Below are positions 1 through 64,000 of a stretch of DNA of 64,000 bases, one piece after another; the first letter of the stretch is position 1; each line of letters opens with the position of its first letter. The position numbers and the translations under genes are program-made. The notes below the pieces were generated by a model. It saw only the letters and a list, made by a program, of their open reading frames with translations, did no database searches and had not been told where the DNA came from. This stretch comes from Methanoregula sp. PtaB.Bin085 (GTDB lineage: Archaea > Halobacteriota > Methanomicrobia > Methanomicrobiales > Methanospirillaceae): assembly GCF_002067035.1 (NCBI RefSeq), contig NZ_MVQB01000062.1, positions 1 to 64,000 of the forward strand, in the 5' to 3' direction.

Positions 1-175
1 AGTAAGCCTGGTTCATGGCGTGAGTGACGTTAAGTCCCTCTTCACCAATGAAGATAGTGGCACCCTGGTTGATGATGGTCCCGTTTGCAAAGAGGGCGGC
101 TGCCGATACCGGCATGACTGCCATCAGAACAAACAGAGCGACCGCAACGAGTGCAATCGTTAATCGCTTAGTCAT
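1..175 (-). CDS. DUF3821-type surface protein, N-terminal fragment
   Basis: Only the first 58 codons lie in the window; the gene continues past position 1. The protein starts with a signal peptide (MTKRLTIALVAVALF..., ending near VSAA), followed by the pattern ATIFIGEEGLNVT. I recognise this as the opening of the DUF3821 domain found in exported, probably S-layer-associated proteins of Methanomicrobiales. The ATG at 175 is preceded by a strong ribosome binding site (GGAGGA, 185-190 complement), which fixes the start. The role in the envelope is inferred from the family; the anchor at the C-terminus cannot be seen. Confidence 0.75.
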   Translation of the reverse strand, partial: MTKRLTIALVAVALFVLMAVMPVSAAALFANGTIINQGATIFIGEEGLNVTHAMNQAY

Positions 176-804
176 GTGTTCTTTTCCTCCAAAGTTACAT
201 CATACATTTCAAGCCGCGAACCGCTTTCGACAAATGCCGAATAACGATTCTGCGAGCCCCATACTCCGTTTAGACGGAATATGAAACAGTATTTGTAAAA
301 GAGCGAATATATCCTTTGTGGTTGTTTTTCAGACCTAATCAGGACGAGGATTTCGACCGTTTTCGCGATCGGGGCATTTTACACTGGTTTTTTATGATTG
401 ATTGCAACATGTCATGCAGATCGGATTCCCGGGCTAACCCATATTATAGGTAACAATATCGCGCAGGCAGTGTACTATAATATATTGTATACATACTGCA
501 CATTAATGTACAACTTTCTTCATTGAAAATGTTGTCGATAAAAATGAGTGAGAACTCATATCAGTAATCAGATTTCTGCGATTCTTTCATGACCCACGTA
601 TTCAGGGTTTCAAACGCCGGGAAGATATTCTATCCCTTTGATGGGATGCAGGATGGGGAATTTTATTCAGGGTAAAAAAGGTAACATACCAAAATAGCTG
701 ATTACAAAGATTCTAAGTATAAGTCTTTTTTTCAACCAGACGCCTCAAATCCCCTTCACAGCCGTTTCAACAGCTATACTAGGTATTATGGCCCAGCATT
801 ATGT
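176..804. other. AT-rich divergent intergenic region
   Basis: About 630 nt without a supported gene, between the leftward surface-protein gene and rightward thymidylate synthase. It is clearly more AT-rich than its surroundings. TATA-like stretches for the leftward gene lie around 306-316 (complement GATATATTC), which would imply a leader of about 100 nt with a good Shine-Dalgarno site. The middle (about 460-560) contains TATAATATATTGTATACA, possibly another promoter. I see no RNA gene or repeat here. Confidence 0.5.
774..781 (+). promoter_or_regulatory. TATA box of thymidylate synthase
   Basis: CTATACTA lies about 27 nt upstream of the ATG at 805. This spacing puts the transcription start at or next to the start codon, so the mRNA is probably leaderless. 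No Shine-Dalgarno sequence is visible before the ATG, which agrees with this. Confidence 0.45.
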
Positions 805-1530
805 ATGAGAATTATCCGGGCACCAAGCATCGGGCATGCGCATGAGCTGGTGGTCAAGATGATCCTGGAGAAAGGGTGGATTCTCCGGACTGAAGATTCT
901 GAAGCTACCGTTGAGTTCGAAGAAATTGCCATGCAGGTAGACACTCCTCTTGCAGAACCGATGACAAGCCCGCATTCCCGGTTCCAGCAGAAGTTTGTCG
1001 AACAGTACGCAAAAGACCTTCTGCAGGGATCCCATGCCTCGTTTGAATACGACTACCATGGCCGGCTCTTTGACTGGGGCGAACGTCTCGCAACAGAAGG
1101 GATTCCGGTGCATATCGACCAGATTGCCTATATTGTTGAAAAACTCCGGGCCTCACCGAATACACGAAGGGCTATTGCTATCACATGGAATCCCGTCATC
1201 GATGAAAAACTCGATGACTGCCCCTGTCTCCAGCTTATCCAGTGCACCGTGCGGGACGGCAGACTGCACATGCGGGTGGTTTTCCGATCGAACGACATGC
1301 TCACTGCTGCAGGTGCCAACATGTACGCGCTTGTCCAGCTCCAGAAATCCATCGCGGACCAGCTGAGCCTGCCCCTCGGCACCTATACCCACATTTCCCT
1401 TGTGCCCCATGTGTACTATATCCGGGACATGCACGATATCGAACCGTTCTGCGGGAAAGGGAAGTTCATCCACCCGATCCGTGAAGTCTGCAAAGCCTGC
1501 GGGGCGTGCGACCGGGCAAAAGGATCCTGA
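805..1530 (+). CDS. thyA: Thymidylate synthase, archaeal type
   Basis: 241-residue protein that should methylate dUMP to dTMP. The region DCPCLQLIQCTV matches the active-site segment of thymidylate synthases, with C141 (after P140) as the probable nucleophile. It is followed by the phosphate-binding RSND (R161-D164) and an Asn (N172) in the position that contacts the uracil ring. It is shorter than bacterial ThyA and lacks the usual LGxPFNIA form, as in the methanogen branch, which uses tetrahydromethanopterin-type carriers. The C-terminus adds a CxxCGxC cysteine group (CKACGAC), whose role I cannot tell. It is monocistronic, with tRNA-Gln about 55 nt downstream. Confidence 0.85.
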   Translation: MRIIRAPSIGHAHELVVKMILEKGWILRTEDSEATVEFEEIAMQVDTPLAEPMTSPHSRFQQKFVEQYAKDLLQGSHASFEYDYHGRLFDWGERLATEGIPVHIDQIAYIVEKLRASPNTRRAIAITWNPVIDEKLDDCPCLQLIQCTVRDGRLHMRVVFRSNDMLTAAGANMYALVQLQKSIADQLSLPLGTYTHISLVPHVYYIRDMHDIEPFCGKGKFIHPIREVCKACGACDRAKGS

Positions 1531-1586
1531 CCGGATGATCTCCGTCACCTTAATTAAGCAACAGCGGCAAAAAGTATGAGGCATAC

Positions 1587-1659
1587 AGCCCGGTAGTGTA
1601 GCGGTCAATCATAGGGGACTCTGGATCCTCTGACAGCAGTTCGAATCTGCTCCGGGCTA
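1587..1659 (+). tRNA. tRNA-Gln (anticodon CTG)
   Basis: The acceptor stem AGCCCGG (1587-1593) pairs with CCGGGCT (1652-1658). The T arm is AGCAG/CTGCT around TTCGAAT. The anticodon stem GGGGA/TCCTC encloses the loop CTCTGGA with anticodon CTG at 1621-1623. No intron is visible and CCA is not encoded. Confidence 0.9.
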
Positions 1660-1709
1660 CTTCTTTTCATTGCAGGTTCACATCTGGCATTTCTCACTGC
1701 GCTTCACCA

Positions 1710-2441
1710 TCATGCTATAAGCGCCGGCAGGATGCAGCAGAGAAAGACCGCGCTGAACGACCCGTTTCCCCCGATACTGAATTCAGGAATGTCAAGATTC
1801 CGTACTCCGGGAAGATGCGCGAGATTCCCGCCGGCAAGTACCCCGAATGTCCCTCCTGCAAGTGCTGTTACCGCAGCAGCAAGACCTGTTCCACCACCCG
1901 AGAGAAAAAGCCCGGCAAGGAGGGCAGTGAGTGAGGGGATAAGGACAGAGATCTGGATTCCCGCCCCCGGGATCTCACGCGCTGAAATAAAGGAGATCGC
2001 CATACAGACAACTGTGCACAGGGCAACGGGAACCAGAAGGGGAATTCCGTTTGCCACAACTGCCTGGTATATCAGGTAGGCCGCGATGATGAGAGGGATT
2101 ACCGCCCCTCCGAGATTGATCGAGACCACTGTCTCCCATACCGGCCAGCCCTCAGAGGAGTGTACCAGTTCATTCCCCTCAGCGTCCAGAGGAACCGCCC
2201 TGGTCATGTCACGACAGATACGGAAGAGCGGGATATTGACAAAACTGCCCGCAAGCATCAGCAGGACAAGTGCCAGTGACGCAATCCATGATAATCCAAG
2301 CCGCGTAAACGCGGTACCAATGATCCCGAGGAAAACCAGGGGGATCATACAAATGACAACAACAACGAGGAGAAGAATCACGAGTGCCGTCAATGGTCCT
2401 GCCGAGAAGTAACGGATGCCGCCGGCCATTATCCCGTTCAC
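1710..2441 (-). CDS. DUF1614 family membrane protein
   Basis: 243-residue integral membrane protein with about seven hydrophobic segments, starting at residues 17-40 and continuing to the C-terminus. The central soluble loop contains a motif with conserved look (EGWPVWETVVSINLGG), which together with the glycine-rich last third resembles the DUF1614 family of archaea and bacteria. The function of that family is unknown. The gene overlaps the end of the fibrillarin gene by 4 nt, so it is probably the last cistron of the nop5-flpA-DUF1614 operon, although no link to RNA modification is known. Confidence 0.7.
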   Translation of the reverse strand: MNGIMAGGIRYFSAGPLTALVILLLVVVVICMIPLVFLGIIGTAFTRLGLSWIASLALVLLMLAGSFVNIPLFRICRDMTRAVPLDAEGNELVHSSEGWPVWETVVSINLGGAVIPLIIAAYLIYQAVVANGIPLLVPVALCTVVCMAISFISAREIPGAGIQISVLIPSLTALLAGLFLSGGGTGLAAAVTALAGGTFGVLAGGNLAHLPGVRNLDIPEFSIGGNGSFSAVFLCCILPALIA

Positions 2442-3055
2442 TCCCCGCGGATTTCAGGCTTTTTACAGACGATCGCTGCGTGATCCTGATGATACGGGGC
2501 AAGCCATACGCTCTCCAGGACAGAAAAACCGGCATTCTCCAGGGCCGCAAGGGTTTCATCAAAAACCGCTGTTGGATCTTTTCGTACATCCACGCTCCGG
2601 GTCTTGAGCATGAGTATGAGATATCCCCCGCCCCTGAGGAATACGCTGTTCCGGACAGCGATGGCAGCCTGGTCCGGCTGGGCAACATCCTGATACAGGA
2701 TATCAACATATTCGACAACCGGCCGATATGTCTCAGGACACGTTGCGTCGGCCATGATCGGGATGACATTCCGGCGCCTGCGTGCAACCTCGATAAGGTC
2801 CTGCATCGGGCGCGGGGCGAACTCAACTGCATAGACAACCTCGACATAGTCTGCAACGTGAGATACCGTTGTCCCGTTCGCTGCGCCAAGGTAGAGCACC
2901 TTCAGTGAAGGTTCCAGTTCGACGCCTTTTCCAACATGATACAGCGCTGCGAGCTTGCTCCGGTACGGGTCCCATACACGGGCATCCGCGAGCATCCGCT
3001 CATTATAGACTCCCCCCTCGCCCCGGGAGACCAGCACATCGCCGATCCAGATCAT
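2438..3055 (-). CDS. flpA: Fibrillarin, box C/D RNP 2'-O-methyltransferase
   Basis: 205 residues. Methylates ribose 2'-OH groups in rRNA and tRNA under guidance of box C/D RNAs. The SAM-binding motif I is VLYLGAANGTTVSHV (about residues 53-67), followed by YAVEFAPRP (acidic residue that holds the SAM ribose) and the family signature VDILYQDVAQP. Length is normal for archaeal fibrillarin (about 205-230). The start overlaps the stop of nop5 by 4 nt, so the two partner proteins are translationally coupled. Confidence 0.93.
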   Translation of the reverse strand: MIWIGDVLVSRGEGGVYNERMLADARVWDPYRSKLAALYHVGKGVELEPSLKVLYLGAANGTTVSHVADYVEVVYAVEFAPRPMQDLIEVARRRRNVIPIMADATCPETYRPVVEYVDILYQDVAQPDQAAIAVRNSVFLRGGGYLILMLKTRSVDVRKDPTAVFDETLAALENAGFSVLESVWLAPYHQDHAAIVCKKPEIRGE

Positions 3056-3915
3056 GCCTCACCGCCTTTTCCGGCAGCATCGATATGCTCCTGGGCTTTT
3101 GCGAGGAACTCCGGATCGGCAGCTCCGCGGAAATGATCGAGACGTGCAGCAATCGCGAGTTTCCCCGACAAAACCCGGGCAACCCTCCCGCGGATACCGC
3201 GCGGGGCATTATGCACCCGCCGGTGCTGGAAGATGATGCCGTGCTTGGGTGACGGTGTCCGGGTCCTGATGTGCGCAAAGAGGGCTGTCCTTGCCCCCAG
3301 GACCTGGATCGCGCTCGCCGGGAGGCGGGAGAGCGGCTGAAGGCCTCCGGCATGGGCCATCAGGCGTGCGGCAACCAGACCGCCGATCAGGGCGCTGGTA
3401 TTGGGCATCACTCCATTTGCCCGTGCCGAAACCTCTTTTGCAAGGGCGGTTCTCGTCTCGGCAAGCTGAGCGATCTCTCCGGCAACCTTTCCGAGCGCTC
3501 CCCGGCTCTTTTCCTGCATGGTCCGGATAAGGGTATGCGCAGGGATCCTTCGGTATTTCCGCGAGAACGCAGGGTGCCGTACCATGTACCAGTCCGTTGC
3601 CCGTTCAGAGAGAAGGTTGATAACCGTATCGATTTCATCGAGGGTCCGCACCATCTGCAACAGTTCCGCGTCCTTCCCGGAATACTGCTCCTTTACGGAA
3701 CGCTCAGCGGCGGCGATACAGGCATCCTGCAGCAGGGCAAGGTACTCAGCCCGGTCGTGACAGAATCCGCAGGAGACTGCCGTCTGCCAGTCGGGTATTG
3801 CGCTGATATCCGTCCGGGTGGAGAGGGAGAGGATACGGCTGACAAGGGCACCGCGATCACCGGTAAACGGCTGGCATCGTCCGTCCGTAAAATCCCCAAA
3901 CCAGTAGGACTGCAT
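3052..3915 (-). CDS. nop5: Nop5 (Nop56/58-like) box C/D RNP core protein
   Basis: Scaffold of the archaeal box C/D guide RNP; it bridges fibrillarin and L7Ae on the guide RNA. The Nop domain is clear in the second half (PNTSALIGGLVAARLMA, then GARTALFAHIRT and SPKHGIIFQH). I chose ATG at 3915 (MQSYWFGDF...), because YWFGD is the usual Nop5 opening and a TATA box lies at 3941-3950, giving a leaderless message. The open frame continues upstream to a TTG at 4005, but that segment has no family similarity and would overlap the promoter. At about 287 residues it lacks the long lysine-rich tail of eukaryotic homologues. Confidence 0.9.
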   Translation of the reverse strand: MQSYWFGDFTDGRCQPFTGDRGALVSRILSLSTRTDISAIPDWQTAVSCGFCHDRAEYLALLQDACIAAAERSVKEQYSGKDAELLQMVRTLDEIDTVINLLSERATDWYMVRHPAFSRKYRRIPAHTLIRTMQEKSRGALGKVAGEIAQLAETRTALAKEVSARANGVMPNTSALIGGLVAARLMAHAGGLQPLSRLPASAIQVLGARTALFAHIRTRTPSPKHGIIFQHRRVHNAPRGIRGRVARVLSGKLAIAARLDHFRGAADPEFLAKAQEHIDAAGKGGEA

Positions 3916-3940
3916 CGGAGCATAGATTTGGTGTTCGCGA

Positions 3941-3950
3941 GTATAAAACC
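3941..3950 (-). promoter_or_regulatory. TATA box of the nop5-flpA operon
   Basis: On the minus strand this reads GGTTTTATAC, centred about 30 nt upstream of the ATG at 3915. It supports that start over the upstream TTG at 4005. Confidence 0.55.
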
Positions 3951-3985
3951 ATAGATCTGCGATGGCAGGATGCCAGCTATTCCCG

Positions 3986-5200
3986 TCAAATCCATGCGAT
4001 TCCAAACGAGTACAGCATCACCGGGACCATGATTGCCCCCATGCAGTACATTCTCGGGACATTGACGAGATGGGGGACGAGACCGACCGCCGTTGCGAGC
4101 AGTAAAACCAGGAGTCCGAACGGGCCTGTCAGGACGATGCAGAGCAGGATAACAAAAGCTATGACACTCCGGTTCAGGGTTTTGCTGTCAAACCCGTTCA
4201 GCCGGCTTGCCGATGAAGAGAGCCTGACGGTGATTACGTAGGCAGCACATGCAGCAAGTATCCCGATGACCATCAGCTCCCCCATGGACGGCAGCGGGAG
4301 CTGAGAGAGTGCAGCCATCACACCATTGCGCATCCGGGAGAGGGCGAAGAGGGCGGCGAGGCCGATAAAGGCATTGGCAGTGTTCGCCGCACTCGTTGCG
4401 AGGATATAAGACCGCCGGTCTTTTTCATACCCGATCATGGAGGCAAGGACACCGTTTGCCGATGCTGTCGAGAGCCCGGGAAGCCACCCGACGGCAATAC
4501 CCGCACCGGTCCCCAGCAGGGAATATTTCATCACGGCCGTATCCCCGATACGAAGCCCGCTGAAGTGCTGTTCCGGCAGGATTCCCCGTGACGAAACAAG
4601 GAGAACGGAGATACCGAACAGTCCCGAAAGGAGCGGCATGAGGATGGCGCTCCCGCCGGAGAGGGTATGCCAGGAAAGGAACGTGTAATGCAGGGTGAAT
4701 ATCCCGAGGATCCCGGAAAAAACAAAAATGGCAAGCGCCCAGCCCGGCGCCTCGCTGGTGACGATCATGTATCCGATGCAGGCAATGAGGAGTATTCCTA
4801 TCCACCAGTCGAAAAACGGCTGGAGGGCGGGCAGGAGGAGGAAGCAGAGGATGGAAACCGGAACGGCAATGACGATGGCACAGGCACTTCCCAGTGCCGC
4901 GATCCGCACTGCTTCCTCCCCGTTCCCTTCAATGCAGAGGGCGTGTGCCGGCAGGACGGAGAGGGAAGTGTCGGCTTCCGGTATCCCGAGGAATGTGCTC
5001 GGGATCGCATCCACGAAGGTATGGGTGATCAGGGCCGCAAACAGGGTCCCGGCAAGAGCGACCGGGCCGAGAAGGGCGAGGAGGGGGGCCTGCAGGCCCA
5101 GCAGGACACCGGCAAGGGTGTTTGCGTGAACACCGGGGATGATCCCGCTGATGGTGCCGAGGAGCGCTCCCAGGAAGACGCCGAGCAGGATCTCCAGCAT
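3986..5200 (-). CDS. TctA/DUF112-like multispanning permease
   Basis: About 404 residues with ten or more membrane segments. The N-terminal segment MLEILLGVFLGALLGTISG-IIPGVHANT carries the Gly/Pro-rich signature of the TctA (tripartite tricarboxylate transporter) large permease family, and the first half repeats in weaker form in the second half (VGWLPGLSTASAN). TctA proteins normally work with a small membrane subunit and a periplasmic binding protein; neither is seen nearby, so this is the stand-alone archaeal form with unknown substrate. I start at ATG 5200; the frame opens further to a TTG at 5233, but the ATG begins exactly at the first hydrophobic helix. A TATA-like ATTTATG at 5223-5229 would make it leaderless. 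Confidence 0.75.
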   Translation of the reverse strand: MLEILLGVFLGALLGTISGIIPGVHANTLAGVLLGLQAPLLALLGPVALAGTLFAALITHTFVDAIPSTFLGIPEADTSLSVLPAHALCIEGNGEEAVRIAALGSACAIVIAVPVSILCFLLLPALQPFFDWWIGILLIACIGYMIVTSEAPGWALAIFVFSGILGIFTLHYTFLSWHTLSGGSAILMPLLSGLFGISVLLVSSRGILPEQHFSGLRIGDTAVMKYSLLGTGAGIAVGWLPGLSTASANGVLASMIGYEKDRRSYILATSAANTANAFIGLAALFALSRMRNGVMAALSQLPLPSMGELMVIGILAACAAYVITVRLSSSASRLNGFDSKTLNRSVIAFVILLCIVLTGPFGLLVLLLATAVGLVPHLVNVPRMYCMGAIMVPVMLYSFGIAWI

Positions 5201-5277
5201 GAAAAGAGGTGGGGGAGAATGGACATAAATCAACCGAAATGCATACCCTCAATACGTAACGAGGCGATGGATCGGTA

Positions 5278-5973
5278 ATGAAGATCGCAGTCACCCGGCT
5301 TGCGGGAAAGGAACAGAGCGATGCGGCGCGGTGTGCAGATGCAGGACACAGCTGCTACAGTGTCCACCCGCTGCGCTCGGTAGTCCGCGAGGATGCGATC
5401 ACGGCCTTTGCCGATGCTGCCGGGAGGGGAGAATTCGACTGCGTCTTCTTTACGAGCGCCCTCCCGGCAAAACTTATTGCGCCCCGGCTGGACAGGTACC
5501 CCCGCGTCATCGCCATCGGGCCCCAGACTGCAGGCGAACTCCGCCGGCATAACATCGACTGCGAGGTTCTCACAAGCTTCTATTCCCGTGACTTCGTGCC
5601 CTATCTCGGGGAGTGGATCCGCGGTAAACGCATCGGGATTCCCCGGGCGGACGTGCCGAATCCCTCGCTCCTGGACGCGATTACCGCTGCAGGGGGTATC
5701 GCGAAGGAGTACCGGTGCTACACCCTTGAGCCGACGGGGGCCGAACTCGACCTTGCCGGGGCAGGTGCGGTCCTGTTCACCAGCGCAATGTCGTTTACAA
5801 AAGCCATCTGGGCACCGCGCCCGGACCTCCTCGTGATGGCAATCGGCGAGATAACTGCAGGGGCGATGCGGGCTGCGGGAACTAAACCGGCTGTCGTTGG
5901 CGACGGTTCCCTTGAAGGGACGCTCGCCGCGCTGAATTCATTCCTTGCGACACGAGGTGAGCCGGGACGATGA
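5278..5973 (+). CDS. hemD: Uroporphyrinogen-III synthase
   Basis: 231 residues. Converts hydroxymethylbilane to uroporphyrinogen III, the branch point to sirohaem, F430 and cobamides, all essential in methanogens. The sequence has the two alternating alpha/beta halves of HemD: MKIAVTRLAGKE at the N-terminus, FTSALPAKL near residue 60, AIGPQTAGEL near 80, then LFTSAMSFTKAI and AIGEITAGAMRAAG in the second half. HemD is poorly conserved, so the call rests on these repeated patterns. Its last codons overlap cbf5 (ATGA), so the two are cotranscribed. Confidence 0.85.
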   Translation: MKIAVTRLAGKEQSDAARCADAGHSCYSVHPLRSVVREDAITAFADAAGRGEFDCVFFTSALPAKLIAPRLDRYPRVIAIGPQTAGELRRHNIDCEVLTSFYSRDFVPYLGEWIRGKRIGIPRADVPNPSLLDAITAAGGIAKEYRCYTLEPTGAELDLAGAGAVLFTSAMSFTKAIWAPRPDLLVMAIGEITAGAMRAAGTKPAVVGDGSLEGTLAALNSFLATRGEPGR

Positions 5974-7040
5974 CACCAGATGCAACGGCGACCGGCGCGG
6001 TCCATCTCTGGAGCCGGCCCGGGATCATCGTCATCGACAAGCCCCGGGGGCCCTCCAGCCACGAGGTGGCAGCCTGGGTGGGAAGGATGCTCGGGTGCCA
6101 GGTCGGGCACGCCGGAACCCTCGATCCACAGGTATCCGGGGTCCTCCTCGTCATGCTCGGCAACGCCGTCCGCCTCGCCCCCCTGCTGCTCCGGCACGAC
6201 AAGGAGTACGTCTGCCTGATGCGGCTGCACGGGAACGCTGACCGCGACCGGATCCTGAAGCTTGCAGAAGAGTTCACCGGGAGGCTGTACCAGCGCCCCC
6301 CGCGGAAAAGCGCTGTCAAGCGCGCCCTCCGCATCCGCGAGATCCGGAGCCTCGCGATCCTCGGTATCGACGGGAGGCTTGTCCTGTTCCGCGTTGAGTG
6401 CGATGCCGGGACGTACATCCGCTCGCTCTGTCACCACATGGGCCTTGCTCTCGGTACCGGCGCCCACATGGTGGAGCTGCGGCGCACCCGGTCGGGTGCA
6501 TTCGGGGAAGACAGGATGCATACACTCCATGACGTGCAGGACGCCGCAGTCTCTGCCCGCGGCGGAGACCCGGCTGCGCTGCAGGCCATGATCCTTTCCG
6601 TTGATGCGGCAGTCCCTGATCTGCCGATTGTTGTTATCCGCGACGCGGCCATTGATGCTGTCTGCCGGGGCGCACAACTCGCCGGCGTCGGCATCATCAG
6701 CATGAAAGAGTTCCGGCAGGGTGATACCGTTGCAGTCATCTCGCAGAAGAACGAGTTTGTCTGCCTCGGGAAAGCACTGGTGGCATCGACTGCATTCAAA
6801 CCGGGAGACACCGGTCTCGTTGTTGCCCCCACGACGGTATTCCTGCAGCCCGGAACGTACCCCCGGGGCTGGACGAAATCCGGCAGGACCTTCCCTGAAA
6901 AAACGAAAACCCCAAAAAAATCAAAGCAGAAACCTGATCAGCGGCCTGCAGCGCGACAGGGGCCGCGATCGGTCCGCAAACCGTATGACAGGAAAGGTGC
7001 TGCGGGCGGCCGGCACCCCCAAAAGAAGAGATACCATTAA
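5970..7040 (+). CDS. cbf5: H/ACA RNP pseudouridine synthase Cbf5
   Basis: 356 residues. Catalytic subunit of H/ACA guide RNPs, isomerising uridine to pseudouridine in rRNA and tRNA. The TruB-type catalytic motif is GHAGTLDPQVSG, with D52 as the catalytic aspartate; CDAGTYIRSLCHHMG and LRRTRSGAF are further family motifs. A PUA domain follows at about residues 200-285. The last 55-60 residues form a Lys/Arg/Pro/Gln-rich tail with no globular pattern, longer than usual in archaeal Cbf5 (about 330-340 residues). The gene overlaps hemD by 4 nt and is followed by tRNA-Ser. Confidence 0.93.
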   Translation: MTPDATATGAVHLWSRPGIIVIDKPRGPSSHEVAAWVGRMLGCQVGHAGTLDPQVSGVLLVMLGNAVRLAPLLLRHDKEYVCLMRLHGNADRDRILKLAEEFTGRLYQRPPRKSAVKRALRIREIRSLAILGIDGRLVLFRVECDAGTYIRSLCHHMGLALGTGAHMVELRRTRSGAFGEDRMHTLHDVQDAAVSARGGDPAALQAMILSVDAAVPDLPIVVIRDAAIDAVCRGAQLAGVGIISMKEFRQGDTVAVISQKNEFVCLGKALVASTAFKPGDTGLVVAPTTVFLQPGTYPRGWTKSGRTFPEKTKTPKKSKQKPDQRPAARQGPRSVRKPYDRKGAAGGRHPQKKRYH

Positions 7041-7075
7041 AAAAATACCCGGCATACCAATAGGATACACTTTTT

Positions 7076-7159
7076 GCTGAGGTAGTCTAGCGGTAGGGCG
7101 CAGGCCTGGAAAGCCTGTGGTGCGAAAGTGCCTCGGGGGTTCAATTCCCCCCCTCAGCG
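7076..7159 (+). tRNA. tRNA-Ser (anticodon GGA)
   Basis: Acceptor GCTGAGG (7076-7082) pairs with CCTCAGC (7152-7158), with discriminator G. The anticodon stem CAGGC/GCCTG holds the loop CTGGAAA, anticodon GGA at 7108-7110. The long variable arm (about 7118-7133) is typical of a class II tRNA. Confidence 0.92.
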
Positions 7160-7179
7160 TTTCTTACCAGAACCACCGG

Positions 7180-7645
7180 TTTTTCACAGGGAACAGGGGG
7201 GGTCACCCCCCCTACCCCCCACCGAGAAATTTTTTGGGGGGGCTGACCCCCCCCTGGCAGGAGGTGGGGGGGTACAGGGGGGATCCCCTCCCCCCGTTGG
7301 CCGGATCAGACCCCCTTACTCAATAACGGATAAGACGCATTTTTTCCCGATCCCGTCAGAAGTTCCATGCGAATTGAAGGTATCGCGTGTGCGCAAACGT
7401 GTACGTTACTCATTTCCGGGGAGGGGGGTCTGCCCGGGACCCCCCCACCCGATTTTTTTCAAACGCGGAAGACCCCCCCTTCCGCATGGCAGGGGGGTGG
7501 GGGGTATCCCCCCTGTCAGACAAGAGAATCTGATGAGCCCTATCGCCGGTGAAGGGAGATCGGGAGTGGTGCCGGCCCTGATCGCAGGTGGGGGGGTGGG
7601 GGGTACCTCCCCCGTTTTATACAGTCCGGGGCGATCACCGGGCCC
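7180..7645. repeat. Poly-G/C tract element, copy A (several units)
   Basis: This 465-nt stretch has no gene. It consists of alternating runs of 5-8 G and C that form GC hairpins such as GGGGGGTCTGCCCGGGACCCCCC-type units and a block CCTTCCGCATGGCAGGGGGG (about 7480-7499). Unit-like words (CCGGATCAGACCCCCTTACTC at about 7301-7321) recur in the tract at 57240-57600. Long open frames through it are spurious, being rich in Pro/Gly. It lies between tRNA-Ser and the 3' end of a methyltransferase. It could be a dispersed noncoding repeat, a G-quadruplex-forming region, or remnants of miniature elements; I cannot tell which. Confidence 0.6.
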
Positions 7646-8374
7646 TCATCGACGGCCGGGTTTCCGGGACAGTGATTCGCGTGCAAACGCACAATATTCC
7701 GGAACAACCTCAAATCCGAGGAAGTGGCGCCCCCCGTCCCGGGCAACGGCCGCAACCGTCCCTGAGCCGAGGAACGGATCCAGAACAAGATCACCCGGAT
7801 TACTGGAGTAATCAAGAATCTTTTTCACGAGTTCGGAGGGCAGTTTTGTCGGCGTCTTTTTCCTGCCCTTCCAGTACTCGCGGTTGATGACCCAGACATC
7901 TTCAGGGTAATGCTCGATCTTGTTGAAGGTATAGTGTTTCGGGTCCCTGACAACGAAGAGGATGTGATAGTGGCTGGTCACATATTTTTTCTTCGTGAAC
8001 ACACCGAACTGGTATTTCCAGATGATGTGGTTGATGGTCGTGAGCCCTGCCTCGTCGACCCCCTCGAGGATGTCACGGAGCCGGTTCCAGCCGGAGAAGA
8101 TGTACATGCTCCCTTCAGGAGAAAGGACCCTCGCTGCTTCCGTGATCCACCGCCGTGTGAATTCCCCGTACTCTTCCCCGGGGATCTCCCGGTAGCCCTC
8201 AAGAACATGGCTGCCGGTCCGGTTATAATTCAGGCGCTGGGCTTTGAAGTCGATGGCAAACGGGGGGTCCGTGACGATGAGGTCGACAATCCCGTCAGGC
8301 ACCTGCGGGAGGAGATCGAGCGCATCCCCTTCGTATACCATATCCTCGCGGAACGGCCCGAGGTCACGGTTCAT
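7646..8374 (-). CDS. Orphan DNA methyltransferase (DPPF, beta class)
   Basis: 242 residues. The catalytic motif IV is TDPPF (D36-F39), and the SAM-binding motif I (LVLDPFLGSGTVAA) comes near the C-terminus, the order of beta-class methyltransferases. DPPF points to N6-adenine methylation, though N4-cytosine cannot be excluded. There is no long target-recognition domain, only the segment between the motifs with the KKKYVTSHYH and YWKGRKKTP stretches. No restriction endonuclease gene is adjacent. The start (8374) overlaps iorB by 4 nt, so it seems to be cotranscribed with iorAB, an unusual partner. The target site is unknown. Confidence 0.85.
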   Translation of the reverse strand: MNRDLGPFREDMVYEGDALDLLPQVPDGIVDLIVTDPPFAIDFKAQRLNYNRTGSHVLEGYREIPGEEYGEFTRRWITEAARVLSPEGSMYIFSGWNRLRDILEGVDEAGLTTINHIIWKYQFGVFTKKKYVTSHYHILFVVRDPKHYTFNKIEHYPEDVWVINREYWKGRKKTPTKLPSELVKKILDYSSNPGDLVLDPFLGSGTVAAVARDGGRHFLGFEVVPEYCAFARESLSRKPGRR

Positions 8375-8958
8375 CTGAACGTACCGCCGGCGTTCCGGCC
8401 GGCCTCGAAGGCCTTTGCGTTGATCTCCACGGTCTTCTTCGGGACGAGCCGCTTTACTGCTTCGAGCAGGGATTCCGGTTTCAGGGGCATGACGCCGGCT
8501 GCCGCACCCAGCATCACGACGTTTGCCGAGAGCGGGCTTCCTGCGGCTATGGCAAGGGAATCGGCATCGAGTAGGCAGAGGGCGTGCTTCTTCAGCTCAG
8601 CCACGATCTCTGCTTCCGAGGGAGCTTTCAGTTTCTGCGTGAAGACCGATGTCGGGAGCACGAGGTGGTTGTTCACCACCATCTTCCCGTCAGGTTTCAG
8701 GTAATGCGAATACCGGAACGCTTCGAGAAGGTCGAAGGATATGAGCAGGTCGGCCTGCCCCGGGGTGATGAGGGGGCCGAACTCGCCGCCAATCCGTATA
8801 TGGCTCTCGACAGAGCCGCCCCGCTGGGCCATGCCGTGGGTTTCGGCACCCCTGATATGCCGGTTCTCGATGAGGCAGGCTTCGCCAAGGATGTTCGAGG
8901 CAAGGATAGTACCCTGTCCGCCGATCCCGACGATCAGGATATCGTAACTGCCGCTCAT
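8371..8958 (-). CDS. iorB: Indolepyruvate ferredoxin oxidoreductase, beta subunit
   Basis: 195 residues. Small subunit of the enzyme that oxidatively decarboxylates aryl pyruvates to aryl-acetyl-CoA with ferredoxin. The signature is IVGIGGQGTILASNILGEA (residues about 6-24), followed by the family motif MAQRGGSVESHIRIG. The frame is open further upstream, but ATG 8958 has an SD (GGAGGGGAAG) and overlaps the iorA stop by 4 nt, so this is the start. Methanogens often use IOR in reverse to make aromatic amino acids from imported aryl acids. Confidence 0.92.
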   Translation of the reverse strand: MSGSYDILIVGIGGQGTILASNILGEACLIENRHIRGAETHGMAQRGGSVESHIRIGGEFGPLITPGQADLLISFDLLEAFRYSHYLKPDGKMVVNNHLVLPTSVFTQKLKAPSEAEIVAELKKHALCLLDADSLAIAAGSPLSANVVMLGAAAGVMPLKPESLLEAVKRLVPKKTVEINAKAFEAGRNAGGTFR

Positions 8959-10724
8959 TTCTTCCCCTCCCGCCCGATGGCACCGGCAGGGCAGAGCTGT
9001 GCACAGACCGAACACCCGCTGCAGAGATCATTGATACGTGCTTTCTCATCCGAGAACTCAATGGCGGGGCAGCCGAACCGCACGCAGGTCCCGCAGCCGG
9101 TGCAGGCTTCCGCATCCACCGTGTACCTCCCCCGTTTCACGCCGGCCCGGCGGGCCGTTATGACGCACATCTGCCGGGCGATGATGACCTTCACTCCTTT
9201 CCGTTTTTTCGCTTCCTGCAGCACGTTCACCGTACCGGTGATATCAAAGGGATCCACGGTCTCGACAAAGGTCACACCGCAGGCACGGCAGATCGCGTCC
9301 AGAGAGACCGCGGGAATTTCCACACCACAGGCCGTTGCACCGGAATTCGGGTTGGGCTGGTGGCCGGTCATCGCCGTGATCCGGTTGTCGAGGATGACGA
9401 CGGTCATATCCGCACCGTTGTAGACCGCGTTCATCAGCCCCTGGATGCCGGTGTGGAGGAACGTGGAATCCCCTATCGTGCAGATAATATCCCGTGGTTC
9501 CCCGGAGTGTGCGATCCCGCTTGCAACGGTGATCGATGCTCCCATGCAGATACAGGTATCGACAGTACCGAGCTGGAGACCGAGGGTATAACACCCGATA
9601 TCGCTCGGGTAAATGGCGTCTTTGAAGACTTTCTTCATTGCGTAGAACATCCCGCGGTGCAGGCAGCCGGCGCAGAGGATCGGGGGGCGCGGGGGGAGGT
9701 CCTGCACGGGTGCTGCGGGTGCGAACGGGCTCTTTTTAAGGAACCCGGCCTTCTCCATGATTGCGGCGACGGTGGCAGGCGACAACTCCCCTTCGTACGG
9801 GGCATACCCGTTCTTCTTGCCAAAAACCGGGACGGTCCCTGCAACCTGCCGGACAATTTCCTCGACCTCGGGTGCGAGTTCCTCGATAACGAGAACCTTC
9901 TCGTGCTTTCTGACGAAATCCCCCAGCCATTCCTCATCGATCGGGTAGGCCCCGATCTTCATGAACGAAACACCGGCAGGGAGCAGCTCCTGCACGTACG
10001 ACGCCCCGATGCCGCTCGCGATGATCGCCGTCTTCCCGCGGATTTCGTACCGGTTAAATCCTTTCTCAACAAGCCGCTTCCGTATCGCCGGCTGCTTCTC
10101 GTTGAGTTTCTTATGGAGGACCCGCGTGTGAGCGGGAATGACAACATACTGGCGGGGATCCTTGTGGAACTCTCCTTTTCTTCCTCCCGGAACTGCCGGT
10201 CCAAGATCCACATCGCCCTTCGAGTGGCAGATACGGGTTGTCGGGCGGAATATCACGGGAACTCCGAATTCTTCGGACAGGGGAAACGCTTCAAGGATCA
10301 TGTCGTGCGCTTCCTGCACGCTCGCCGGGTCGAGGCAGGGCACCCGTGCGAAATGAGCATAACAGCGGGTGTCCTGTTCGTTCTGGGAACTGTGGGCAAA
10401 CGGGTCGTCGGCACTCATGATGACGAGTCCCCCGGTAACTCCGGTATATGCGCTTGTCATGAGGGGATCGGCAGCCACGTTCAGCCCTACATGCTTCATG
10501 GTGCAGAGGGCACGGACACCGCACCAGGCTGCAGCAAGGGCATTCTCCAGCGCCACCTTCTCGTTGACCGACCATTCGACATAATATGGACGGTCCGGCT
10601 GTACTCGCAGGGTATCGATCACTTCCGACGACGGAGTGCCGGGATACCCGCTGATAAAATCCACGCCGGATTCGACACAGGCATGAGCAATCGCTTCGTT
10701 TCCGAGGAGATATCTTCGTTCCAT
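8955..10724 (-). CDS. iorA: Indolepyruvate ferredoxin oxidoreductase, alpha subunit
   Basis: 589 residues. Large TPP- and Fe-S-containing subunit. The N-terminus has the pyrimidine-domain signature FISGYPGTPSSEVIDTL and GVRALCTMKHVGLNVAADP; the TPP-binding motif is GDSTFLHTGIQGLMNA with ILDN. The last 60 residues carry two ferredoxin-type clusters (CTGCGTCVRFGCP and CSGCSVCAQLCP). I use ATG 10724 (MERRYLLGNEA), since the upstream frame to 10790 has no family match. Runs as iorA-iorB-methyltransferase with 4-nt overlaps. Confidence 0.93.
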   Translation of the reverse strand: MERRYLLGNEAIAHACVESGVDFISGYPGTPSSEVIDTLRVQPDRPYYVEWSVNEKVALENALAAAWCGVRALCTMKHVGLNVAADPLMTSAYTGVTGGLVIMSADDPFAHSSQNEQDTRCYAHFARVPCLDPASVQEAHDMILEAFPLSEEFGVPVIFRPTTRICHSKGDVDLGPAVPGGRKGEFHKDPRQYVVIPAHTRVLHKKLNEKQPAIRKRLVEKGFNRYEIRGKTAIIASGIGASYVQELLPAGVSFMKIGAYPIDEEWLGDFVRKHEKVLVIEELAPEVEEIVRQVAGTVPVFGKKNGYAPYEGELSPATVAAIMEKAGFLKKSPFAPAAPVQDLPPRPPILCAGCLHRGMFYAMKKVFKDAIYPSDIGCYTLGLQLGTVDTCICMGASITVASGIAHSGEPRDIICTIGDSTFLHTGIQGLMNAVYNGADMTVVILDNRITAMTGHQPNPNSGATACGVEIPAVSLDAICRACGVTFVETVDPFDITGTVNVLQEAKKRKGVKVIIARQMCVITARRAGVKRGRYTVDAEACTGCGTCVRFGCPAIEFSDEKARINDLCSGCSVCAQLCPAGAIGREGKK

Positions 10725-10860
10725 GATCCCATATCCGTATAAGTACCGTGGTTTTTGTGTACATATCCCTATCTGAGGGGATTCTGTCATTCTGTCTGGG
10801 ATTCACAACCTATAAAAACTCTGATGGAGTAGTAATTAGGGTAAATTCACGGCAACTTCT

Positions 10861-10934
10861 GGGCCCGTAGCATAGCCAGGTGGTGCGCCCGGCTGATAAC
10901 CGGGAGGTCATGTGTTCGAATCACATCGGGCCCA
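10861..10934 (+). tRNA. tRNA-Ile (anticodon GAT)
   Basis: Acceptor GGGCCCG (10861-10867) pairs with CGGGCCC (10927-10933), discriminator A. The anticodon stem CCCGG/CCGGG encloses CTGATAA, anticodon GAT at 10895-10897. The T arm TGTG/CACA surrounds TTCGAAT. It sits divergently from iorA. Confidence 0.92.
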
Positions 10935-11027
10935 TTCTTATCCTTTTTATCACAGCGAATCCGTCAGCGGATGCAGGAAACCGAAACCGGCTGAAATACC
11001 TGTAGCAAAAAAGAAAGACCTGAAAAT

Positions 11028-11558
11028 TCAGGTTTTTTTGGCTGTGATATATCCGAGCACAGTGTCGAGGGCCCGGATCAGGGCCTCTTCGCCTTTCAGG
11101 TAATCATGCATTGCTGAATAAAGCATGAACATGACATCGTACCCGTATTCATCGATAGCCCGCCGCGGCTCCAGCGGTTTCAGGTACGAGTCCGTGAGGA
11201 ACCCGTCGAAACTGTACATCAGTTCGAACAACTCGCCGTCTTCAGAAAGGACGCAGAACTGGTCGGTGACCGGCATCTGGGGATTGTCGGGACGGACACC
11301 GGGCGTTTCGGTTTTCCCGAGGATGATCATCTTCTGGGGGTAATACTGGGGGTGGTAAATCTCACCCTTGTTGTCCTGTTTTCCTTTCTTGAGCATGCTG
11401 ATGCCGATGGTCTTCACAAGGGGAGCTGCCGTTTCGGCCATGCGGGAGAGGAGTTTTGCATCGTTCTTCCGTACCTCTTCAGAGTATTCCGTCTCCCCCT
11501 TTTTCAGTTCGTCGATCTTTTCGAGAATCTTTGCAAATCCGGTTTCTATCTCATCCAT
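11028..11558 (-). CDS. Conserved-looking protein of unknown function
   Basis: About 176 residues, soluble, with no signal peptide or membrane segment. The N-terminal 45 residues are highly charged and probably form a coiled coil or helical hairpin (IETGFAKILEKIDELKKGETE). The middle has a beta-rich region (MIILGKTETPGVRPDNPQM, then FCVLSEDGELFELMYSF), and the C-terminus is helical. I do not recognise a family. ATG 11558 is chosen because AGGTGA stands 5-9 nt before it; the GTG at 11567 overlaps that SD. A TATA box TTTTATA (11617-11623, minus strand) is upstream. Confidence 0.6.
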   Translation of the reverse strand: MDEIETGFAKILEKIDELKKGETEYSEEVRKNDAKLLSRMAETAAPLVKTIGISMLKKGKQDNKGEIYHPQYYPQKMIILGKTETPGVRPDNPQMPVTDQFCVLSEDGELFELMYSFDGFLTDSYLKPLEPRRAIDEYGYDVMFMLYSAMHDYLKGEEALIRALDTVLGYITAKKT

Positions 11559-11616
11559 CGGGGTCACCTGTCACGGTACGTATTCGCTCAGGGATAGGGA
11601 ATGTTATTACTCAGGG

Positions 11617-11623
11617 TATAAAA
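11617..11623 (-). promoter_or_regulatory. TATA box
   Basis: TTTTATA on the minus strand, about 60 nt before the ATG at 11558, suggesting a leader of about 30 nt which contains the AGGTGA ribosome binding site. Confidence 0.45.
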
Positions 11624-11689
11624 CCACTTGGATTGGATTGCCGGATACAGATCCATGCCTGCCTGATATCTGCCGCATGACCGTGACGA

Positions 11690-12955
11690 TCAGGAAACAC
11701 GTTCCCCGATAAAAAAATATTTTCTGTCTGCTTTCAGGATCGCTTTTCCACAGAATCCTACCGGCAGGTCTTCACGGAGGACAATCCCGGTATATTCTGG
11801 TGAGCGCGCCATAACCGATCCCTTCCGGAGCAATTCCGTAACTGTGAACGGGACGGTCCTGCCGATCTGCGCGCCATTCATGGCGGAATATACCTCTTCG
11901 GCAACAGCATTCATGGCCCGGGACCGGTCTTTCTTGATATGATCCGGGAAGTCCTCTTTCCGGGAAACGGGAGTGAACGGCCTGCGGGAAAACCGGGTTA
12001 CATTGACCTTTGCCGGCCGCACCCTCCGGATCAGGTCGAGGGATGCCTGAAAATCGGCCGGAGACTCCCCACAAAAACCTACGATCATGTCTGTGGCAAC
12101 CGTGATCTCAGGGTATCGTTGCCGGAAGGCACTGACTATCCCCTCAAATTCGGCCACGGTATAGTCCCTGCCCATACGCCTGAGTATCCCGTCTGATCCG
12201 GACTGGACCGGGATGTGGATGAACCTGAAGATATGGTCGCCGGAAAAAGCATCTATGAGATCACCGGTCTGTCCCTTCACGGTTGCCGGGTTCATCATAC
12301 CCACGCGGATCCGGTGCTGCCCGGGGATCCGGTCAAGTGCTGTAAGGAGCTCCGGCAGCGAGTCCCCGGTATCCTGCCCCCACGCGCTGACGTCCTGCGC
12401 GGTCAGCTGGATCTCCCGTACACCGGCACGGATAAATGCCCGCACCTGACTGAGAATCTCCTTTTTGGGAAAACTCTTCAGCGGACCCCGTGCAAACCGG
12501 GTTATGCAGTACGTGCAGGTGCCCGAACAGCCCTGCGCCAGCTGGACGATACCGATTCCGCCTCCTGCGACCGATCCGAGGGGGCGGTAGAGTTCCTGAA
12601 TTATTTCCGGATCGATTATCACGGGTGAACACACGCTGAGAATTGCTTCGCGCTGGACTCTGGGCATGCAGCCGGTTACAATAAGGTCACGGTCCCTGAA
12701 ACCCGCGAGCCGGCGGAGCATCCTCCGCTCTGTCGGCCCGACAACGGTGCAGGTATTCATGATTATGACCTCTGCGTCATCGGGACTCTCCCTAAAAAAA
12801 CAACCCTGGGATCGCAGGACTTCCACCAGTTTTGCCGTATCCCCGAAGTTGAACCGGCAGCCATAGGTTTCTATGTAGACGGAACGGTTGCGAAGATTTT
12901 GCAGGGATTCCAGCGCTTTTCGGGTTTCTGTTCCCTGTTCTTTGGCGGTGCTCAT
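11690..12955 (-). CDS. tRNA t6A37 methylthiotransferase (e-MtaB type)
   Basis: About 421 residues. Radical-SAM enzyme that adds a methylthio group to t6A37 of ANN-decoding tRNAs (ms2t6A). The N-terminal MTTase domain has its three cysteines in YGCRFNFGD, MNTCTVVGPTE and VTGCMPR; the radical-SAM cluster is CSGTCTYC (CxxxCxxC), followed by IPVQSGSDGILRRMGR and VGFCGES. A TRAM domain ends the protein (GRTVPFTVTE...). ATG 12955 (MSTAKEQG) has an AGGATCAGGA upstream; ATG 13009 would add 18 residues and cannot be excluded. Divergent from nadX. Confidence 0.88.
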   Translation of the reverse strand: MSTAKEQGTETRKALESLQNLRNRSVYIETYGCRFNFGDTAKLVEVLRSQGCFFRESPDDAEVIIMNTCTVVGPTERRMLRRLAGFRDRDLIVTGCMPRVQREAILSVCSPVIIDPEIIQELYRPLGSVAGGGIGIVQLAQGCSGTCTYCITRFARGPLKSFPKKEILSQVRAFIRAGVREIQLTAQDVSAWGQDTGDSLPELLTALDRIPGQHRIRVGMMNPATVKGQTGDLIDAFSGDHIFRFIHIPVQSGSDGILRRMGRDYTVAEFEGIVSAFRQRYPEITVATDMIVGFCGESPADFQASLDLIRRVRPAKVNVTRFSRRPFTPVSRKEDFPDHIKKDRSRAMNAVAEEVYSAMNGAQIGRTVPFTVTELLRKGSVMARSPEYTGIVLREDLPVGFCGKAILKADRKYFFIGERVS

Positions 12956-13064
12956 TCCTGATCCTGTGGATCCGTTGATCGTAATCCCTAATAATGCCGG
13001 TTTCTGCATATATCATCGCGCCGTCTAAGCACAATGCTTAACCGATGACACCCGTAATCTGATA

Positions 13065-13826
13065 ATGATGATGAAGATCGGGCTGCTTGGCTGTGGCAAT
13101 ATCGGGCATATCATTGCCGAGCATGCATCCGGTTTTACGATCACCGCCGTCTACGACAAAATTCCGGAACGGTCGCAGGAGATCGCCCGGATCTCCGGCG
13201 CGCAGGCATTTGACGATTTTGAATCCTTCATCAGGGCAGATACCGATGTTATCGTCGAGGCAGCATCGGTCGTTGCTGTCTGGATGCATGCTGAGGATGT
13301 CCTGTCCCGTAAAAAGAAGCTCATTATTATGAGCGTGGGTGCGCTTGCCGACATGGCGTTCCGGGAACGGATCCGCTCGACTGCACTTTCGTCAGGGACA
13401 AAGGTCTACATACCGAGCGGGGCAATTTTCGGTCTTGACAACCTGAAAGTCGGCAGGATCTCGAAGATTACCCGCCTTCTCCTCCGTACCACCAAGAGCC
13501 CGGCGTCCCTGAATATCGTGGCAAAGGAGAGGAAACTGATCTTCTCGGGGAAAGCCAATGAATGCATCAAAGCATTCCCGAAGAATGTCAATGTCTCCGT
13601 TGCAATGAGCCTTGCCGCCGGCCAGGATACCGATGTGGAGCTCTGGGTGGATCCGGCAGTCGACCGGAACGTGCACGAACTTTTTGTTGAAGGAGATTTC
13701 GGGGAGGCACATATCGAAGTAACCAACGTACCGTCGCCCGACAACCAGGCCACAAGTTATCTCGCTGCCCTCTCGATCCTCTCGCTTCTGGAGAGAATGA
13801 ATGATCCCATTGTCGTCGGTACATAA
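13065..13826 (+). CDS. nadX: L-aspartate dehydrogenase
   Basis: 253 residues. Makes iminoaspartate from aspartate with NAD(P), the first step of NAD synthesis in organisms lacking aspartate oxidase. The Rossmann motif GLLGCGNIGHIIAEH is at residues 6-20; PSGAIFGLDNL and DRNVHELFVEGDFGEAHIE (with the catalytic His) are the family motifs. The start has three successive ATG codons without a clear SD, and ATG 13065 is the first. nadC follows 24 nt later, but no nadA (quinolinate synthase) is between or next to them. Confidence 0.93.
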   Translation: MMMKIGLLGCGNIGHIIAEHASGFTITAVYDKIPERSQEIARISGAQAFDDFESFIRADTDVIVEAASVVAVWMHAEDVLSRKKKLIIMSVGALADMAFRERIRSTALSSGTKVYIPSGAIFGLDNLKVGRISKITRLLLRTTKSPASLNIVAKERKLIFSGKANECIKAFPKNVNVSVAMSLAAGQDTDVELWVDPAVDRNVHELFVEGDFGEAHIEVTNVPSPDNQATSYLAALSILSLLERMNDPIVVGT

Positions 13827-13850
13827 TTGCAATGAACAGGCGGGGAACTG

Positions 13851-14690
13851 ATGATCCCTTTGGAATACCTGCTCCGGTTTATTGAGGAGGATACCCCGTA
13901 TGGGGATATTACCTCAGAAGCAGTTATTCCGGACTGTTGCTGCCGTGCGGTGATACGGGCCGAACAGAACGGGATTATTGCGGGTATTGCAGAAGCTTCT
14001 GCCCTCTTTTCACATTTCGGGATCGCGGTAAAGCAGAAAAAGATGGATGGAGATACCGTCAGATCGGACGATGTCGTCCTTTCGCTTTCAGGGAATGCAC
14101 GGGCGATCCTTCTCGTTGAAAGGACCGCCCTCAACATTATCGGCAGGATGAGCGGGATTGCGACACAGACAAAAAAGTTCTCCGATATCGTTGCCTCTGT
14201 AAATTCCCGGTGCAGGATTGCAGCCACCCGGAAAACGGCCCCCGGTCTCCGGGCCCTTGACAAAAAAGCAGTGCAGCTTGGCGGCGGCGACCCGCACCGG
14301 ATGAGCCTCAGCGACGGCATCCTGATTAAGGACAACCACCTTGCCCTTGTCCCGCTCTCAAAAGCAATCCAGGCAGCGAAGGCCGCATCGGCATACCGTA
14401 AAATCGAAGTTGAGGTTGAGACCCCGCGTGATGCCCTGACCGCTGCAAAGACAGGAGCTGATATTATCCTGCTTGATAACATGACACCCCTCCTTGTCAA
14501 AACCACTCTCGCGAACCTTAAACGTGCCGGCCTCCGCGACCATGTCACCATCGAATTATCAGGGGGGATCACTGAGACAACGCTCCCGGAGTATGCAACG
14601 CTCGACGTCGATACCATCAGCATGGGTGCACTCACCCATACAGTCAGGAATTTTTCTATCACCCTGGAAATACTTCCCGACGACCACTAA
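13851..14690 (+). CDS. nadC: Nicotinate-nucleotide pyrophosphorylase (carboxylating)
   Basis: 279 residues. Quinolinate phosphoribosyltransferase, forming nicotinate mononucleotide. Key motifs are EEDTPYGDITSEA at the N-terminus, ERTALNIIGRMSGIAT, ATRKTAPGLRALDKKAV, the phosphoribosyl-binding HRMSLSDGILIKDNH, and IELSGGITETTL with VDTISMGALTHT. Length and motifs are normal. Same operon as nadX, with a GGCGGGG sequence before ATG. Confidence 0.95.
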   Translation: MIPLEYLLRFIEEDTPYGDITSEAVIPDCCCRAVIRAEQNGIIAGIAEASALFSHFGIAVKQKKMDGDTVRSDDVVLSLSGNARAILLVERTALNIIGRMSGIATQTKKFSDIVASVNSRCRIAATRKTAPGLRALDKKAVQLGGGDPHRMSLSDGILIKDNHLALVPLSKAIQAAKAASAYRKIEVEVETPRDALTAAKTGADIILLDNMTPLLVKTTLANLKRAGLRDHVTIELSGGITETTLPEYATLDVDTISMGALTHTVRNFSITLEILPDDH

Positions 14691-14827
14691 CTGACCGTTT
14701 CCTGCTTTTCAGAAGATCCCGGTATCTTGTTCTGTCCCTCTTTCCCGCAACCGCAGATTCGCCGCTTCAAACAATAAGGAATACTTTAATCGTGCGATAC
14801 TACGTATGGGTGGCTTAAGAGGGATGT

Positions 14828-15388
14828 ATGGGCAATACTGAACCGCAGAGTACCATTTTGGAACGGGCTGAGCCAGAGCCGGAGACACCTGAAGTCAGCG
14901 AGGAAAGACACCGGAAACGGGTTGCTGGATATATCCAGCTGCTGAAGGATGAAAACCTCAACTTCCGGTGGCGTGCCGCCGAGGCGCTTGGTGATCTTAA
15001 GGATCCAGACGCGGTCGAACCGCTCATCGAGGCGCTCCGGGACCCGTTCGTCGATGTCCAGTGGCTTGCAGCCAAATCCCTCGGAAAGATCGGGGACCCC
15101 CGTGCCGTCGGGCCACTTATCGATGCTCTCAAATCCGGAGATAAATGGCTCCGCACCGGGGCGGCGTGGGGTCTTGGGAAACTCCGCGATACCCGGGCGG
15201 TAGATCCCCTGATCCTGCTCTTAAAGGATCCCAAGAAGATTGTCCGGAAAAATGCAGCCTGGGCACTGGGAAATATTGGCGACAGGCGGGCGGTCCCGGC
15301 GCTGACGGAATGCCTTGGCGATTCTGACAGCGATGTGCAGGAAGCGGTAAATGCTGCACTGGCGTCAATCTCCGGAAATCCATCGTGA
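14828..15388 (+). CDS. HEAT-repeat protein
   Basis: 186 residues. After a charged N-terminus (residues 1-32) the protein consists of five tandem HEAT/PBS-lyase-type repeats of about 31 residues, each with the pattern W/V-R--AA-ALG-I-D-RAV-PLI-AL (for example RWRAAEALGDLKDPDAVEPL). Such proteins usually form protein-protein scaffolds in methanogens; no enzymatic residues are expected. ATG 14828 follows GAGGGATGT, a fair ribosome binding site. Monocistronic, partner unknown. Confidence 0.85.
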   Translation: MGNTEPQSTILERAEPEPETPEVSEERHRKRVAGYIQLLKDENLNFRWRAAEALGDLKDPDAVEPLIEALRDPFVDVQWLAAKSLGKIGDPRAVGPLIDALKSGDKWLRTGAAWGLGKLRDTRAVDPLILLLKDPKKIVRKNAAWALGNIGDRRAVPALTECLGDSDSDVQEAVNAALASISGNPS

Positions 15389-15480
15389 GACTGATGATGA
15401 TTCCTCATAAGAAATCATCACAACCAGGGAAATGAGATACCTGATTGTACCATATTCACCGCGTTACCGGTCAGGGAGAA

Positions 15481-15858
15481 TCACGGGGAATTTACTGACG
15501 ATACCCGGACATCCCCGGGATCACTGATAACTATCTCCTTTTTTCCCTGATATGTCTGGACTGTTCCGTATACGAAGATCCGGTCCCCTTTCTGGAGGGT
15601 GATGTCCTGTACAACCTGCGCCGGCAGAAAAACGGAGGTATTTTTAACGGTCACGATCATATGTCCCCCGCTTTTTGTAAGAATGATCTGGTCGATCTCC
15701 CCCTCGAAAAATACCAGATCGCCATCGGATGAATTGTCGGTATACGGGCGCGAAAACGGCTGCTTCCCAAGACCCGAAAGGATGAGATGTGTTGCCGTTA
15801 CCGCGACTGCAACAGCCACCAGCAGGATTATGGCTACCCGCTCCTGGCGTTCGAACAT
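15481..15858 (-). CDS. Membrane-anchored OB-fold protein
   Basis: About 125 residues from ATG 15858 (MFERQERVA...). One membrane helix (residues about 8-30) is followed by an exported or exposed domain whose pattern (DLVFFEGEIDQIILTKSGGHMIVTV..., then LQKGDRIFVYGTVQTYQGKKEIV) matches an OB-fold of the nucleic-acid-binding tRNA_anti/DUF type. The open frame to 15939 runs through the regulatory palindrome and is ignored. A TATA box shared with the divergent regulator gene is at 15881-15886, making this transcript leaderless. Function unknown; membrane-bound OB-fold proteins occur in many methanogens. Confidence 0.65.
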   Translation of the reverse strand: MFERQERVAIILLVAVAVAVTATHLILSGLGKQPFSRPYTDNSSDGDLVFFEGEIDQIILTKSGGHMIVTVKNTSVFLPAQVVQDITLQKGDRIFVYGTVQTYQGKKEIVISDPGDVRVSSVNSP

Positions 15859-15880
15859 GGATGAATATTGAGAACGGGGG

Positions 15881-15886
15881 TTTAAA
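15881..15886. promoter_or_regulatory. Shared bidirectional TATA element
   Basis: TTTAAA is self-complementary. On the minus strand it lies about 25 nt before ATG 15858, on the plus strand about 25 nt before the tandem palindromes at 15904-15920 and 43 nt before ATG 15929. One TATA element could therefore serve both divergent genes. Confidence 0.4.
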
Positions 15887-15903
15887 TGATCGATAGCTTG
15901 ATA

Positions 15904-15920
15904 TGTTAACACTGTTAACA
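15904..15920. promoter_or_regulatory. Tandem palindromic operator TGTTAACA-C-TGTTAACA
   Basis: Two copies of the perfect palindrome TGTTAACA separated by one base, the whole also being a 17-nt palindrome. It covers the expected transcription start of the regulator gene at 15929, so binding would block that promoter. The most likely ligand is the product of 15929 or 16168 (autoregulation), which is inference. Confidence 0.65.
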
Positions 15921-15928
15921 TCAGTACC

Positions 15929-16171
15929 ATGACACCCACACAACTCCCCCCGTCCTCGCTGACGGTTATGGAGATACTGGATCAGGGCGGCGCGATGACC
16001 CACAAGGATCTCGTGCAGAAGACCCACCTCGCACCAAGGACCGTGCGCTATGCACTGAAGAAACTCAAGGAGCGGCAACTCATCATCGAGAAGTTTAACT
16101 TCCGTGATGCCCGCCAGATCATCTACCAGAACCGGAATGCCCTCGATAACAAACAGCCAGCGTGCGTATGA
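15929..16171 (+). CDS. Small winged-helix transcription regulator
   Basis: 80 residues. A helix-turn-helix of MarR/winged-helix type covers residues 11-65: LTVMEILDQGGAMTHKDLVQKTHLAPRTVRYALKKL, then a wing (IIEKFNFRDARQIIYQNR). No effector domain is present. The gene lies right behind a palindromic operator and overlaps a second regulator gene by 4 nt (ATGA), so the two proteins are produced together. Targets are unknown; autorepression is likely. Confidence 0.75.
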   Translation: MTPTQLPPSSLTVMEILDQGGAMTHKDLVQKTHLAPRTVRYALKKLKERQLIIEKFNFRDARQIIYQNRNALDNKQPACV

Positions 16172-16476
16172 CCAGACATACCTGTACTCTCATGCATTGC
16201 GACTCCATGGTCAGAACTCTGCTTCCGCCCATGCGGGCAGAGATGGTATCCCGGCTGGTACAGAAGCAGGGGCTCAGCCAGAGTGATGCTGCAAAAAAAC
16301 TGGGCGTCACGCGGGCGGCAGTCTGCCAGTACCTGAGCAGGAAACGAGGGGCAGGTGAAGTCGAGATCTCAAGCGAACTCGACCTGATGATAGACCGCTG
16401 GGCTCTCGCCGTTGTAACCGGTGAAAGCGACATCAACCTGTGTGACGTGTGCCAGTGTGCACTCAAAAAAATCTGA
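16168..16476 (+). CDS. HTH regulator with cysteine pairs
   Basis: 102 residues from ATG 16168, which overlaps the previous stop. A Cro/C1-type helix-turn-helix is at about residues 32-60 (QGLSQSDAAKKLGVTRAAVCQYLS). Cysteines lie at both ends: C6 and C11 in HTCTLMHC and three in CDVCQC near the C-terminus. This could make a metal or Fe-S site linking redox or metal state to DNA binding. It resembles the archaeal predicted regulators of COG2522. A GTG at 16162 is possible but less likely. Confidence 0.7.
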   Translation: MTRHTCTLMHCDSMVRTLLPPMRAEMVSRLVQKQGLSQSDAAKKLGVTRAAVCQYLSRKRGAGEVEISSELDLMIDRWALAVVTGESDINLCDVCQCALKKI

Positions 16477-16543
16477 AGTCCTGACTCTTTTCATTCATTC
16501 CCGGAAAAAATGTGGTAAATGCCAGGCGAGAGATTATGCCTGT

Positions 16544-18208
16544 TTACAGTATCTGACGACGGATATAAACGGCAAACAGGAACAGGAGAACCAGGATACC
16601 AACAGCGATTCTGACATAATCTGGTGCAGGTTTCTTATTATTTGCCACCGGGTTCCAGTCGTCATCGAAAACCGCACGAAAATACCGGGCTGCTCCGGGG
16701 TGGTCGATGATGACACCAGCCTCACGGTTGAATACAGGTGAGTTGCTGTTCCAGTTGATACTGCTGACCAGTACGCGTTCATCGTCAACAATAATGCCTT
16801 TATTGTGTATTTTTTCTACAGGACTGATCGAGAGATCGATGCATTTCGCTTCCAGAGGGAGATGTTCTGCGGCAGCGATACGGTTGATAAGTACGGCCAT
16901 TTCATCATTGTTGCCGGGCCCTTCAACATTATACCAGTATGAGTCGAGCAGTATCCGGACATGAACCCCCCGGCGCGAGGCATTTATTGCAGATGAAAGA
17001 TAGGGATTGAGGGTGAGCCGGCTTTCGTTTTTAATATACGCCTGCTCGATCTCGATACTCGACCTGGCACGGTCAAGCATCTCCGTAATCTGGTAACTTG
17101 TGTCGGGTGCTATAACAGGAATGACTGTGGCACCTTCGAAAATGGCAGGAGTGAATTCGGCAGGATATTTTTCTGATAATGCCGGTTCGGCTTTTCCCGC
17201 CGTCCCGGAATACGGAACAACCGACCGGCTTCCGATATCAGTAAAAAAAATTCCGGTGAAATAGTGGGCCAGACCAGAATTTCTGATATGGACACCCCAG
17301 CCGCGATTGCCACTCATCCCCTTTGGTGGCAACCCGCTGTTCTTGAAATTCTCACTGGTAACGAGAATCGACGTATTGTCTATCACGATGTATTTGGCGT
17401 GGTCGTACCGGTAGGGCGCATGATCTGTGGCAGTCGAGACCATGGACATGACGGGAATGCCGCTCCGGTTGACGGTCCAGACCAGCGATTTTTCAGCGGG
17501 ACTGATTCCGCCGACCGGACCTCCCTCAATGAGGACACGGACATCCACACCCCTTGTTTTTGCCGCAACCAGCGATTCTCCAAGAAAGGAACTGGAAAAT
17601 TCGTACATATTGACATAGGCTGAAGCTGATGCGTTGTCTAATACCTGACGGAAAACCTCACCAGCGCAATCAGGAGACACAAAGGTTGTTACCGAGGCAT
17701 TATGGAATACTGCCGGCTCAAACCGCGACTGCCCTATCAGAAGGACACGGCGATCCCAGGTCCCGTTCTCCAGATAATGCACCTGTCCCTCGCGAGGCCT
17801 CACATCCTCCGGCCACGAAACACTCTGGACAGCGTTATTATTTTTATACAAAACCAGTTCATCGCGGGTGTTTGCAAGGCGGAGTGGATCTCCGTTGATC
17901 ACATTAGGGACATCCGGGGAATAATCCAGCCATTCGAAATCCGGATACCTGCCATGGGTCTGGTTATACGCTACCGCGTTTCGGGCTACAGTAACATATC
18001 CCCGGATTACAGTCCCCGGGGGGAACCGGAATCCCCCGTGATTATCTGATAGGGATATATCATCGAGCGTCCCATTACCGGAAAGGACAATATATTCATC
18101 AGCATCCTCGTGGAGGTAAGGGTCGGGACAGAACTCGACAATCTGTACCGCGCCACTGGTATGCATCACACACAAAAGAACGACACTCAGGGCGAGCATG
18201 ATGCGCAT
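16544..18208 (-). CDS. Secreted phospholipase D-like protein
   Basis: 554 residues. Signal peptide at residues 1-20, then an N-terminal beta domain like the lamin-tail fold (VQIVEFCPDPYLHEDADEYIV, residues 21-130). Two PLD domains follow with HKD motifs at H270-K272-D277 (HAKYIVID) and H468-K470-D475 (HNKGIIVD), both intact. A membrane helix at about 531-549 with RRQ after it anchors the C-terminus, leaving the enzyme outside. Many Asn-X-Ser/Thr sites suggest glycosylation. Substrate unknown: phosphodiester bonds in lipids or in extracellular nucleic acid are both possible. Lamin-tail plus PLD is typical of exported archaeal nucleases/phospholipases. Confidence 0.85.
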   Translation of the reverse strand: MRIMLALSVVLLCVMHTSGAVQIVEFCPDPYLHEDADEYIVLSGNGTLDDISLSDNHGGFRFPPGTVIRGYVTVARNAVAYNQTHGRYPDFEWLDYSPDVPNVINGDPLRLANTRDELVLYKNNNAVQSVSWPEDVRPREGQVHYLENGTWDRRVLLIGQSRFEPAVFHNASVTTFVSPDCAGEVFRQVLDNASASAYVNMYEFSSSFLGESLVAAKTRGVDVRVLIEGGPVGGISPAEKSLVWTVNRSGIPVMSMVSTATDHAPYRYDHAKYIVIDNTSILVTSENFKNSGLPPKGMSGNRGWGVHIRNSGLAHYFTGIFFTDIGSRSVVPYSGTAGKAEPALSEKYPAEFTPAIFEGATVIPVIAPDTSYQITEMLDRARSSIEIEQAYIKNESRLTLNPYLSSAINASRRGVHVRILLDSYWYNVEGPGNNDEMAVLINRIAAAEHLPLEAKCIDLSISPVEKIHNKGIIVDDERVLVSSINWNSNSPVFNREAGVIIDHPGAARYFRAVFDDDWNPVANNKKPAPDYVRIAVGILVLLFLFAVYIRRQIL

Positions 18209-18271
18209 GGAAAATCAGGTTGTATACAATTCCATATTAATATACTGAAATAATATTCTGAGGTGCCCCAC

Positions 18272-18889
18272 ATGAGCAAAACATCATCCTGTCGTTGTCC
18301 GAGTTCCCCGCTTGTCGTAAAACTCGGGGGAAGCCTCTGTCCGCACGTCCCAGAACTGGCCACGGTCTTCCGCAATTCAGCCAGACCCCTTGTCATCGTA
18401 CCCGGAGGGGGCCCGTTTGCAGATGCTGTAAGAAAAGTACAGACAGATGATGATTCGGCACACTGGATGGCGGTTGCTGCAATGGACCAGTATGGCTGGT
18501 ATATTTCCTCATATGGGATTGGAACGACGGCATCTCTCCAGGTACCGGATCGACCCGCTGTTCTCCTGCCCTATTGCAGCGTGCGACAGTACGATCCGCT
18601 GCCTCATTCTTGGGATGTCACTTCAGATTCGATTGCGGCCTGGGTAGCAAATGTACTCGGCCTTGACCTTCTGGTCCTGAAATCGGTCGATGGGCTCTTT
18701 GAACAGGGGAACCTTATGGAATGGGTAACGACGAGGAGGGACACAGACGTTGTCGATCCGTTTTTTATTCCGTTTGTACTGAAAAAAAAAGTAACGACAA
18801 CAATTATCAACGGGGCCTGTCCTGGCCGCGTCAGGCATTTTTTAAAAGGGGATGTGGTCCCGGGAACATGGATTGGTACAACCTTTTAA
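18272..18889 (+). CDS. mfnE: MfnE-type kinase of methanofuran synthesis
   Basis: 205 residues from ATG 18272, which follows the SD GAGGTG. Amino-acid-kinase fold: PLVVKLGGSL (Lys and Gly-rich loop), VIVPGGGPFAD, then LDLLVLKSVDGLF and TTIINGACPGRV. This short branch phosphorylates the aminomethylfuran-methyl phosphate precursor of methanofuran, the first C1 carrier of methanogenesis. The track frame opens at a GTG nine bases earlier, but this falls inside the SD. A TTGTATACAA palindrome (18220-18229) lies in the divergent promoter with the PLD gene. Confidence 0.85.
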   Translation: MSKTSSCRCPSSPLVVKLGGSLCPHVPELATVFRNSARPLVIVPGGGPFADAVRKVQTDDDSAHWMAVAAMDQYGWYISSYGIGTTASLQVPDRPAVLLPYCSVRQYDPLPHSWDVTSDSIAAWVANVLGLDLLVLKSVDGLFEQGNLMEWVTTRRDTDVVDPFFIPFVLKKKVTTTIINGACPGRVRHFLKGDVVPGTWIGTTF

Positions 18890-18942
18890 AGGTTTCAAGA
18901 GAGATACTATAGGAATCTACAGGAATCCCTGGAGGAGCATAA

Positions 18943-19104
18943 ATGTCTGACAAGAAATGTACATCCTGCAACGCCCCGCTTGCTGAAGAGGGGGCAACTG
19001 AGTTCGGGTGCCCGGCCTGCGGCGCGGAGATCTGCCGCTGTTACCGGTGCCGCGAGCAGAGTATCTCATATACCTGCCCGAAATGCGGATTCGGGGGACC
19101 GTAA
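18943..19104 (+). CDS. Small zinc-ribbon protein next to EF-1 beta
   Basis: 53 residues, [13 protein letters not shown] to CPKCGFGGP. It has four CxxC-type knuckles (CTSC, CPAC, CRCYRC, CPKC), enough for two zinc ribbons. This is the short zinc-finger family (HVO_2753 type in haloarchaea) that is usually found directly before the aEF-1 beta gene. The ATG follows GGAGGAGCATAA, a strong SD. The next gene begins 4 nt after its stop. Function unknown, perhaps translation-related. Confidence 0.85.
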
Positions 19105-19108
19105 CGAC

Positions 19109-19366
19109 ATGGGCAGTGTTGCAGTCATCATGAGGGTCATGCCGGAGTCTCCGGAAGTCGACCTTGAACAGCTGAAAACGGCCCTGAAGCAGAAGCTGCC
19201 GGGTATTCAGGACATGAAAGTGGAACCGATCGGTTTCGGGCTCAAGGCAATCAAGTTCGCTGCGATCATCAATGATGCCGGCGGGGAGACCGACAAACTC
19301 GAGTCGTCCTTAAGTACAATCCCCGGCGTAGAACGCGCAGAAATTATTGAAGTAACGCTGAACTGA
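19109..19366 (+). CDS. ef1b: Translation elongation factor 1 beta (aEF-1B)
   Basis: 85 residues, MGSVAVIMRVMPESPEVDLE. Guanine-nucleotide exchange factor that recycles aEF-1 alpha. It has the ferredoxin-like fold pattern of the EF1B catalytic domain, with EPIGFGLKAIKFAAII in the centre and VERAEIIEVTLN at the end. Length is normal for archaea (about 88). Located directly after the zinc-ribbon gene in one operon. Confidence 0.93.
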   Translation: MGSVAVIMRVMPESPEVDLEQLKTALKQKLPGIQDMKVEPIGFGLKAIKFAAIINDAGGETDKLESSLSTIPGVERAEIIEVTLN

Positions 19367-19394
19367 TTTGAACGGTTCTTCCGTTCCTTTTTCC

Positions 19395-20342
19395 TTATTC
19401 TTCGAGTGCGTCAAGGACCTTTCTGGTATTCCCGCGTATCTTTTCAACGGACTCGCGGAATGCGATCACTTCTGATTCGTCAAGCCGTATCGTGACGGGA
19501 AATACGCCGTTAACATTCACCCGCGCGGGAACCCCGATACAGACATCGCCGATACCATGCACCTCGGTTTTGATGTAGGTACAGACGGTAAGAATACGGT
19601 TTTCATCCCCAAGTACAGTCCGGACAAGCGATGCTATCGCTTCCCCCGGCCCGTAAACAGTGGATCCTTTATTCTGGATGATCAACTGCCCGCTGCACTT
19701 GACCGAATTGATGATATCCTGAACAGGCAGGTGTGAGAATTCCGGCAGGTTGGAGATCTTGATGCCCCCAATCGTTGTTGCGGACCACAGGGGAACCATG
19801 CTGTCGCCGTGCTCGCCGATGATCCTGGTATGTACCTCGCTGACATGCACCCGGAAATACGCGGCGATGAGCGATTTGAGGCGCATTGAATCAAGGTGCG
19901 TTCCAAGGCCGAACACCTGGTTAGGCTTGAGACCGGAATACTTCAGCGCCACACTGGTCATGACGTCAACCGGGTTCGTGACCATGAGAATCTTGGTCTC
20001 CGGCGCAACCGACCCGATTGTCCGTGCTATCGGGGCAATAATCTTAGCATTCCCGAGCGCGAGATCGAGACGATCCTGTCCTGCTTTTCTGGGTTCGCCT
20101 GCAGTAATAACAACAATATCCGACCCACTGGCATCGTTCAGGTTCGTCGTCCAGCTGGTCTCGATATCCGTTCCCCTTGCAGCAAAGGAATCGATAAGAT
20201 CCTGGGTAATTCCCTGTAACAGGGATTCACGCCCCTCCCTCCCGTAGAGGAGGATATCACTGACATGGGGAATTGCCGAGATCGCATGGGCGGCAAACAT
20301 GCCGACATTTCCCGTTGCTCCGATAATGGTCACTTTTGCCAT
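19395..20342 (-). CDS. mdh: Malate dehydrogenase
   Basis: 315 residues from ATG 20342 (MAKVTIIGATGNVG). LDH/MDH fold: NAD(P) loop GATGNVGMFAA, VITAGEPRKAGQDR (substrate-binding Arg residues), VTNPVDVMTSV, and the catalytic IGEHGDSMVP with His. The R in GEPRK... rather than Q identifies malate rather than lactate specificity in archaea. It supplies the reductive partial TCA pathway to 2-oxoglutarate. The longer N-terminus MMVI is probably not used. Upstream is the SRP RNA gene on the same strand. Confidence 0.9.
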   Translation of the reverse strand: MAKVTIIGATGNVGMFAAHAISAIPHVSDILLYGREGRESLLQGITQDLIDSFAARGTDIETSWTTNLNDASGSDIVVITAGEPRKAGQDRLDLALGNAKIIAPIARTIGSVAPETKILMVTNPVDVMTSVALKYSGLKPNQVFGLGTHLDSMRLKSLIAAYFRVHVSEVHTRIIGEHGDSMVPLWSATTIGGIKISNLPEFSHLPVQDIINSVKCSGQLIIQNKGSTVYGPGEAIASLVRTVLGDENRILTVCTYIKTEVHGIGDVCIGVPARVNVNGVFPVTIRLDESEVIAFRESVEKIRGNTRKVLDALEE

Positions 20343-20355
20343 AATAACCATCAAT

Positions 20356-20662
20356 GGGGACGGGTTATCGGTCGACTGTACGTTTCTCCGTTCACCAAAG
20401 CATCCCTCCTCAGCCCCGTTACCCCATGGGCGCCGGATGTCTGCGGTAAGTCTGCTCCCTTCCGGGCCTGAACCGGTTCCCGCAGCGACAGGTCGTTATT
20501 CCCTCCGGAATATTGATACCTGGCCATCGACCTCATGGGACGAGGTTTCACCGTCAGGACACACAGGATCCAGAAGGCCGTTGCAGCCTCAGTCAAACTT
20601 CGCCCCCCGCGTACCGACGGTTTCGGGTTACAAGTGACGCCGAGCCACCCGGGCTAGTCCCC
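20356..20662 (-). ncRNA. Signal recognition particle RNA (7S RNA)
   Basis: About 307 nt. The transcript begins GGGGACTAGCCCGGG, and its 5' GGGGAC pairs with the 3' GTCCCC. The Alu part contains TTGTAACCCGAAACC; the S domain contains the helix-8 signature TCAGGCCCGGAAGGGAGCAG with flanking GCGG/CCGC. These are diagnostic of archaeal SRP RNA, which binds SRP19 and SRP54. A TATA-like CTTTATTGG (about 20682-20690, minus) lies about 24 nt upstream of the 5' end. Exact ends are estimated from the terminal helix. Confidence 0.92.
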
Positions 20663-20738
20663 ATATACCTTTGTACACCGGCCAATAAAGGCTTTTTACC
20701 AAAGAACAATTGGACACAGATGCCGGGAGATGAGATCG

Positions 20739-21770
20739 TCAGGGAATAAAAACCTCTCCGCCAACGTTTTTCTTCCATTCATCGAGGATCTGGTGCAACG
20801 CAGGGGTATCGCTCTTGTCAAACATGTCGAAAACCGTTATTGGAGATGGATCCATGGAAAGGACAGTATAAAGCCTGCGGAAATCACCCTGGAACACCTC
20901 AATCTTCTGTTTACCCTCTGTTTCTGCGATCTTTACCGGTTCCTTCATGACCGGATGTTTTTCCATATCCTCTTCCTGTTCATATATCCTGACGCGGTCG
21001 ATTTGCAGGTATTCCCTGTTGACCTCGAGGTTGAACGCTGACCAGAACGCAGATGCGTACCACGCATCGTTCAGGACTACGCGGGGGACACCAAGGCAGG
21101 CCGCCGCAAGTCCCAGGGTCCCGACACCGGAACACGCATCAACAAAGAATTTGGCCGGTGGATTTCCCACATGCTGCACAACGGCCTGGATTTTTGGATA
21201 CCCCCCCCGGGGAAACTCGATGTGGATGCGCGATTGTTGTTTATACATGACGAGCGGCCCGGTCCTGAGCGGGAAGATATCTGCCCTCACATCGCATCCG
21301 GCCAGGAGTTCATAGACGCGGGGGACGGAATCGAAATTCGGGTTTGTGATCCCCGGGATAAAATTTTCCTTTTTGATAACACCGCGCAGCTCAGGAACTT
21401 CATTCATCAGACGTTCCGCAGTTTTTCTGGTTGCAGCAGATGTCAGCAGGGTCAGGGATTTTTGGGGAAGGAAGGGAGGTCGATCCATCGCAAATCCGGG
21501 ATGCACGAGCGGAGACCCGACAGCGATCAGGGGATCAGTGGTTGTCAGGTCCCCCTCCTCGACCATGATCACGTACATGTGGGTAAAAACCTCGTCAATA
21601 AACCGTTTTCCGCACGAACAGGGCAGTCCATATTCAAGCGATGGAGAGGGAGCCCGCTTGTCAAGTACCCGTATACTACAGTTCGGGCAGGGAAGAAAGA
21701 TGCCAGGGAGGGTCGTAAGAATTTCCTTTGCCGATTGTACGCAATCCATCCCGCAGACGGGACACTTCAT
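20739..21770 (-). CDS. SAM-dependent methyltransferase with zinc ribbon
   Basis: About 343 residues from ATG 21770 (MKCPVCGMDC). The N-terminal 70 residues have three cysteine pairs (CPVCGMDC, CPNC, CSCGK) that should bind one or two zinc ions. The methyltransferase motif I is FVDACSGVGTLGLAAACLG, followed by RVVLNDAWYASAFW. The class I fold without an obvious catalytic motif (no NPPY or DPPY) makes a protein or small-molecule substrate more likely than DNA. I know no assigned function. Not clearly in an operon; SRP RNA lies downstream and two tRNA genes upstream on the same strand. Confidence 0.7.
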   Translation of the reverse strand: MKCPVCGMDCVQSAKEILTTLPGIFLPCPNCSIRVLDKRAPSPSLEYGLPCSCGKRFIDEVFTHMYVIMVEEGDLTTTDPLIAVGSPLVHPGFAMDRPPFLPQKSLTLLTSAATRKTAERLMNEVPELRGVIKKENFIPGITNPNFDSVPRVYELLAGCDVRADIFPLRTGPLVMYKQQSRIHIEFPRGGYPKIQAVVQHVGNPPAKFFVDACSGVGTLGLAAACLGVPRVVLNDAWYASAFWSAFNLEVNREYLQIDRVRIYEQEEDMEKHPVMKEPVKIAETEGKQKIEVFQGDFRRLYTVLSMDPSPITVFDMFDKSDTPALHQILDEWKKNVGGEVFIP

Positions 21771-21863
21771 GCTGCTTCCTATGCATGTCCCATCATACAA
21801 AGGTTTTCAATTAACATCGCCACATACGCTGCCGTAAAGAAAAGACGATTGAAAAACCGGCAG

Positions 21864-21938
21864 TGGGCCCGAAGGGATTCGAACCCATGACCGCCCGGTT
21901 ATGAGCCGGGCGCTCTAACCGGACTGAGCTACGGGCCC
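21864..21938 (-). tRNA. tRNA-Met, elongator type (anticodon CAT)
   Basis: On the minus strand it begins GGGCCCGTAGCTCAG and ends TTCGGGCCC-A; acceptor stem 7 bp. Anticodon loop CTCATAA within GCCCGG-type stem CCCGG/CCGGG. The shape matches archaeal elongator Met rather than initiator. One T.T mismatch is present in the T stem (ATGGG/CCCTT). A tRNA-Ile2 (CAT, lysidine-like agmatidine) is an alternative I consider less likely. Confidence 0.88.
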
Positions 21939-21943
21939 CCAAA

Positions 21944-22016
21944 CGCCCCCCACAGGGCTCGAACCTGTGACATTCGGATTAACAGTCCGACACTCTACCA
22001 ACTGAGTTAGGGAGGC
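21944..22016 (-). tRNA. tRNA-Asn (anticodon GTT)
   Basis: Acceptor GCCTCCC pairs with GGGGGGC (one G-T pair), discriminator G. Anticodon stem CGGAC-type GGACTGTTAATCC with loop CTGTTAA, anticodon GTT. It lies 5 nt upstream of tRNA-Met on the same strand, so both are probably cut from one precursor. Confidence 0.9.
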
Positions 22017-22112
22017 ACGATTAATGCGCCTTATTAGATTCTTTCTGAGTACTTTTAAAGGTAACTATGAGAGGGATCAGGGAGAGAAAACGGGGGGTCC
22101 TGCTTCGGGGGG

Positions 22113-22397
22113 TTATTTCCTTTTCATCGCTGACAGAAGACCGATGAGAGCGTCCAGGTCTTCATCGAGATGCAGGAATAATTCATGCGTCTGCGGTGTC
22201 GCTATGGCACCATCAGGAGACGCACGGATGTAACCGAGCTGCTCGAGAACATGGAGGGAATAACGGATACGATGAGAGGGCAGATCAAGCAGCTCGGCAA
22301 GTTTCATGATACCGATCGGCTGATGATCAGCAACCGCCTTTGCTACTTCGAGATGCCGGCTGAGGAGTTCAATTTCATCTTTCATCTTCTTTATCAT
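22113..22397 (-). CDS. Small winged-helix regulator
   Basis: 94 residues. A winged-helix DNA-binding fold covers residues 15-70: EVAKAVADHQPIGIMKLAELL as helices 1-2, LPSHRIRYSLHVLEQLGYI as recognition helix, then a wing (ASPDGAIATPQT). The C-terminus is an acidic helix (LDEDLDALIGLLSAMKRK), probably for dimerisation. Start is uncertain between 22397 and ATG 22385 (MKDEIEL); neither has a strong SD. The membrane-protein gene 22428-22691 is just upstream on the same strand, so it may regulate that gene. Confidence 0.65.
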   Translation of the reverse strand: MIKKMKDEIELLSRHLEVAKAVADHQPIGIMKLAELLDLPSHRIRYSLHVLEQLGYIRASPDGAIATPQTHELFLHLDEDLDALIGLLSAMKRK

Positions 22398-22427
22398 AGG
22401 AGACCCGCACCAACCCTGCGGAACGTG

Positions 22428-22691
22428 TTATGATCCATGTTCATCCTTTTGTTCTTTTTCTTTGTCTGCGTTATCATCAAGCCATGCTTTTGTTTCCCGG
22501 TATTTTTTCATAAAATCCAGTAACAGGACAAGAGCAACAGCAAGCATGATGAAAATCAGAGGAGTTGTAACGGGAGACTGAATGATCATAAACACGGGAA
22601 TCGACATTGCGATGAGAAGGATGATGATGTTTAATTCGACGGTCAGACGATAAAATTTCCATCTGAACTGGGCTTTTGCCTTCTCATCCAT
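22428..22691 (-). CDS. Small two-span membrane protein
   Basis: 87 residues. Two hydrophobic helices (residues about 18-38 and 42-60), with a basic N-terminus (AKAQFRWKFYRL) and a charged C-terminal tail (KEKEQKDEHGS). No known domain recognised. It lies 30 nt upstream of a winged-helix regulator gene on the same strand, and divergent from the peptidase gene at 22752. Function unknown. Confidence 0.55.
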   Translation of the reverse strand: MDEKAKAQFRWKFYRLTVELNIIILLIAMSIPVFMIIQSPVTTPLIFIMLAVALVLLLDFMKKYRETKAWLDDNADKEKEQKDEHGS

Positions 22692-22751
22692 TGCAGGTAC
22701 GTCAACTCCGGAATAAAAGTACTTGACGTTTCACAACAAATATACCTCCAG

Positions 22752-23879
22752 ATGGATCCTCTCTCAGATGCAATCAGGAAAAGCGGCGCTGACGCATATG
22801 TGGCATATGCCAACTCGCGGGATGCCGATATGAGGTACCTCACTCATTTTACGACAAGCGATCCCTTTGTTTTTTTTAAAAAGAAGGGGAGCAGAGGGAC
22901 AATTATCATCTCCCAGATGGAGGTGGGGCGCGCATCCCGTGAAAGTATAACCGCGGTTATGACACGCGCGGAGGCAGGGCTTCCTGAGATCCTGAAAAAA
23001 GAGAAAGATCCTTACCGGGCAACAGCACTGATGATTGCGGAACAGGCCGGGAAAAAAATTCTCGTGCCGCCGAATTTCCCCGTTGCACTGGCAAGCGCTC
23101 TCGGTGAGTTCTGTACCGTCAAGATTGATACCGGCACTGTCCTTTCCATGCGTGCAAAAAAAAGCAGGCCGGAGATCAGATGCTTACGGGGGATCCAGGC
23201 AATTACCCAGACTGCAATGGCTCAGGCGGTTTTGCTTATCAGGCGCGCTACCGTGAAAAAAGGGATCCTGTATCATGATAGTAAACCCCTGACATCGGAA
23301 GATATACGATATGCGATGCATCGTGTTCTGCTGGAACACGGCTGCAGCGCAGAAGACACGATAGTATCGTGCGGGAAGGATACAGCAATCCCCCACATGA
23401 CGGGATCCGGCCCCCTGATGGCTGACGAACCCATTATCATCGATCTCTTCCCGCTGCACGAAAAATCGGGATATTATTCGGATATGACGCGTACGCTGGT
23501 CAAGGGGGAACCGTCACCGGAAATTCTCGAGATGTATTCCGCCCTTCTTGAAGCAAAGCAACTGGCCGTTTCACGGGTTAAAAGCGGTGTGAGCGGTGCA
23601 GACCTCTACCAGATTGTTGTTGATTTTTTCAGGGAACACGGATACGAAAGCGATACACGGGGTTTCATGCACAGTCTCGGTCATGGTGTCGGTTTACAGG
23701 TGCATGAACTCCCCTCCCTTGGCCCTGCAGGAAAAAACCTTGAAGCGGGTAATGTAATCACTATCGAACCTGGTTTGTACTACCCGGGTATCGGGGGTGT
23801 CCGGGTGGAGGACATTGGTGCCGTGACAAAAACAGGATTTAGCAATTTCACGTCATTTTCCGAGGACCTGATAGCATGA
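22752..23879 (+). CDS. Aminopeptidase P / Xaa-Pro dipeptidase family (M24)
   Basis: 375 residues with a creatinase-type N-terminal domain (1-140) and an M24 catalytic domain. The metal ligands of the pita-bread fold are visible: D in IIDLFPL, D in YSDMTRT, H in HSLGHGVGLQVHE, E in TIEPGLY and E in VRVEDIGAV. It should cut an N-terminal residue before proline. The stop overlaps map by 4 nt, and both may act on N-termini of new peptides. Confidence 0.88.
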   Translation: MDPLSDAIRKSGADAYVAYANSRDADMRYLTHFTTSDPFVFFKKKGSRGTIIISQMEVGRASRESITAVMTRAEAGLPEILKKEKDPYRATALMIAEQAGKKILVPPNFPVALASALGEFCTVKIDTGTVLSMRAKKSRPEIRCLRGIQAITQTAMAQAVLLIRRATVKKGILYHDSKPLTSEDIRYAMHRVLLEHGCSAEDTIVSCGKDTAIPHMTGSGPLMADEPIIIDLFPLHEKSGYYSDMTRTLVKGEPSPEILEMYSALLEAKQLAVSRVKSGVSGADLYQIVVDFFREHGYESDTRGFMHSLGHGVGLQVHELPSLGPAGKNLEAGNVITIEPGLYYPGIGGVRVEDIGAVTKTGFSNFTSFSEDLIA

Positions 23880-24751
23880 ACGATGACATTTTTCATAAAT
23901 ACTGCGAGGCCGGCCGCATTGCAGCAAAGATACTCAGGGAAGGGGCTGAAGAGATCCGGATCGGTACACCATACCTTGCTGTTGTCGAAACCATCGAATC
24001 GCGAGTGACCGAAGAAGGAGCCGGGCTGGCATTTCCCCTGAACCTGTCAATAAACGAGGACGCGGCACACGATACAGCTTCTCCCGGGGATTCACGGATA
24101 TTTGCGAAAGGCGATGTTGTAAAACTGGATCTAGGTATCCATATTGACGGATATATCGCAGATACGGCAATGACTGTGGACCTTGGGACCAATTCCCTCC
24201 TTGTGGAAGCTTCAAGAGCAGCACTCGATGCCGCGATCCGCAGGGTCCGGCCCGGTGTATCAGTTGGCGATCTGGGTTCTGCGATCCAGTATGAGATCGA
24301 GAGTCGCGGATACAGGCCGGTATCGAACCTTACCGGGCACGGTCTCGGCCAGTATGTCCAACACCGATCGCCGACGATTCCCAATGTCGGGATCAAAGGT
24401 GGCATGGTACTTGAGGAGGGGATGGTTTTTGCCATCGAACCATTCGCTACTACCGGCAGCGGCCGTGTTATGGAGAAAACTCGCCGGGAGATCTACTCCC
24501 AGATCTCTCCAAAACCTGTCAGAATCCCTGCAGGCAGGGCTGTTCTGGAAAAGATCCGGGACCGCCGCGGCCTCCCCTTCTCCCGTCGTTGGGTGAACGA
24601 GAAGAAAACGGATATTGTCCTTCCTGCACTTGTCCGCTCGCAGGTGCTCCGGGCCTATCCGGTGTTATCGGATATTCCGGGATCGCTTGTCTCCCAGGCG
24701 GAACATACCATCATTGTCACCACTGACGGGTGCATTGTCACCACCGGGTGA
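23876..24751 (+). CDS. map: Methionine aminopeptidase, type II
   Basis: 291 residues. Removes initiator methionine. Metal ligands are D in VKLDLGIHIDGYIADTAM (two Asp), H in TGHGLGQYVQH, E in MVFAIEPFAT, and E in SQAEHTIIVT. The insert (about 60 residues, KTRREIYSQISPKPVR...) before the last motif is typical of type II enzymes in archaea. Translationally coupled to the M24 gene upstream. Confidence 0.94.
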   Translation: MNDDIFHKYCEAGRIAAKILREGAEEIRIGTPYLAVVETIESRVTEEGAGLAFPLNLSINEDAAHDTASPGDSRIFAKGDVVKLDLGIHIDGYIADTAMTVDLGTNSLLVEASRAALDAAIRRVRPGVSVGDLGSAIQYEIESRGYRPVSNLTGHGLGQYVQHRSPTIPNVGIKGGMVLEEGMVFAIEPFATTGSGRVMEKTRREIYSQISPKPVRIPAGRAVLEKIRDRRGLPFSRRWVNEKKTDIVLPALVRSQVLRAYPVLSDIPGSLVSQAEHTIIVTTDGCIVTTG

Positions 24752-24795
24752 GATAGCCTTATTCAATGACAAGATGAATAATTAAGGTTACAGCC

Positions 24796-26070
24796 ATGAC
24801 CGGAGACTCTGACGCCCTGCAAATAATGGAAGTCGTGCTGACGGCTGAGATATTCAACCAGAACACTGACCTGGATATCAACGATCTTACCCCGGCCTGC
24901 CGTGAAATTTTCAGCATAACCACCGCCGCAGACGTTAAAAGACCCGTTTTTGTGAGTGACGGTTTGATCAAGCGTACGCTGGGTATCCCTGATGCACACA
25001 ACAAGGTCTCGGCAAATCCCTTTATATCCTATGAGGAGTTCGGACAGCGTCTCCGCATCACGGCACTTGCACCTGCAGCCCAATGGTTCATCAAGCAGGG
25101 GGGAAAAGGATTCGTTGCAAGAAATCCGACACTCGCATGTTATTATGAAGGGATTGATTCGACAGGAATCTCATACCGGAGCGTCAGGGCGGCAAATCCC
25201 CGGTTCGAGGATACAAAGACATACCTTGATACAAGGATTTCAAAACTGGTCGGTGAGGATGAAAAACTCCGCGGGGCCCTTGATCTGGTTATCGTGCTTG
25301 CTCCCGAGGAGGTTGAGCAGAGGATGGAAGATCTTGTCTGCACCACTGACCAAATGGCCATCATCAACAAGATCGAGCATGCGATCGCCCACCGGGATTT
25401 CCTCAGACAGCATCGTATTTATGAGGTAGGAAAACTTCTCTTTGTCGGGCCGCCGGGAACCGGAAAAACATCCCTTGCCCTTGCCATGTCCAATACCATG
25501 CATATGCCAATTCTCGAAGTGCGTCTCTCGATGATTACTTCGCAGTTCCTTGGCGAGACCTCCAAGAATATCGATCGCATTTTTGAACTGGCAAAAAAGA
25601 TCTCACCGGCAATCCTGTTCATTGACGAATTTGATTTCGTGGCAAAGAGCCGGGTTGCTGATGATCACGGGGCGATGAAACGGGCTGTGAATTCTCTGTT
25701 AAAAAACATCGACAAGATGAACCTCGTCAAGCACGGGGTTGTCCTGATAGGTGCGACGAACCACCCGCAACTGCTTGACGAAGCGGCCTGGAGGAGGTTT
25801 GATGAAGTTGTCGAATTTTCACTGCCCGATGAAGATATGCGGAAAAATATTCTGAGGAAGGTAACCGGTTCGCTTCATTGCACTATCGATTACCAGCGCC
25901 TTGCAGCCCAGACTGAAGGTTTTTCGGGATCGGATATCCGGATGATGGTCAAGGAAGCCATCCTTTCGGCTCTCATGGATAAACGGGAGAACATCAGCGC
26001 TGAAGATATCGATAAGGGAATCCGCATGGTAAAAAACAGGGAAGCAATCCGCAATCTGAACTGGTTATAA
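24796..26070 (+). CDS. AAA ATPase with N-terminal regulatory domain
   Basis: 424 residues. An N-terminal domain of about 165 residues of no recognised family (two Cys in CREIF and CYYEG) is followed by an AAA domain: Walker A GPPGTGKT (218-225), Walker B LFIDEFD (274-280), sensor 1 GATNHPQ, Arg finger region AAWRRFDEVVEF, and a C-terminal small domain with GFSGSDIRMMVKEA. This is the proteasome-regulator/Cdc48 branch, but only one AAA domain and no OB fold, so it is not PAN. The neighbours (map, M24 peptidase) suggest protein handling. It has a separate start 44 nt after map. Confidence 0.8.
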   Translation: MTGDSDALQIMEVVLTAEIFNQNTDLDINDLTPACREIFSITTAADVKRPVFVSDGLIKRTLGIPDAHNKVSANPFISYEEFGQRLRITALAPAAQWFIKQGGKGFVARNPTLACYYEGIDSTGISYRSVRAANPRFEDTKTYLDTRISKLVGEDEKLRGALDLVIVLAPEEVEQRMEDLVCTTDQMAIINKIEHAIAHRDFLRQHRIYEVGKLLFVGPPGTGKTSLALAMSNTMHMPILEVRLSMITSQFLGETSKNIDRIFELAKKISPAILFIDEFDFVAKSRVADDHGAMKRAVNSLLKNIDKMNLVKHGVVLIGATNHPQLLDEAAWRRFDEVVEFSLPDEDMRKNILRKVTGSLHCTIDYQRLAAQTEGFSGSDIRMMVKEAILSALMDKRENISAEDIDKGIRMVKNREAIRNLNWL

Positions 26071-26072
26071 CC

Positions 26073-26798
26073 ATGAAGATTACCCTTCTTGGGACCGGCG
26101 ATGCAATCGGGACGCCAAAAATCGGGTGTTCCTGCCCCCAGTGTTCCCATGCAACGACAACCGGTATGGCGCGTCTGAGAACATCACTTCTTGTTGAGAA
26201 CCGGGGACATTGCCTGCTGGTTGATTCTTCCCCGGATCTCCGGCAGCAGCTCCTGCAGTACGGATCCCCGCATATCGATGCGGTGATCTGGACACACGGT
26301 CATTATGATCATTTTATGGGATTCGGGGAATTTTATCGCGTACAGGATATCCCCCCCGTATATGCTTCCGATCAGGTCATGGATTATTGTTCGGGGATTT
26401 TTGGCTTTCTTTCGTTTGAGAAAAGAATTTTCAGGCCGTACGAACCCTTCTCACTTTTTGGCATGACCCTGACCCCGTTCCTGGTCACGCACCCCCCGGT
26501 GCAGACCTGCGGTTTGCTCTTTGATACGGGCAAATCCCGTGTCGGATTCACATCAGATACGAACAGGAACCTCCCTGAACAGACCATAGACCTCCTGAGA
26601 GATCTGGACCTTCTCCTGCTGGATGCGCTCGTGCCTTCAGAGATCACCACCATTCACAAACATATGAACTACTCCGAGGCGAACGCACTTGCAGAACGGA
26701 TCAGGCCCGGGGATTTCCGCTGTGTCCACCAGAGCCACCTGCTCCCGTGGGATCTGCCCCATTGCGGCAGGGATGGAGACATCTTTGAATTCCCGTAA
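26073..26798 (+). CDS. Metallo-beta-lactamase fold hydrolase, PhnP-like
   Basis: 241 residues. The opening LLGTGDAIGTPKIGCSCPQC has the cysteine cluster typical of the PhnP-like branch, and IWTHGHYDHFMGF holds the HxHxDH metal motif. Other ligands are in FLVTHPPVQTCG and LDALVP with D, and HQSHLLP. This branch cleaves cyclic phosphodiesters (for example 1,2-cyclic phosphates), but the substrate here is not known. Two nt after the AAA gene, so likely same operon. Confidence 0.82.
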   Translation: MKITLLGTGDAIGTPKIGCSCPQCSHATTTGMARLRTSLLVENRGHCLLVDSSPDLRQQLLQYGSPHIDAVIWTHGHYDHFMGFGEFYRVQDIPPVYASDQVMDYCSGIFGFLSFEKRIFRPYEPFSLFGMTLTPFLVTHPPVQTCGLLFDTGKSRVGFTSDTNRNLPEQTIDLLRDLDLLLLDALVPSEITTIHKHMNYSEANALAERIRPGDFRCVHQSHLLPWDLPHCGRDGDIFEFP

Positions 26799-26890
26799 CA
26801 GGAGGATTGCCGAGATACAGGCGATTCGCCGATACAGGCTTCCGGTGCCACCCATACTTTAATAGTTATCAGGTTCCCAAAGATAGGTGC

Positions 26891-27160
26891 ATGATTGTAA
26901 AAGTACTTGAGCTCGAAAAAGACAAGGCACGTCTTATCATCCAGGGTCAGGGGCATACGTTCATGAACGCCCTGATCGAGGAGTTGTTACAGGATCCCGA
27001 TGTGGACGTTGCAAGATATATGATTGAATTCCAGTTCTCGGATCCGGAACTGTTCGTAACAACAAAGGGTAAGAAGAATCCGATCCTCCTGATAAAAAAG
27101 GCCTGTAAACGGATCTCCGGTCATTGCGACGAGCTCATCAAGGATTTAAAAAAGCACTGA
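26891..27160 (+). CDS. rpoL: RNA polymerase subunit L (Rpo11)
   Basis: 89 residues from ATG 26891 (MIVKVLELEKDKARL). Rpo11 homologue that dimerises with Rpo3 to start RNA polymerase assembly. The motif GQGHTFMNALIEELLQDPDVD matches the conserved dimerisation domain. A TATA-like ACTTTAATAG (26856-26865) lies about 28 nt before the ATG, so mRNA is nearly leaderless. The frame continues upstream to 26807 but without homology. Confidence 0.92.
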   Translation: MIVKVLELEKDKARLIIQGQGHTFMNALIEELLQDPDVDVARYMIEFQFSDPELFVTTKGKKNPILLIKKACKRISGHCDELIKDLKKH

Positions 27161-27277
27161 TTTTCTTTTTATAATACATTTTTATATCCCTGAAATCAGG
27201 AAAACGGATTCCTTTCCCAAATCCTGCGGGGTTCTTCCATAACAATTATCTGGATAAAAAAAGAAGCCGTACCTACT

Positions 27278-27988
27278 ATGACGAGAACAGAAACGCTCCT
27301 TATTGTGACCGGACTTATCATGGTGGCAGTATGTATCGCTGGATGTACCTTCAATGCGGGAACACCCCCGGCTACACAAGCTCCGACAGCCATCCAGACG
27401 ATTCCGCCAACCATCGCGACTCCGGAACCGACGACAATTCCTGTTACAACAGCCGCTCCGGCAACGGTAACAACAACAGTCACGACATCCGAGGTTGTGG
27501 TCCTGCGCGAATCCGGAATCCTGACAACAAAGACCTACAAGACATACGATTTCAAAACTCTCATGGGTTACAAATTCCTCTATCCAAAAGACAGGTTCCG
27601 GATCACTATCAAATCAGAACAACCGGTTCTGGGATATGCACTGAGTACATTACAGTCAGGCCAGCTGACCGCCCTCATTCCCCGGTATCAGTCTTATATA
27701 AAAGGGGGTATCGACTGGGGACTGATTGAACCCGTAATGATTATCGAGAAAGCAACGGACACAACCAAGGAGTTCACGCTTACAGATACCATGCCTTTGA
27801 CATATGTCGTTGACGGACGCTGGATGGGGTACGAGAATGAATATTCCAACACAGGACCTTTCAAGTATGAGATAACCATCGTAAAGACCGGTGGCCCGAC
27901 AAAACAAAGCTTTGACTTTACGGGCTACGAGTCCAATGAATCTGTCAAATCACGGAAACTCGGAGAGGAGGAACAAGGAAACAACTGA
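27278..27988 (+). CDS. Lipoprotein-like exported protein of unknown function
   Basis: 236 residues. The N-terminus has a signal peptide ending in a lipobox (VAVCIAGC), so C23 may carry a lipid anchor. A Thr/Pro-rich linker (residues 27-70, many APTAIQ, TTVTTT) is probably glycosylated. The folded part (75-225) has beta-rich stretches (KDRFRITIKSEQPVLGYAL, TYVVDGRWMGYENEY) with no recognised domain. Typical of Methanomicrobiales surface lipoproteins. Two TATA-like stretches precede it (27168-27187). Confidence 0.65.
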   Translation: MTRTETLLIVTGLIMVAVCIAGCTFNAGTPPATQAPTAIQTIPPTIATPEPTTIPVTTAAPATVTTTVTTSEVVVLRESGILTTKTYKTYDFKTLMGYKFLYPKDRFRITIKSEQPVLGYALSTLQSGQLTALIPRYQSYIKGGIDWGLIEPVMIIEKATDTTKEFTLTDTMPLTYVVDGRWMGYENEYSNTGPFKYEITIVKTGGPTKQSFDFTGYESNESVKSRKLGEEEQGNN

Positions 27989-28019
27989 GGTAAAATATTT
28001 TTTTTAAAAAATGGAATAA

Positions 28020-28637
28020 TTATTCTGTTGCCCGTTCCGTGAAGACAATCGAACCGGATATGCGCGATATTTTGATCTTGACTTTCTGACCGGGCTTCGC
28101 ATTTGCAACATACATGATATAACGACCCATTTTTACAACGCCATCGCCGCGTTTCGAAATGGATTGAATTTCCACGTCCATGACAGTCCCTTCTTCAAGG
28201 TTTTCTGAAACCGGTTCCGTCCGTGCTTTTCGTTTCCTGACCGGGCGGTGACTTCCGCAGGCATCACACCGGAGGATCATGACACGATCATCCTTCACGA
28301 GCCGTGTATCGGGCTTTCCGCACTCAGAGCAGATAACATAGTCCTCGACATAACTCTTGATGATCATCCTGATGAGGGGGATCTCGAATTTTCCATTGAA
28401 TATCGCCCGGTTACCGTCAATCTTCCCGCTGGTCCCCAGTTCCCCAAGGAGGAATTTCAGGAGATGATCCTGATCGCGACGGACTTTTCCGGCAATTTCC
28501 GCAAAATTCTCAAGGACCGTGGTCTTGCCTTCGACGTATGCTTTCGCTTCAGGGACTATAAAACGTTCCGACGATTCTGATTTCTCGGTGATATTGGAAT
28601 ATGCCTTCCTCAGGAGATTCTCATACGAGTCCGTCAT
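28020..28637 (-). CDS. Translation initiation factor aIF2 beta with TRAM domain
   Basis: 205 residues. The N-terminal part (1-135) is aIF2 beta: [36 protein letters not shown], and a zinc ribbon [15 protein letters not shown]...CDAC. Residues 145-202 form a TRAM domain ([22 protein letters not shown] to [12 protein letters not shown]), an RNA-binding extension seen in Methanomicrobia but not in all archaea. aIF2 delivers initiator tRNA to the ribosome; the extra TRAM may strengthen RNA contact. Confidence 0.92.
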
Positions 28638-28821
28638 AATTGTATATTATAAAGGATCGGAATCTCCAAAAGGCTTTCCCCGGAAGCGGGGTTTGTTTTT
28701 TGGAGGTACGATGCGGAGCCGGATTCTCTGAAAACAGAAGCCCGATTCAGTATGGTGCACCATAATACCCACGGGAAAGGATTGAAGGCGGATTTTGCAT
28801 AAGGAAAAGGAAAAAGGGTTG
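28638..28821. other. Intergenic region before aIF2 beta
   Basis: 184 nt. It contains a GC hairpin (CCCCGGAAGCGGGG, about 28679-28692), followed by a T-rich stretch, and the perfect palindrome TATGGTGCACCATA (28751-28764), which lies upstream of aIF2 beta and downstream of ilvC on the same strand. No gene is seen. The palindrome could be an operator or the end of the ilvC transcript. Confidence 0.4.
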
Positions 28822-29811
28822 TTAGCTGCGGAACTGTGGCATCAGCCCGCGGACTTCCTTTCCAACTTCCTCGATCTGGTGACCTTCATCGGCTTTGGTA
28901 AGTGCTGTAAATACCGGGCGGTTCACCATGTTCTCAAGCATCCATTCCCGGGCAAACTTGCCTGACTGAATCTCCGCGAGGATCTCCTGCATTGCCTCGT
29001 AGGCTTCCGGGCCGATAATACGGGGGCCCCGGGTAAGATCGCCGTACTGCGCCGTGTTGCTGATCGATGCACGCATATTGGTAAGTCCGCCCTCATAAAT
29101 GAGGTCTACAATCAGTTTCAGTTCGTGGCAGACTTCAAGGTAGGCCATCTCAGGTGCATACCCGGCGTCCACGAGGGTTTCGAACCCCGCCTTGACAAGA
29201 GATGTGCAGCCGCCGCACAGGACTGCCTGTTCTCCAAAGAGGTCGGTCTCAGTCTCTTCACGGAATGTTGTTTCAAGCACAACTGCACGGGTCGCTCCTA
29301 TACCCTTGGCATAGGCGAGGGCTATTTTGTGTGCCTTTCCTGTATGGTCCTGATGGACGGCAATGAGCGCGGGCACGCCCTTTCCTTCCTCATACTGGCG
29401 GCGGACCATGCGGCCGGGTCCCTTGGGTGCGACCATGATAACATCGATGGTTGCCGGCGGGACAATCTGACCGAAGTGAATATTGAACCCATGCGAGAAC
29501 ATGAGGCACTTGTTTTCTTTGAGATGGGGGAGAATCTCATTTTTGTAGATACCTCCCTGAAGCTCATCAGGAACAAGAATCTGGATGATGTCCGCGCCCT
29601 TCACGGCATCGGAAACCTTCATGACTTTCATACCATCCTTGGCAGCGGCATCCCAGCTTTTACCAGGTCGGAGACCAATTACGACATCAAGCCCGCTGTC
29701 CCGCAAGTTCAGGGACTGCCCGCGTCCCTGCGAACCATAGCCTATCACCGCGATGCGCTTGCCTTTCAGCACGCCGATATCTGCATCCGCTTCATAATAT
29801 TTTTTTAACAT
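28822..29811 (-). CDS. ilvC: Ketol-acid reductoisomerase
   Basis: 329 residues from ATG 29811 ([15 protein letters not shown]). Second enzyme of valine and isoleucine biosynthesis. NADPH motif [28 protein letters not shown], the metal-binding segment [17 protein letters not shown], and [17 protein letters not shown]. Class I (short) form. A strongly AT-rich stretch with ATAATATTTATG (about 29845-29856, minus) sits about 35-40 nt upstream as the TATA region. No ilv genes flank it, so it is separate from an ilvBN operon. Confidence 0.95.
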
Positions 29812-29930
29812 AGGGTATCGATACAGTATCAGCAACAAAGCACATAAATATTATATGAAAAAACTAAAGAGCACACATCTGGATGCGATGACCTATTAAA
29901 ACCAGTAATACCAATCAGGGACAGGATAAA

Positions 29931-30890
29931 ATTTTCGGCAAGGATTTACCGGATGTACAGGCTTCCACACCAGATGTCCGGATAAACCTTACCCGTGTCG
30001 GAGTTAAAAACGTCAAGAAACTGGTCGAAGTACACCGCCATGAAAAACGACCGGTCATCTTTATATCCAATTTCGATGTTTATGTCGACCTTCCGGGAAG
30101 CCTGAAGGGTGCAAACCTCTCCCGAAATTTTGAAGTGATCGATGAAGTCCTGCAGCAGGCCATTGATGGGGAAGTCAACCAGATCGAGAAACTCTGCAGT
30201 GTCGTTGCACGTAAACTGCTCGATCGCCATGAATACGCAGACCGGACTGAGGTTCTTATGCGCAGCGAGTACATGGTCAAGCGTGAAACTCCGGTCAGCC
30301 AGACGGCATGCGATGAAGTGGTGAAGGTGCATGCACGTGCAATCGCCCGCCGGACATTCCGAACACCGATCGTAAGGAAAAGCATTGGTGCGGAAGTAAC
30401 CGGCATGACGGCATGTCCCTGCGCCCAGAATATTATGAAGGAACGCGCAATGCGGGTGCTTGAGAAGCTCGATGTCGGCAGAGACAAAATCGATGAATTC
30501 TTCTCAGCAATCCCCATGGCCACCCATAACCAGCGTGGCAAGGGTTTCCTCTGCATCGAAACTGATGATGACCAGCACGTAGATCTTGAGAAAATCATCC
30601 ACATACTCAAGGAATCCATGAGCAGCGGGATTTATGAACTCCTCAAGAGAGGGGATGAAGGTGCAGTGGTTCTGGCCGCGCACAAAAATCCGCGGTTCGT
30701 TGAAGACTGCGTAAGGGAAATGGCAAAGAAAGTACTCGCGGAATTTGAATATCTGTCAGGGGATTCCGTTGTCACAATCAAGCAGACCAACGAGGAGAGT
30801 ATCCATCAGCATGACGCATATGCCGAACGGCGTGCCACGATTGCAGAATTGGTTGATGAAATGAACGGCGATAAGCACAATACCGATTGA
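29931..30890 (+). CDS. mptA: GTP cyclohydrolase MptA, probable non-ATG start
   Basis: GTP cyclohydrolase of the FolE2/MptA family, first step of tetrahydromethanopterin synthesis. Metal-site and active-site pieces: TACPCAQNIM, MATHNQRGKGFL, NEESIHQHDAYAERRA. The best-conserved N-terminus (DLPDVQAS, RVGVKNVKKLVEVHRHEKRP, FDVYVDLPGSLKGANLSRNFEV) continues upstream of the first GTG (30135) in the same frame to about 29943. No in-frame ATG, GTG or TTG exists there before the stop at 29889; ATT at 29931 preceded by CAGGGACAGGAT is the best candidate start. The mature length would be about 320 residues. A start at GTG 30135 would delete about 65 conserved residues. Confidence 0.75.
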   Translation: MFGKDLPDVQASTPDVRINLTRVGVKNVKKLVEVHRHEKRPVIFISNFDVYVDLPGSLKGANLSRNFEVIDEVLQQAIDGEVNQIEKLCSVVARKLLDRHEYADRTEVLMRSEYMVKRETPVSQTACDEVVKVHARAIARRTFRTPIVRKSIGAEVTGMTACPCAQNIMKERAMRVLEKLDVGRDKIDEFFSAIPMATHNQRGKGFLCIETDDDQHVDLEKIIHILKESMSSGIYELLKRGDEGAVVLAAHKNPRFVEDCVREMAKKVLAEFEYLSGDSVVTIKQTNEESIHQHDAYAERRATIAELVDEMNGDKHNTD

Positions 30891-31058
30891 TTTATTTTTA
30901 AATATCAGTTGAATAAATTTTCAATAAATCAATTTCTGTTATTTTTGTTTTGGTGAACGGTTTTTCGCCGAATATCAAAAATATTTCGATATAATGCGAT
31001 ATTCCCAAAACAGCGCCTGAATATCTGCTTTTTTCGTCCCGCGATCAAGTCATAAAGG

Positions 31059-31067
31059 TTATAAAAT
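31059..31067 (+). promoter_or_regulatory. TATA box of the frh operon
   Basis: TTATAAAAT is a strong archaeal TATA box. It predicts transcription from about 31085-31092, leaving an untranslated leader of about 100 nt before the frhA start at 31191. The region 30891-31058 is AT-rich, with poly-T after mptA, and holds no gene. Confidence 0.6.
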
Positions 31068-31093
31068 GGGTAGTACAAGATAGAGATGAACGT

Positions 31094-31154
31094 ACTTTGT
31101 ACGGTCAATTATCTCTAGAGATGAGAGATCTAACTTTACGCAACTTTGTACGGT
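31094..31154 (+). promoter_or_regulatory. Direct repeats ACTTTGTACGGT around a palindrome in the frh leader
   Basis: ACTTTGTACGGT occurs exactly twice, at 31094-31105 and 31143-31154 (49 nt apart). Between them lies the perfect palindrome ATCTCTAGAGAT (31111-31122), extended by a partly matching GATGAGAGATC. All are within the likely transcribed leader of frhA. They could be DNA operators or an RNA control element for hydrogenase expression. Confidence 0.5.
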
Positions 31155-31190
31155 AATACGAACAACTCAGCATAACATGAGGCGATAATA

Positions 31191-32558
31191 TTGTCGAAAG
31201 TTGTAGAGATTTCCCCAACCACAAGACATGAGGGACACTCAAAGCTTGTCTTGAAGGTTAATGACGCAGGAATCATCGAGACAGGTAACTGGTGTTCCAT
31301 TACCCCGGTGAGGGGCGTTGAGAAACTTGCCGTGGGAAAAACCCCCGAGCAGGTCCCCAAGATCGCGTCCCGTGTCTGTGGTATCTGTCCGATAGCCCAC
31401 AACCTTGCGGGTACTGAAGCAATGGAAGCATCCATCAAGTGTGAGATCCCCAAGGATGCACTGATGCTCCGTCACATCCTCCAGCTCGCAAACCGGCTGC
31501 ACAGCATTGCCCTGCACGACATCCTGATCCTGCCCGATTTCTATATTCCGGGTACCGAGACCAAGATCAACCCGTTCACGGCAGAAGAGCCGGTCCGGAC
31601 TGTTGCAAAGCGGATCCAGCGGCTTCGTGAGATCGGCCAGACAATCGGCCAGATCGCCGGAGGCGACTGCATCCACCCGCGGAACACCCGTATCGGTGGT
31701 ATGTACCGCAACTGCTCAGAGCAGGCAAAACTGAAGATGTACGATCTTGCAAAGGAAGGACTTGTCCTTGCCCACGCACAGTCGGAGTTCATGATCGCAG
31801 TCATCCGCAACTACCACAAGAGAGACTTCGTGGACGTTGGCGGCATGAAGGTGGCAATGCCCAAGGATCTCGGTTTCCACGACCAGGGTTACCTTGCAAC
31901 CCATGCATTCTACGGCTCCTCGAGCCTTGACGAGTGCCCCAGCTGGGACATCCGCAGGTTCAAGGAAGCACGGCCATGGGACTGGTACATGGGCGAGATG
32001 GACGTTACCCTGGAAGAGCCCAAGTACCCGATCGGCGGTACCACCAAGCTCGGCACCAAGGTCAACCCGCAGATGGAAGCCTGTACCGGCATCCCGATGT
32101 ATGACGGCCAGCCCGTTGAAGTCGGCCCCCGTGCCCGCCTCGTCACCTACAAGAACTTTGACGAGAAGGGCACCCAGGGACAGAACGTTGCCCGTGAGAT
32201 GGAGTACCAGGACTGCCTGTACGAGATGATCGACTGCATCGACGAGCTCAACCCGGACGGGAAGACCGTTGCAGACTACATCCCCGACGGCGATGGCTCT
32301 CTCGGCTGGGCAGCCAACGAGGCTCCCCGCGGCACCGATGTCCATATTGCACGTGTCAAGGACTGGAAGGTCCAGTACTTCAGCATGCTCGTCCCGACCA
32401 CATGGAACTTCGCAACCTGCAGCAAGGCACTTACCGGTGCACCCTGGCAGCTCGCTGAAGTTATCATGCGCGGGTACGACCCCTGTGTATCATGTGCAAC
32501 CCACATGATCGTTGTCGATGAGAGCAACAAGGTAGTGGCCCAGAAGCTCATCCAGTGA
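31191..32558 (+). CDS. frhA: F420-reducing hydrogenase, large subunit
   Basis: 455 residues. Binds the NiFe centre of the coenzyme F420-reducing hydrogenase. The ligand motifs are RVCGICPIAH (C63, C66) near the N-terminus and DPCVSCATHM (C432, C435) near the C-terminus. The motif CATH followed by about 19 residues is the sequence removed by the maturation protease FrhD, encoded next. The start is TTG 31191, with GAGGCG about 8 nt before it; no ATG lies close by. First gene of frhA-frhD-frhG-frhB. Confidence 0.95.
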   Translation: MSKVVEISPTTRHEGHSKLVLKVNDAGIIETGNWCSITPVRGVEKLAVGKTPEQVPKIASRVCGICPIAHNLAGTEAMEASIKCEIPKDALMLRHILQLANRLHSIALHDILILPDFYIPGTETKINPFTAEEPVRTVAKRIQRLREIGQTIGQIAGGDCIHPRNTRIGGMYRNCSEQAKLKMYDLAKEGLVLAHAQSEFMIAVIRNYHKRDFVDVGGMKVAMPKDLGFHDQGYLATHAFYGSSSLDECPSWDIRRFKEARPWDWYMGEMDVTLEEPKYPIGGTTKLGTKVNPQMEACTGIPMYDGQPVEVGPRARLVTYKNFDEKGTQGQNVAREMEYQDCLYEMIDCIDELNPDGKTVADYIPDGDGSLGWAANEAPRGTDVHIARVKDWKVQYFSMLVPTTWNFATCSKALTGAPWQLAEVIMRGYDPCVSCATHMIVVDESNKVVAQKLIQ

Positions 32559-32568
32559 GTAACCCGCG

Positions 32569-33117
32569 ATGCTGTATCCAGAGATCGTGATAGCAGGGTG
32601 TGGAAACCCCCTGTTTGCCGATGACGGTTTTGGTCCGGCAGTAATCGAAGAGATGGAGAAACTCCAGCTTCCCGACAATGTAATGATACAGGATGCAGGC
32701 CTTGGCGGCCCGCACTTTATTTTTACCCTGCTCGACCCGGAAGTAACGAAAAAACTCGTTATCGTCGATATTGCCGATTTTGGCGCGGAGCCTGGATCGA
32801 TCGCCAAGCTTCGGCCTGAGGATTTACCCCCGGGCGCATACCGTGATGCCCACTCGTGGGATCTCACCGAACCGCTCCAGCGAATCAAAGACAAAATCGA
32901 GGTTACGATCATCGGAGTTCAGCCGGCTCGGGTTACAGCCCCTGAGTTTGAACTCGGGCTTTCTGATGAACTTCAGAAGGCAATTCCGAAAACAATTCGG
33001 GTTATACTGGAAACCATAGGGGTGGAAAATGAGTTTTCTCGACCGTATCTTCGGAAAGAAGAACGCCAGCCCGGCGGCAGTACCGCAGAAACCCGCGGCT
33101 GCAGCGAAAAGTGCTGA
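32569..33117 (+). CDS. frhD: Hydrogenase maturation protease FrhD
   Basis: 182 residues. Endopeptidase that cuts the C-terminal extension of FrhA after nickel insertion. The HycI/HupD-type fold is clear: VIAGCGNPLFADDGFGP with the metal-binding Asp, VIVDIADFG, and DAHSWDL (His). The last 25-30 residues (ENEFSRPYLRKEERQ...) look like out-of-family read-through, and overlap the frhG frame for 89 nt. The protein may functionally end earlier. Confidence 0.9.
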   Translation: MLYPEIVIAGCGNPLFADDGFGPAVIEEMEKLQLPDNVMIQDAGLGGPHFIFTLLDPEVTKKLVIVDIADFGAEPGSIAKLRPEDLPPGAYRDAHSWDLTEPLQRIKDKIEVTIIGVQPARVTAPEFELGLSDELQKAIPKTIRVILETIGVENEFSRPYLRKEERQPGGSTAETRGCSEKC

Positions 33118-33922
33118 CGTAGCACCAAAAACAACAGAAACAAAAAAGGAGGTTAAGCCTGTGGCAGACAAGATTACAGTAGGTTACACACACCTGAGTG
33201 GGTGTACCGGTTGTACTGTGGCATTAGCAGACAACTATGCCGGATTATTAACACTCCTCGACAAGTATGTCGACCTGAAATACATGCCAACACTTGCAGA
33301 CGCAAGGCATATCCAGAAGGTCGATGTCTCGTTCGTCGAGGGATCAGTCTGTATTAACGACAAACTCGCAGTGGAAGAGATCAAGGAAACCCGTGAAAAG
33401 TCGGCAGTGGTCGTCGCACTCGGCGGCTGTGCCTGCTACGGCAACATCACCCGGTTCTCCCGCGGTGGCCAGCAGAACCAGCCCGGACACGAGGCATACC
33501 TGCCGATTGGAGATCTCATCAAGGTCGACGTGTTTATCCCCGGATGCGCACCGACCCCGCAGCTCATCAGGAACGTTGCCGTCATGGCATACCTGCTTCT
33601 CAAGGGAACCAAGGAACAGAAGGACCTCGCAACTGCATTCCTCAAGCCGCTCATGGCCGCAGCAGCCGAGGGCAACAGCGCGTGCTTCTGCGACCTGATG
33701 ACCAAGGTCATCAACCAGGGCCTGTGCATGGGATGCGGCAGCTGTGCAGCAGCATGCCCGGTCAACGCCATCACCATGGAATATGGCAAGCCCCAGGGAG
33801 AGCGTGACCTGTGCATCAAGTGCGGTGCCTGCTACCACCAGTGCCCGCGCAGCTGGTTCAGCTTTGACGTGGTATCGAACTACGAGGCGATTAACGAGGC
33901 CATCATGGCGGCACTCCAGTGA
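33029..33922 (+). CDS. frhG: F420-reducing hydrogenase, small subunit
   Basis: 297 residues as called. Electron-transfer subunit with the proximal cluster ligands GCTGC, GGCACYG and GCAP, and two ferredoxin clusters (CMGCGSCAAACP and CIKCGACYHQCP). The frame begins at ATG 33029 with GGGGTGGAA before it, giving a Lys/Ala/Pro-rich 44-residue N-terminus (MSFLDRIFGKKNASPAAV). A second start, GTG 33161, is preceded by the perfect SD AAGGAGGT (33146-33153) and begins the canonical ADKITVGYTHLSGCTGC. Either or both starts may be used. Confidence 0.93.
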   Translation: MSFLDRIFGKKNASPAAVPQKPAAAAKSADVAPKTTETKKEVKPVADKITVGYTHLSGCTGCTVALADNYAGLLTLLDKYVDLKYMPTLADARHIQKVDVSFVEGSVCINDKLAVEEIKETREKSAVVVALGGCACYGNITRFSRGGQQNQPGHEAYLPIGDLIKVDVFIPGCAPTPQLIRNVAVMAYLLLKGTKEQKDLATAFLKPLMAAAAEGNSACFCDLMTKVINQGLCMGCGSCAAACPVNAITMEYGKPQGERDLCIKCGACYHQCPRSWFSFDVVSNYEAINEAIMAALQ

Positions 33923-33933
33923 AGGTGATTGAA

Positions 33934-34860
33934 ATGGGAGCAGAACTCGGTATTTACAAATCATGCGTCTCAGCCCGGAGCACCGATAAGGAGATCCTCA
34001 AATTCGCCCAGGATGGCGGCATTGTCTCATCGCTCTTTGCATATGCGCTCGACGCGGGCATCATTGACGGTGCAATCGTTGCAGCAAACAAGGAGTTCGC
34101 GGCAAAGTATCCGGCCAAGTGCATCCAGGACAGCTCGAACTTCGACATGATCGAGCCGTTCAGGCCAATCCCGGCGATCGTCAACACCAAGGCTGAGCTT
34201 CTTGCAGCGGCAGGAACCAAGTACAACATCAGCCCGAACATTGCACTCCTCAAGGAGGCAACCCGCAGCTTCGGTCTTGACAAGATCGGTATCGTCGGCA
34301 CCCCGTGCCAGATGCAGGCAGTCCGCAAGGCACAGCTCTACCCCGTCGGCATGAGGGATGTCGGCGCAAGCATTGCACTCGCAGTCGGTATCTTCTGCAT
34401 GGAGAACTTCCCGTACCAGGGTATCCTCCAGCTTGTTGAAGACCATGCAGCAATGAAGATGGAATCCGTCAAGAAGATGGAGATCGGAAAGGGCAAGTTC
34501 TGGGTCTACGGCAAGCGCGGACAGGTCGTCCAGCTGCCGCTCAAGGTTACCCACAAGTACGAGCAGCCCGGCTGCCACGTCTGCCTTGACTATGTTGCAA
34601 ACCTCGGTGACATCTCCACCGGCTCCGTCGGCAGCCCCGACGGCTGGTCAACTGTGTTTGTCCGCTCCAAGATCGGTGACTCGGTCTGGGCGAAGGCAAT
34701 GGCAGCAGGATGTTTCGAGACCCAGCCTATCGAGAAGGTCAAGCCCGGCCTCGAGCTTGTCACCAAGCTCGCCAACGAGAAGATCTCCAAGAACAAGAAG
34801 ACTCTCGAAGGCCGCGCAACCTTTGGTGTTGGCAAGGCTCTCCGGAACCCCTACATCTAA
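33934..34860 (+). CDS. frhB: F420-reducing hydrogenase, beta subunit (F420 site)
   Basis: 308 residues from ATG 33934, which follows GAAGGTGATTGAA. Flavoprotein with FAD and one Fe-S cluster that reduces F420. Motifs: CVSARSTDKEI near the N-terminus, FAQDGGIVSSLFAYAL, GIVGTPCQMQAVRKAQ, the cysteine-rich PGCHVCLDYVANLGDISTGSVG and AKPLEG-type end. It is the last gene of the operon, and ends beside a T-rich stretch (34861-34870). Confidence 0.95.
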   Translation: MGAELGIYKSCVSARSTDKEILKFAQDGGIVSSLFAYALDAGIIDGAIVAANKEFAAKYPAKCIQDSSNFDMIEPFRPIPAIVNTKAELLAAAGTKYNISPNIALLKEATRSFGLDKIGIVGTPCQMQAVRKAQLYPVGMRDVGASIALAVGIFCMENFPYQGILQLVEDHAAMKMESVKKMEIGKGKFWVYGKRGQVVQLPLKVTHKYEQPGCHVCLDYVANLGDISTGSVGSPDGWSTVFVRSKIGDSVWAKAMAAGCFETQPIEKVKPGLELVTKLANEKISKNKKTLEGRATFGVGKALRNPYI

Positions 34861-35448
34861 TTCTTTTTTCTATGAGGGTCGTAAGACCCGATGTACGAGA
34901 AGATTCATCAGTATCTTCGAATTATCGCAGGTCATGAGACTCGAGAGACGAGAAGAATCCAACGTATTCTTCAAATAAATCCCCTTTTTCCCTGAGCAAG
35001 AGAATTGTTAGGTTTTCACGATAATCGGGTGTAATAGCGAATCAGAGGGAAAGGGCTGCTGCAATGACCTGCAAAACTGCAGGGTCATTTTGATCCCCGA
35101 ACCTTGGTTCTTCTCTTTCTTTGGCGGGATGGCTCACCCACCTGATTGTTCAAAATCTTCCGAGAAAACACCCCTTCACAACAACCGAGGACTTATACCG
35201 TTACCATACCGCTCATCAGGGCAACCTCTCTCCTCATAACGCCATTGCTTCGTGAAAGGGTACTATTCTGAATACGAGGGCAGATACCGAAATTAAAAAG
35301 GTGATTTTTCTGCCAAGAACTGACCATAAACCGCCGGTTGATATACATAACCGGGCGATTTTTCTGGAACTCACGGAATTGGTTTTAACGGGAGAAACCG
35401 GTGAAAAAAGGGTCATTCTTCCTGATCTGGAGGGCAGGATACCAGATA
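34861..35448. other. Intergenic region after frhB with hairpins
   Basis: 588 nt with no convincing gene. Right after frhB come TTCTTTTTT (34861-34869), then three hairpins: GGGTC/GACCC (34876-34889), GAAGAT/ATCTTC (34899-34918) and GAAGAAT/ATTCTTC (34952-34972). The last two lie in an imperfect direct repeat. Farther on is a hairpin AATGACC/GGTCATT with loop AAAC (35064-35090), followed by TTTTG. The stretch 35260-35448 has a protein-like frame described in the findings, perhaps a decayed gene. Confidence 0.5.
35064..35090 (+). terminator. Hairpin followed by T-run
   Basis: AATGACCTGCA, loop AAAC, then TGCAGGGTCATT pairs with one bulged base, followed by TT at the end of the stem. It could terminate frh read-through, but it is 200 nt beyond the stop, so the role is uncertain. 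Confidence 0.35.
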
Positions 35449-35967
35449 TCAAAACAGTCTCCTGCTGGCATCAAGCATCCGGAAAAAATCAGTATTGCCT
35501 GCAGGACCCAGATGGCTGACCATAAGGGAGATCATGACCATCAAAATTACGATGACAATGACGATTGCCAAAAAAACAGCTGCGAGTATGAAAATCACAA
35601 TAATCACCGGTTTCACGGGTCCTGATTCGAGCGTTCCCTCATTCATCTTCCCGGCAACGATATGAGCATCGTACATACTATACATCCAGACAAGAAGTCC
35701 CGGGAGAACAAGAACAAATAATCCGACAACCGTTCCAAACAGAAAAGCAAAACCCTTCAGCGTTTCTCCATTATATATCTGTCCGAGGCCCGGGATTAGA
35801 GATGAGCAGATTACGGCAACCTGCTGGTTTTTTCCGTCTTCATACCGGCTCCTGCCACAAGAGCCCGGTGTGTCGCTTGTATTATCCATCCGGTTTCCAC
35901 ATGAACTACAAAAGTGAGGCTGATTCTCATGCGAAATGTGTCCGCACTTTTGGCAGATTGTATCCAT
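35449..35967 (-). CDS. Zinc-ribbon membrane protein (TM2-like)
   Basis: 172 residues. N-terminal zinc ribbon CQKCGHIS...CSSCGN (residues 5-24). Membrane region with SLIPGLGQIYNGETLKGFAFL, the signature of TM2/DUF5683-type proteins, about residues 56-76, followed by three hydrophobic helices (76-98, 121-150). The C-terminal tail is soluble. This combination of zinc ribbon plus TM2-like helix pair is frequent in archaea; function unknown. The ATG at 35967 has no clear SD. Confidence 0.72.
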   Translation of the reverse strand: MDTICQKCGHISHENQPHFCSSCGNRMDNTSDTPGSCGRSRYEDGKNQQVAVICSSLIPGLGQIYNGETLKGFAFLFGTVVGLFVLVLPGLLVWMYSMYDAHIVAGKMNEGTLESGPVKPVIIVIFILAAVFLAIVIVIVILMVMISLMVSHLGPAGNTDFFRMLDASRRLF

Positions 35968-36118
35968 GATTCTCTGATCTGGTCATTGATTGTTCAGCTA
36001 CAAAGATTCATGCCCCCGGAGTATCCCGTCATTGAAAAACATGAAGGTTGCTGATGAGAGAAAGCGTTTAACAATCCGGAATTAAAAAGACTCTTATCGG
36101 ATTATTGGGTGGAAACCT

Positions 36119-37078
36119 GTGGGTATAGCGTATCGTGGAATTCTGGTATCTATCCTGGTTCTCGCCATCGCTGCAGCGCCGGCTGCAGCTACAGTATATT
36201 TCACGTCAAGTGCCCCGGGAATCATTACCAAGGGAGATCAGTTCACGATAACCGGTACAGGAGCAGCCAATGGTACAATTGGCATATGGATAATCGGAAG
36301 AGATCATTTTGAGATCCTGACAACTTCACCCGATCGTCAGGGAAATTTTACGATGACCATAAAACCGTCAGCTACCGCCGAATATTCCAGTGGCCAGTAT
36401 GTCATCCTCTGCCAGGATCCGGGGACAAATGGCATTCTCGAGATAGAGGGTGGAACAGATGTCAACGGGAACCTTGTTGTTATGAACCGGGGGAAGATCG
36501 TATCGAGGCTTGGATCCCGCCAGGAACTTGGAGGGAATATCCGTATGATAGCCGATCAGATTCAGTCCGCCTCGTCGGATTCCAAAGTCGATGACAACAT
36601 CCAGGCAGAATTTTTCTTTGTAGCTATGCCGAAAATCTATTTCAATGATATCATCCCTGCTTCAGGTTTACAGCTTCCCGACCAGGTTACAGGAGAGCGG
36701 ATCGTCATTACTGGAACGACGAATATCGGGCCTGAAAACATACTCAACGCGGAGATCTGGACCGTGGATCCCCCTGAGATTGTATCGGAAAAAAACGTCC
36801 CCATACTTGCAGGAGAATCCATGAATACCTGGTCATGGGACATCGAGGCACCCGGTCTGCCACCCGGGGATTATAACTTAACGGTCACGTGGGATAAATC
36901 CGTAGATGCGAAGATTTCAGGAACATTCACGGTAAAACATCCTGCTTCTCCTACCACCTCTCTGATGAAACCTGTGGATACACCTCTGCCTCCACAGGAT
37001 GACCTTACATTTCCTGTTTTTGTAGCAAGTACATTAATCGTCCTTGCCATTGTGCTGTATTATGCCGGTAAGGATTAG
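36119..37078 (+). CDS. Exported surface protein with beta domains and C-terminal anchor
   Basis: 319 residues from GTG 36119. Signal peptide to about residue 25 (AAAPAAA). Two extracellular beta domains follow: one beginning TKGDQFTITGTGAANGTIGIWIIG and another (QVTGERIVITGTTNIG) with Asn-rich N-glycosylation sites (NGTI, NFTM, NLTV). A helix at about 298-316 with a lysine after it anchors the C-terminus. The beta repeats resemble those behind DUF3821 in Methanomicrobiales, a relative of the surface protein at position 1. Ligand unknown. Confidence 0.68.
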   Translation: MGIAYRGILVSILVLAIAAAPAAATVYFTSSAPGIITKGDQFTITGTGAANGTIGIWIIGRDHFEILTTSPDRQGNFTMTIKPSATAEYSSGQYVILCQDPGTNGILEIEGGTDVNGNLVVMNRGKIVSRLGSRQELGGNIRMIADQIQSASSDSKVDDNIQAEFFFVAMPKIYFNDIIPASGLQLPDQVTGERIVITGTTNIGPENILNAEIWTVDPPEIVSEKNVPILAGESMNTWSWDIEAPGLPPGDYNLTVTWDKSVDAKISGTFTVKHPASPTTSLMKPVDTPLPPQDDLTFPVFVASTLIVLAIVLYYAGKD

Positions 37079-37164
37079 GACTCTGCAGATTCCGATCGTT
37101 TGAATGATGCATCCTTTCCAAAACACTATACCGCTGAACGACAGAGATCTAATGGAGAAACTGC

Positions 37165-37947
37165 GTGCGGGAGGACTTTTTTTACCAGAAGGGGGATATC
37201 AGAATCCTCAACAATGACGTTTTCACAACCCGGGCTGTCAGTTCCGGCAGCGTGGATCTTGTCATTACATCTCCGCCGTATAATGTCGATATCCCATATA
37301 ATTCTCACAATGACCGGGGTTCCTATGAGGAATATCTTGCCTTCTCAGACCAATGGATGCGCCGGTGCCATGAATGGCTGAAGGATGACGGGAGGCTCTG
37401 CCTGAATATTCCGCTTGACAAGAACAAGGGAGGACAACAGAGCGTTGGAGCTGACCTGACAACGATAGCAAAAAATGCAGGCTTTTCCTATCACTCAACG
37501 ATTATATGGAACGAGGGGAATATTTCCCGCAGGACTGCATGGGGTTCATGGCTCTCTGCCTCTGCACCTTATGTGATAGCACCGGTCGAACTGATCGTTG
37601 TTTTGTACAAGAATTCGTGGAAAAAGACGAGCGGATCCCGGATATCCGACATATCACGCGATGAATTCATGGCATGGACGAACGGGCTCTGGACCTTTAA
37701 TGGCGAGAGAAAGACAAAAATCGGTCATCCGGCACCTTTTCCTGTAGAACTGCCGCTCCGGTGCATGAAACTTTTCTCTTTCATCGGCGATACTGTGCTC
37801 GACCCGTTCATGGGCAGCGGTTCAACCCTCGTTGCTGCCTCGCTCTGTAACCGCAGGGGGATCGGTATAGAGATTGATCCCCGATATTGCAGGATTGCGT
37901 CGGAGCGCATAGAACGCGAGGCCCCGTTGGAAAAACCTGACGAATGA
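37165..37947 (+). CDS. Orphan DNA methyltransferase (SPPY, N4-cytosine type)
   Basis: 260 residues from GTG 37165, preceded by GGAG at 9-12 nt. The catalytic motif IV is VITSPPYNVDIPYN; motif I is LDPFMGSGSTLVAA near the C-terminus, so it is beta class. SPPY is typical of N4-methylcytosine enzymes such as the CTAG methyltransferases of methanogens. The recognition region includes RRTAWGSWLSASAPYVIAP. Its last codons overlap an exonuclease-like gene (37944) by 4 nt; no restriction endonuclease gene is adjacent. The enzyme at 62755-63669 shares the TAWGSW-type region. Confidence 0.88.
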   Translation: MREDFFYQKGDIRILNNDVFTTRAVSSGSVDLVITSPPYNVDIPYNSHNDRGSYEEYLAFSDQWMRRCHEWLKDDGRLCLNIPLDKNKGGQQSVGADLTTIAKNAGFSYHSTIIWNEGNISRRTAWGSWLSASAPYVIAPVELIVVLYKNSWKKTSGSRISDISRDEFMAWTNGLWTFNGERKTKIGHPAPFPVELPLRCMKLFSFIGDTVLDPFMGSGSTLVAASLCNRRGIGIEIDPRYCRIASERIEREAPLEKPDE

Positions 37948-38699
37948 ACACAAGTACGGCATATATCGACATGGAATTTGCCGGGATCTACGGCACACGC
38001 CAGGGCATGCAGATTCCCATCGAGATCGGAGTGGTTATCCACCACCCCGAAAGCGATACTATCACATTCGCCGGAACAGCATTCAGCCGGCCTGTTGATG
38101 TCGAACTCTGGAAGAATGTTACAGATGATCTCGGGAAACGGATCGAGGGACAGCGCAGGGTATTCAACCTTGCATCCCGGGGGCAAACCAAAAATTTTGA
38201 TAAGAAATTTCATCTTGGGGCAGACGGGCAGAGAGAAGCACGCCGGATAATTGCCCTGGTTTTCAAGGATCTCCGTACATTCATGCGAACACTCAACAGA
38301 AAAGATATCGGGACGCTTGCTTTTTTCGCGCGGAGGCGTGAGATGGAAACCTTCAGGGACTGCCGGATCCAGACAGACGGCTTTATTGTCCGCGATCTGC
38401 AGGATGAGATACGATCCCGGTTTCATCTCAGAGAGCATGTTTCCCTTGATCGTGTCTCCCTCATTACGGATATCGGGATTATGAAGACATCGATCCATTC
38501 TGCTCATTTCACCTATACCCTCCCGGAAAAATTCCGTTACCTGATAAAACCACATAAAGCGATCGGCGATGCGGCACGGATCTTTCTTGTTGATCGTGAA
38601 TTATCCCGGTATCCGGAAGAATTCGGGATTCAGCTCACGGGACATCTCCGGGAATATGAGCGCAGAAAGGATTCAGAAAAATCTGCCCCGGACGTTTAA
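37944..38699 (+). CDS. DEDDh exonuclease-like protein partnered with methyltransferase
   Basis: 251 residues. The N-terminus AYIDMEFAGIYG has D9 and E11, the Exo I signature; near the end, IKPHKAIGDAARIFLVD has H204 and D209, the Exo III signature (HxAxxDA). The middle Exo II position shows FFARRREMETF (E133) instead of the usual Asp, as in divergent ERI-1/KapD-like members. It should be a 3'-5' exonuclease on RNA or DNA, provided E133 can replace Asp. The start overlaps the methyltransferase by 4 nt, a coupled pair I have not seen described. Confidence 0.7.
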   Translation: MNTSTAYIDMEFAGIYGTRQGMQIPIEIGVVIHHPESDTITFAGTAFSRPVDVELWKNVTDDLGKRIEGQRRVFNLASRGQTKNFDKKFHLGADGQREARRIIALVFKDLRTFMRTLNRKDIGTLAFFARRREMETFRDCRIQTDGFIVRDLQDEIRSRFHLREHVSLDRVSLITDIGIMKTSIHSAHFTYTLPEKFRYLIKPHKAIGDAARIFLVDRELSRYPEEFGIQLTGHLREYERRKDSEKSAPDV

Positions 38700-38748
38700 A
38701 ACGGGCATTTCTGACCACAAACTATGTCAATCGTCAGGTCACCGTACT

Positions 38749-38979
38749 ATGATTATGCACTACACCATTATCACGGAACCCCACGAAAAAGGCGGTTTTA
38801 CCGCCCGATGCGTGGAAATTCCGGGTGCAACGGGATTCGGGAACACCCAGGGTGAAGCTCTGGCACGGATCCGCGAAGCAATTGAAGTGGTGCGGGAAGC
38901 ACAGAATGCAGAACTGCACAAGACCATTGCAGCTGTTCATTCTGAGATCATCAAGATCGAAGTCGCTGACTCCGCATAA
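38749..38979 (+). CDS. Orphan HicB-like protein
   Basis: 76 residues from ATG 38749 (MIMHYTIITEPHEKGGF). The HicB/UPF0150 fold is visible: YTIITEPHEKGGFTARCVEIPGATG, then GNTQGEALARIREAIEVV. HicB normally neutralises the mRNA-cleaving HicA, but no HicA-like ORF (about 60 aa, with G-S-H) is adjacent. A C-terminal HTH of larger HicB proteins is missing. It may be a solitary protein with another role. An intrinsic terminator follows at 38981. ATG 38755 is an alternative start. Confidence 0.8.
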   Translation: MIMHYTIITEPHEKGGFTARCVEIPGATGFGNTQGEALARIREAIEVVREAQNAELHKTIAAVHSEIIKIEVADSA

Positions 38980-38980
38980 G

Positions 38981-39021
38981 TTTCCCGGTTTTCCCGGGAA
39001 AAGACAATTTTTCTTTTTTTT
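38981..39021 (+). terminator. Terminator after hicB-like gene
   Basis: Perfect stem TTTCCCGG (38981-38988) / CCGGGAAA (38994-39001) with loop TTTTC, followed by a T-rich run (about 39008-39020). It separates the hicB-like gene from the aminotransferase. Confidence 0.65.
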
Positions 39022-39144
39022 CAGCGGAATTGGTTGAATTCCACTGCGCTCAGTCGAACCCCTCATTGTTCTTCTGAAGGAATTGAAACCGGACCATCAC
39101 CATGCGGATATATATTCCGATCCGTTCTATCCGGAACGTAAGAG

Positions 39145-40329
39145 GTGTCAATCCTGCAGTTCCGGTTTGCAGCAAGGCTTTCCCGTGTCCCGGAATCGTT
39201 TCTCGACGAACTGTTCAGGGTATCAGCGGATCCAGCAATCATATCTTTTGCGGGAGGACTTCCCTGTACCGCCCTGATAGATACCGAAGGTATTGCACGG
39301 GCAACGAACGCGGTGCTTGAGGATGATGCAGGTGCTGCACTGCAGTATACGACTACGGATGGTTACCTCCCGCTGCGGGAGTATATCGCACAACGGTACC
39401 GTGCGCGGCTCGGTATCGCGGCAACGGCTGACGAGATCCAGATCGTGAACGGTTCCCAGCAGTGTCTTGACCTGTTTGCGAAAATTTTCCTGAACCCGGG
39501 GGACACTGTGGCTATGGAGCGGCCCGGATATCTCGGGGCCATCGAGGCGTTCTCATTTTACGAACCACGCATCTCTGCAGTCCGCCTGAATGATGATGGT
39601 CTGGATCTGACGGGATTTGCACACATAATATCAGGGGAACATCCCAGGTTCTTTTACGGTATCCCCAATTCCCAGAATCCATCCGGGAGAACATATTCCC
39701 AAGACAACCGGAAAGCTGTTGCTGAAATCCTGGCACCATCCGATACGATCTTTTACGAGGACGATGCGTTCGGAGAGCTGTTCTTTGATGCGAAGCCCCG
39801 CCCGCCAATAAAAAAATATTGTCCGGACCAGACGGTCATCTCCGGTTCCTTTTCCAAGATTATCGCACCGGGAATGCGTATCGGCTGGATACTTGCGCCG
39901 CGCGATATCATACAACAATTCAACATCGCCAAACAGGCAGCAGATCTCCATTCCAATTTCTTCTGCCAGAAGATCCTCCACCGGTACCTGACATCCTGCG
40001 ACATCGACGCCCGGCTCCGCACCATAACATCAGTGTATCAGAGAAAATGCCGGTTGATGTGCGAACTCCTTGATGATCTTCTTCCTGACCTGACTCACAC
40101 GCATCCGGAGGGAGGTATGTTCCTGATGGCGGAACTCCCGCCCGGCCTGTCGTCCCGCAGAATCTTTGAAGAGGGAATCAGGGAACATGTTGCTGTCCTG
40201 CCCGGCCAGCCATTCTATGTTGACGGCGGAGGAAACGATACCATCCGTATGAACTTCTCGTCACCCACTGAGGAACAGATCAGCGAAGGATTGCACCGTC
40301 TTACCCGGGTTGTGAGGGATCTCCAATAG
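39145..40329 (+). CDS. PLP-dependent aminotransferase, fold type I
   Basis: 394 residues from GTG 39145. Aminotransferase of the class I/II group related to 2-aminoadipate/alpha-amino-acid transferases (MocR-associated branch). Motifs: IISFAGGLP at the N-terminus, YTTTDGYLPLREYIAQRY, VNGSQQCLDLFAKIFLNPGD, GIPNSQNPSGRTYS, the PLP Lys in SGSFSKIIAPGMRIGW, and the Arg in IRMNFSS. Substrate cannot be told; alanine, aromatic or aminoadipate are possible. No other genes of a pathway are adjacent. Confidence 0.85.
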   Translation: MSILQFRFAARLSRVPESFLDELFRVSADPAIISFAGGLPCTALIDTEGIARATNAVLEDDAGAALQYTTTDGYLPLREYIAQRYRARLGIAATADEIQIVNGSQQCLDLFAKIFLNPGDTVAMERPGYLGAIEAFSFYEPRISAVRLNDDGLDLTGFAHIISGEHPRFFYGIPNSQNPSGRTYSQDNRKAVAEILAPSDTIFYEDDAFGELFFDAKPRPPIKKYCPDQTVISGSFSKIIAPGMRIGWILAPRDIIQQFNIAKQAADLHSNFFCQKILHRYLTSCDIDARLRTITSVYQRKCRLMCELLDDLLPDLTHTHPEGGMFLMAELPPGLSSRRIFEEGIREHVAVLPGQPFYVDGGGNDTIRMNFSSPTEEQISEGLHRLTRVVRDLQ

Positions 40330-40342
40330 AAACGCAGACTAT

Positions 40343-40352
40343 CCTATAAATA
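40343..40352 (+). promoter_or_regulatory. TATA box of the PEGA protein gene
   Basis: CCTATAAATA lies 40-50 nt before the ATG at 40392. It predicts a leader of about 20 nt, which contains the ribosome binding site GAGGAAGGG. Confidence 0.5.
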
Positions 40353-40391
40353 CGTGTATTTTCTTTATCCTACTATAGAGGAAGGGAATAC

Positions 40392-41930
40392 ATGAAAAGA
40401 TCCAAGAGAATACTGATCATGCTTCTGGTACTTACCCTCTTTTTCGTCACGGTCATTCCAGCAGATGCTGCAGAGGATGACCCGATCAATCCGGTGACTG
40501 AGCCAACTACGGAACCACCCACACCGGAACCAACCATTGAGCCGCCAACTATTACCATGACGGTTCCAACCCCGGCACCAACAACAATTGCCCCTACATC
40601 GTTCCCTACGGTAACGGCTCCTCCGACCTCAGAGCCTACTGTAACAATCACCGTCACCAATATTGTTCCTGGTGGCGGGAAAGGATATATCGACACCTAC
40701 TGTAATGTGGATGGGGCATCGGTCAGTTTCGACGGGAATTTCCGGTGTACCATCGCGCAGGGTGTCTGTACCGTTGGTGTCAGTCCCACCGGAATTGTCC
40801 ATACTGTAACGGTATCCAAACCCGGGTACGTCACATGGTCGGGCGCACTCCCCCGCATGCCGGCAGATAATGAGCATGTCGCGGTCTATGCAACTCTCAA
40901 CCCGGTACCAACGCAGACCACTATCCCGCCAGTCCAGAGTGGGGCAATATACGCCCAGTCGAATCCTGCGGGGGCGGCAATCTACATGAACGGTGCCCTG
41001 CAGGGATATTCCCCGGTTACCCTCCCGAACCTCCCGCCAGGAACCTATTCGATGAAAGCTTCCTTGTCCGGTTACACACCAGACACCCGGCTGATCAATG
41101 TCTATGCCGGCCAGACCGCCACCTATTACCCGAACCTCCAGCCCTCCCCGCCGGCGCCGCGTAGTACCGGTACAGTATCTGTGACATCGACACCGAATGC
41201 CGCGCTCATCTATGTGGATGATAATTACCAGGGAAAAGCCCCGATGACAATTACCCTGTATCCTGGCAACCATAAGTTCCGGCTCAGCCTCGCGGGCTAC
41301 AACGACTATACCACATCGATCTCTGTCAGCGCCAATTCGAACCAGAGGCTGAATGCTGTCCTGGATGCTGCGGCTTATGGTACTGTTGCAATTTCCGCCA
41401 TGCCTGGAGCAACGGTCTGGATCGACAGCAACTCCCGGGGTTTGGTACCCCCCTCCGGAACACTGACACTCACCGGAATCACAAGCGGAAACCATGTCTT
41501 TAAGGTAACAGCGAGCGGATACAACGACTGGATCAACACTGTCTATATCCTGCCCAACACCGTTACGCCTGTCAGCGTGACCCTCACCCCGTCAGGAGGT
41601 GCACCGGCACCCGCACCTGTAACCGGCGGACTGAATATTGTATCGACACCAACGGGAGCGGAAATCCTTGTCGATAACCTGTTCAGGGGATACACCCCGT
41701 CAACCCTGAACGGCATTACAGCCGGGCAACATCAGGTGCTGCTGAAGTATACCGGGTATGTCGATTATTCCACAACCGTACAGGTGAACGCAGGCCAGAC
41801 TACCCCGATTGCCATCGCTATGCAGCCTGCACCAACCCCCACACCGGAATCCGCACCTTCAACAGTATTCCTTGTGAGCGGAGTACTCGTGATGCTTGGT
41901 ATTGGTGTATCGATAAGGAGGAGATCCTGA
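40392..41930 (+). CDS. PEGA-repeat surface protein
   Basis: 512 residues. Signal peptide to about residue 28 (VIPADAA). A Thr/Pro-rich linker (30-85). Five PEGA-type beta repeats of about 70 residues follow, each with GxIxxxSxPxGAxIYxNxxxxGxxP and a lift such as GYTPSTLNGITAGQH; they occur at about residues 100-175, 185-255, 258-325, 328-400 and 415-480. A C-terminal hydrophobic segment (STVFLVSGVLVMLGIGVSI) plus RRRS anchors the protein. PEGA repeats usually serve envelope or extracellular contacts. A sensor-like protein follows in the same operon. Confidence 0.85.
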   Translation: MKRSKRILIMLLVLTLFFVTVIPADAAEDDPINPVTEPTTEPPTPEPTIEPPTITMTVPTPAPTTIAPTSFPTVTAPPTSEPTVTITVTNIVPGGGKGYIDTYCNVDGASVSFDGNFRCTIAQGVCTVGVSPTGIVHTVTVSKPGYVTWSGALPRMPADNEHVAVYATLNPVPTQTTIPPVQSGAIYAQSNPAGAAIYMNGALQGYSPVTLPNLPPGTYSMKASLSGYTPDTRLINVYAGQTATYYPNLQPSPPAPRSTGTVSVTSTPNAALIYVDDNYQGKAPMTITLYPGNHKFRLSLAGYNDYTTSISVSANSNQRLNAVLDAAAYGTVAISAMPGATVWIDSNSRGLVPPSGTLTLTGITSGNHVFKVTASGYNDWINTVYILPNTVTPVSVTLTPSGGAPAPAPVTGGLNIVSTPTGAEILVDNLFRGYTPSTLNGITAGQHQVLLKYTGYVDYSTTVQVNAGQTTPIAIAMQPAPTPTPESAPSTVFLVSGVLVMLGIGVSIRRRS

Positions 41931-41931
41931 A

Positions 41932-42606
41932 ATGACAGAAACCTGTTCCGCAATGACAAAACTCTGGGTGAGCGCGCTCCTCATCGTTGTTGTTATCAGC
42001 GGGCTCACCGTCTTTGCGTATACCAGCTCAAACAATGCCCTGAAAGAATCCGTCCGGGACGGCATGAAATCCACCGCCGCTGTTATGGCCACACAGATCG
42101 ATGCAAGCGATATTGCCGGGATCAATCCGGGCGACGAGAACTCGCCCCGGTATATCGCTGTCGTAAAAAAACTCAATGCCATGCGAAGCCTCGATGATTC
42201 CATCATCAATGCGTATATCCTCAAGGTGAACCCGGACCAGACTGCGACATTCCTCGTTGATGACCTGATGCTGGACGATCCTGCCGGTTCTGCACGGATC
42301 GGGGAGGTCTCGACAAGCCCGGATAAGATGGAGATCTTCTCCGCCCTCTCTGTCCCGACCGCTTCGAAAGAGCCATACACAACCAAATACGGTTCGTTTA
42401 TGTCAGCATATGCACCCATCGATGATGCAACCGAAAATTCGACCGGTAACACCTATGCGGTACTTGCGATCGATATGTCCGCCCGTGACTATAATGCGGC
42501 CACATCAAAAGGCGGTCTCATCCTCGTCACGGGTATTCTTTCGATGCTCATCGCTCTTGGCACACTTCTGGCATTTGGATTAAAAAGCAAGAGTGAGAAC
42601 GAATAA
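41932..42606 (+). CDS. Two-span membrane protein with extracytoplasmic sensor-like domain
   Basis: 224 residues. Membrane helix 1 (about 9-29), an outside domain (about 33-185; ALKESVRDGMKSTAAVMATQIDASDIAGI, YILKVNPDQTATFLVDD, YAVLAIDMSARDYNAA) that resembles the Cache/PAS-like sensor fold of archaeal and bacterial receptors, and membrane helix 2 (about 190-214) with a short charged tail. There is no HAMP, kinase or methyl-accepting domain, so the signal output is unclear. The start follows GGAGGAGATCCTGAA and is 1 nt after the PEGA gene stop, which suggests the two work together. Confidence 0.7.
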   Translation: MTETCSAMTKLWVSALLIVVVISGLTVFAYTSSNNALKESVRDGMKSTAAVMATQIDASDIAGINPGDENSPRYIAVVKKLNAMRSLDDSIINAYILKVNPDQTATFLVDDLMLDDPAGSARIGEVSTSPDKMEIFSALSVPTASKEPYTTKYGSFMSAYAPIDDATENSTGNTYAVLAIDMSARDYNAATSKGGLILVTGILSMLIALGTLLAFGLKSKSENE

Positions 42607-42667
42607 ATCTGCGGCCGGTTCCAAAATTACCCCCCGCAATCTCTATTTTCTTTTCCGGCAAACCGGA

Positions 42668-43321
42668 ATGCCGATGTCATCTCTACGGTTATTTATAGTG
42701 GGTGGGATCCTCATCGCATTGATCCTGTTCGCTGCGGGATGCACCCGGCAGACGGAAAATTCCATCACGTCAGATACAATAACCAGTACCCGGACACCTC
42801 TTCCGGCCGGTGAACCTGTCGTCCAGATCCCGGTAACGACGGCAGTCCCGGTGGAATCATGGGAGAAAGTCCGGCTGGAAACGTCAATGGGGAATATCAC
42901 CATCGCGCTCGACCCGGCAATGCCGGTAACGGCAGGGAATTTCAAATCCCTGGTCAGTAAGGGATTCTATAATGGAGTAATATTCCACCGCGTCATGGAC
43001 GGATTCATGATCCAGGGCGGCGACCCCACCGGAACAGGACGCGGAGGACCCGGGTACGTGATCAACGATGAGTTTACAACGGGTAACCGGAACGATCGGG
43101 GCACAATCTCCATGGCGAATGCCGGTCCCAATACCGGCGGTTCCCAGTTTTTCATCAACCTGGTCAATAATAATTACCTGGACAGGAAACACCCGGTCTT
43201 TGGCAAAGTCGTCGAAGGTATGGATGTCGTTGATGCAATCGGCAAGGTTCCGACCAATGGGAAATCTGGTGGCAACCGCCCGCTCCAGAATGTCACGATC
43301 ATCCGTGCTGCGATGGTCTGA
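42668..43321 (+). CDS. Cyclophilin-type peptidyl-prolyl isomerase, lipoprotein
   Basis: About 217 residues from ATG 42668. Signal sequence with lipobox (LFAAGC), then a Ser/Thr/Pro linker, then the cyclophilin domain (from about 60): SMGNITIALDP, VIFHRVMDGFMIQGGDPTGTG, FINLVNNNYLDRKHPVFGKV. This exported form probably helps proteins on the outer side of the membrane fold. The paralogue just downstream is cytosolic. Confidence 0.9.
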   Translation: MPMSSLRLFIVGGILIALILFAAGCTRQTENSITSDTITSTRTPLPAGEPVVQIPVTTAVPVESWEKVRLETSMGNITIALDPAMPVTAGNFKSLVSKGFYNGVIFHRVMDGFMIQGGDPTGTGRGGPGYVINDEFTTGNRNDRGTISMANAGPNTGGSQFFINLVNNNYLDRKHPVFGKVVEGMDVVDAIGKVPTNGKSGGNRPLQNVTIIRAAMV

Positions 43322-43399
43322 AAATCCTTTCCGTTTATTTTTGTCATCCGCATTCACAAGACACATGAATCCGTACCCCCAATACTATTGAGGAACATT

Positions 43400-43864
43400 A
43401 TGACAGATGCAGGAAAAAACGTAAAACTTGAGACGACCATGGGCACAATCACGATCGCCCTTGCTCCGGATATGCCGGTTACGGCAGGCAACTTCGAGAC
43501 GCTGGTGAAGAAAGGGTATTATAACGGCGTGATCTTCCACCGTGTCATTGACGGGTTCATGATCCAGGGTGGCGATCCCACCGGAACAGGACGCGGAGGA
43601 CCCGGGTATGTGATCAGGGATGAATTTTCTCCTGATAACCGGAACGACCGCGGGACCATCTCCATGGCAAACGCGGGTCCCAATACCGGGGGTTCGCAGT
43701 TCTTTATCAACCTTGTCAACAACAACTTCCTCGATGGAAAACACCCGGTCTTTGGTAAAGTCATCGAAGGTATGGATGTCGTTGACAGGATAGCCAAAAC
43801 AAAAACAGATTCCTCAGACCGCCCGGTAAAGGAAGTTTTGATCGTCAAAGCTGAGATGATTTAA
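43400..43864 (+). CDS. Cyclophilin-type peptidyl-prolyl isomerase, cytosolic
   Basis: 154 residues from ATG 43400 with SD GAGGAAC. Full catalytic set: FHRVIDGFMIQGGDPTGTG with Arg, Phe and Gln of the active site, ANAGPNTGGSQFFINL, and HPVFGKVIEG. Close paralogue of 42668-43321 with about the same motifs but no signal, suggesting duplication. Confidence 0.93.
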   Translation: MTDAGKNVKLETTMGTITIALAPDMPVTAGNFETLVKKGYYNGVIFHRVIDGFMIQGGDPTGTGRGGPGYVIRDEFSPDNRNDRGTISMANAGPNTGGSQFFINLVNNNFLDGKHPVFGKVIEGMDVVDRIAKTKTDSSDRPVKEVLIVKAEMI

Positions 43865-43925
43865 CGATATACTTCTGAAAAATATCCAGCTCACTTTTTT
43901 ACCCGTAAAGGGTAATGTACTATTC

Positions 43926-44201
43926 ATGAGACATCGCGCACCGGATCCCCAGAGAGACTTTGGTCTTAAGTCAATGACAATCCCTACCATATGTGTGATC
44001 TGTGAGATCCTCGCAAACTGCTATATTATCTGGTTCCTGATGATAGATTTCCCGACGAGATGTACCCGGCTTGCTGTAGAGACCGCAGGGAAACAGACCT
44101 GTGGGATGGAAACCGGCGCATATATTATCGCACTCGTGAGTGCTGTTATGATCCTCGGCGGTGTCTATTATCTAGCAAAATGGTACATCCCGCAGCAGTA
44201 A
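43926..44201 (+). CDS. Small two-span membrane protein
   Basis: 91 residues from ATG 43926, or 75 from ATG 43974 (MTIPTICV). Helix 1 (about 17-40) and helix 2 (66-86) with cysteines in between (CVICEILANC, RCTR, QTCGME) that could form disulfides or bind metal. No family recognised. No obvious SD. Confidence 0.5.
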   Translation: MRHRAPDPQRDFGLKSMTIPTICVICEILANCYIIWFLMIDFPTRCTRLAVETAGKQTCGMETGAYIIALVSAVMILGGVYYLAKWYIPQQ

Positions 44202-44632
44202 TAATACTACGATGATTATCTGTCAGATTGTGGTACGGTGATCCGTTGATGTATTGTGCGTTATCGGAACAGACCGGTTCCTGGTTCCTGAAGGGTATAC
44301 CTGTATGGACCAGGAAACAATCCAACAATTTCGGCCGGAAATTTTCGACCGCGAAAAACGGTTGTCAGTAAGTGAACCGATTATCGGATAATTATCCGAC
44401 AATATAGATGTACAACCGACAATTTTTCATAACCTCCGGCGTGCGCGCCCGGAGTGATCAACCGGATCGCGATGAAAATTTTTCAAGCACGGGAAAGGGG
44501 GCGATGAATTCTTTTTCGCTGCGATCCCTCAACTCCAATCGTACTGTCCTGCTCAGGAAAAACCGGTATGCACAACCAGGGGATGCAGGAAAAATCCGGT
44601 GCACAAGAAAATGAAGATGTGATGGAACCTTT
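44202..44632. other. Intergenic region with palindrome
   Basis: About 430 nt with no supported gene. The perfect palindrome CGGATAATTATCCG lies at 44385-44398, followed at 44401-44430 by ATATAGATGTACAACCGACAATTTTT. A 28-codon frame (44305-44391) looks protein-like but has no other support. A weak promoter or operator is the most likely function. Confidence 0.4.
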
Positions 44633-45157
44633 TTATTCAGGGGCATGATGGTGCCCGTTGTGGGGCTGGGGTGTCAGTCTCCCTGCAAACTGGAGGATTG
44701 CATCCATACTCTGCCGCCTGTCTTTTGCTGATACCTTCCGGATCTCTGCGGTTCCGAATTTGCCGCTGAACATCTCCGGATGTGCCCCGACCGTGTCGTA
44801 CTTGTTCAGGAAAACAATGAAGGGGACTTTTGCTTCCTGCAGGGAGTCCGACAGGTGGCGGGTGAAATCATCGAACTGGCAGGTGGCATCGATAAGGAGA
44901 ATTGCACCATCCATCCCGTTTGCGATAATCTCGCGGGCAAACTCGAATCGTTCCTGGCCCGGGGTGCCAAAGATATGGATGTGACACCCGTCTCTTTCGA
45001 TCCGTCCGAAGTCCAGCGCAACGGTCGTTGTCCCCCCGGCACAATTAGCCTCGATATGCTTCGACTGGGGATCGATGGTCTTGATCAGCGTGGTCTTTCC
45101 TGCCCCGAAGGCACCAAAAACAACAATTTTGAGTTTTTTCTCTTCTGCCATCAGCAT
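44633..45157 (-). CDS. Ras-like small GTPase
   Basis: 174 residues. G1 GAFGAGKTT, G3 DFGRIE...FGTPGQERF, G4 FLNKYD and G5-like VSAKD are all present, with TTV as the switch I Thr. This is the archaeal group related to MglA/SRP-receptor-beta-type small GTPases (COG2229). No membrane anchor is visible. Start 45157 or ATG 45151 (MAEEKK). It lies 91 nt after EF-2 on the same strand, but is probably independent. Function unknown. Confidence 0.8.
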   Translation of the reverse strand: MLMAEEKKLKIVVFGAFGAGKTTLIKTIDPQSKHIEANCAGGTTTVALDFGRIERDGCHIHIFGTPGQERFEFAREIIANGMDGAILLIDATCQFDDFTRHLSDSLQEAKVPFIVFLNKYDTVGAHPEMFSGKFGTAEIRKVSAKDRRQSMDAILQFAGRLTPQPHNGHHHAPE

Positions 45158-45248
45158 TAATTAGTACGGAAAGATTGTTTACCGTTTCGGTCGGGACAAG
45201 CAGATCCGGATCAGAAAGCGGATAAAAAACAGGACGATGACGAAAAAA

Positions 45249-47441
45249 TTATGAGAGGTAATCGTTGGGCTGAGGCATCTGGTCCTTGAGACCTTTGCGC
45301 TTGCGGATGCCGATGACGACTTCCTTGACCATGTTGTTGGGAACGAGTTCGAACCCTGCGAACTCGGTGTTCCACATTGCCCGGCCTTCGGTTGCGGACC
45401 GGATATCTCCCGCGAACCCGAAGAGTTCGGCAACGGGGGCCTTGCCTGAAACTGTAATGGTATCGCCCTCGCTCTGCATATCGAAGACCTGGCCGCGGCG
45501 ACCCTGGATCTGGGACGTTGCAGCACCCATCTGGTCCATCGGAACGGTGATCTGGATCTTCTGGACCGGCTCGAGAAGCGAGTCGCCCGCAAGGAGCATG
45601 CCGCCCTTGATGGCGCCGCGGACCGCGGGAATGACCTGTGCGGGACCGCGGTGGATCGCGTCCTCGTGAAGCTTGACATCGGTGAGGACCATCTTGAGGT
45701 TCTGGACCGGCTCATCAGCGAGCGGTCCGCCGGCGAGGGCCTCATGGATACCCTCGATGATCAGTTCCATCGTCTCGTTGAGATACTGGATACCCTTGGT
45801 TGCATCGATGAGCATGCTGGTGCCTTTGATATCCTTGACATTCTTTGCCTCGTCCTTGTCCATACCGGCCTTGATAAGCACATCACGGCGTTCAAGGTTC
45901 TGCTGGTTCATCGAGACCTCACCGCTCTTGATCAGGGCGACAATCTCGTCGGGGAGAGGCGACAGCGTGAAGTAGAAGCGGTTGTGACGGTTCGGGGACT
46001 TGCCCTCGACATTCTCCACCGTGCCGGTGACCGTTTCACGGTACACTACGATTGGCGGGGATGTGACAATCTCCACACCCTTGTCCCGCTTGATACGTCC
46101 GGTGACGATCTCGAGGTGAAGTTCCCCCATACCGGCGATGAGGTGTTCACCGGTTTCCTCGTTGATCGAGATGCTGAGGGTCGGGTCTTCCTTGGCAACC
46201 TGCCGGAGCACTTCAACGAGCTTGGGCAGGTCCTTCATGTTCTTGGCCTCGACCGCAACGGTCATGACCGGTTCCGAGTAGTGCTTGAGCGACTCGAACG
46301 GTGTCATCTCCATGAGAGTGGAGACTGTCGAACCGACGATAGCGTCCTTGAGACCGGTAACAGCAGCGATATTGCCCGCAACGATCTCCTCGACTTCCAC
46401 GCGCTTGGGGCCCATGAAGATACCGACCTGCTGGAGGCGGTTCTCCTTCTTAGCGGTTCCCATAACGTAGAGCACATCGCCCCTCTTGAGGCTGCCGGAG
46501 AAGAGACGCCCGGTGGCGACTTCTCCCGCATGGGGATCGAACGAGATATCGGTAACCATCATGCCGACAGGGCCTTTCGGGTCGCACGTGAGCATGGCCT
46601 TGCCTTCCTTGGTTTCCTTGTCCCCGTGCCAGATGACGTTGACACGCCGGGGCTGGGCCTCGAGCGGGTTCGGGAGGTGGCGTACGACCATATCAAGAAC
46701 CACTTCTGAGAGCGGGCTCTGCTTGGCGAGGTACTTCATATCGCCGGCCCGGCACTTCTCATACACAACCTTGAACGAGATACCGCTCTTCTGCATAAAC
46801 GGAACTGAGACTGCCCAGTTGTACAGCGCGGAACCGAAAGCAACGGTACCCTTGGAGGCGTCCAGTTTCCAGCCATTGTTATAGGCTTCCTCGTTCATGC
46901 CCTTGATGAGCTTGTTGACCTTGTCGATGACCTTGCCGAGACGGATCTGCATCTCCATGTCATCGACCTTGAGCTCATTGATGAGCCGGTCAACCTTGTT
47001 GATGAAGAGGACCGGGCGTACCTGTTCTTTGAGAGCCTGACGGAGTACGGTCTCGGTCTGGGGCATGGTCCCTTCGACTGCATCAACGAGGACGACGGCC
47101 CCGTCGACCGCGCGCATCGCACGGGTGACGTCGCCACCAAAGTCAACGTGACCGGGCGTATCGATCATGTTGATGAGGTAATCAGTGCCCTCGTACTCGT
47201 GGACCATCGAGACGTTGGATGCATCAATGGTGATACCGCGCGCCTGCTCTTCTTCGTCGGAGTCCATGAAGAGCTGCTTTCCGGCGAGTTCTTCAGAGAT
47301 GATACCGGCACCTGCCAGGAGGTTGTCGGAGAGTGTGGTCTTGCCGTGGTCGATGTGCGCTACGATACCGATGTTCCGAATGTGCTTCGGATCCTTCATG
47401 AGCTCTACGACGCGCTCAACTGTTTTTTTGCCTCGGGACAT
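45249..47441 (-). CDS. fusA: Elongation factor 2
   Basis: 730 residues. GTPase that translocates the ribosome. G motifs [31 protein letters not shown] and INKVDRLI are near the N-terminus; domain IV carries the loop with DAIHRGPAQ that is modified to diphthamide in archaea and eukaryotes. Full length. Operon order is rps12-rps7-fusA; in many archaea tuf and rps10 follow, but here they do not. Confidence 0.97.
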
Positions 47442-47465
47442 GAAAAAACCTCAAAAAAGATGGTG

Positions 47466-48065
47466 TTACCGGGCGGATTTCGCGATCCGCTCGCGTTCTT
47501 CCTTTTTACCTACCGAGTAACACTTCACGTCGCCCTTGGATGCAGCGATAAGTTCGTCGGCAAGAACCGCACTTGCACTCTTCTTGCCACTGCTGGAGCC
47601 CTTCAGGGTTGCCTCGGCAATGAAATGGATTGCTGTGTCGACGCGGCGCATCGGCGCGGTATCGACCGATTTCGGGACGTTGATACCACCGTATTTCAGG
47701 CGGACTGTCTCTTCGCGGGGGCCGGAGTTGGCAATTGCCTCGACCAGCACTTCAACCGGGTTGCGTTTTGTCTTCTTGTTGATGATCTCGAATGCATCCC
47801 GCACGATGCGTATTGCCAGCTGCTTTTTGCCGGTATTATTCTCGGTCTGCATAAGGCGGTTGATGAGCCGCTCGACAATCATCATGTTGCTCTTTCCGAA
47901 TTCCTGGCGGGAGAACTTGCCGCAGGTGTGGGGGATGATCTGGGCGGAGAGGGTGACGTAGCGCACAAGGCTGGGATCGTTGACTTTCACATCAGCAACA
48001 TCCCACTTGTTGAACAACAGTTTCTGGCCTGCCGCTGCAGTCTTTGCTTCTGCTTCTGTCATCAT
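47466..48065 (-). CDS. rps7: 30S ribosomal protein uS7
   Basis: About 199 residues from ATG 48065 (MMTEAEAK...). Binds the 3' major domain of 16S rRNA. Archaeal S7 motifs: MQTENNTGKKQLAIRIVRDAF, NPVEVLVEAIANSGPREETVR, and APMRRVDTAIHFIA. SD GGTGAT overlaps the stop of rps12 just upstream. Start could be 48062 (MTEAEA). Confidence 0.95.
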   Translation of the reverse strand: MMTEAEAKTAAAGQKLLFNKWDVADVKVNDPSLVRYVTLSAQIIPHTCGKFSRQEFGKSNMMIVERLINRLMQTENNTGKKQLAIRIVRDAFEIINKKTKRNPVEVLVEAIANSGPREETVRLKYGGINVPKSVDTAPMRRVDTAIHFIAEATLKGSSSGKKSASAVLADELIAASKGDVKCYSVGKKEERERIAKSAR

Positions 48066-48067
48066 GA

Positions 48068-48496
48068 TCACCTGCGCGGTTTCTCCTTCCTGCCGATGAC
48101 CATTTCGTGGAGGCAGACGTTGTTTACCTTGGTGACGACATACCGGACACCCGGGATATCTCCCATGGACCGGCCAAGACGGCCGCCGATACCCTCAATC
48201 TCGACTTCATCGTGTTCGTCGATGAAATTGATGGCGCCGTCGCCAACAGCGAAAGCGCTTACCTGCCGGCCGTTCTTGATCAGCTGGACACGCACGCATT
48301 TGCGGATGGCGGAGTTCGGCTGTTTTGCCTCAACACCTATCTTCTCCAGTACGATACCTCTCGCCTGCGGGGCACCCTCGAGGGGGTCCGACTTGACATC
48401 GAGATTGAGTTCACGGCGGGCATAGTTCTTGTCTGCCCACCGGAACTTATTTGAGTCCCGAACCAGTTTTCTGGCTGCAAATTTACCCTGTCCCAT
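48068..48496 (-). CDS. rps12: 30S ribosomal protein uS12
   Basis: 142 residues. Decoding-centre protein. Motifs: [41 protein letters not shown] and the C-terminal [23 protein letters not shown]. Normal archaeal length (about 142). First gene of the str cluster here. An AT-rich ATTTATAAAT element lies at 48571-48580, about 75 nt before the start. Confidence 0.96.
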
Positions 48497-48570
48497 TAAA
48501 GAGCCTCATTTACGTTGTTTTTGTGGTTATCGATAACCCACACTGGGATATGTACTAACGCGGGTAACCG

Positions 48571-48580
48571 ATTTATAAAT
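48571..48580. promoter_or_regulatory. Palindromic TATA element between rps12 and queD
   Basis: ATTTATAAAT is self-complementary and lies in the divergent intergenic region, 75 nt before rps12 and 83 nt before queD. It could serve the str operon with a leader of about 45 nt. Confidence 0.4.
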
Positions 48581-48662
48581 TGTGGCCTCCCACCTGCCTG
48601 TCTTATACTATTGATCCTCACTCATAATAACATTATATCCTCCTCAGCTCAAATACTGGGCA

Positions 48663-49067
48663 ATGAAAGTGGGGATCTACAAGGAAGTACAGATCGATAC
48701 CAGCCACCGCCTCCTCCATTATGAGGGCAAGTGCGCGAACCTGCACGGGCACCGCTGGAAGGTCGAGATCTGGATGGAGGGTGAACCGGATAAAACGACG
48801 CAGATCCTCATTGATTACAGTATGATAAAAAAGGTCGTTGACAAGTACGACCATCAGATCATCCTCAATGAGGAAGATCCCATGGTCCCGCGCATCCGGG
48901 AATTCCACGAGGTGATCACGACACCGGGTGACCCGACCAGCGAGCTGATGGCCTCCCTTATCCGGGATGACCTCTACGCATTCTGCCGGGAGCACGGGAT
49001 TCGGGCAACCGTCCCGAAGATCCGGGTGTGGGAATCCCCGACTGCCTTTGCCGAGCTTACCGAATGA
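48663..49067 (+). CDS. queD: 6-carboxytetrahydropterin synthase (QueD)
   Basis: 134 residues. Converts dihydroneopterin triphosphate to 6-carboxytetrahydropterin. Zn-binding and catalytic pieces: SHRLLHYEGKCANLHGHRW (His, Cys, HGH), DYSMIKKVVDKYDHQIIL, and WESPTAFAE. It is the first gene of the queD-queE-queC run that makes preQ0, the precursor of archaeosine in tRNA. Confidence 0.93.
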   Translation: MKVGIYKEVQIDTSHRLLHYEGKCANLHGHRWKVEIWMEGEPDKTTQILIDYSMIKKVVDKYDHQIILNEEDPMVPRIREFHEVITTPGDPTSELMASLIRDDLYAFCREHGIRATVPKIRVWESPTAFAELTE

Positions 49068-49672
49068 AGATCACTGAAATTTTCCGCAGCCTGCAGGGGG
49101 AGGGGAAGAACCAGGGGAAACCCTGCCTTTTTATCCGTCTTGCCGGCTGCAACCTGAACTGCCGCTGGTGCGACACGCCCGGATCCCAAAGCGGCGGGGT
49201 GACGATGTCTCTCGACACAATCCTCGAACAGGTCTGGAGAATCAATCCCCCTTACGTCTGTATTACCGGGGGGGAACCGCTGCTGCAGGGAGAAGAGCTG
49301 GAACGCCTCCTGGACTCACTCCATAAGCGCGGGACAATAATCGATATCGAGACAAACGGGACGATCGACTTTTCCCGGTTCCAGCCATTTGCATCTGTCT
49401 GCATGGACGTGAAATGCCCGTTCTCCGGAGAACAAAGCGATCTCTCCCTTCTGGAAAAACTCCGACCGGAGGATACCGTCAAATTCGTTGTCAAAGACGA
49501 AACAGACTGTCAGTATGCACAGGGGATTATCAGAACGCACCGCATACCCTGTGAGATATTCATATCGCCAGTCTGCGGTACTGATTACAAAGTCATCTCG
49601 GAATTTATCCTGAAAAACAACCTGCCGGCCCGGATGCAGGTCCAGCTCCACAAGGTCATCGGAGTGAAATGA
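49064..49672 (+). CDS. queE: 7-carboxy-7-deazaguanine synthase (QueE)
   Basis: 202 residues from ATG 49064, overlapping queD stop. Radical-SAM enzyme that contracts the pterin ring. Cluster motif CNLNCRWC (CxxxCxxC), start pattern [23 protein letters not shown], then [10 protein letters not shown] and IDIETNGT. The frame opens upstream at 49028, but that overlaps queD. Shares the operon. Confidence 0.94.
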
Positions 49673-50337
49673 TGAAAGCTGTTTGTCTGCTCTCAGGGGG
49701 CATGGACTCGTCCACGCTCGCCTATCTTGCAAAGAGTGAAGGATACGATATCTGCGCCCTCCACCTGAACTACGGCCAGAGGACACAGGGAAAGGAACTG
49801 GCATGTGCAAAAAAGATCGCCGGCCTCCTTGAAGCAGAGGAATTCGTGGAAGTCGATGTCGGGTACTTCTCCCGATTCGGGGCAAGCAGCCTGACCGACA
49901 GTAAAATTGCAGTAGAGGAGTTCGATCCCGCGCGGGCGCACATGCCCAACACATACGTGCCGTTCCGGAACGCCAACCTCCTCTCCATCGCTACCAGCTT
50001 TGCCGAGGCGAGGGATGCTGAGGCAATCTACATTGGCGTCCAGTCGCTCGATTACAGCGGGTATCCGGACTGCCGGCCGCAGTTCATCGAAGCATTCCAG
50101 CGCGTCATCGATCTTGGTACAAAAGATACCACGCACATTACTCTCAAGACCCCGTTCACCCGCATGTCCAAGACCGACATCCTGCGCATTGGCATGAAGC
50201 TGGGTGTTCCCTACGAGCACACGTGGTCCTGCTACCGGAACGAGAGAAAAGCCTGTGGAACCTGCGGGTCCTGTCACTTCCGGCAGGAAGCATTCGCTGC
50301 CATCGGGATGAAAGACCCGATCGAATACGAGGTGTGA
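49669..50337 (+). CDS. queC: 7-cyano-7-deazaguanine synthase (QueC)
   Basis: 222 residues. ATP-dependent formation of the nitrile of preQ0. PP-loop [14 protein letters not shown] near residue 9, [24 protein letters not shown]-type [18 protein letters not shown], and zinc-binding cysteines near the C-terminus ([21 protein letters not shown]). Overlaps queE by 4 nt. Confidence 0.95.
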
Positions 50338-50841
50338 ATGGAGATCTTCCGCGGGCGGAGGCTCTGGATCGAGCAGCGGCCGGTACAACTGCCGAACGGT
50401 CTTCGCCGGGACAAGGTGATTGTCCATCCGAGCAATGCAGTGGTGATCCTGCCGGTTGAGGGGGAACGGTGCAAACTTATCCGGCAGTACCGCTATGCCA
50501 TTGATGGTTACATCATTGAAGCGCCTGCCGGAGCACTGGAAATGGACGAGGATCCGCTGGCAGCAGCCGCGAGGGAATTGATCGAGGAGACCGGTTTTGC
50601 TGCGCGGACCATCGAATCCCGCGGGTATATCATCACGACGCCCGGCTATACCGATGAAAGGATCTACCTGTATGAAGCGCACGGGCTCACGCCTTCAGAA
50701 GAATATGGCAGGGACGAGGACGAGGTGATTGAGGTACTGGATCTGGCAGTCAGGGACCTGCCCCGCATGATCCAAGATGGAACCATCACCGATGCCAAGA
50801 CAATCTGCCTCATCTGTCGCTGCCTCGGGGTTCCCCGATGA
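50338..50841 (+). CDS. Nudix hydrolase, ADP-sugar type
   Basis: 167 residues. Nudix box GALEMDEDPLAAAARELIEETGF (G-5x-E-7x-REL-x-EE-x-TG) at about residues 60-82. The N-terminus (EIFRGRRLWIEQRPVQLPNG) and the YRYAIDGYIIEAPAGALE region fit ADP-ribose pyrophosphatase-like enzymes. Its stop overlaps the next gene. Placed right after queC, without a known link to archaeosine. Confidence 0.88.
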   Translation: MEIFRGRRLWIEQRPVQLPNGLRRDKVIVHPSNAVVILPVEGERCKLIRQYRYAIDGYIIEAPAGALEMDEDPLAAAARELIEETGFAARTIESRGYIITTPGYTDERIYLYEAHGLTPSEEYGRDEDEVIEVLDLAVRDLPRMIQDGTITDAKTICLICRCLGVPR

Positions 50842-51719
50842 GATCTGCTTTCGTGATTGCCATCTTCCTTATCACCTGCCTCGCAGGTGCCGGATGCACA
50901 AGCAACAGCATTCCTGCCAAATCCACCTATTCCGTTGATTCTGACGGAGTCCTCACGCTCAGCTGCGCCCCGGAGACAACAAGCGAGGTTGTGTTCTTTT
51001 CGAACGAGACCTACACGAAATCGCGGGTCGTATTCACTACCAAAAGCGGAAATGTGACGACATACCTTGCAGCACCGAAAGCACCAAAAGCTGCATTCGT
51101 CTATGCACCGGGTGCCGGGGAGAAGCTGGCCGGCCACGAAGAGCGGATGGTCAGGTTCGCCTCGGCCGGATATGCATTCCTCTTTGTTGACACCCGGGGG
51201 AATGGCGGCGAGACTGCCGGGCTGCATTTCAGCCAGCAGTTGATCCAGCAGGATTTTGCAAAGTTCGGAAAGGGGGAGATGCCCCAGTATTACCTGAGCA
51301 TCTGTGACCTAGTGTCTGCCAGGAAACTGCTGGCAGGAAAGTATAACGTCCCGGTCTATGCCATCGGTTCGAGTAACGGTGGCCGTTATGCAGCCGTGGC
51401 AGCAGGCATCGATCCGGAATTCGCAGGATATATCGGGATATCGACGTCCGACTGGGGGCTCCTCGATTCGCTCAGGGAACAGGGTGTGACCGGCGATCCA
51501 ATACGGTTTGCAGCCTCGATTGAGCCCGGAACATATATCGGTAAGATTACCCCGCGGCCAGTATGGATGTACCACAATGCAACTGATCCCATCATTCCCT
51601 TTTCCAGCGGGAGGCAGCTCTACGGGAAAGCGGGTGACCCGAAGAACTTCACGGAATTTTCCGGGGAGCATGGGATCAATCCTGAAGTGGACGCACGTAT
51701 CATTGCGCAATGGGCGTAA
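50838..51719 (+). CDS. Lipoprotein alpha/beta-hydrolase
   Basis: 293 residues. The signal ends in a lipobox (LAGAGC), so it is probably membrane-tethered outside. Serine nucleophile in GSSNGGRYAA, acid in MYHNATDPIIPF, histidine in SGEHGINP: a full hydrolase triad. The N-terminal stretch before the core is beta (TYSVDSDGVLTLSC). Substrate unknown. It overlaps the Nudix gene by 4 nt, so is coexpressed with que genes. Confidence 0.8.
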   Translation: MRSAFVIAIFLITCLAGAGCTSNSIPAKSTYSVDSDGVLTLSCAPETTSEVVFFSNETYTKSRVVFTTKSGNVTTYLAAPKAPKAAFVYAPGAGEKLAGHEERMVRFASAGYAFLFVDTRGNGGETAGLHFSQQLIQQDFAKFGKGEMPQYYLSICDLVSARKLLAGKYNVPVYAIGSSNGGRYAAVAAGIDPEFAGYIGISTSDWGLLDSLREQGVTGDPIRFAASIEPGTYIGKITPRPVWMYHNATDPIIPFSSGRQLYGKAGDPKNFTEFSGEHGINPEVDARIIAQWA

Positions 51720-51777
51720 TTTTATGGCACCCGCGGGCGTATAGGTACTAGCTTTAAAGAGAGGTTTGAACCCGGCA

Positions 51778-53049
51778 ATGGCAGAAGAGGTGGAGATGGA
51801 CGAGGCGCGCAGGCGCTATGAGTTCAAGAAGGTTTTGGAGAAACTCCAGTCCCAGCAGGGGGATGGTACGGAGCTTATCACGCTCTACATACCTCCCGAC
51901 AAACAGATCTTTGACGTAACCAACCAGCTGAAGGACGAGTACGGCCAGTGTGCCAACATCAAGAGCAAACAGACCAAGACCAATGTCCAGAGCGCCATCT
52001 CATCCATCCTCTCTCGCCTAAAGTACTACAAGCGCCCTCCGGAGAAGGGTCTCGCGGTTTTCTGCGGCACGGTAAAAACGTACGGTGACCGCACGGACCT
52101 CCAGTGCACAATCATCGAGCCGCCGGAGCCCCTGAACCTCTACATGTACCGCTGCAGCTCGAACTTCGAGCTCGAACCCCTCCTCCAGATGCTTGAGGAG
52201 AAGTACGTGTACGGCCTGCTGGTCCTCGACAAGCGCGAAGCATACTGGGGATTCCTGCGTGGCAACCGGATCGAACCGGTTGGCGGGGCGAACTCAACGG
52301 TACCGGGTAAGATGAGGAAAGGCGGTCAGTCAGCAGCCCGGTTCGGGCGCCTGCGCGAGATCGCGATCGATGAATTCTATACCAAGATCGGCGAACGGGC
52401 CAGCGCCATCTTCCTTGCAGAGAAAGATTTCTTCGAACGGTTCAAAGGCCTCCTGATTGGGGGACCGAGCCCGACAAAAGAGGAATTCGAAAAGGGGAAC
52501 TATCTCCATCACGAGGTCCAGAAACGGATCATAGGGCTTTTCGATGTCGCATACACCAATGAGGACGGACTCGCAGAACTGGTCGACTCGGCGAAGGATG
52601 CCCTCAAGGGGATGACCGTTGTCAAGGAAAAGGCATTCATGGACCGGTTCTTAAAAGAGCTGGTCAAGGACGACGGGCTTGCTGCCTATGGGGAGGAGAG
52701 CATCCGGCACAACCTCGAGATTGGCGCCGTCGATATCCTCCTCCTCTCCACCAAGCTCCGCAAATCCCGGCTGAAAATCAGGTGTCAGAGCTGCGATTAT
52801 ACTGCTGAAAAGACCGTTAGTATCGAGGCGGGAAAGACCATGGCAGACATCCCGCTCGGGAACTGCCCGAAATGCACGGCGCCGAACATTCTCGAAGAAG
52901 AGACCGATATTGTCGACGAACTCACGAAACTGGCAGACATGAGCAGCTCGAAAGTGGAACTCATCTCCGATGATTTTGAAGAGGGCTCTATCCTCTTTTC
53001 AGCATTCGGCGGGATTGCAGCGATTCTCCGCTACAGGACGGGATACTGA
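51778..53049 (+). CDS. prf1: Peptide chain release factor aRF1
   Basis: 423 residues from ATG 51778 (MAEEVEMDEA). Recognises all three stop codons. Decoding motifs NIKS (60-63) and YRCSSNF (124-130, the YxCxxxF element), catalytic GGQ at 182-184 (KGGQSAARF), and a C-terminal zinc ribbon (CQSCDYTAEK...CPKCTAP) typical of archaeal RF1. A TATA-like CTTTAAAG at 51752-51759 lies about 25 nt before the ATG. The frame opens at TTG 51766 but lacks a usable SD. First gene of the prf1-argS-taw1-sepS run. Confidence 0.96.
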   Translation: MAEEVEMDEARRRYEFKKVLEKLQSQQGDGTELITLYIPPDKQIFDVTNQLKDEYGQCANIKSKQTKTNVQSAISSILSRLKYYKRPPEKGLAVFCGTVKTYGDRTDLQCTIIEPPEPLNLYMYRCSSNFELEPLLQMLEEKYVYGLLVLDKREAYWGFLRGNRIEPVGGANSTVPGKMRKGGQSAARFGRLREIAIDEFYTKIGERASAIFLAEKDFFERFKGLLIGGPSPTKEEFEKGNYLHHEVQKRIIGLFDVAYTNEDGLAELVDSAKDALKGMTVVKEKAFMDRFLKELVKDDGLAAYGEESIRHNLEIGAVDILLLSTKLRKSRLKIRCQSCDYTAEKTVSIEAGKTMADIPLGNCPKCTAPNILEEETDIVDELTKLADMSSSKVELISDDFEEGSILFSAFGGIAAILRYRTGY

Positions 53050-54713
53050 TGCCCCACGAAATGTATACCAGAATTGAGAAAGCAATCAAGGACCTCACCG
53101 GAGTACCCGATGCCCTTCTCGTGGATGGGGGAGAACACGCGGATCTCGCAACCACAGTTGCGTTCGCGCTCGCAAAGCAGAAGAAGCAGGCACCGGTGAA
53201 GATCGCTCAGGACCTTGCATTGGAACTGAAGAAAAATCCCGACATTGCCATGGTCACCGTTGAGGCGAAGGGACCGTACATCAATTTCACCTTCGGATCG
53301 GCGTTCGTGAGCGAAGTGCTCAAAGATGCCGTCCGGCCGGGCTATGGCAATCTTCCGAAAAAGCCCACCCGGGTCGTTCTCGAACACACCAGCGCAAACC
53401 CGAACGGCCCTCTTCATGTCGGGCATATCCGGAACTCGATCATCGGAGACACGCTCGCCCGCGCGTTCCGCAAGGCCGGCTATCCGCTCGAGGTCCAGTA
53501 CTATGTCAATGATATGGGCCGGCAGATTGCCATCGTTGTCTGGGGATTCGATAACCTCGATTCCGCGAGGCAGGATAACGAGAAGGAGGATGCGCATATC
53601 GCCCGCATCTATATCGCTGCGAACCGTGCAATTGAGAAAGACGAAGGAATCACCCGGCAGGTCAACACCCTCATGCAGCTCGTGGAGAACGGGGATCCTG
53701 CAACCGTGAAAAAGTTCAGGAAAGAGGTTTCGCGCTGTCTCGACGGGTTTGCAGTTACCCTGAAGGATCTGAATGTACGACATGACCGGTTTGTCTGGGA
53801 AAGTGATTTCATACGGAACGGGAATACGGAGCGTATTATCAACAGGCTGAAGCGGATGCCCCAGGCCCGGGAGGAGGAGACGCTTGCTCTTGACCTGTCG
53901 GAATTCGGGTTCACGAACAAGTATGTCATCCGCAGGAGTGACGGCACATCGGTGTATGCTGCCCGTGATCTCGCGTACCATGCGTGGAAAGGGGCAAACT
54001 TCGATCGCATCATCGATGTTCTCGGTGCTGATCACAAGCTCATCGGCGCCCAGCTCCAGTGCACCATGAAACTGATCGGGGAGAAGGCTCCCGAGATCGT
54101 CCATTTCGAGTTCGTTTCCCTGCCGGAGGGCTCGATGAGCACCCGTGCCGGAAAATTCGTGTCTGCCGATGACCTCATCACGGAGATCCGCAAGCGGGCA
54201 TTCGATGAGGTGACAGCCCGGAGACCTGAACTGGACGAGGCGACACGGAAGGCCATCGCCCGTTCTGTCGGCCTTGCAGCCATCCGCTACGATATCGTGA
54301 AGGTCTCTCCGGAGAAGAGCACGGTCTTCGACTGGAAGGAGGCCCTCGACTTCGAGCGGCAGAGCGGCCCCTACATCCAGTACGCCCACGCCCGGGCCTG
54401 CAGCATCCTCGGAAAGGCAGGGTCATTCACGGAGTGTTTCGAACTCGAGACGGAACAGGAGATTGCGGTCGCAAAGAAGATCGCCCGGTTCCCGGAAGTG
54501 ATAGAACAGGTTGTCGCAGAACTCCGTCCGCACATCCTGGCAGTCTATGCCCGCGAGCTTGCCGACACATTCAACACCTTCTACCATTTCGAACCGGTGC
54601 TGAAGAGCGAGGGGAAGGTCCGCGATCGCCGCCTCACGCTTGTCAAGGCGGTGCAGAACACCCTGAAAGAATCCCTGCAGACACTCGGGATCGATGCCAT
54701 CGAAACCATGTGA
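53049..54713 (+). CDS. argS: Arginyl-tRNA synthetase
   Basis: 554 residues. Class I enzyme. HIGH motif as HVGH in NPNGPLHVGHIRNS; N-terminal additional domain (1-100); the KMSKS-like loop appears as GSMSTRAGKFVSADDLI; DALR-like C-terminal anticodon domain ends in LTLVKAVQNTLKESLQTLGI. Start overlaps the prf1 stop by one nt (TGATG). Confidence 0.96.
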   Translation: MPHEMYTRIEKAIKDLTGVPDALLVDGGEHADLATTVAFALAKQKKQAPVKIAQDLALELKKNPDIAMVTVEAKGPYINFTFGSAFVSEVLKDAVRPGYGNLPKKPTRVVLEHTSANPNGPLHVGHIRNSIIGDTLARAFRKAGYPLEVQYYVNDMGRQIAIVVWGFDNLDSARQDNEKEDAHIARIYIAANRAIEKDEGITRQVNTLMQLVENGDPATVKKFRKEVSRCLDGFAVTLKDLNVRHDRFVWESDFIRNGNTERIINRLKRMPQAREEETLALDLSEFGFTNKYVIRRSDGTSVYAARDLAYHAWKGANFDRIIDVLGADHKLIGAQLQCTMKLIGEKAPEIVHFEFVSLPEGSMSTRAGKFVSADDLITEIRKRAFDEVTARRPELDEATRKAIARSVGLAAIRYDIVKVSPEKSTVFDWKEALDFERQSGPYIQYAHARACSILGKAGSFTECFELETEQEIAVAKKIARFPEVIEQVVAELRPHILAVYARELADTFNTFYHFEPVLKSEGKVRDRRLTLVKAVQNTLKESLQTLGIDAIETM

Positions 54714-55593
54714 ACCCCTGCAGAAGCAGGGGTACCAGTTCTTTTCAAAGACCTCCACGGCAGCCCTCAAGCCCTGCATGTGGTGCAAACGCGCCCTGCA
54801 GGGCGGCGATATGTGCTACAAGCACCAGTTCTACGGCATCGCAAGCCACCGCTGCGTCCAGATGACCCCCACCCTCCGCTGCAACCAGCGCTGCCTCTTC
54901 TGCTGGCGGTCCTTCGAGCACGAGCCTGCGGAGGAGGAGGAATGCCCCCCGGAGACGATTCTTACGGGAATCCACCGGCTTCAGAAGAAGGCTCTCGCAG
55001 GGTACAACGCGGTGCTCGACAATACCGTGACCGATGAACGCTGGCAGGAAGCACTTGACCCCAAGCACGTGGCGATCTCGCTCTCAGGTGAGCCGACGCT
55101 GTACTCCCGGCTGCCGGAACTTATCGATCTCTTCAACAGCAGGGGGTACACAACGTTCCTCGTCAGCAACGGGACGAATCCAGGAATGCTTGAGAGATGT
55201 AAACCATTCCAGATGTATGTATCCCTCGATGCACCGGACCGGGAAACCTATTATAAAGTCTGCCGCCCTCTCGGGGATACCTGGGATGATGTGCAGGAAA
55301 GCCTCCGGCTCCCTGGCTCCCAAAGGTCGGCAATCCGGATTACGCTCGTGAAGGGGCTCAATGACTTCGCTCCCGAACGATATGCCGCAATCCTGCAGGA
55401 CTCGGGAGCCCGGTTCGTTGAGATAAAGGGATACATGTATCTGGGATACAGTAGAAACCGGTTGGCAAGAGAGAACATGCCGGAGCATGCTGAAGTACGG
55501 GCCTTTGCGGAGAAGGTTGCCGCGGCATGCGATTACCGGTACAAGGATGAGAACGAACTGAGCAGAGTGGTTGTTCTGGAGCGTATATCATGA
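54694..55593 (+). CDS. taw1: 4-demethylwyosine synthase TYW1/Taw1
   Basis: 299 residues from ATG 54694, overlapping the end of argS by 20 nt. Radical-SAM enzyme that condenses N1-methylguanosine-37 with pyruvate in tRNA-Phe. The cluster CNQRCLFC (CxxxCxxC) lies in [13 protein letters not shown], with a second Cys set [16 protein letters not shown], as in Taw1, which binds another 4Fe-4S. Further motifs: [16 protein letters not shown] and [12 protein letters not shown]. Tight packing with argS and sepS. Confidence 0.94.
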
Positions 55594-57239
55594 GATTCAA
55601 TCCCGAAGACTGGAAACGGAAATCACACGAGAACTTCGAAGGTGCATGGCACGAGGGCCCGTCGGTCCTGACCCCCGCAGCGCATTCGGAGACCTACCCG
55701 TGCCGGCAATACAAGCGGGCGCAGGCGCACCCGATCTTCGCCACGATCAACCGCCTCCGCGAGACCTACCTGTCGATGGGGTTCGACGAGGCGGAAGTCC
55801 CGGTCATCATCGAAGAGAAGGATATCTACCGCCAGTTCGGGCCCGAGGCGATGGCCGTTCTCGACCGCGTTTTCTACCTCGGTGGCCTCCCCCGCCCGAA
55901 TGTCGGAATCGCACGTGACCGCCTTGACGAGATCAACGACATCATCCTGAGCCACCGGAGTCCCCTCGCTCATGGCGGATCTGCCGGAGCAACGAGTGAT
56001 TCTGGCGGATCGTATAAACCTATGTCTCCCGAGACTGAAGAACGCCTCCGTGAAACACTCCACGCGTACAAGAAATCAGAGATAGACGGGGATGAGCTCA
56101 CCTTCGAGATGGCAAAGGTCCTCGGAGTTGATGACGGGGTTGTTGTTCACATTCTCGATTCGGTTTTCCCGGAATTCCGGAACCTTGCCCCCGAGTCCTC
56201 GCGCTCCACGCTCCGCAGCCATATGACAAGCGGCTGGTTCCTCACCCTTGGATCCATCTGGGACAAAAGCCCGCTGCCCCTCCGCATGTTCTCGGTTGAC
56301 CGTTGTTTCCGCCGGGAGCAGGCGGAAGGGCCCACAAGGCTCATGACCTACCACTCCGCATCCTGTATCGTTGCCGGTGATGACGTAACCATCGAAGATG
56401 GTAAAGCAGTCAGCGAGGCACTTCTTTCAGCGTTCGGGTACACGGATTTCCGGTTCCAGCCGGACGAGAAGCGCTCCAAGTATTACATGCCCGACACCCA
56501 GACCGAGGTCTACGCCCGGCACCCTGTCCATGGCTGGGTCGAGGTGGCAACATTCGGGATGTACTCACCATCCGCGCTTGCAGAGTACGGTGTCGGCGTC
56601 CCGGTCATGAACCTCGGCCTCGGCGTCGAGCGGCTCGCGATGATCGCGTATAATGCAAACGATGTCCGGCAGCTCGTGTACCCGCAGTTCTTCCCTCACC
56701 CGCTCTCCGACCGGGAAATTGCCCGGGCCGTACACCTCAAGGAAGAGCCGGTCTCCACCGAAGGAAAAATGCTCGCCCGTGCAATTGCGAGGGTTGCTGC
56801 AGCCAACGGGGCGTCACAGGGACCCTGTGCCTTCGATGCATGGGAGGGATCACTCGGGGGAACAGCCTTGAAAGTCGTTGTAGAGGAAACGGAGTCCAAT
56901 GCGAAACTCTGCGGGCCGGCCTGTGCCAACGAGATCTTCGTGTACGAGGGATCGGTCCTTGGGGTGCCGGATGCAGAGAAGTGGAAACAGGTCAGGACCG
57001 AAGGGGCACCAACGGGAATAACGTACCTGTCCGCGGTCTCGGCCATGGCCGCTGCACGCATTGAAGAGGCGGCATGGTGCGGGAAGGGAACAACCGTCCA
57101 GGCCAAGATGGCAAAACTCCCGAGCGATATCAACCTGAAGATTGACGAGTACGCGATGCGGTACATCACGGACAACAAGAAGAAAGTCGATGTCCGGGGC
57201 CCGGTCTTCCTTTCGGTTCGCTCGATCATAAAGGAATAA
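55590..57239 (+). CDS. sepS: O-phosphoseryl-tRNA(Cys) ligase (SepRS)
   Basis: 549 residues. Charges tRNA-Cys with O-phosphoserine, later converted to Cys by SepCysS; this pathway is typical of methanogens. Class II synthetase motifs include [23 protein letters not shown] and [14 protein letters not shown], characteristic of the SepRS/PheRS-like core. Overlaps taw1 by 4 nt (ATGA). Downstream begins the second poly-G/C tract. Confidence 0.95.
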
Positions 57240-57600
57240 TTTTTTCCAGAGACGTTTTTGGAAACCCGGCCGCCCGCTGCAAACCCCCCTCCATCCTGGC
57301 GGGGGGGTCTGATCGTTTTTACAAAAAGAAGGGTGGGGGGTCTCCGGCAGACCCCCTACTCAACCGTGAGTAGTATCCATTGTTATGCAAAGGATGTACC
57401 TTCGCTTCCGCTGGAATTGCCGGCGATACCCGGAACAGGAGCAACCTACCCGGAAATGAGTTGGGGGGTCTGATCCGGGCGGAGGGGGGAGGGGGTCTGC
57501 GGGAGACCCCCCCCTGCCTGTGGGCCGGGAATCGGATCGTTTTAAAAATTAAAGGAGGGGGGTCACCACGACACCCCCCACCGGCCCGGGCAGATTGCAC
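57240..57600. repeat. Poly-G/C tract element, copy B
   Basis: About 360 nt with no gene. It contains repeated GC hairpins: GGGGGTCTCCGGCAGACCCCC (about 57337-57357), GGGGGTCTGCGGGAGACCCCC (about 57492-57512), and GGGGTC-rich ends. Words such as GGGTCTGATCG, AGACCCCCTACTCAA and CAAACCCCCCT-(N)-TGGCGGGGGG recur, in variant form, in 7180-7645. Neither end has a recognised transposase. It may be a dispersed noncoding repeat of this genome with G-quadruplex potential. Confidence 0.6.
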
Positions 57601-57607
57601 CTAATTT

Positions 57608-57655
57608 TGTTAGAAATACACAACATTCATATCCTTGTGTTAGAAATATATAACA
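57608..57655. promoter_or_regulatory. Paired operators TGTTAGAAATAYAYAACA
   Basis: Two near-identical 18-mers at 57608-57625 (TGTTAGAAATACACAACA) and 57638-57655 (TGTTAGAAATATATAACA), 30 nt apart start to start, about three helical turns. Each is a dyad TGTT...AACA. The second overlaps the likely TATA box (AAATATATA, 57644-57652) of the following operon, so binding would block transcription. The XRE protein encoded at 58133 is the natural candidate (autoregulation). Confidence 0.6.
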
Positions 57656-57667
57656 TACAGGCAGACT

Positions 57668-58057
57668 ATGATGAAACCCAGAAATATGTATCGTATCGTT
57701 ATCGGTGCGCTGATGGCGGCCAGCGGTGTTGCAGCCATTCTGATGAGCGGTGGGGAGGGGATCATTGGAACACTGCTCCTCTGTGCCGGGCTTGCATTCC
57801 TGATCACGGGAATCCTCCGTCACCGCAGGTATGGCGATGACCCGGAATCGGACGAACGGTCGAAAAAGATCGGGGCATATGGCATCACCTATGCATGGCT
57901 GACCGGCCTCTTCTTCATGACTGCATTATTCTGGCTGGATTATCTCAACGTGCTCAGGCTTGACACCCGGAATGCGCTCTGGATCTCGATCCTTGTCCTC
58001 GCCCTGTCTGCGGTGCTCTTCCAGGCCTGGCTCTTCCGGAAAGGAGATGTCGGGTAA
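57668..58057 (+). CDS. DUF2178 membrane protein
   Basis: 129 residues. Four hydrophobic helices (about 10-30, 33-50, 73-92 and 104-123) with a charged loop RHRRYGDDPESDERSKKIG between the second and third. This loop and the paired XRE regulator gene downstream identify the DUF2178 family, which often forms a two-gene module. The first ATG is 57668, with ATG 57671 and 57686 alternatives; the TATA position would favour a start at or after 57671. Function unknown. Confidence 0.8.
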   Translation: MMKPRNMYRIVIGALMAASGVAAILMSGGEGIIGTLLLCAGLAFLITGILRHRRYGDDPESDERSKKIGAYGITYAWLTGLFFMTALFWLDYLNVLRLDTRNALWISILVLALSAVLFQAWLFRKGDVG

Positions 58058-58132
58058 ATGGGCTTCTGCCCGCTCATAGCAGAGCATGTCAACAGGAACA
58101 ACCAATCCGGAATACAGGATACCGAGGACCCC

Positions 58133-58363
58133 ATGCAGACGAGGATAAAGGAGTACCGGGCCAGGTTCTCCATCACCCAGGAAGATCTGGCAAAAGTCGT
58201 GGGCGTGCGCCGGGAGACCATTGTGTTCCTCGAACAGGGGAAATATAACCCGTCCCTGAAACTGGCCCACGATGTGGCACGGGCCCTGCACACGACCATC
58301 GACGACCTGTTTATCTTCGAAGACGATGGTCCCGAACCGGAACGGACCGTTCTTGTGGAATAA
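58133..58363 (+). CDS. XRE-family HTH regulator (DUF2178 module)
   Basis: 76 residues from ATG 58133 ([15 protein letters not shown]), with GAGG 4-7 nt upstream. HTH at about residues 11-60: [48 protein letters not shown], the small archaeal Xre/YozG-like type. It has only a short acidic C-tail ([11 protein letters not shown]). It likely represses its own operon through the paired 18-mers upstream of 57668. Confidence 0.88.
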
Positions 58364-58370
58364 TCCTGGT

Positions 58371-60686
58371 TTACGGTGAAACAGTCGGGGAAACGGCAGG
58401 ATCCGGTACTGCAGTGGCTGGGACCGGCTGACGACAGAGTTCTCCCAGAATGATGATGGTTGCCTCCTTGTCCAGCGGCTGGTTGTCATTCCCGCATTTC
58501 GGTGAGTAGATACAGGAAGGACAACCCTTCTCGCACGAGCAGTCCCGCACGAGTTCGTGGGCACTGGCAAGAAGACAGGGAAGGATGTCGTACGCCTTTT
58601 CGGCAAGCCCGATACCCCCCTCGTACGCATCGTAGACGAAAATCGCAGGTTCCCCGGTTTCACCAAACATCGGTGACGAGAGCCCCCCGATATCCCAGCG
58701 ATCGCACATCACGTGCAGGGGCATCAGCGCGATGATCGCATGTTCCGCACCATGAAGTCCCCCCGCAAGATCGAGGTCTCCTGCATCGACCTTCTGCCCG
58801 ATGCGTTCCGGCGGTACAAGCCAGAACGCTTTTGTCCTGAAGGTAGTCGGGGGGAGGGAGAGCGGTTCTATCCCGATGATCGTATCACCGCGCTTGAGCT
58901 TGAAGCCAGTGATTGTTTCGGTCACCTCAACTTCGCCGAACGCACACTTCACATCATTGAGAATGCGGTTCCCGGTTGTTTCGACGATCTTCAGGCTTAC
59001 CTCCTTGAGCGGCTGCGTGTAGTAATCGACATCGGTCTCGGAAACCCGTATTGTGTGGGTTTCCAGGTCCATTTCGTTCACGACATAGGTAACGCCCTGG
59101 TGGAGCATGATGGCTCCCTTGTGTGCCTCGCTGAACGCGTGTCCCCGGTCCATGGTCTCAAGAAGCTTCCCCTTATGCATGATCCGGAACGTCGGCCCGG
59201 GGATCCCGTCCAGCTGGACAGCCTCCGCAGCACGGCCCCGTCCGGAATAGACCCAGCCGCGCGCAGTTTTTCGTACCAGATCGTGCGTGGCGAGATCTGC
59301 AAGGTGTGAAGAGAGGGATTCCCCGAAAAAGAGGGAATCGGCTGAGTCGTTCACCGGGAGTTCCGCAGCAGCGCAGAGGAGGTGCCCGGAGACGATATAG
59401 GGATTGTGCGTATCGACAATGGCATGCTCATGGGACCGGGAAAAGAACCTGTCCGGGTGGTTCATGAAGTACTGGTCGAGCGGGTTTGCCATGGCAACGA
59501 GAATTGCAAGCGAATCGGTACCGTTCCTCCCGGCACGGCCGGCCTGCTGGCGTGCCGACATCATGGTCCCGGGGTAACCGGAAAGGATCACGGCATCCAG
59601 TGTCCCGACATCGATCCCAAGCTCCAGCGCGTTTGTAGACACGATCCCCTTCATCATCCCGTCTTTCAGCTGTCGTTCAAGACCCCGCCGTTCTTCCGGG
59701 AGGTATCCGGCCCGGTACGCGGAGATGGCATCGGCAAGACGACAGGATGAATGTCTGGCATCCTCGCGGGCCCAGAGCGTCACCAGCTCCGCCATCTTCC
59801 GGGACCCGGTAAAACAGAGCGTCTGCAGGTCTTCTTTGACACACGAGAGGAGGAGATCTTTTGTTTCCTGGTGCGCTGAACGGTCACCGATCCCGTCATA
59901 GAACGGATTATACAGGACGAAGGTTCTCCTGCCATGGGGAGATCCGTCCTGCTGCACGAGCTCGAATGACCGGCCGGTAAGGTTTCCGGCAAACTCGACC
60001 GGATTTGCAATCGTGGCAGTGGAAAGCACGAATTGAGGATGCGAACCGTAAAAGGCACACAAGCGCAGGAGCCTCCTGACAAGGAGTGCGATGTGGGACC
60101 CGAAGACCCCGCGGTAGCGGTGGGCTTCATCGATGACAATATACCGGAGGCCGGAGAAGAACGGACGCCATTTTGCATGCCATGACAGTACCTGGTGCAA
60201 TTCGTGGGGATTCGAGATGATGATCCGTGCATTCTCGCGGATGGCCGCCCGCTTCGACTGGGGGGTATCCCCATCATATATTGCCGGCCGTACACCAGTA
60301 GTGGTGAACCGGTCCATCTGTTCAAGTGTCGCGAGCTGGTCATTGGAAAGGGCTTTTGTCGGGTACAGGTACAGGGCCCGTGCAGCCGGATCCTGTTCCA
60401 GTTTTTCAAAGACGGGAAGGTTGAACGCCAGTGTCTTGCCGCTTGCAGTCGGTGTTGTGATGATCACGTTCCTGCCGTTCCGGAGATGGTTGATGGCATC
60501 ACACTGGTGAGTATACAACCGGATGTTTTTCTGTTTGAGATATGCCGCAAGCGAGGCGGACAGTGGTGTCCCGAGCTCCCCGTATCGCGCTTCGGTCGGA
60601 CCGGTGATGTCTGTAAAGACGACACGGTTCCGGTACACCGGATTGACAGAAAGAAGCCGGAGCAGGTCAGCGATCGCCACAGACAT
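58371..60686 (-). CDS. MrfA/YprA-like DEAH-box helicase with DUF1998
   Basis: 771 residues. Superfamily 2 helicase: motif I TPTASGKTLAF, Ia LYPTKALSNDQL, II VIDEAHRYRG, III LSTATIAN, and VI QQAGRAGRNG. C-terminal DUF1998 domain with four cysteines in CSCEKGCPSCIYSPKCGN, as in bacterial MrfA, which translocates 3'-5' and repairs mitomycin lesions. Overlaps the nuclease gene upstream by 20 nt, giving the same gene order as B. subtilis mrfAB. I infer a DNA-crosslink or adduct repair role. Confidence 0.85.
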   Translation of the reverse strand: MSVAIADLLRLLSVNPVYRNRVVFTDITGPTEARYGELGTPLSASLAAYLKQKNIRLYTHQCDAINHLRNGRNVIITTPTASGKTLAFNLPVFEKLEQDPAARALYLYPTKALSNDQLATLEQMDRFTTTGVRPAIYDGDTPQSKRAAIRENARIIISNPHELHQVLSWHAKWRPFFSGLRYIVIDEAHRYRGVFGSHIALLVRRLLRLCAFYGSHPQFVLSTATIANPVEFAGNLTGRSFELVQQDGSPHGRRTFVLYNPFYDGIGDRSAHQETKDLLLSCVKEDLQTLCFTGSRKMAELVTLWAREDARHSSCRLADAISAYRAGYLPEERRGLERQLKDGMMKGIVSTNALELGIDVGTLDAVILSGYPGTMMSARQQAGRAGRNGTDSLAILVAMANPLDQYFMNHPDRFFSRSHEHAIVDTHNPYIVSGHLLCAAAELPVNDSADSLFFGESLSSHLADLATHDLVRKTARGWVYSGRGRAAEAVQLDGIPGPTFRIMHKGKLLETMDRGHAFSEAHKGAIMLHQGVTYVVNEMDLETHTIRVSETDVDYYTQPLKEVSLKIVETTGNRILNDVKCAFGEVEVTETITGFKLKRGDTIIGIEPLSLPPTTFRTKAFWLVPPERIGQKVDAGDLDLAGGLHGAEHAIIALMPLHVMCDRWDIGGLSSPMFGETGEPAIFVYDAYEGGIGLAEKAYDILPCLLASAHELVRDCSCEKGCPSCIYSPKCGNDNQPLDKEATIIILGELCRQPVPATAVPDPAVSPTVSP

Positions 60687-61758
60687 CCCCCAGGAGCCGG
60701 AAGAAGAGCCGTGCTAGCGATGCCACATCCTGCCGGTTGTGTTCAACAATCGGCACCAGCGGCCCGCAGTTGCCGGATCGGAGATAGGTTTCGTAAAATT
60801 CCGGGACCATCTGCCCGGGTACATCATCATCACGGCTGATGCCGAGGATCTCCTTCTCGAGAGCGCAGAGGCGCAGCGAGGAGAGAGTATCCTTCCATTT
60901 TCTCCGGCTGAAATGGAGAACATCGAAATGGGGGATACCATTAATGGCTTCCATACCGTAGTAAGCCAGCCGGTCGGAGACATACGGGGCATCGAATGCC
61001 TTCCCGTTGAAGGTTACCAGTGCAGGATGGTCTGAAGAGAGGTATCCCAGGGTTGCCATCAGGGCGGCCGGTTCTTCAGAGATATCGCGCAGCAGGTACT
61101 GCCGGACGATCAGGCGGCCGTTTTCCAGGATACCGACACCGAACAGGATGATTGGGCGGGAGAAGAGCCCGAGCGTCTCGATATCGAGAAACACGTAATC
61201 GCCGGGTTCGTGAAGACCGGCAGTTCCGAGAACGAAGGGATGGGATTTCGAATGCCGCTTTCCGATCAGGTCCATGATATCCGCAGGTTTCCCCAGACCG
61301 ATACAGTCCGCGGCTCTTCTTGCAGGTGTCCGGTATCTGGGATGCTCCATCAGGTCATACAGCGTCTGGTACCCCCGCTGTTTCAGACGTTTTTCCGTGG
61401 ATTTCCCGATTCCGTGAACAAGCGTAAGATCTCCGGAGATAAGGGATCGGAACCGATCCTCATCGAAACACGGATTCTCCAGAGGTTCGCAACTTTCCAG
61501 CAGGTAGCAGGAACCCCCGTCATTCACAAGTTCCCTGCCACCGGAAAACACAGCTTCAAGGCTGCACCCGTCGTACTGGTTGATGAGTTCTCTGAGATAC
61601 TGCCGGGCCCTGTCGTATTCGGATGAACAGACGTAACTGTTCGAGAAACCTGCTGCAAATACATTCCCGTCACGGATAACCTCGTATTCCTGGAGGGTAT
61701 CCACGCGCTGCCGCCAGAGGGATCCAATCCTGGCTCCAGAGACCTCCATGACCGTCAT
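60667..61758 (-). CDS. MrfB/YprB-like RNase H-fold exonuclease
   Basis: 363 residues. The central part has DEDD exonuclease acids: FLDIETLGLFS (D, E), VTFNGKAFDAP (D) and VEHNRQDVASL (His/Asp). N-terminal 110-150 contains a helix-hairpin-helix (VHGIGKSTEKRLKQRGYQ), probably for DNA binding. Partner of the helicase gene that it overlaps, as in bacterial MrfB. MTVMEVSG start at 61758; ATG 61749 is possible. Confidence 0.83.
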   Translation of the reverse strand: MTVMEVSGARIGSLWRQRVDTLQEYEVIRDGNVFAAGFSNSYVCSSEYDRARQYLRELINQYDGCSLEAVFSGGRELVNDGGSCYLLESCEPLENPCFDEDRFRSLISGDLTLVHGIGKSTEKRLKQRGYQTLYDLMEHPRYRTPARRAADCIGLGKPADIMDLIGKRHSKSHPFVLGTAGLHEPGDYVFLDIETLGLFSRPIILFGVGILENGRLIVRQYLLRDISEEPAALMATLGYLSSDHPALVTFNGKAFDAPYVSDRLAYYGMEAINGIPHFDVLHFSRRKWKDTLSSLRLCALEKEILGISRDDDVPGQMVPEFYETYLRSGNCGPLVPIVEHNRQDVASLARLFFRLLGDVCGDR

Positions 61759-61915
61759 TGTCAGATAAACATGCCAGAAGAACGGGTTTAAACACCGGCC
61801 GTGCAGGGTGAAAGTAAAAAACCTGCAGGAGGATAATAGTTGGGAGATAACTCCAGTCCAGGGATGGTGTCATGCACGGAAGTTTCGGCAAGAATAAAAT
61901 ACGGAGATCGAACTC

Positions 61916-62695
61916 ATGAAAGAGGTTCGGGGATTCCTCATCGATCTTGACGGGGTTCTTTACACAGGAAACCAGCCGGTTGAAGGTGCTGGCGAGGCGA
62001 TCGCATTCCTCATAGATCATGGGTATGTTTTCCGGTGTGTGTCCAATTCCACCAGGAAATGCCGCCAGACCATTGCAGCCCGCCTCTCTTCAATGGGATT
62101 CGATATTCCGGCTGACCATATCTTCACACCTCCGCTTGCGGCAGTTGCCCATATGCGAAAGACCGGAAAAACCGGTTACCACCTTCTTGCAACCGGCGAT
62201 GTCGAGAAGGACTTTACCGGCATGAAGAAAAACGAACCCGGGATGATACCGGACTGGGTCGTCGTGGGAGATGCCGGCGACAATGTCACCTACGACAGCA
62301 TGAACACGGCTTTCCGTTTCCTGATGGACGGGGCGGAACTGCTCGCGCTGGAGAATGACCGGTACTGGATGGCTGCCGACGGGCTGTCCCTCTCAGCGGG
62401 CCCCGTTGTCAGGGCTCTCGAATATGCGAGCGGAAAAACCGCCCTTGTCATGGGAAAACCCTCTCAGGCGTTCTTCAGCCTTGCCCTTCAGGACATGAAC
62501 CTCCGTCCGGACGAGGCTGTTATGATCGGCGATGATATCCAGACAGATATCGGAGGGGCGTATCATGCGGGAATGAGAGGGATCCTGGTGAGAACAGGAA
62601 AGTACCGCCGCGATTCCGCTGAAGCGGCCCCGGTACAGCCCGCATTTACTATTGATTCAATTGCACATATCACTGAGGTTATACAGCACAATTAA
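61916..62695 (+). CDS. HAD-superfamily IIA phosphatase
   Basis: 259 residues. HAD motifs: DLDGVLYTG (catalytic Asp), VSNSTRKC, GKPSQAFF and MIGDDIQTDIGGA. The C2-type cap between residues about 70 and 190 makes it the NagD/phosphoglycolate-like subgroup IIA. Substrate unknown. A TATA-like AATAAAATAC (61891-61900) lies about 22 nt before the ATG, so the mRNA is leaderless. Divergent from the MrfB gene. Confidence 0.87.
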   Translation: MKEVRGFLIDLDGVLYTGNQPVEGAGEAIAFLIDHGYVFRCVSNSTRKCRQTIAARLSSMGFDIPADHIFTPPLAAVAHMRKTGKTGYHLLATGDVEKDFTGMKKNEPGMIPDWVVVGDAGDNVTYDSMNTAFRFLMDGAELLALENDRYWMAADGLSLSAGPVVRALEYASGKTALVMGKPSQAFFSLALQDMNLRPDEAVMIGDDIQTDIGGAYHAGMRGILVRTGKYRRDSAEAAPVQPAFTIDSIAHITEVIQHN

Positions 62696-62754
62696 CAGGG
62701 TCCGGCTTTCCGGTCTCCCGCTCATGCTGAAAATATTCCGGGAAATCGGGATCC

Positions 62755-63669
62755 CTACCGGGAATCCTCAATGACAATCAGCCCGGGGGCAGGATACTTC
62801 GGCGAACTTTCAACTCCCCCTGAGGAAGTTTCCAGCCTTTGAAGGGCAGTAGTACAATACTGGCGCGACACATCAATCCCGATGAACCGGCGCCCAAGCT
62901 TGTATGCCACAAGGGAACTCGTCCCGGCACCGTTGAAGGGATCCAGCACGATGTCGTTCCTGTACGAGAAGAGTTTCATCAGCCGACGGGGCAGCTCTTC
63001 GGGAAACATGGCGGGATGGTCATAATCCTTCATCCGGATTTCCGGAGGAAACGACCACTTCCCCAGCACCCACTCTTTGAATTCCTCGGCTGTGATATCG
63101 ATATCCTCGCGCCTGCCGCTTTTCTTGTGCGTTTCTTTCGCAAATACTTCGATGAATTCCCAAGTGTATTTGATATAGGGCATCGAGGGTGATTTCCAGC
63201 TGCCCCATGCCGTGTACTTTGCGTTGTAATTGTTCTTCTCCCAGAGGAACTCGGCTTTCCAGAGCAGCCCGAGATCGGCCAGCTGGTGGGATATTATGTG
63301 GTGCGTCGGGATATAATCCGAGAAGAGTGGCTGGACGTTGACCGCGATGCGGCCACCCGGCTTGAGGACCCGCACACATTCGCGCCACACGGCATGCAGG
63401 TTCCCGAAATACTCGTTCCATTCATGGGTATCGTCGTGGGGGTCCTGGGCATATGAATGGCCGAAGTTATAGGGGGGGGACGTGACGACCAGGTCGATGC
63501 TCTGATCCGGGATATGGTCAAGGACTTTCAGGGCATCGCCGCAGATAATTTTGTTGATGAACGGAGATAACGCGGGTGATTCCTCAGACCGGAAGGTGTG
63601 TTTTGCCTCTTTGGATCCCTTCCGGATCCTGGCCTTTCCTTCCTTGTCCCGGACCTTCTCCGGTTTCAT
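62755..63669 (-). CDS. Orphan DNA methyltransferase (SPPY), third in window
   Basis: 304 residues. Catalytic motif VVTSPPYNFGHSYAQD, motif I VLDPFNGAGTSSLVAY near the C-terminus (beta class). It has a basic 30-residue N-terminal extension (KVRDKEGKARIRKGSKEAKH) absent from the paralogue at 37165. The shared central region is YTAWGSWKSPSMPY plus DITAEEFKEWVLGKW. Expected N4-cytosine or N6-adenine methylation; site unknown. No restriction enzyme gene is near. It lies beside the repeat that runs off the window. Confidence 0.88.
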   Translation of the reverse strand: MKPEKVRDKEGKARIRKGSKEAKHTFRSEESPALSPFINKIICGDALKVLDHIPDQSIDLVVTSPPYNFGHSYAQDPHDDTHEWNEYFGNLHAVWRECVRVLKPGGRIAVNVQPLFSDYIPTHHIISHQLADLGLLWKAEFLWEKNNYNAKYTAWGSWKSPSMPYIKYTWEFIEVFAKETHKKSGRREDIDITAEEFKEWVLGKWSFPPEIRMKDYDHPAMFPEELPRRLMKLFSYRNDIVLDPFNGAGTSSLVAYKLGRRFIGIDVSRQYCTTALQRLETSSGGVESSPKYPAPGLIVIEDSR

Positions 63670-63800
63670 CGCGGTAATCCCGGGTACACATTACCGCACA
63701 GGAGTAAAAGGGTGCCTGTTCGTGCTGTCTGAACCAAATGCTGGTTTTGTGCGTTTTTATGTACTGACGACCAAGGATTCCCGTTGGAGATTAAAAAACC

Positions 63801-64000
63801 GGATCCCGATTTTCGTACGAAAATCGATCCGCGGTTTTGATCTCATAATCGATCCCTGGTTCTCATTTTGAAATCGATCCGCGATTGAAAAGCAGTTCTC
63901 AGATAAAAAGTACAGACGGAACGCAAAATCGGAACCCGATTTTCGTACGAAAATCGATCCTCGATTTTGAGATCAAAATCGATCCCCGGTTTTCATTTTA
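63801..64000. repeat. 70-bp repeat with 18-bp palindrome, at least two copies, runs off the window
   Basis: Copy 1 spans 63801-63870 and copy 2 63931-64000; they align without gaps with 61 of 70 identical positions and are offset by 130 bp. Each holds the perfect palindrome GATTTTCGTACGAAAATC (63808-63825 and 63938-63955) and several copies of AATCGATCC (63822, 63848, 63872, 63952, 63978). The second copy ends exactly at the window edge, so more may follow. No gene lies at 63670-64000. Confidence 0.7.

Follow-up and report, generated by a model that had tools for sequence, protein, structure and literature searches.

A solitary DNA methyltransferase and a DEDDh-like exonuclease share a locus in Methanoregula, probably as independent neighbours

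Does a DNA methyltransferase (MTase) whose gene overlaps that of a predicted exonuclease work together with it? The question is raised by a 64,000-nt stretch of the 2.9 Mb genome of Methanoregula sp. PtaB.Bin085 (hereafter the window), for which a preliminary description had proposed that the two products might form a defence module or a methyl-directed repair pair. The coordinates given there for both genes and for their 4-nt ATGA overlap proved exact. The locus comprises the following features.

37165..37947, + strand: solitary DNA methyltransferase (N6_N4_Mtase), GTG start, TSPPY motif, probably m4C-forming (PF01555, E=4e-45)
37944..37947, + strand: ATGA stop/start overlap of the MTase and exonuclease genes, specific to the window genome among the loci examined
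37944..38699, + strand: predicted 3'-5' exonuclease of DEDDh-like (DEEDh) type, from an unclassified family, ATG start, 251 aa, assigned from conserved residues, AlphaFold and Foldseek
37968..37976, + strand: Exo I motif D9-M-E11, in predicted beta-strand 1
38340..38342, + strand: Exo II residue E133, close to the N-terminal end of the helix that follows predicted strand 122-127
38553..38570, + strand: Exo III motif H204-x4-D209, at the N-terminal end of predicted helix 206-222

We consider it probable that the two genes are independent neighbours, a solitary MTase and a stand-alone DEDDh-like exonuclease at a conserved locus. About half of the related species have them as neighbours, and the gene distribution shows that they are not an obligate pair. 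Because each gene also occurs without the other, a dedicated defence pair is improbable. A literature search found no paper on such a pair.

The five residues on which the exonuclease proposal was based (D9, E11, E133, H204 and D209) are present as described, and are essentially invariant in 73 distinct homologous ORFs. With gaps ignored, D9 is found in 67 of 68 sequences, E11 in 71 of 71, H204 in 70 of 71 and D209 in 70 of 70. The Exo II residue differs from the canonical motif, in that Glu replaces Asp in the window protein and in 69 of 71 sequences overall. The remaining two, L149 and L179, are the most divergent members of the family and retain Asp, which allowed us to identify E133 as the Exo II position. 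Given the Glu, we refer to the protein as 'DEDDh-like' and do not file it as a canonical DEDDh member. A frameshifted relative reads VYGGKTD...HNAIGDA, as canonical forms do; this homologue (L210:6300-7300, genome G142) is split across frames, has a canonical-looking Exo II Asp and is probably a pseudogene. Other marks of the family are an inserted beta region (residues ~52-83, with conserved E54, W56 and G64) and the conserved stretches DLQ (151-153) and SLDR (167-170).

Searches of Pfam, NCBIfam, PADLOC and PHROG gave no family match for the exonuclease, and a sequence profile search of the PDB was likewise unusable. No member of either exonuclease alignment (A1 and A2) matched PF00929 (RNase_T) or PF16473 (Rv2179c-like) significantly, the best Rv2179c-like match being below threshold (E 0.12), and hhalign revealed no link to local PF00929 and PF16473 alignments, sets that are perhaps too shallow.

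An AlphaFold model of the window exonuclease, based on a 23-member alignment, reached a pLDDT of 89.8 and a pTM of 0.87, and a second model, from an alignment led by a relative of 31% identity, reached 93.4 and 0.89. Foldseek matched the models to RNase T, the Pol III epsilon subunit, 3'hExo/ERI-1 and CRN-4 with probabilities of 0.98-1.00; polymerase proofreading domains are also among the best matches, a ranking that leaves aside Prp8 RNase H-like matches of lower probability. The E-values of these PDB matches lie between 1e-3 and 1e-2 and the TM-scores are modest (0.3-0.46); for the model of the window protein itself, no PDB match passed E 1e-3. The best viral matches carry exonuclease annotations (E about 2e-4 to 1e-3), apart from one annotated as an endodeoxyribonuclease. 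In the model, DxE lies on strand 1, the Exo II acid follows strand 122-127, and HxxxxD opens a late helix. Since the TM-scores are modest, the assignment is based on fold class and residues. Taken together, prediction and conservation make it well supported that 37944-38699 encodes a DEDDh-like exonuclease with an RNase H-like fold. The DEDDh-type call of the preliminary description is thus upheld: an RNase H-like fold is predicted, DEDDh exonucleases are among the best PDB matches and the acidic centre is conserved. The gene is under purifying selection, with dN/dS values of 0.14-0.24 among the three closest genomes; these values and the confidently predicted fold indicate more than a chance reading frame.

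The family shares with RNase T, Pol III epsilon, ERI-1/3'hExo and CRN-4 the predicted fold, the DxE of strand 1, the HxxxxD of the late helix and the placement of the Exo II acid. It differs from them in the absence of detectable PF00929 or PF16473 similarity, in the Glu at Exo II, and in the beta insert and the DLQ and SLDR stretches. The Glu could alter or abolish catalysis, and its presence in nearly all members might indicate a catalytically dead RNase H-fold protein that merely binds nucleic acid. We regard this as very unlikely, because the other catalytic positions are invariant, including the general-base His, the divergent members keep Asp, and Glu is able to ligate metal. We propose that D9, E11, E133 and D209 would hold two metal ions with H204 acting as general base, and that the enzyme, judging from its fold and residues, may remove nucleotides from the 3' ends of DNA or RNA. 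The locus makes an enzymatic test of the DEEDh active site straightforward, and with it that of a possible methanogen defence nuclease.

The MTase ORF contains, besides TSPPY, the motif DPFMGSGSTL close to its C-terminus. PADLOC classifies the protein as a generic MTase_II (306 bits), and among its relatives of known structure are a cytosine-N4 enzyme and a putative modification methylase. It is under purifying selection (dN/dS 0.05 among the three closest genomes). Close homologues are found in most of the genus Methanoregula and in a sister genus; the latter lacks the exonuclease. In a tree of 43 MTases (from a short search, with several weak branches), the clade of the window MTase has 31 rows, 17 with the exonuclease at the locus and 14 without. 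The presence of the exonuclease changes about five times over the tree, compared with 14 in shuffles, which again suggests inheritance with some losses or gains and not shuffling of a module.

No cognate endonuclease of a Type II restriction-modification (R-M) system was found beside the window MTase, whose neighbour is the exonuclease. Such systems do occur among its relatives: three MTases, 67-71% identical to that of the window, adjoin a BsaWI-type endonuclease (PF18643) in genomes G020, G018 and G194. The first two pairs were read in their loci and the third was identified from coordinates on one contig (89626-89874 and 90097-90864). These are the only BsaWI-type endonucleases found in the genus, and their MTases form a group of the tree separate from the clade of the window MTase. 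In contrast, the window genome encodes no BsaWI-type endonuclease anywhere, an unrecognised endonuclease elsewhere in it being possible. The partners of the related MTases and their absence here lead us to read the window MTase as a solitary enzyme with R-M ancestry, and the three BsaWI pairs point to an ordinary R-M history of the MTase that is not linked to the exonuclease. The group to which it belongs is mostly solitary and vertically inherited. We also considered the exonuclease as the cognate restriction enzyme of the MTase, and rejected this on the grounds that its predicted fold is different and that the partners of related MTases are BsaWI-like. The second MTase copy of G018 lies in a dense island (L107:1923-6431) with a GmrSD_N protein, a HEPN RiboL-PSP, the BsaWI-type endonuclease and a TIR protein.

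In the window, the frh hydrogenase genes lie upstream of the pair and a class I/II aminotransferase gene lies downstream. A small HicB-like ORF with a sub-threshold PF15919 match follows the exonuclease (38749-38979, + strand), and similar small ORFs are found at this place in some relatives. The exonuclease is present in 22 of the 39 genomes of the genus. The MTase gene is directly upstream in ten of these, with the 4-nt overlap in the window and gaps of +16 to +47 nt in the other nine, and in eight a DUF362 gene (PF04015) intervenes, the spacing then being about 1.1-2 kb. One of these eight loci additionally carries the BsaWI-type endonuclease. In that locus (L064:3336-7060, genome G020), MTase, endonuclease, DUF362 and exonuclease stand in a row, and the R-M pair occupies the site of the solitary MTase of relatives. 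Two further exonuclease genes directly follow frhB, the MTase lying on a different contig, and the last two loci are truncated by contig ends. The order of MTase and exonuclease is thus conserved in 18 of the 20 loci with a readable upstream side, with 0-2 genes in between and operon-like spacing in ten. The pair therefore extends beyond one genome, and since it recurs in many Methanoregula and the acidic centre is conserved, neither of the two observations that the preliminary description had named as fatal was made. The overlap itself exists in the window but is not a conserved trait of the pair.

Against independence, it should be noted that a partly coupled pair would show the same adjacency in 18 of 20 loci. 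If the MTase marked self and the exonuclease degraded unmarked DNA, or if both acted in methyl-directed repair, the order kept in 18 Methanoregula genomes, the absence of an intervening gene in ten and the ATGA overlap in the window would be readily explained. However, both genes often occur singly, DUF362 separates them in 8 of 18 cases, and in Methanoculleus and Methanofollis no such MTase adjoins the exonuclease. In addition, no feature of the exonuclease points to site recognition, and the pair is not accompanied by a gene for a helicase or a nicking enzyme. A two-gene module should co-occur beyond a single genus, with neither gene kept alone, and this is not what we found. We therefore do not sustain the proposed functional coupling, which we regard as highly improbable. 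The locus is a test case against deducing function from genes that overlap by 4 nt: widely sampled, these two look like neighbours and not partners.

The exonuclease is present in 74 of 232 genomes of the class, which represent only 6 of 40 genera, and within Methanoculleus and Methanofollis almost every genome searched has a copy (genus names partly deduced from named contigs). This near-universal presence looks like vertical inheritance. At none of the inspected loci outside Methanoregula (Methanoculleus, Methanofollis and other relatives) is such an MTase beside the exonuclease. We describe here what appears to be a new DEDDh-like family, largely confined to Methanomicrobiales. In Methanoculleus its neighbours are MoeA, formylmethanofuran dehydrogenase (fmd; names from reading the sequences), DUF362-ferredoxin and RNase III genes, the RNase III being recognised by TIGR02191, PF14622 and a dsRNA-binding domain. 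At L088:5260-6909 and similar Methanoculleus loci, the RNase III gene is divergent from the exonuclease and adjoins it. An Endonuclease III-like HhH-GPD protein is encoded near the exonuclease at L149:3389-4045, in a MAG labelled Thermoplasmatales.

The divergent RNase III gene, a neighbour in many Methanoculleus genomes, could be a partner of the exonuclease there, the latter then being an RNase T/ERI-1-like exoribonuclease that trims the 3' ends of structured RNA. The second model does have RNase T and 3'hExo/ERI-1 among its top PDB matches, but Pol III epsilon and CRN-4 match just as well, the exonuclease lacks an extra RNA-binding domain, and RNase III was not seen adjoining it in Methanoregula or Methanofollis. 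We consider a dedicated role of this kind distinctly unlikely.

Two copies of the exonuclease, both sporadic and diverged in sequence, occur in antiviral settings. In Methanoculleus sp. Afa-1 a divergent extra copy is flanked by a SIR2/STAND-like gene and hmaB, runs antisense to them and forms part of a locus that has all of hmaA, hmaB and hmaC (L178:2-12792; G100:C2:360228-374791). This places it between hmaA and hmaB of an Hma defence system (PADLOC), whereas no Hma genes were seen adjoining the window pair. In G317 (L174:3322-6955) a sporadic copy, the sole one among 120 genomes searched (G317 and relatives), is divergent from a two-gene unit with viperin (NF038283, E=1e-78, scoring far over the model's threshold); the viperin gene overlaps a gene for an unknown protein of 557 aa. 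That only two of ~70 copies are found in such settings suggests recruitment and not a general role.

These copies nevertheless raise the possibility that the family is antiviral independently of methylation, degrading invading or modified nucleic acid, and that the orphan MTase lies beside it by chance. There is a precedent in HREX, or EcD, a bacterial DexA homologue that defends against 5hmC-containing phage DNA (PMC12153337) and shows that a DexA-type exonuclease can protect its host. Both are stand-alone exonucleases, and a defence role is conceivable for the window family, but the genomic settings differ and the window exonuclease does not match the Rv2179c-like profile significantly. Moreover, most copies are beside metabolic genes in conserved order (fmd, MoeA and RNase III in Methanoculleus; frh and the aminotransferase in Methanoregula), and hardly any of the genomes searched in Methanoculleus and Methanofollis lacks the gene. 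A search of viral contigs, phages and plasmids yielded no relatives, only one weak partial plasmid match that lies under an annotated katG. We hold an antiviral function to be unlikely. A more specific version, in which a DEEDh nuclease enters Hma and viperin islands and the Methanoregula copy acts on DNA according to methylation by the neighbouring MTase, seems to us quite improbable.

We thus favour two independently evolving genes, which in Methanoregula share a conserved spot after frh (F420-reducing hydrogenase) and usually before the aminotransferase gene. The overlap suggests that they may be co-transcribed in the window, and neither would need the other. The physiological role of the exonuclease is the least certain step; our best guess is general processing or quality control of nucleic-acid 3' ends, with occasional recruitment to antiviral islands. 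We find the exonuclease family more interesting than the proposed coupling. The family itself looks new, and the locus exposes a conserved DEDDh-like group that Pfam, NCBIfam, PADLOC and PHROGs do not recognise and that shows an Asp-to-Glu change at Exo II and occasional antiviral settings.

The MTase, a vertically maintained relative of R-M modification enzymes, would probably place an m4C mark with an epigenetic and not a restriction-linked role. Persistent orphan m4C MTases have been described in the Methanoregula/Methanospirillum group in a survey of archaeal R-M systems, namely HG16 (AGCT), HG18 (GTAC) and HG20 (CTNAG) (PMC10609329). The window MTase resembles them in being a solitary, vertically inherited enzyme of the N4/N6 type. 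Counts of palindromic 4-mers within the 64-kb window did not reveal its recognition site; CCGG is high (1.19 of expectation). CTAG is under-represented in the window, with 9 occurrences against 18.1 expected (0.50 of expectation). A second N6/N4-type DNA methylase is encoded at 62755-63669 on the minus strand (PF01555, E=6e-37); it is ~38% identical to the first, has homologues across the order and is possibly another persistent orphan MTase.
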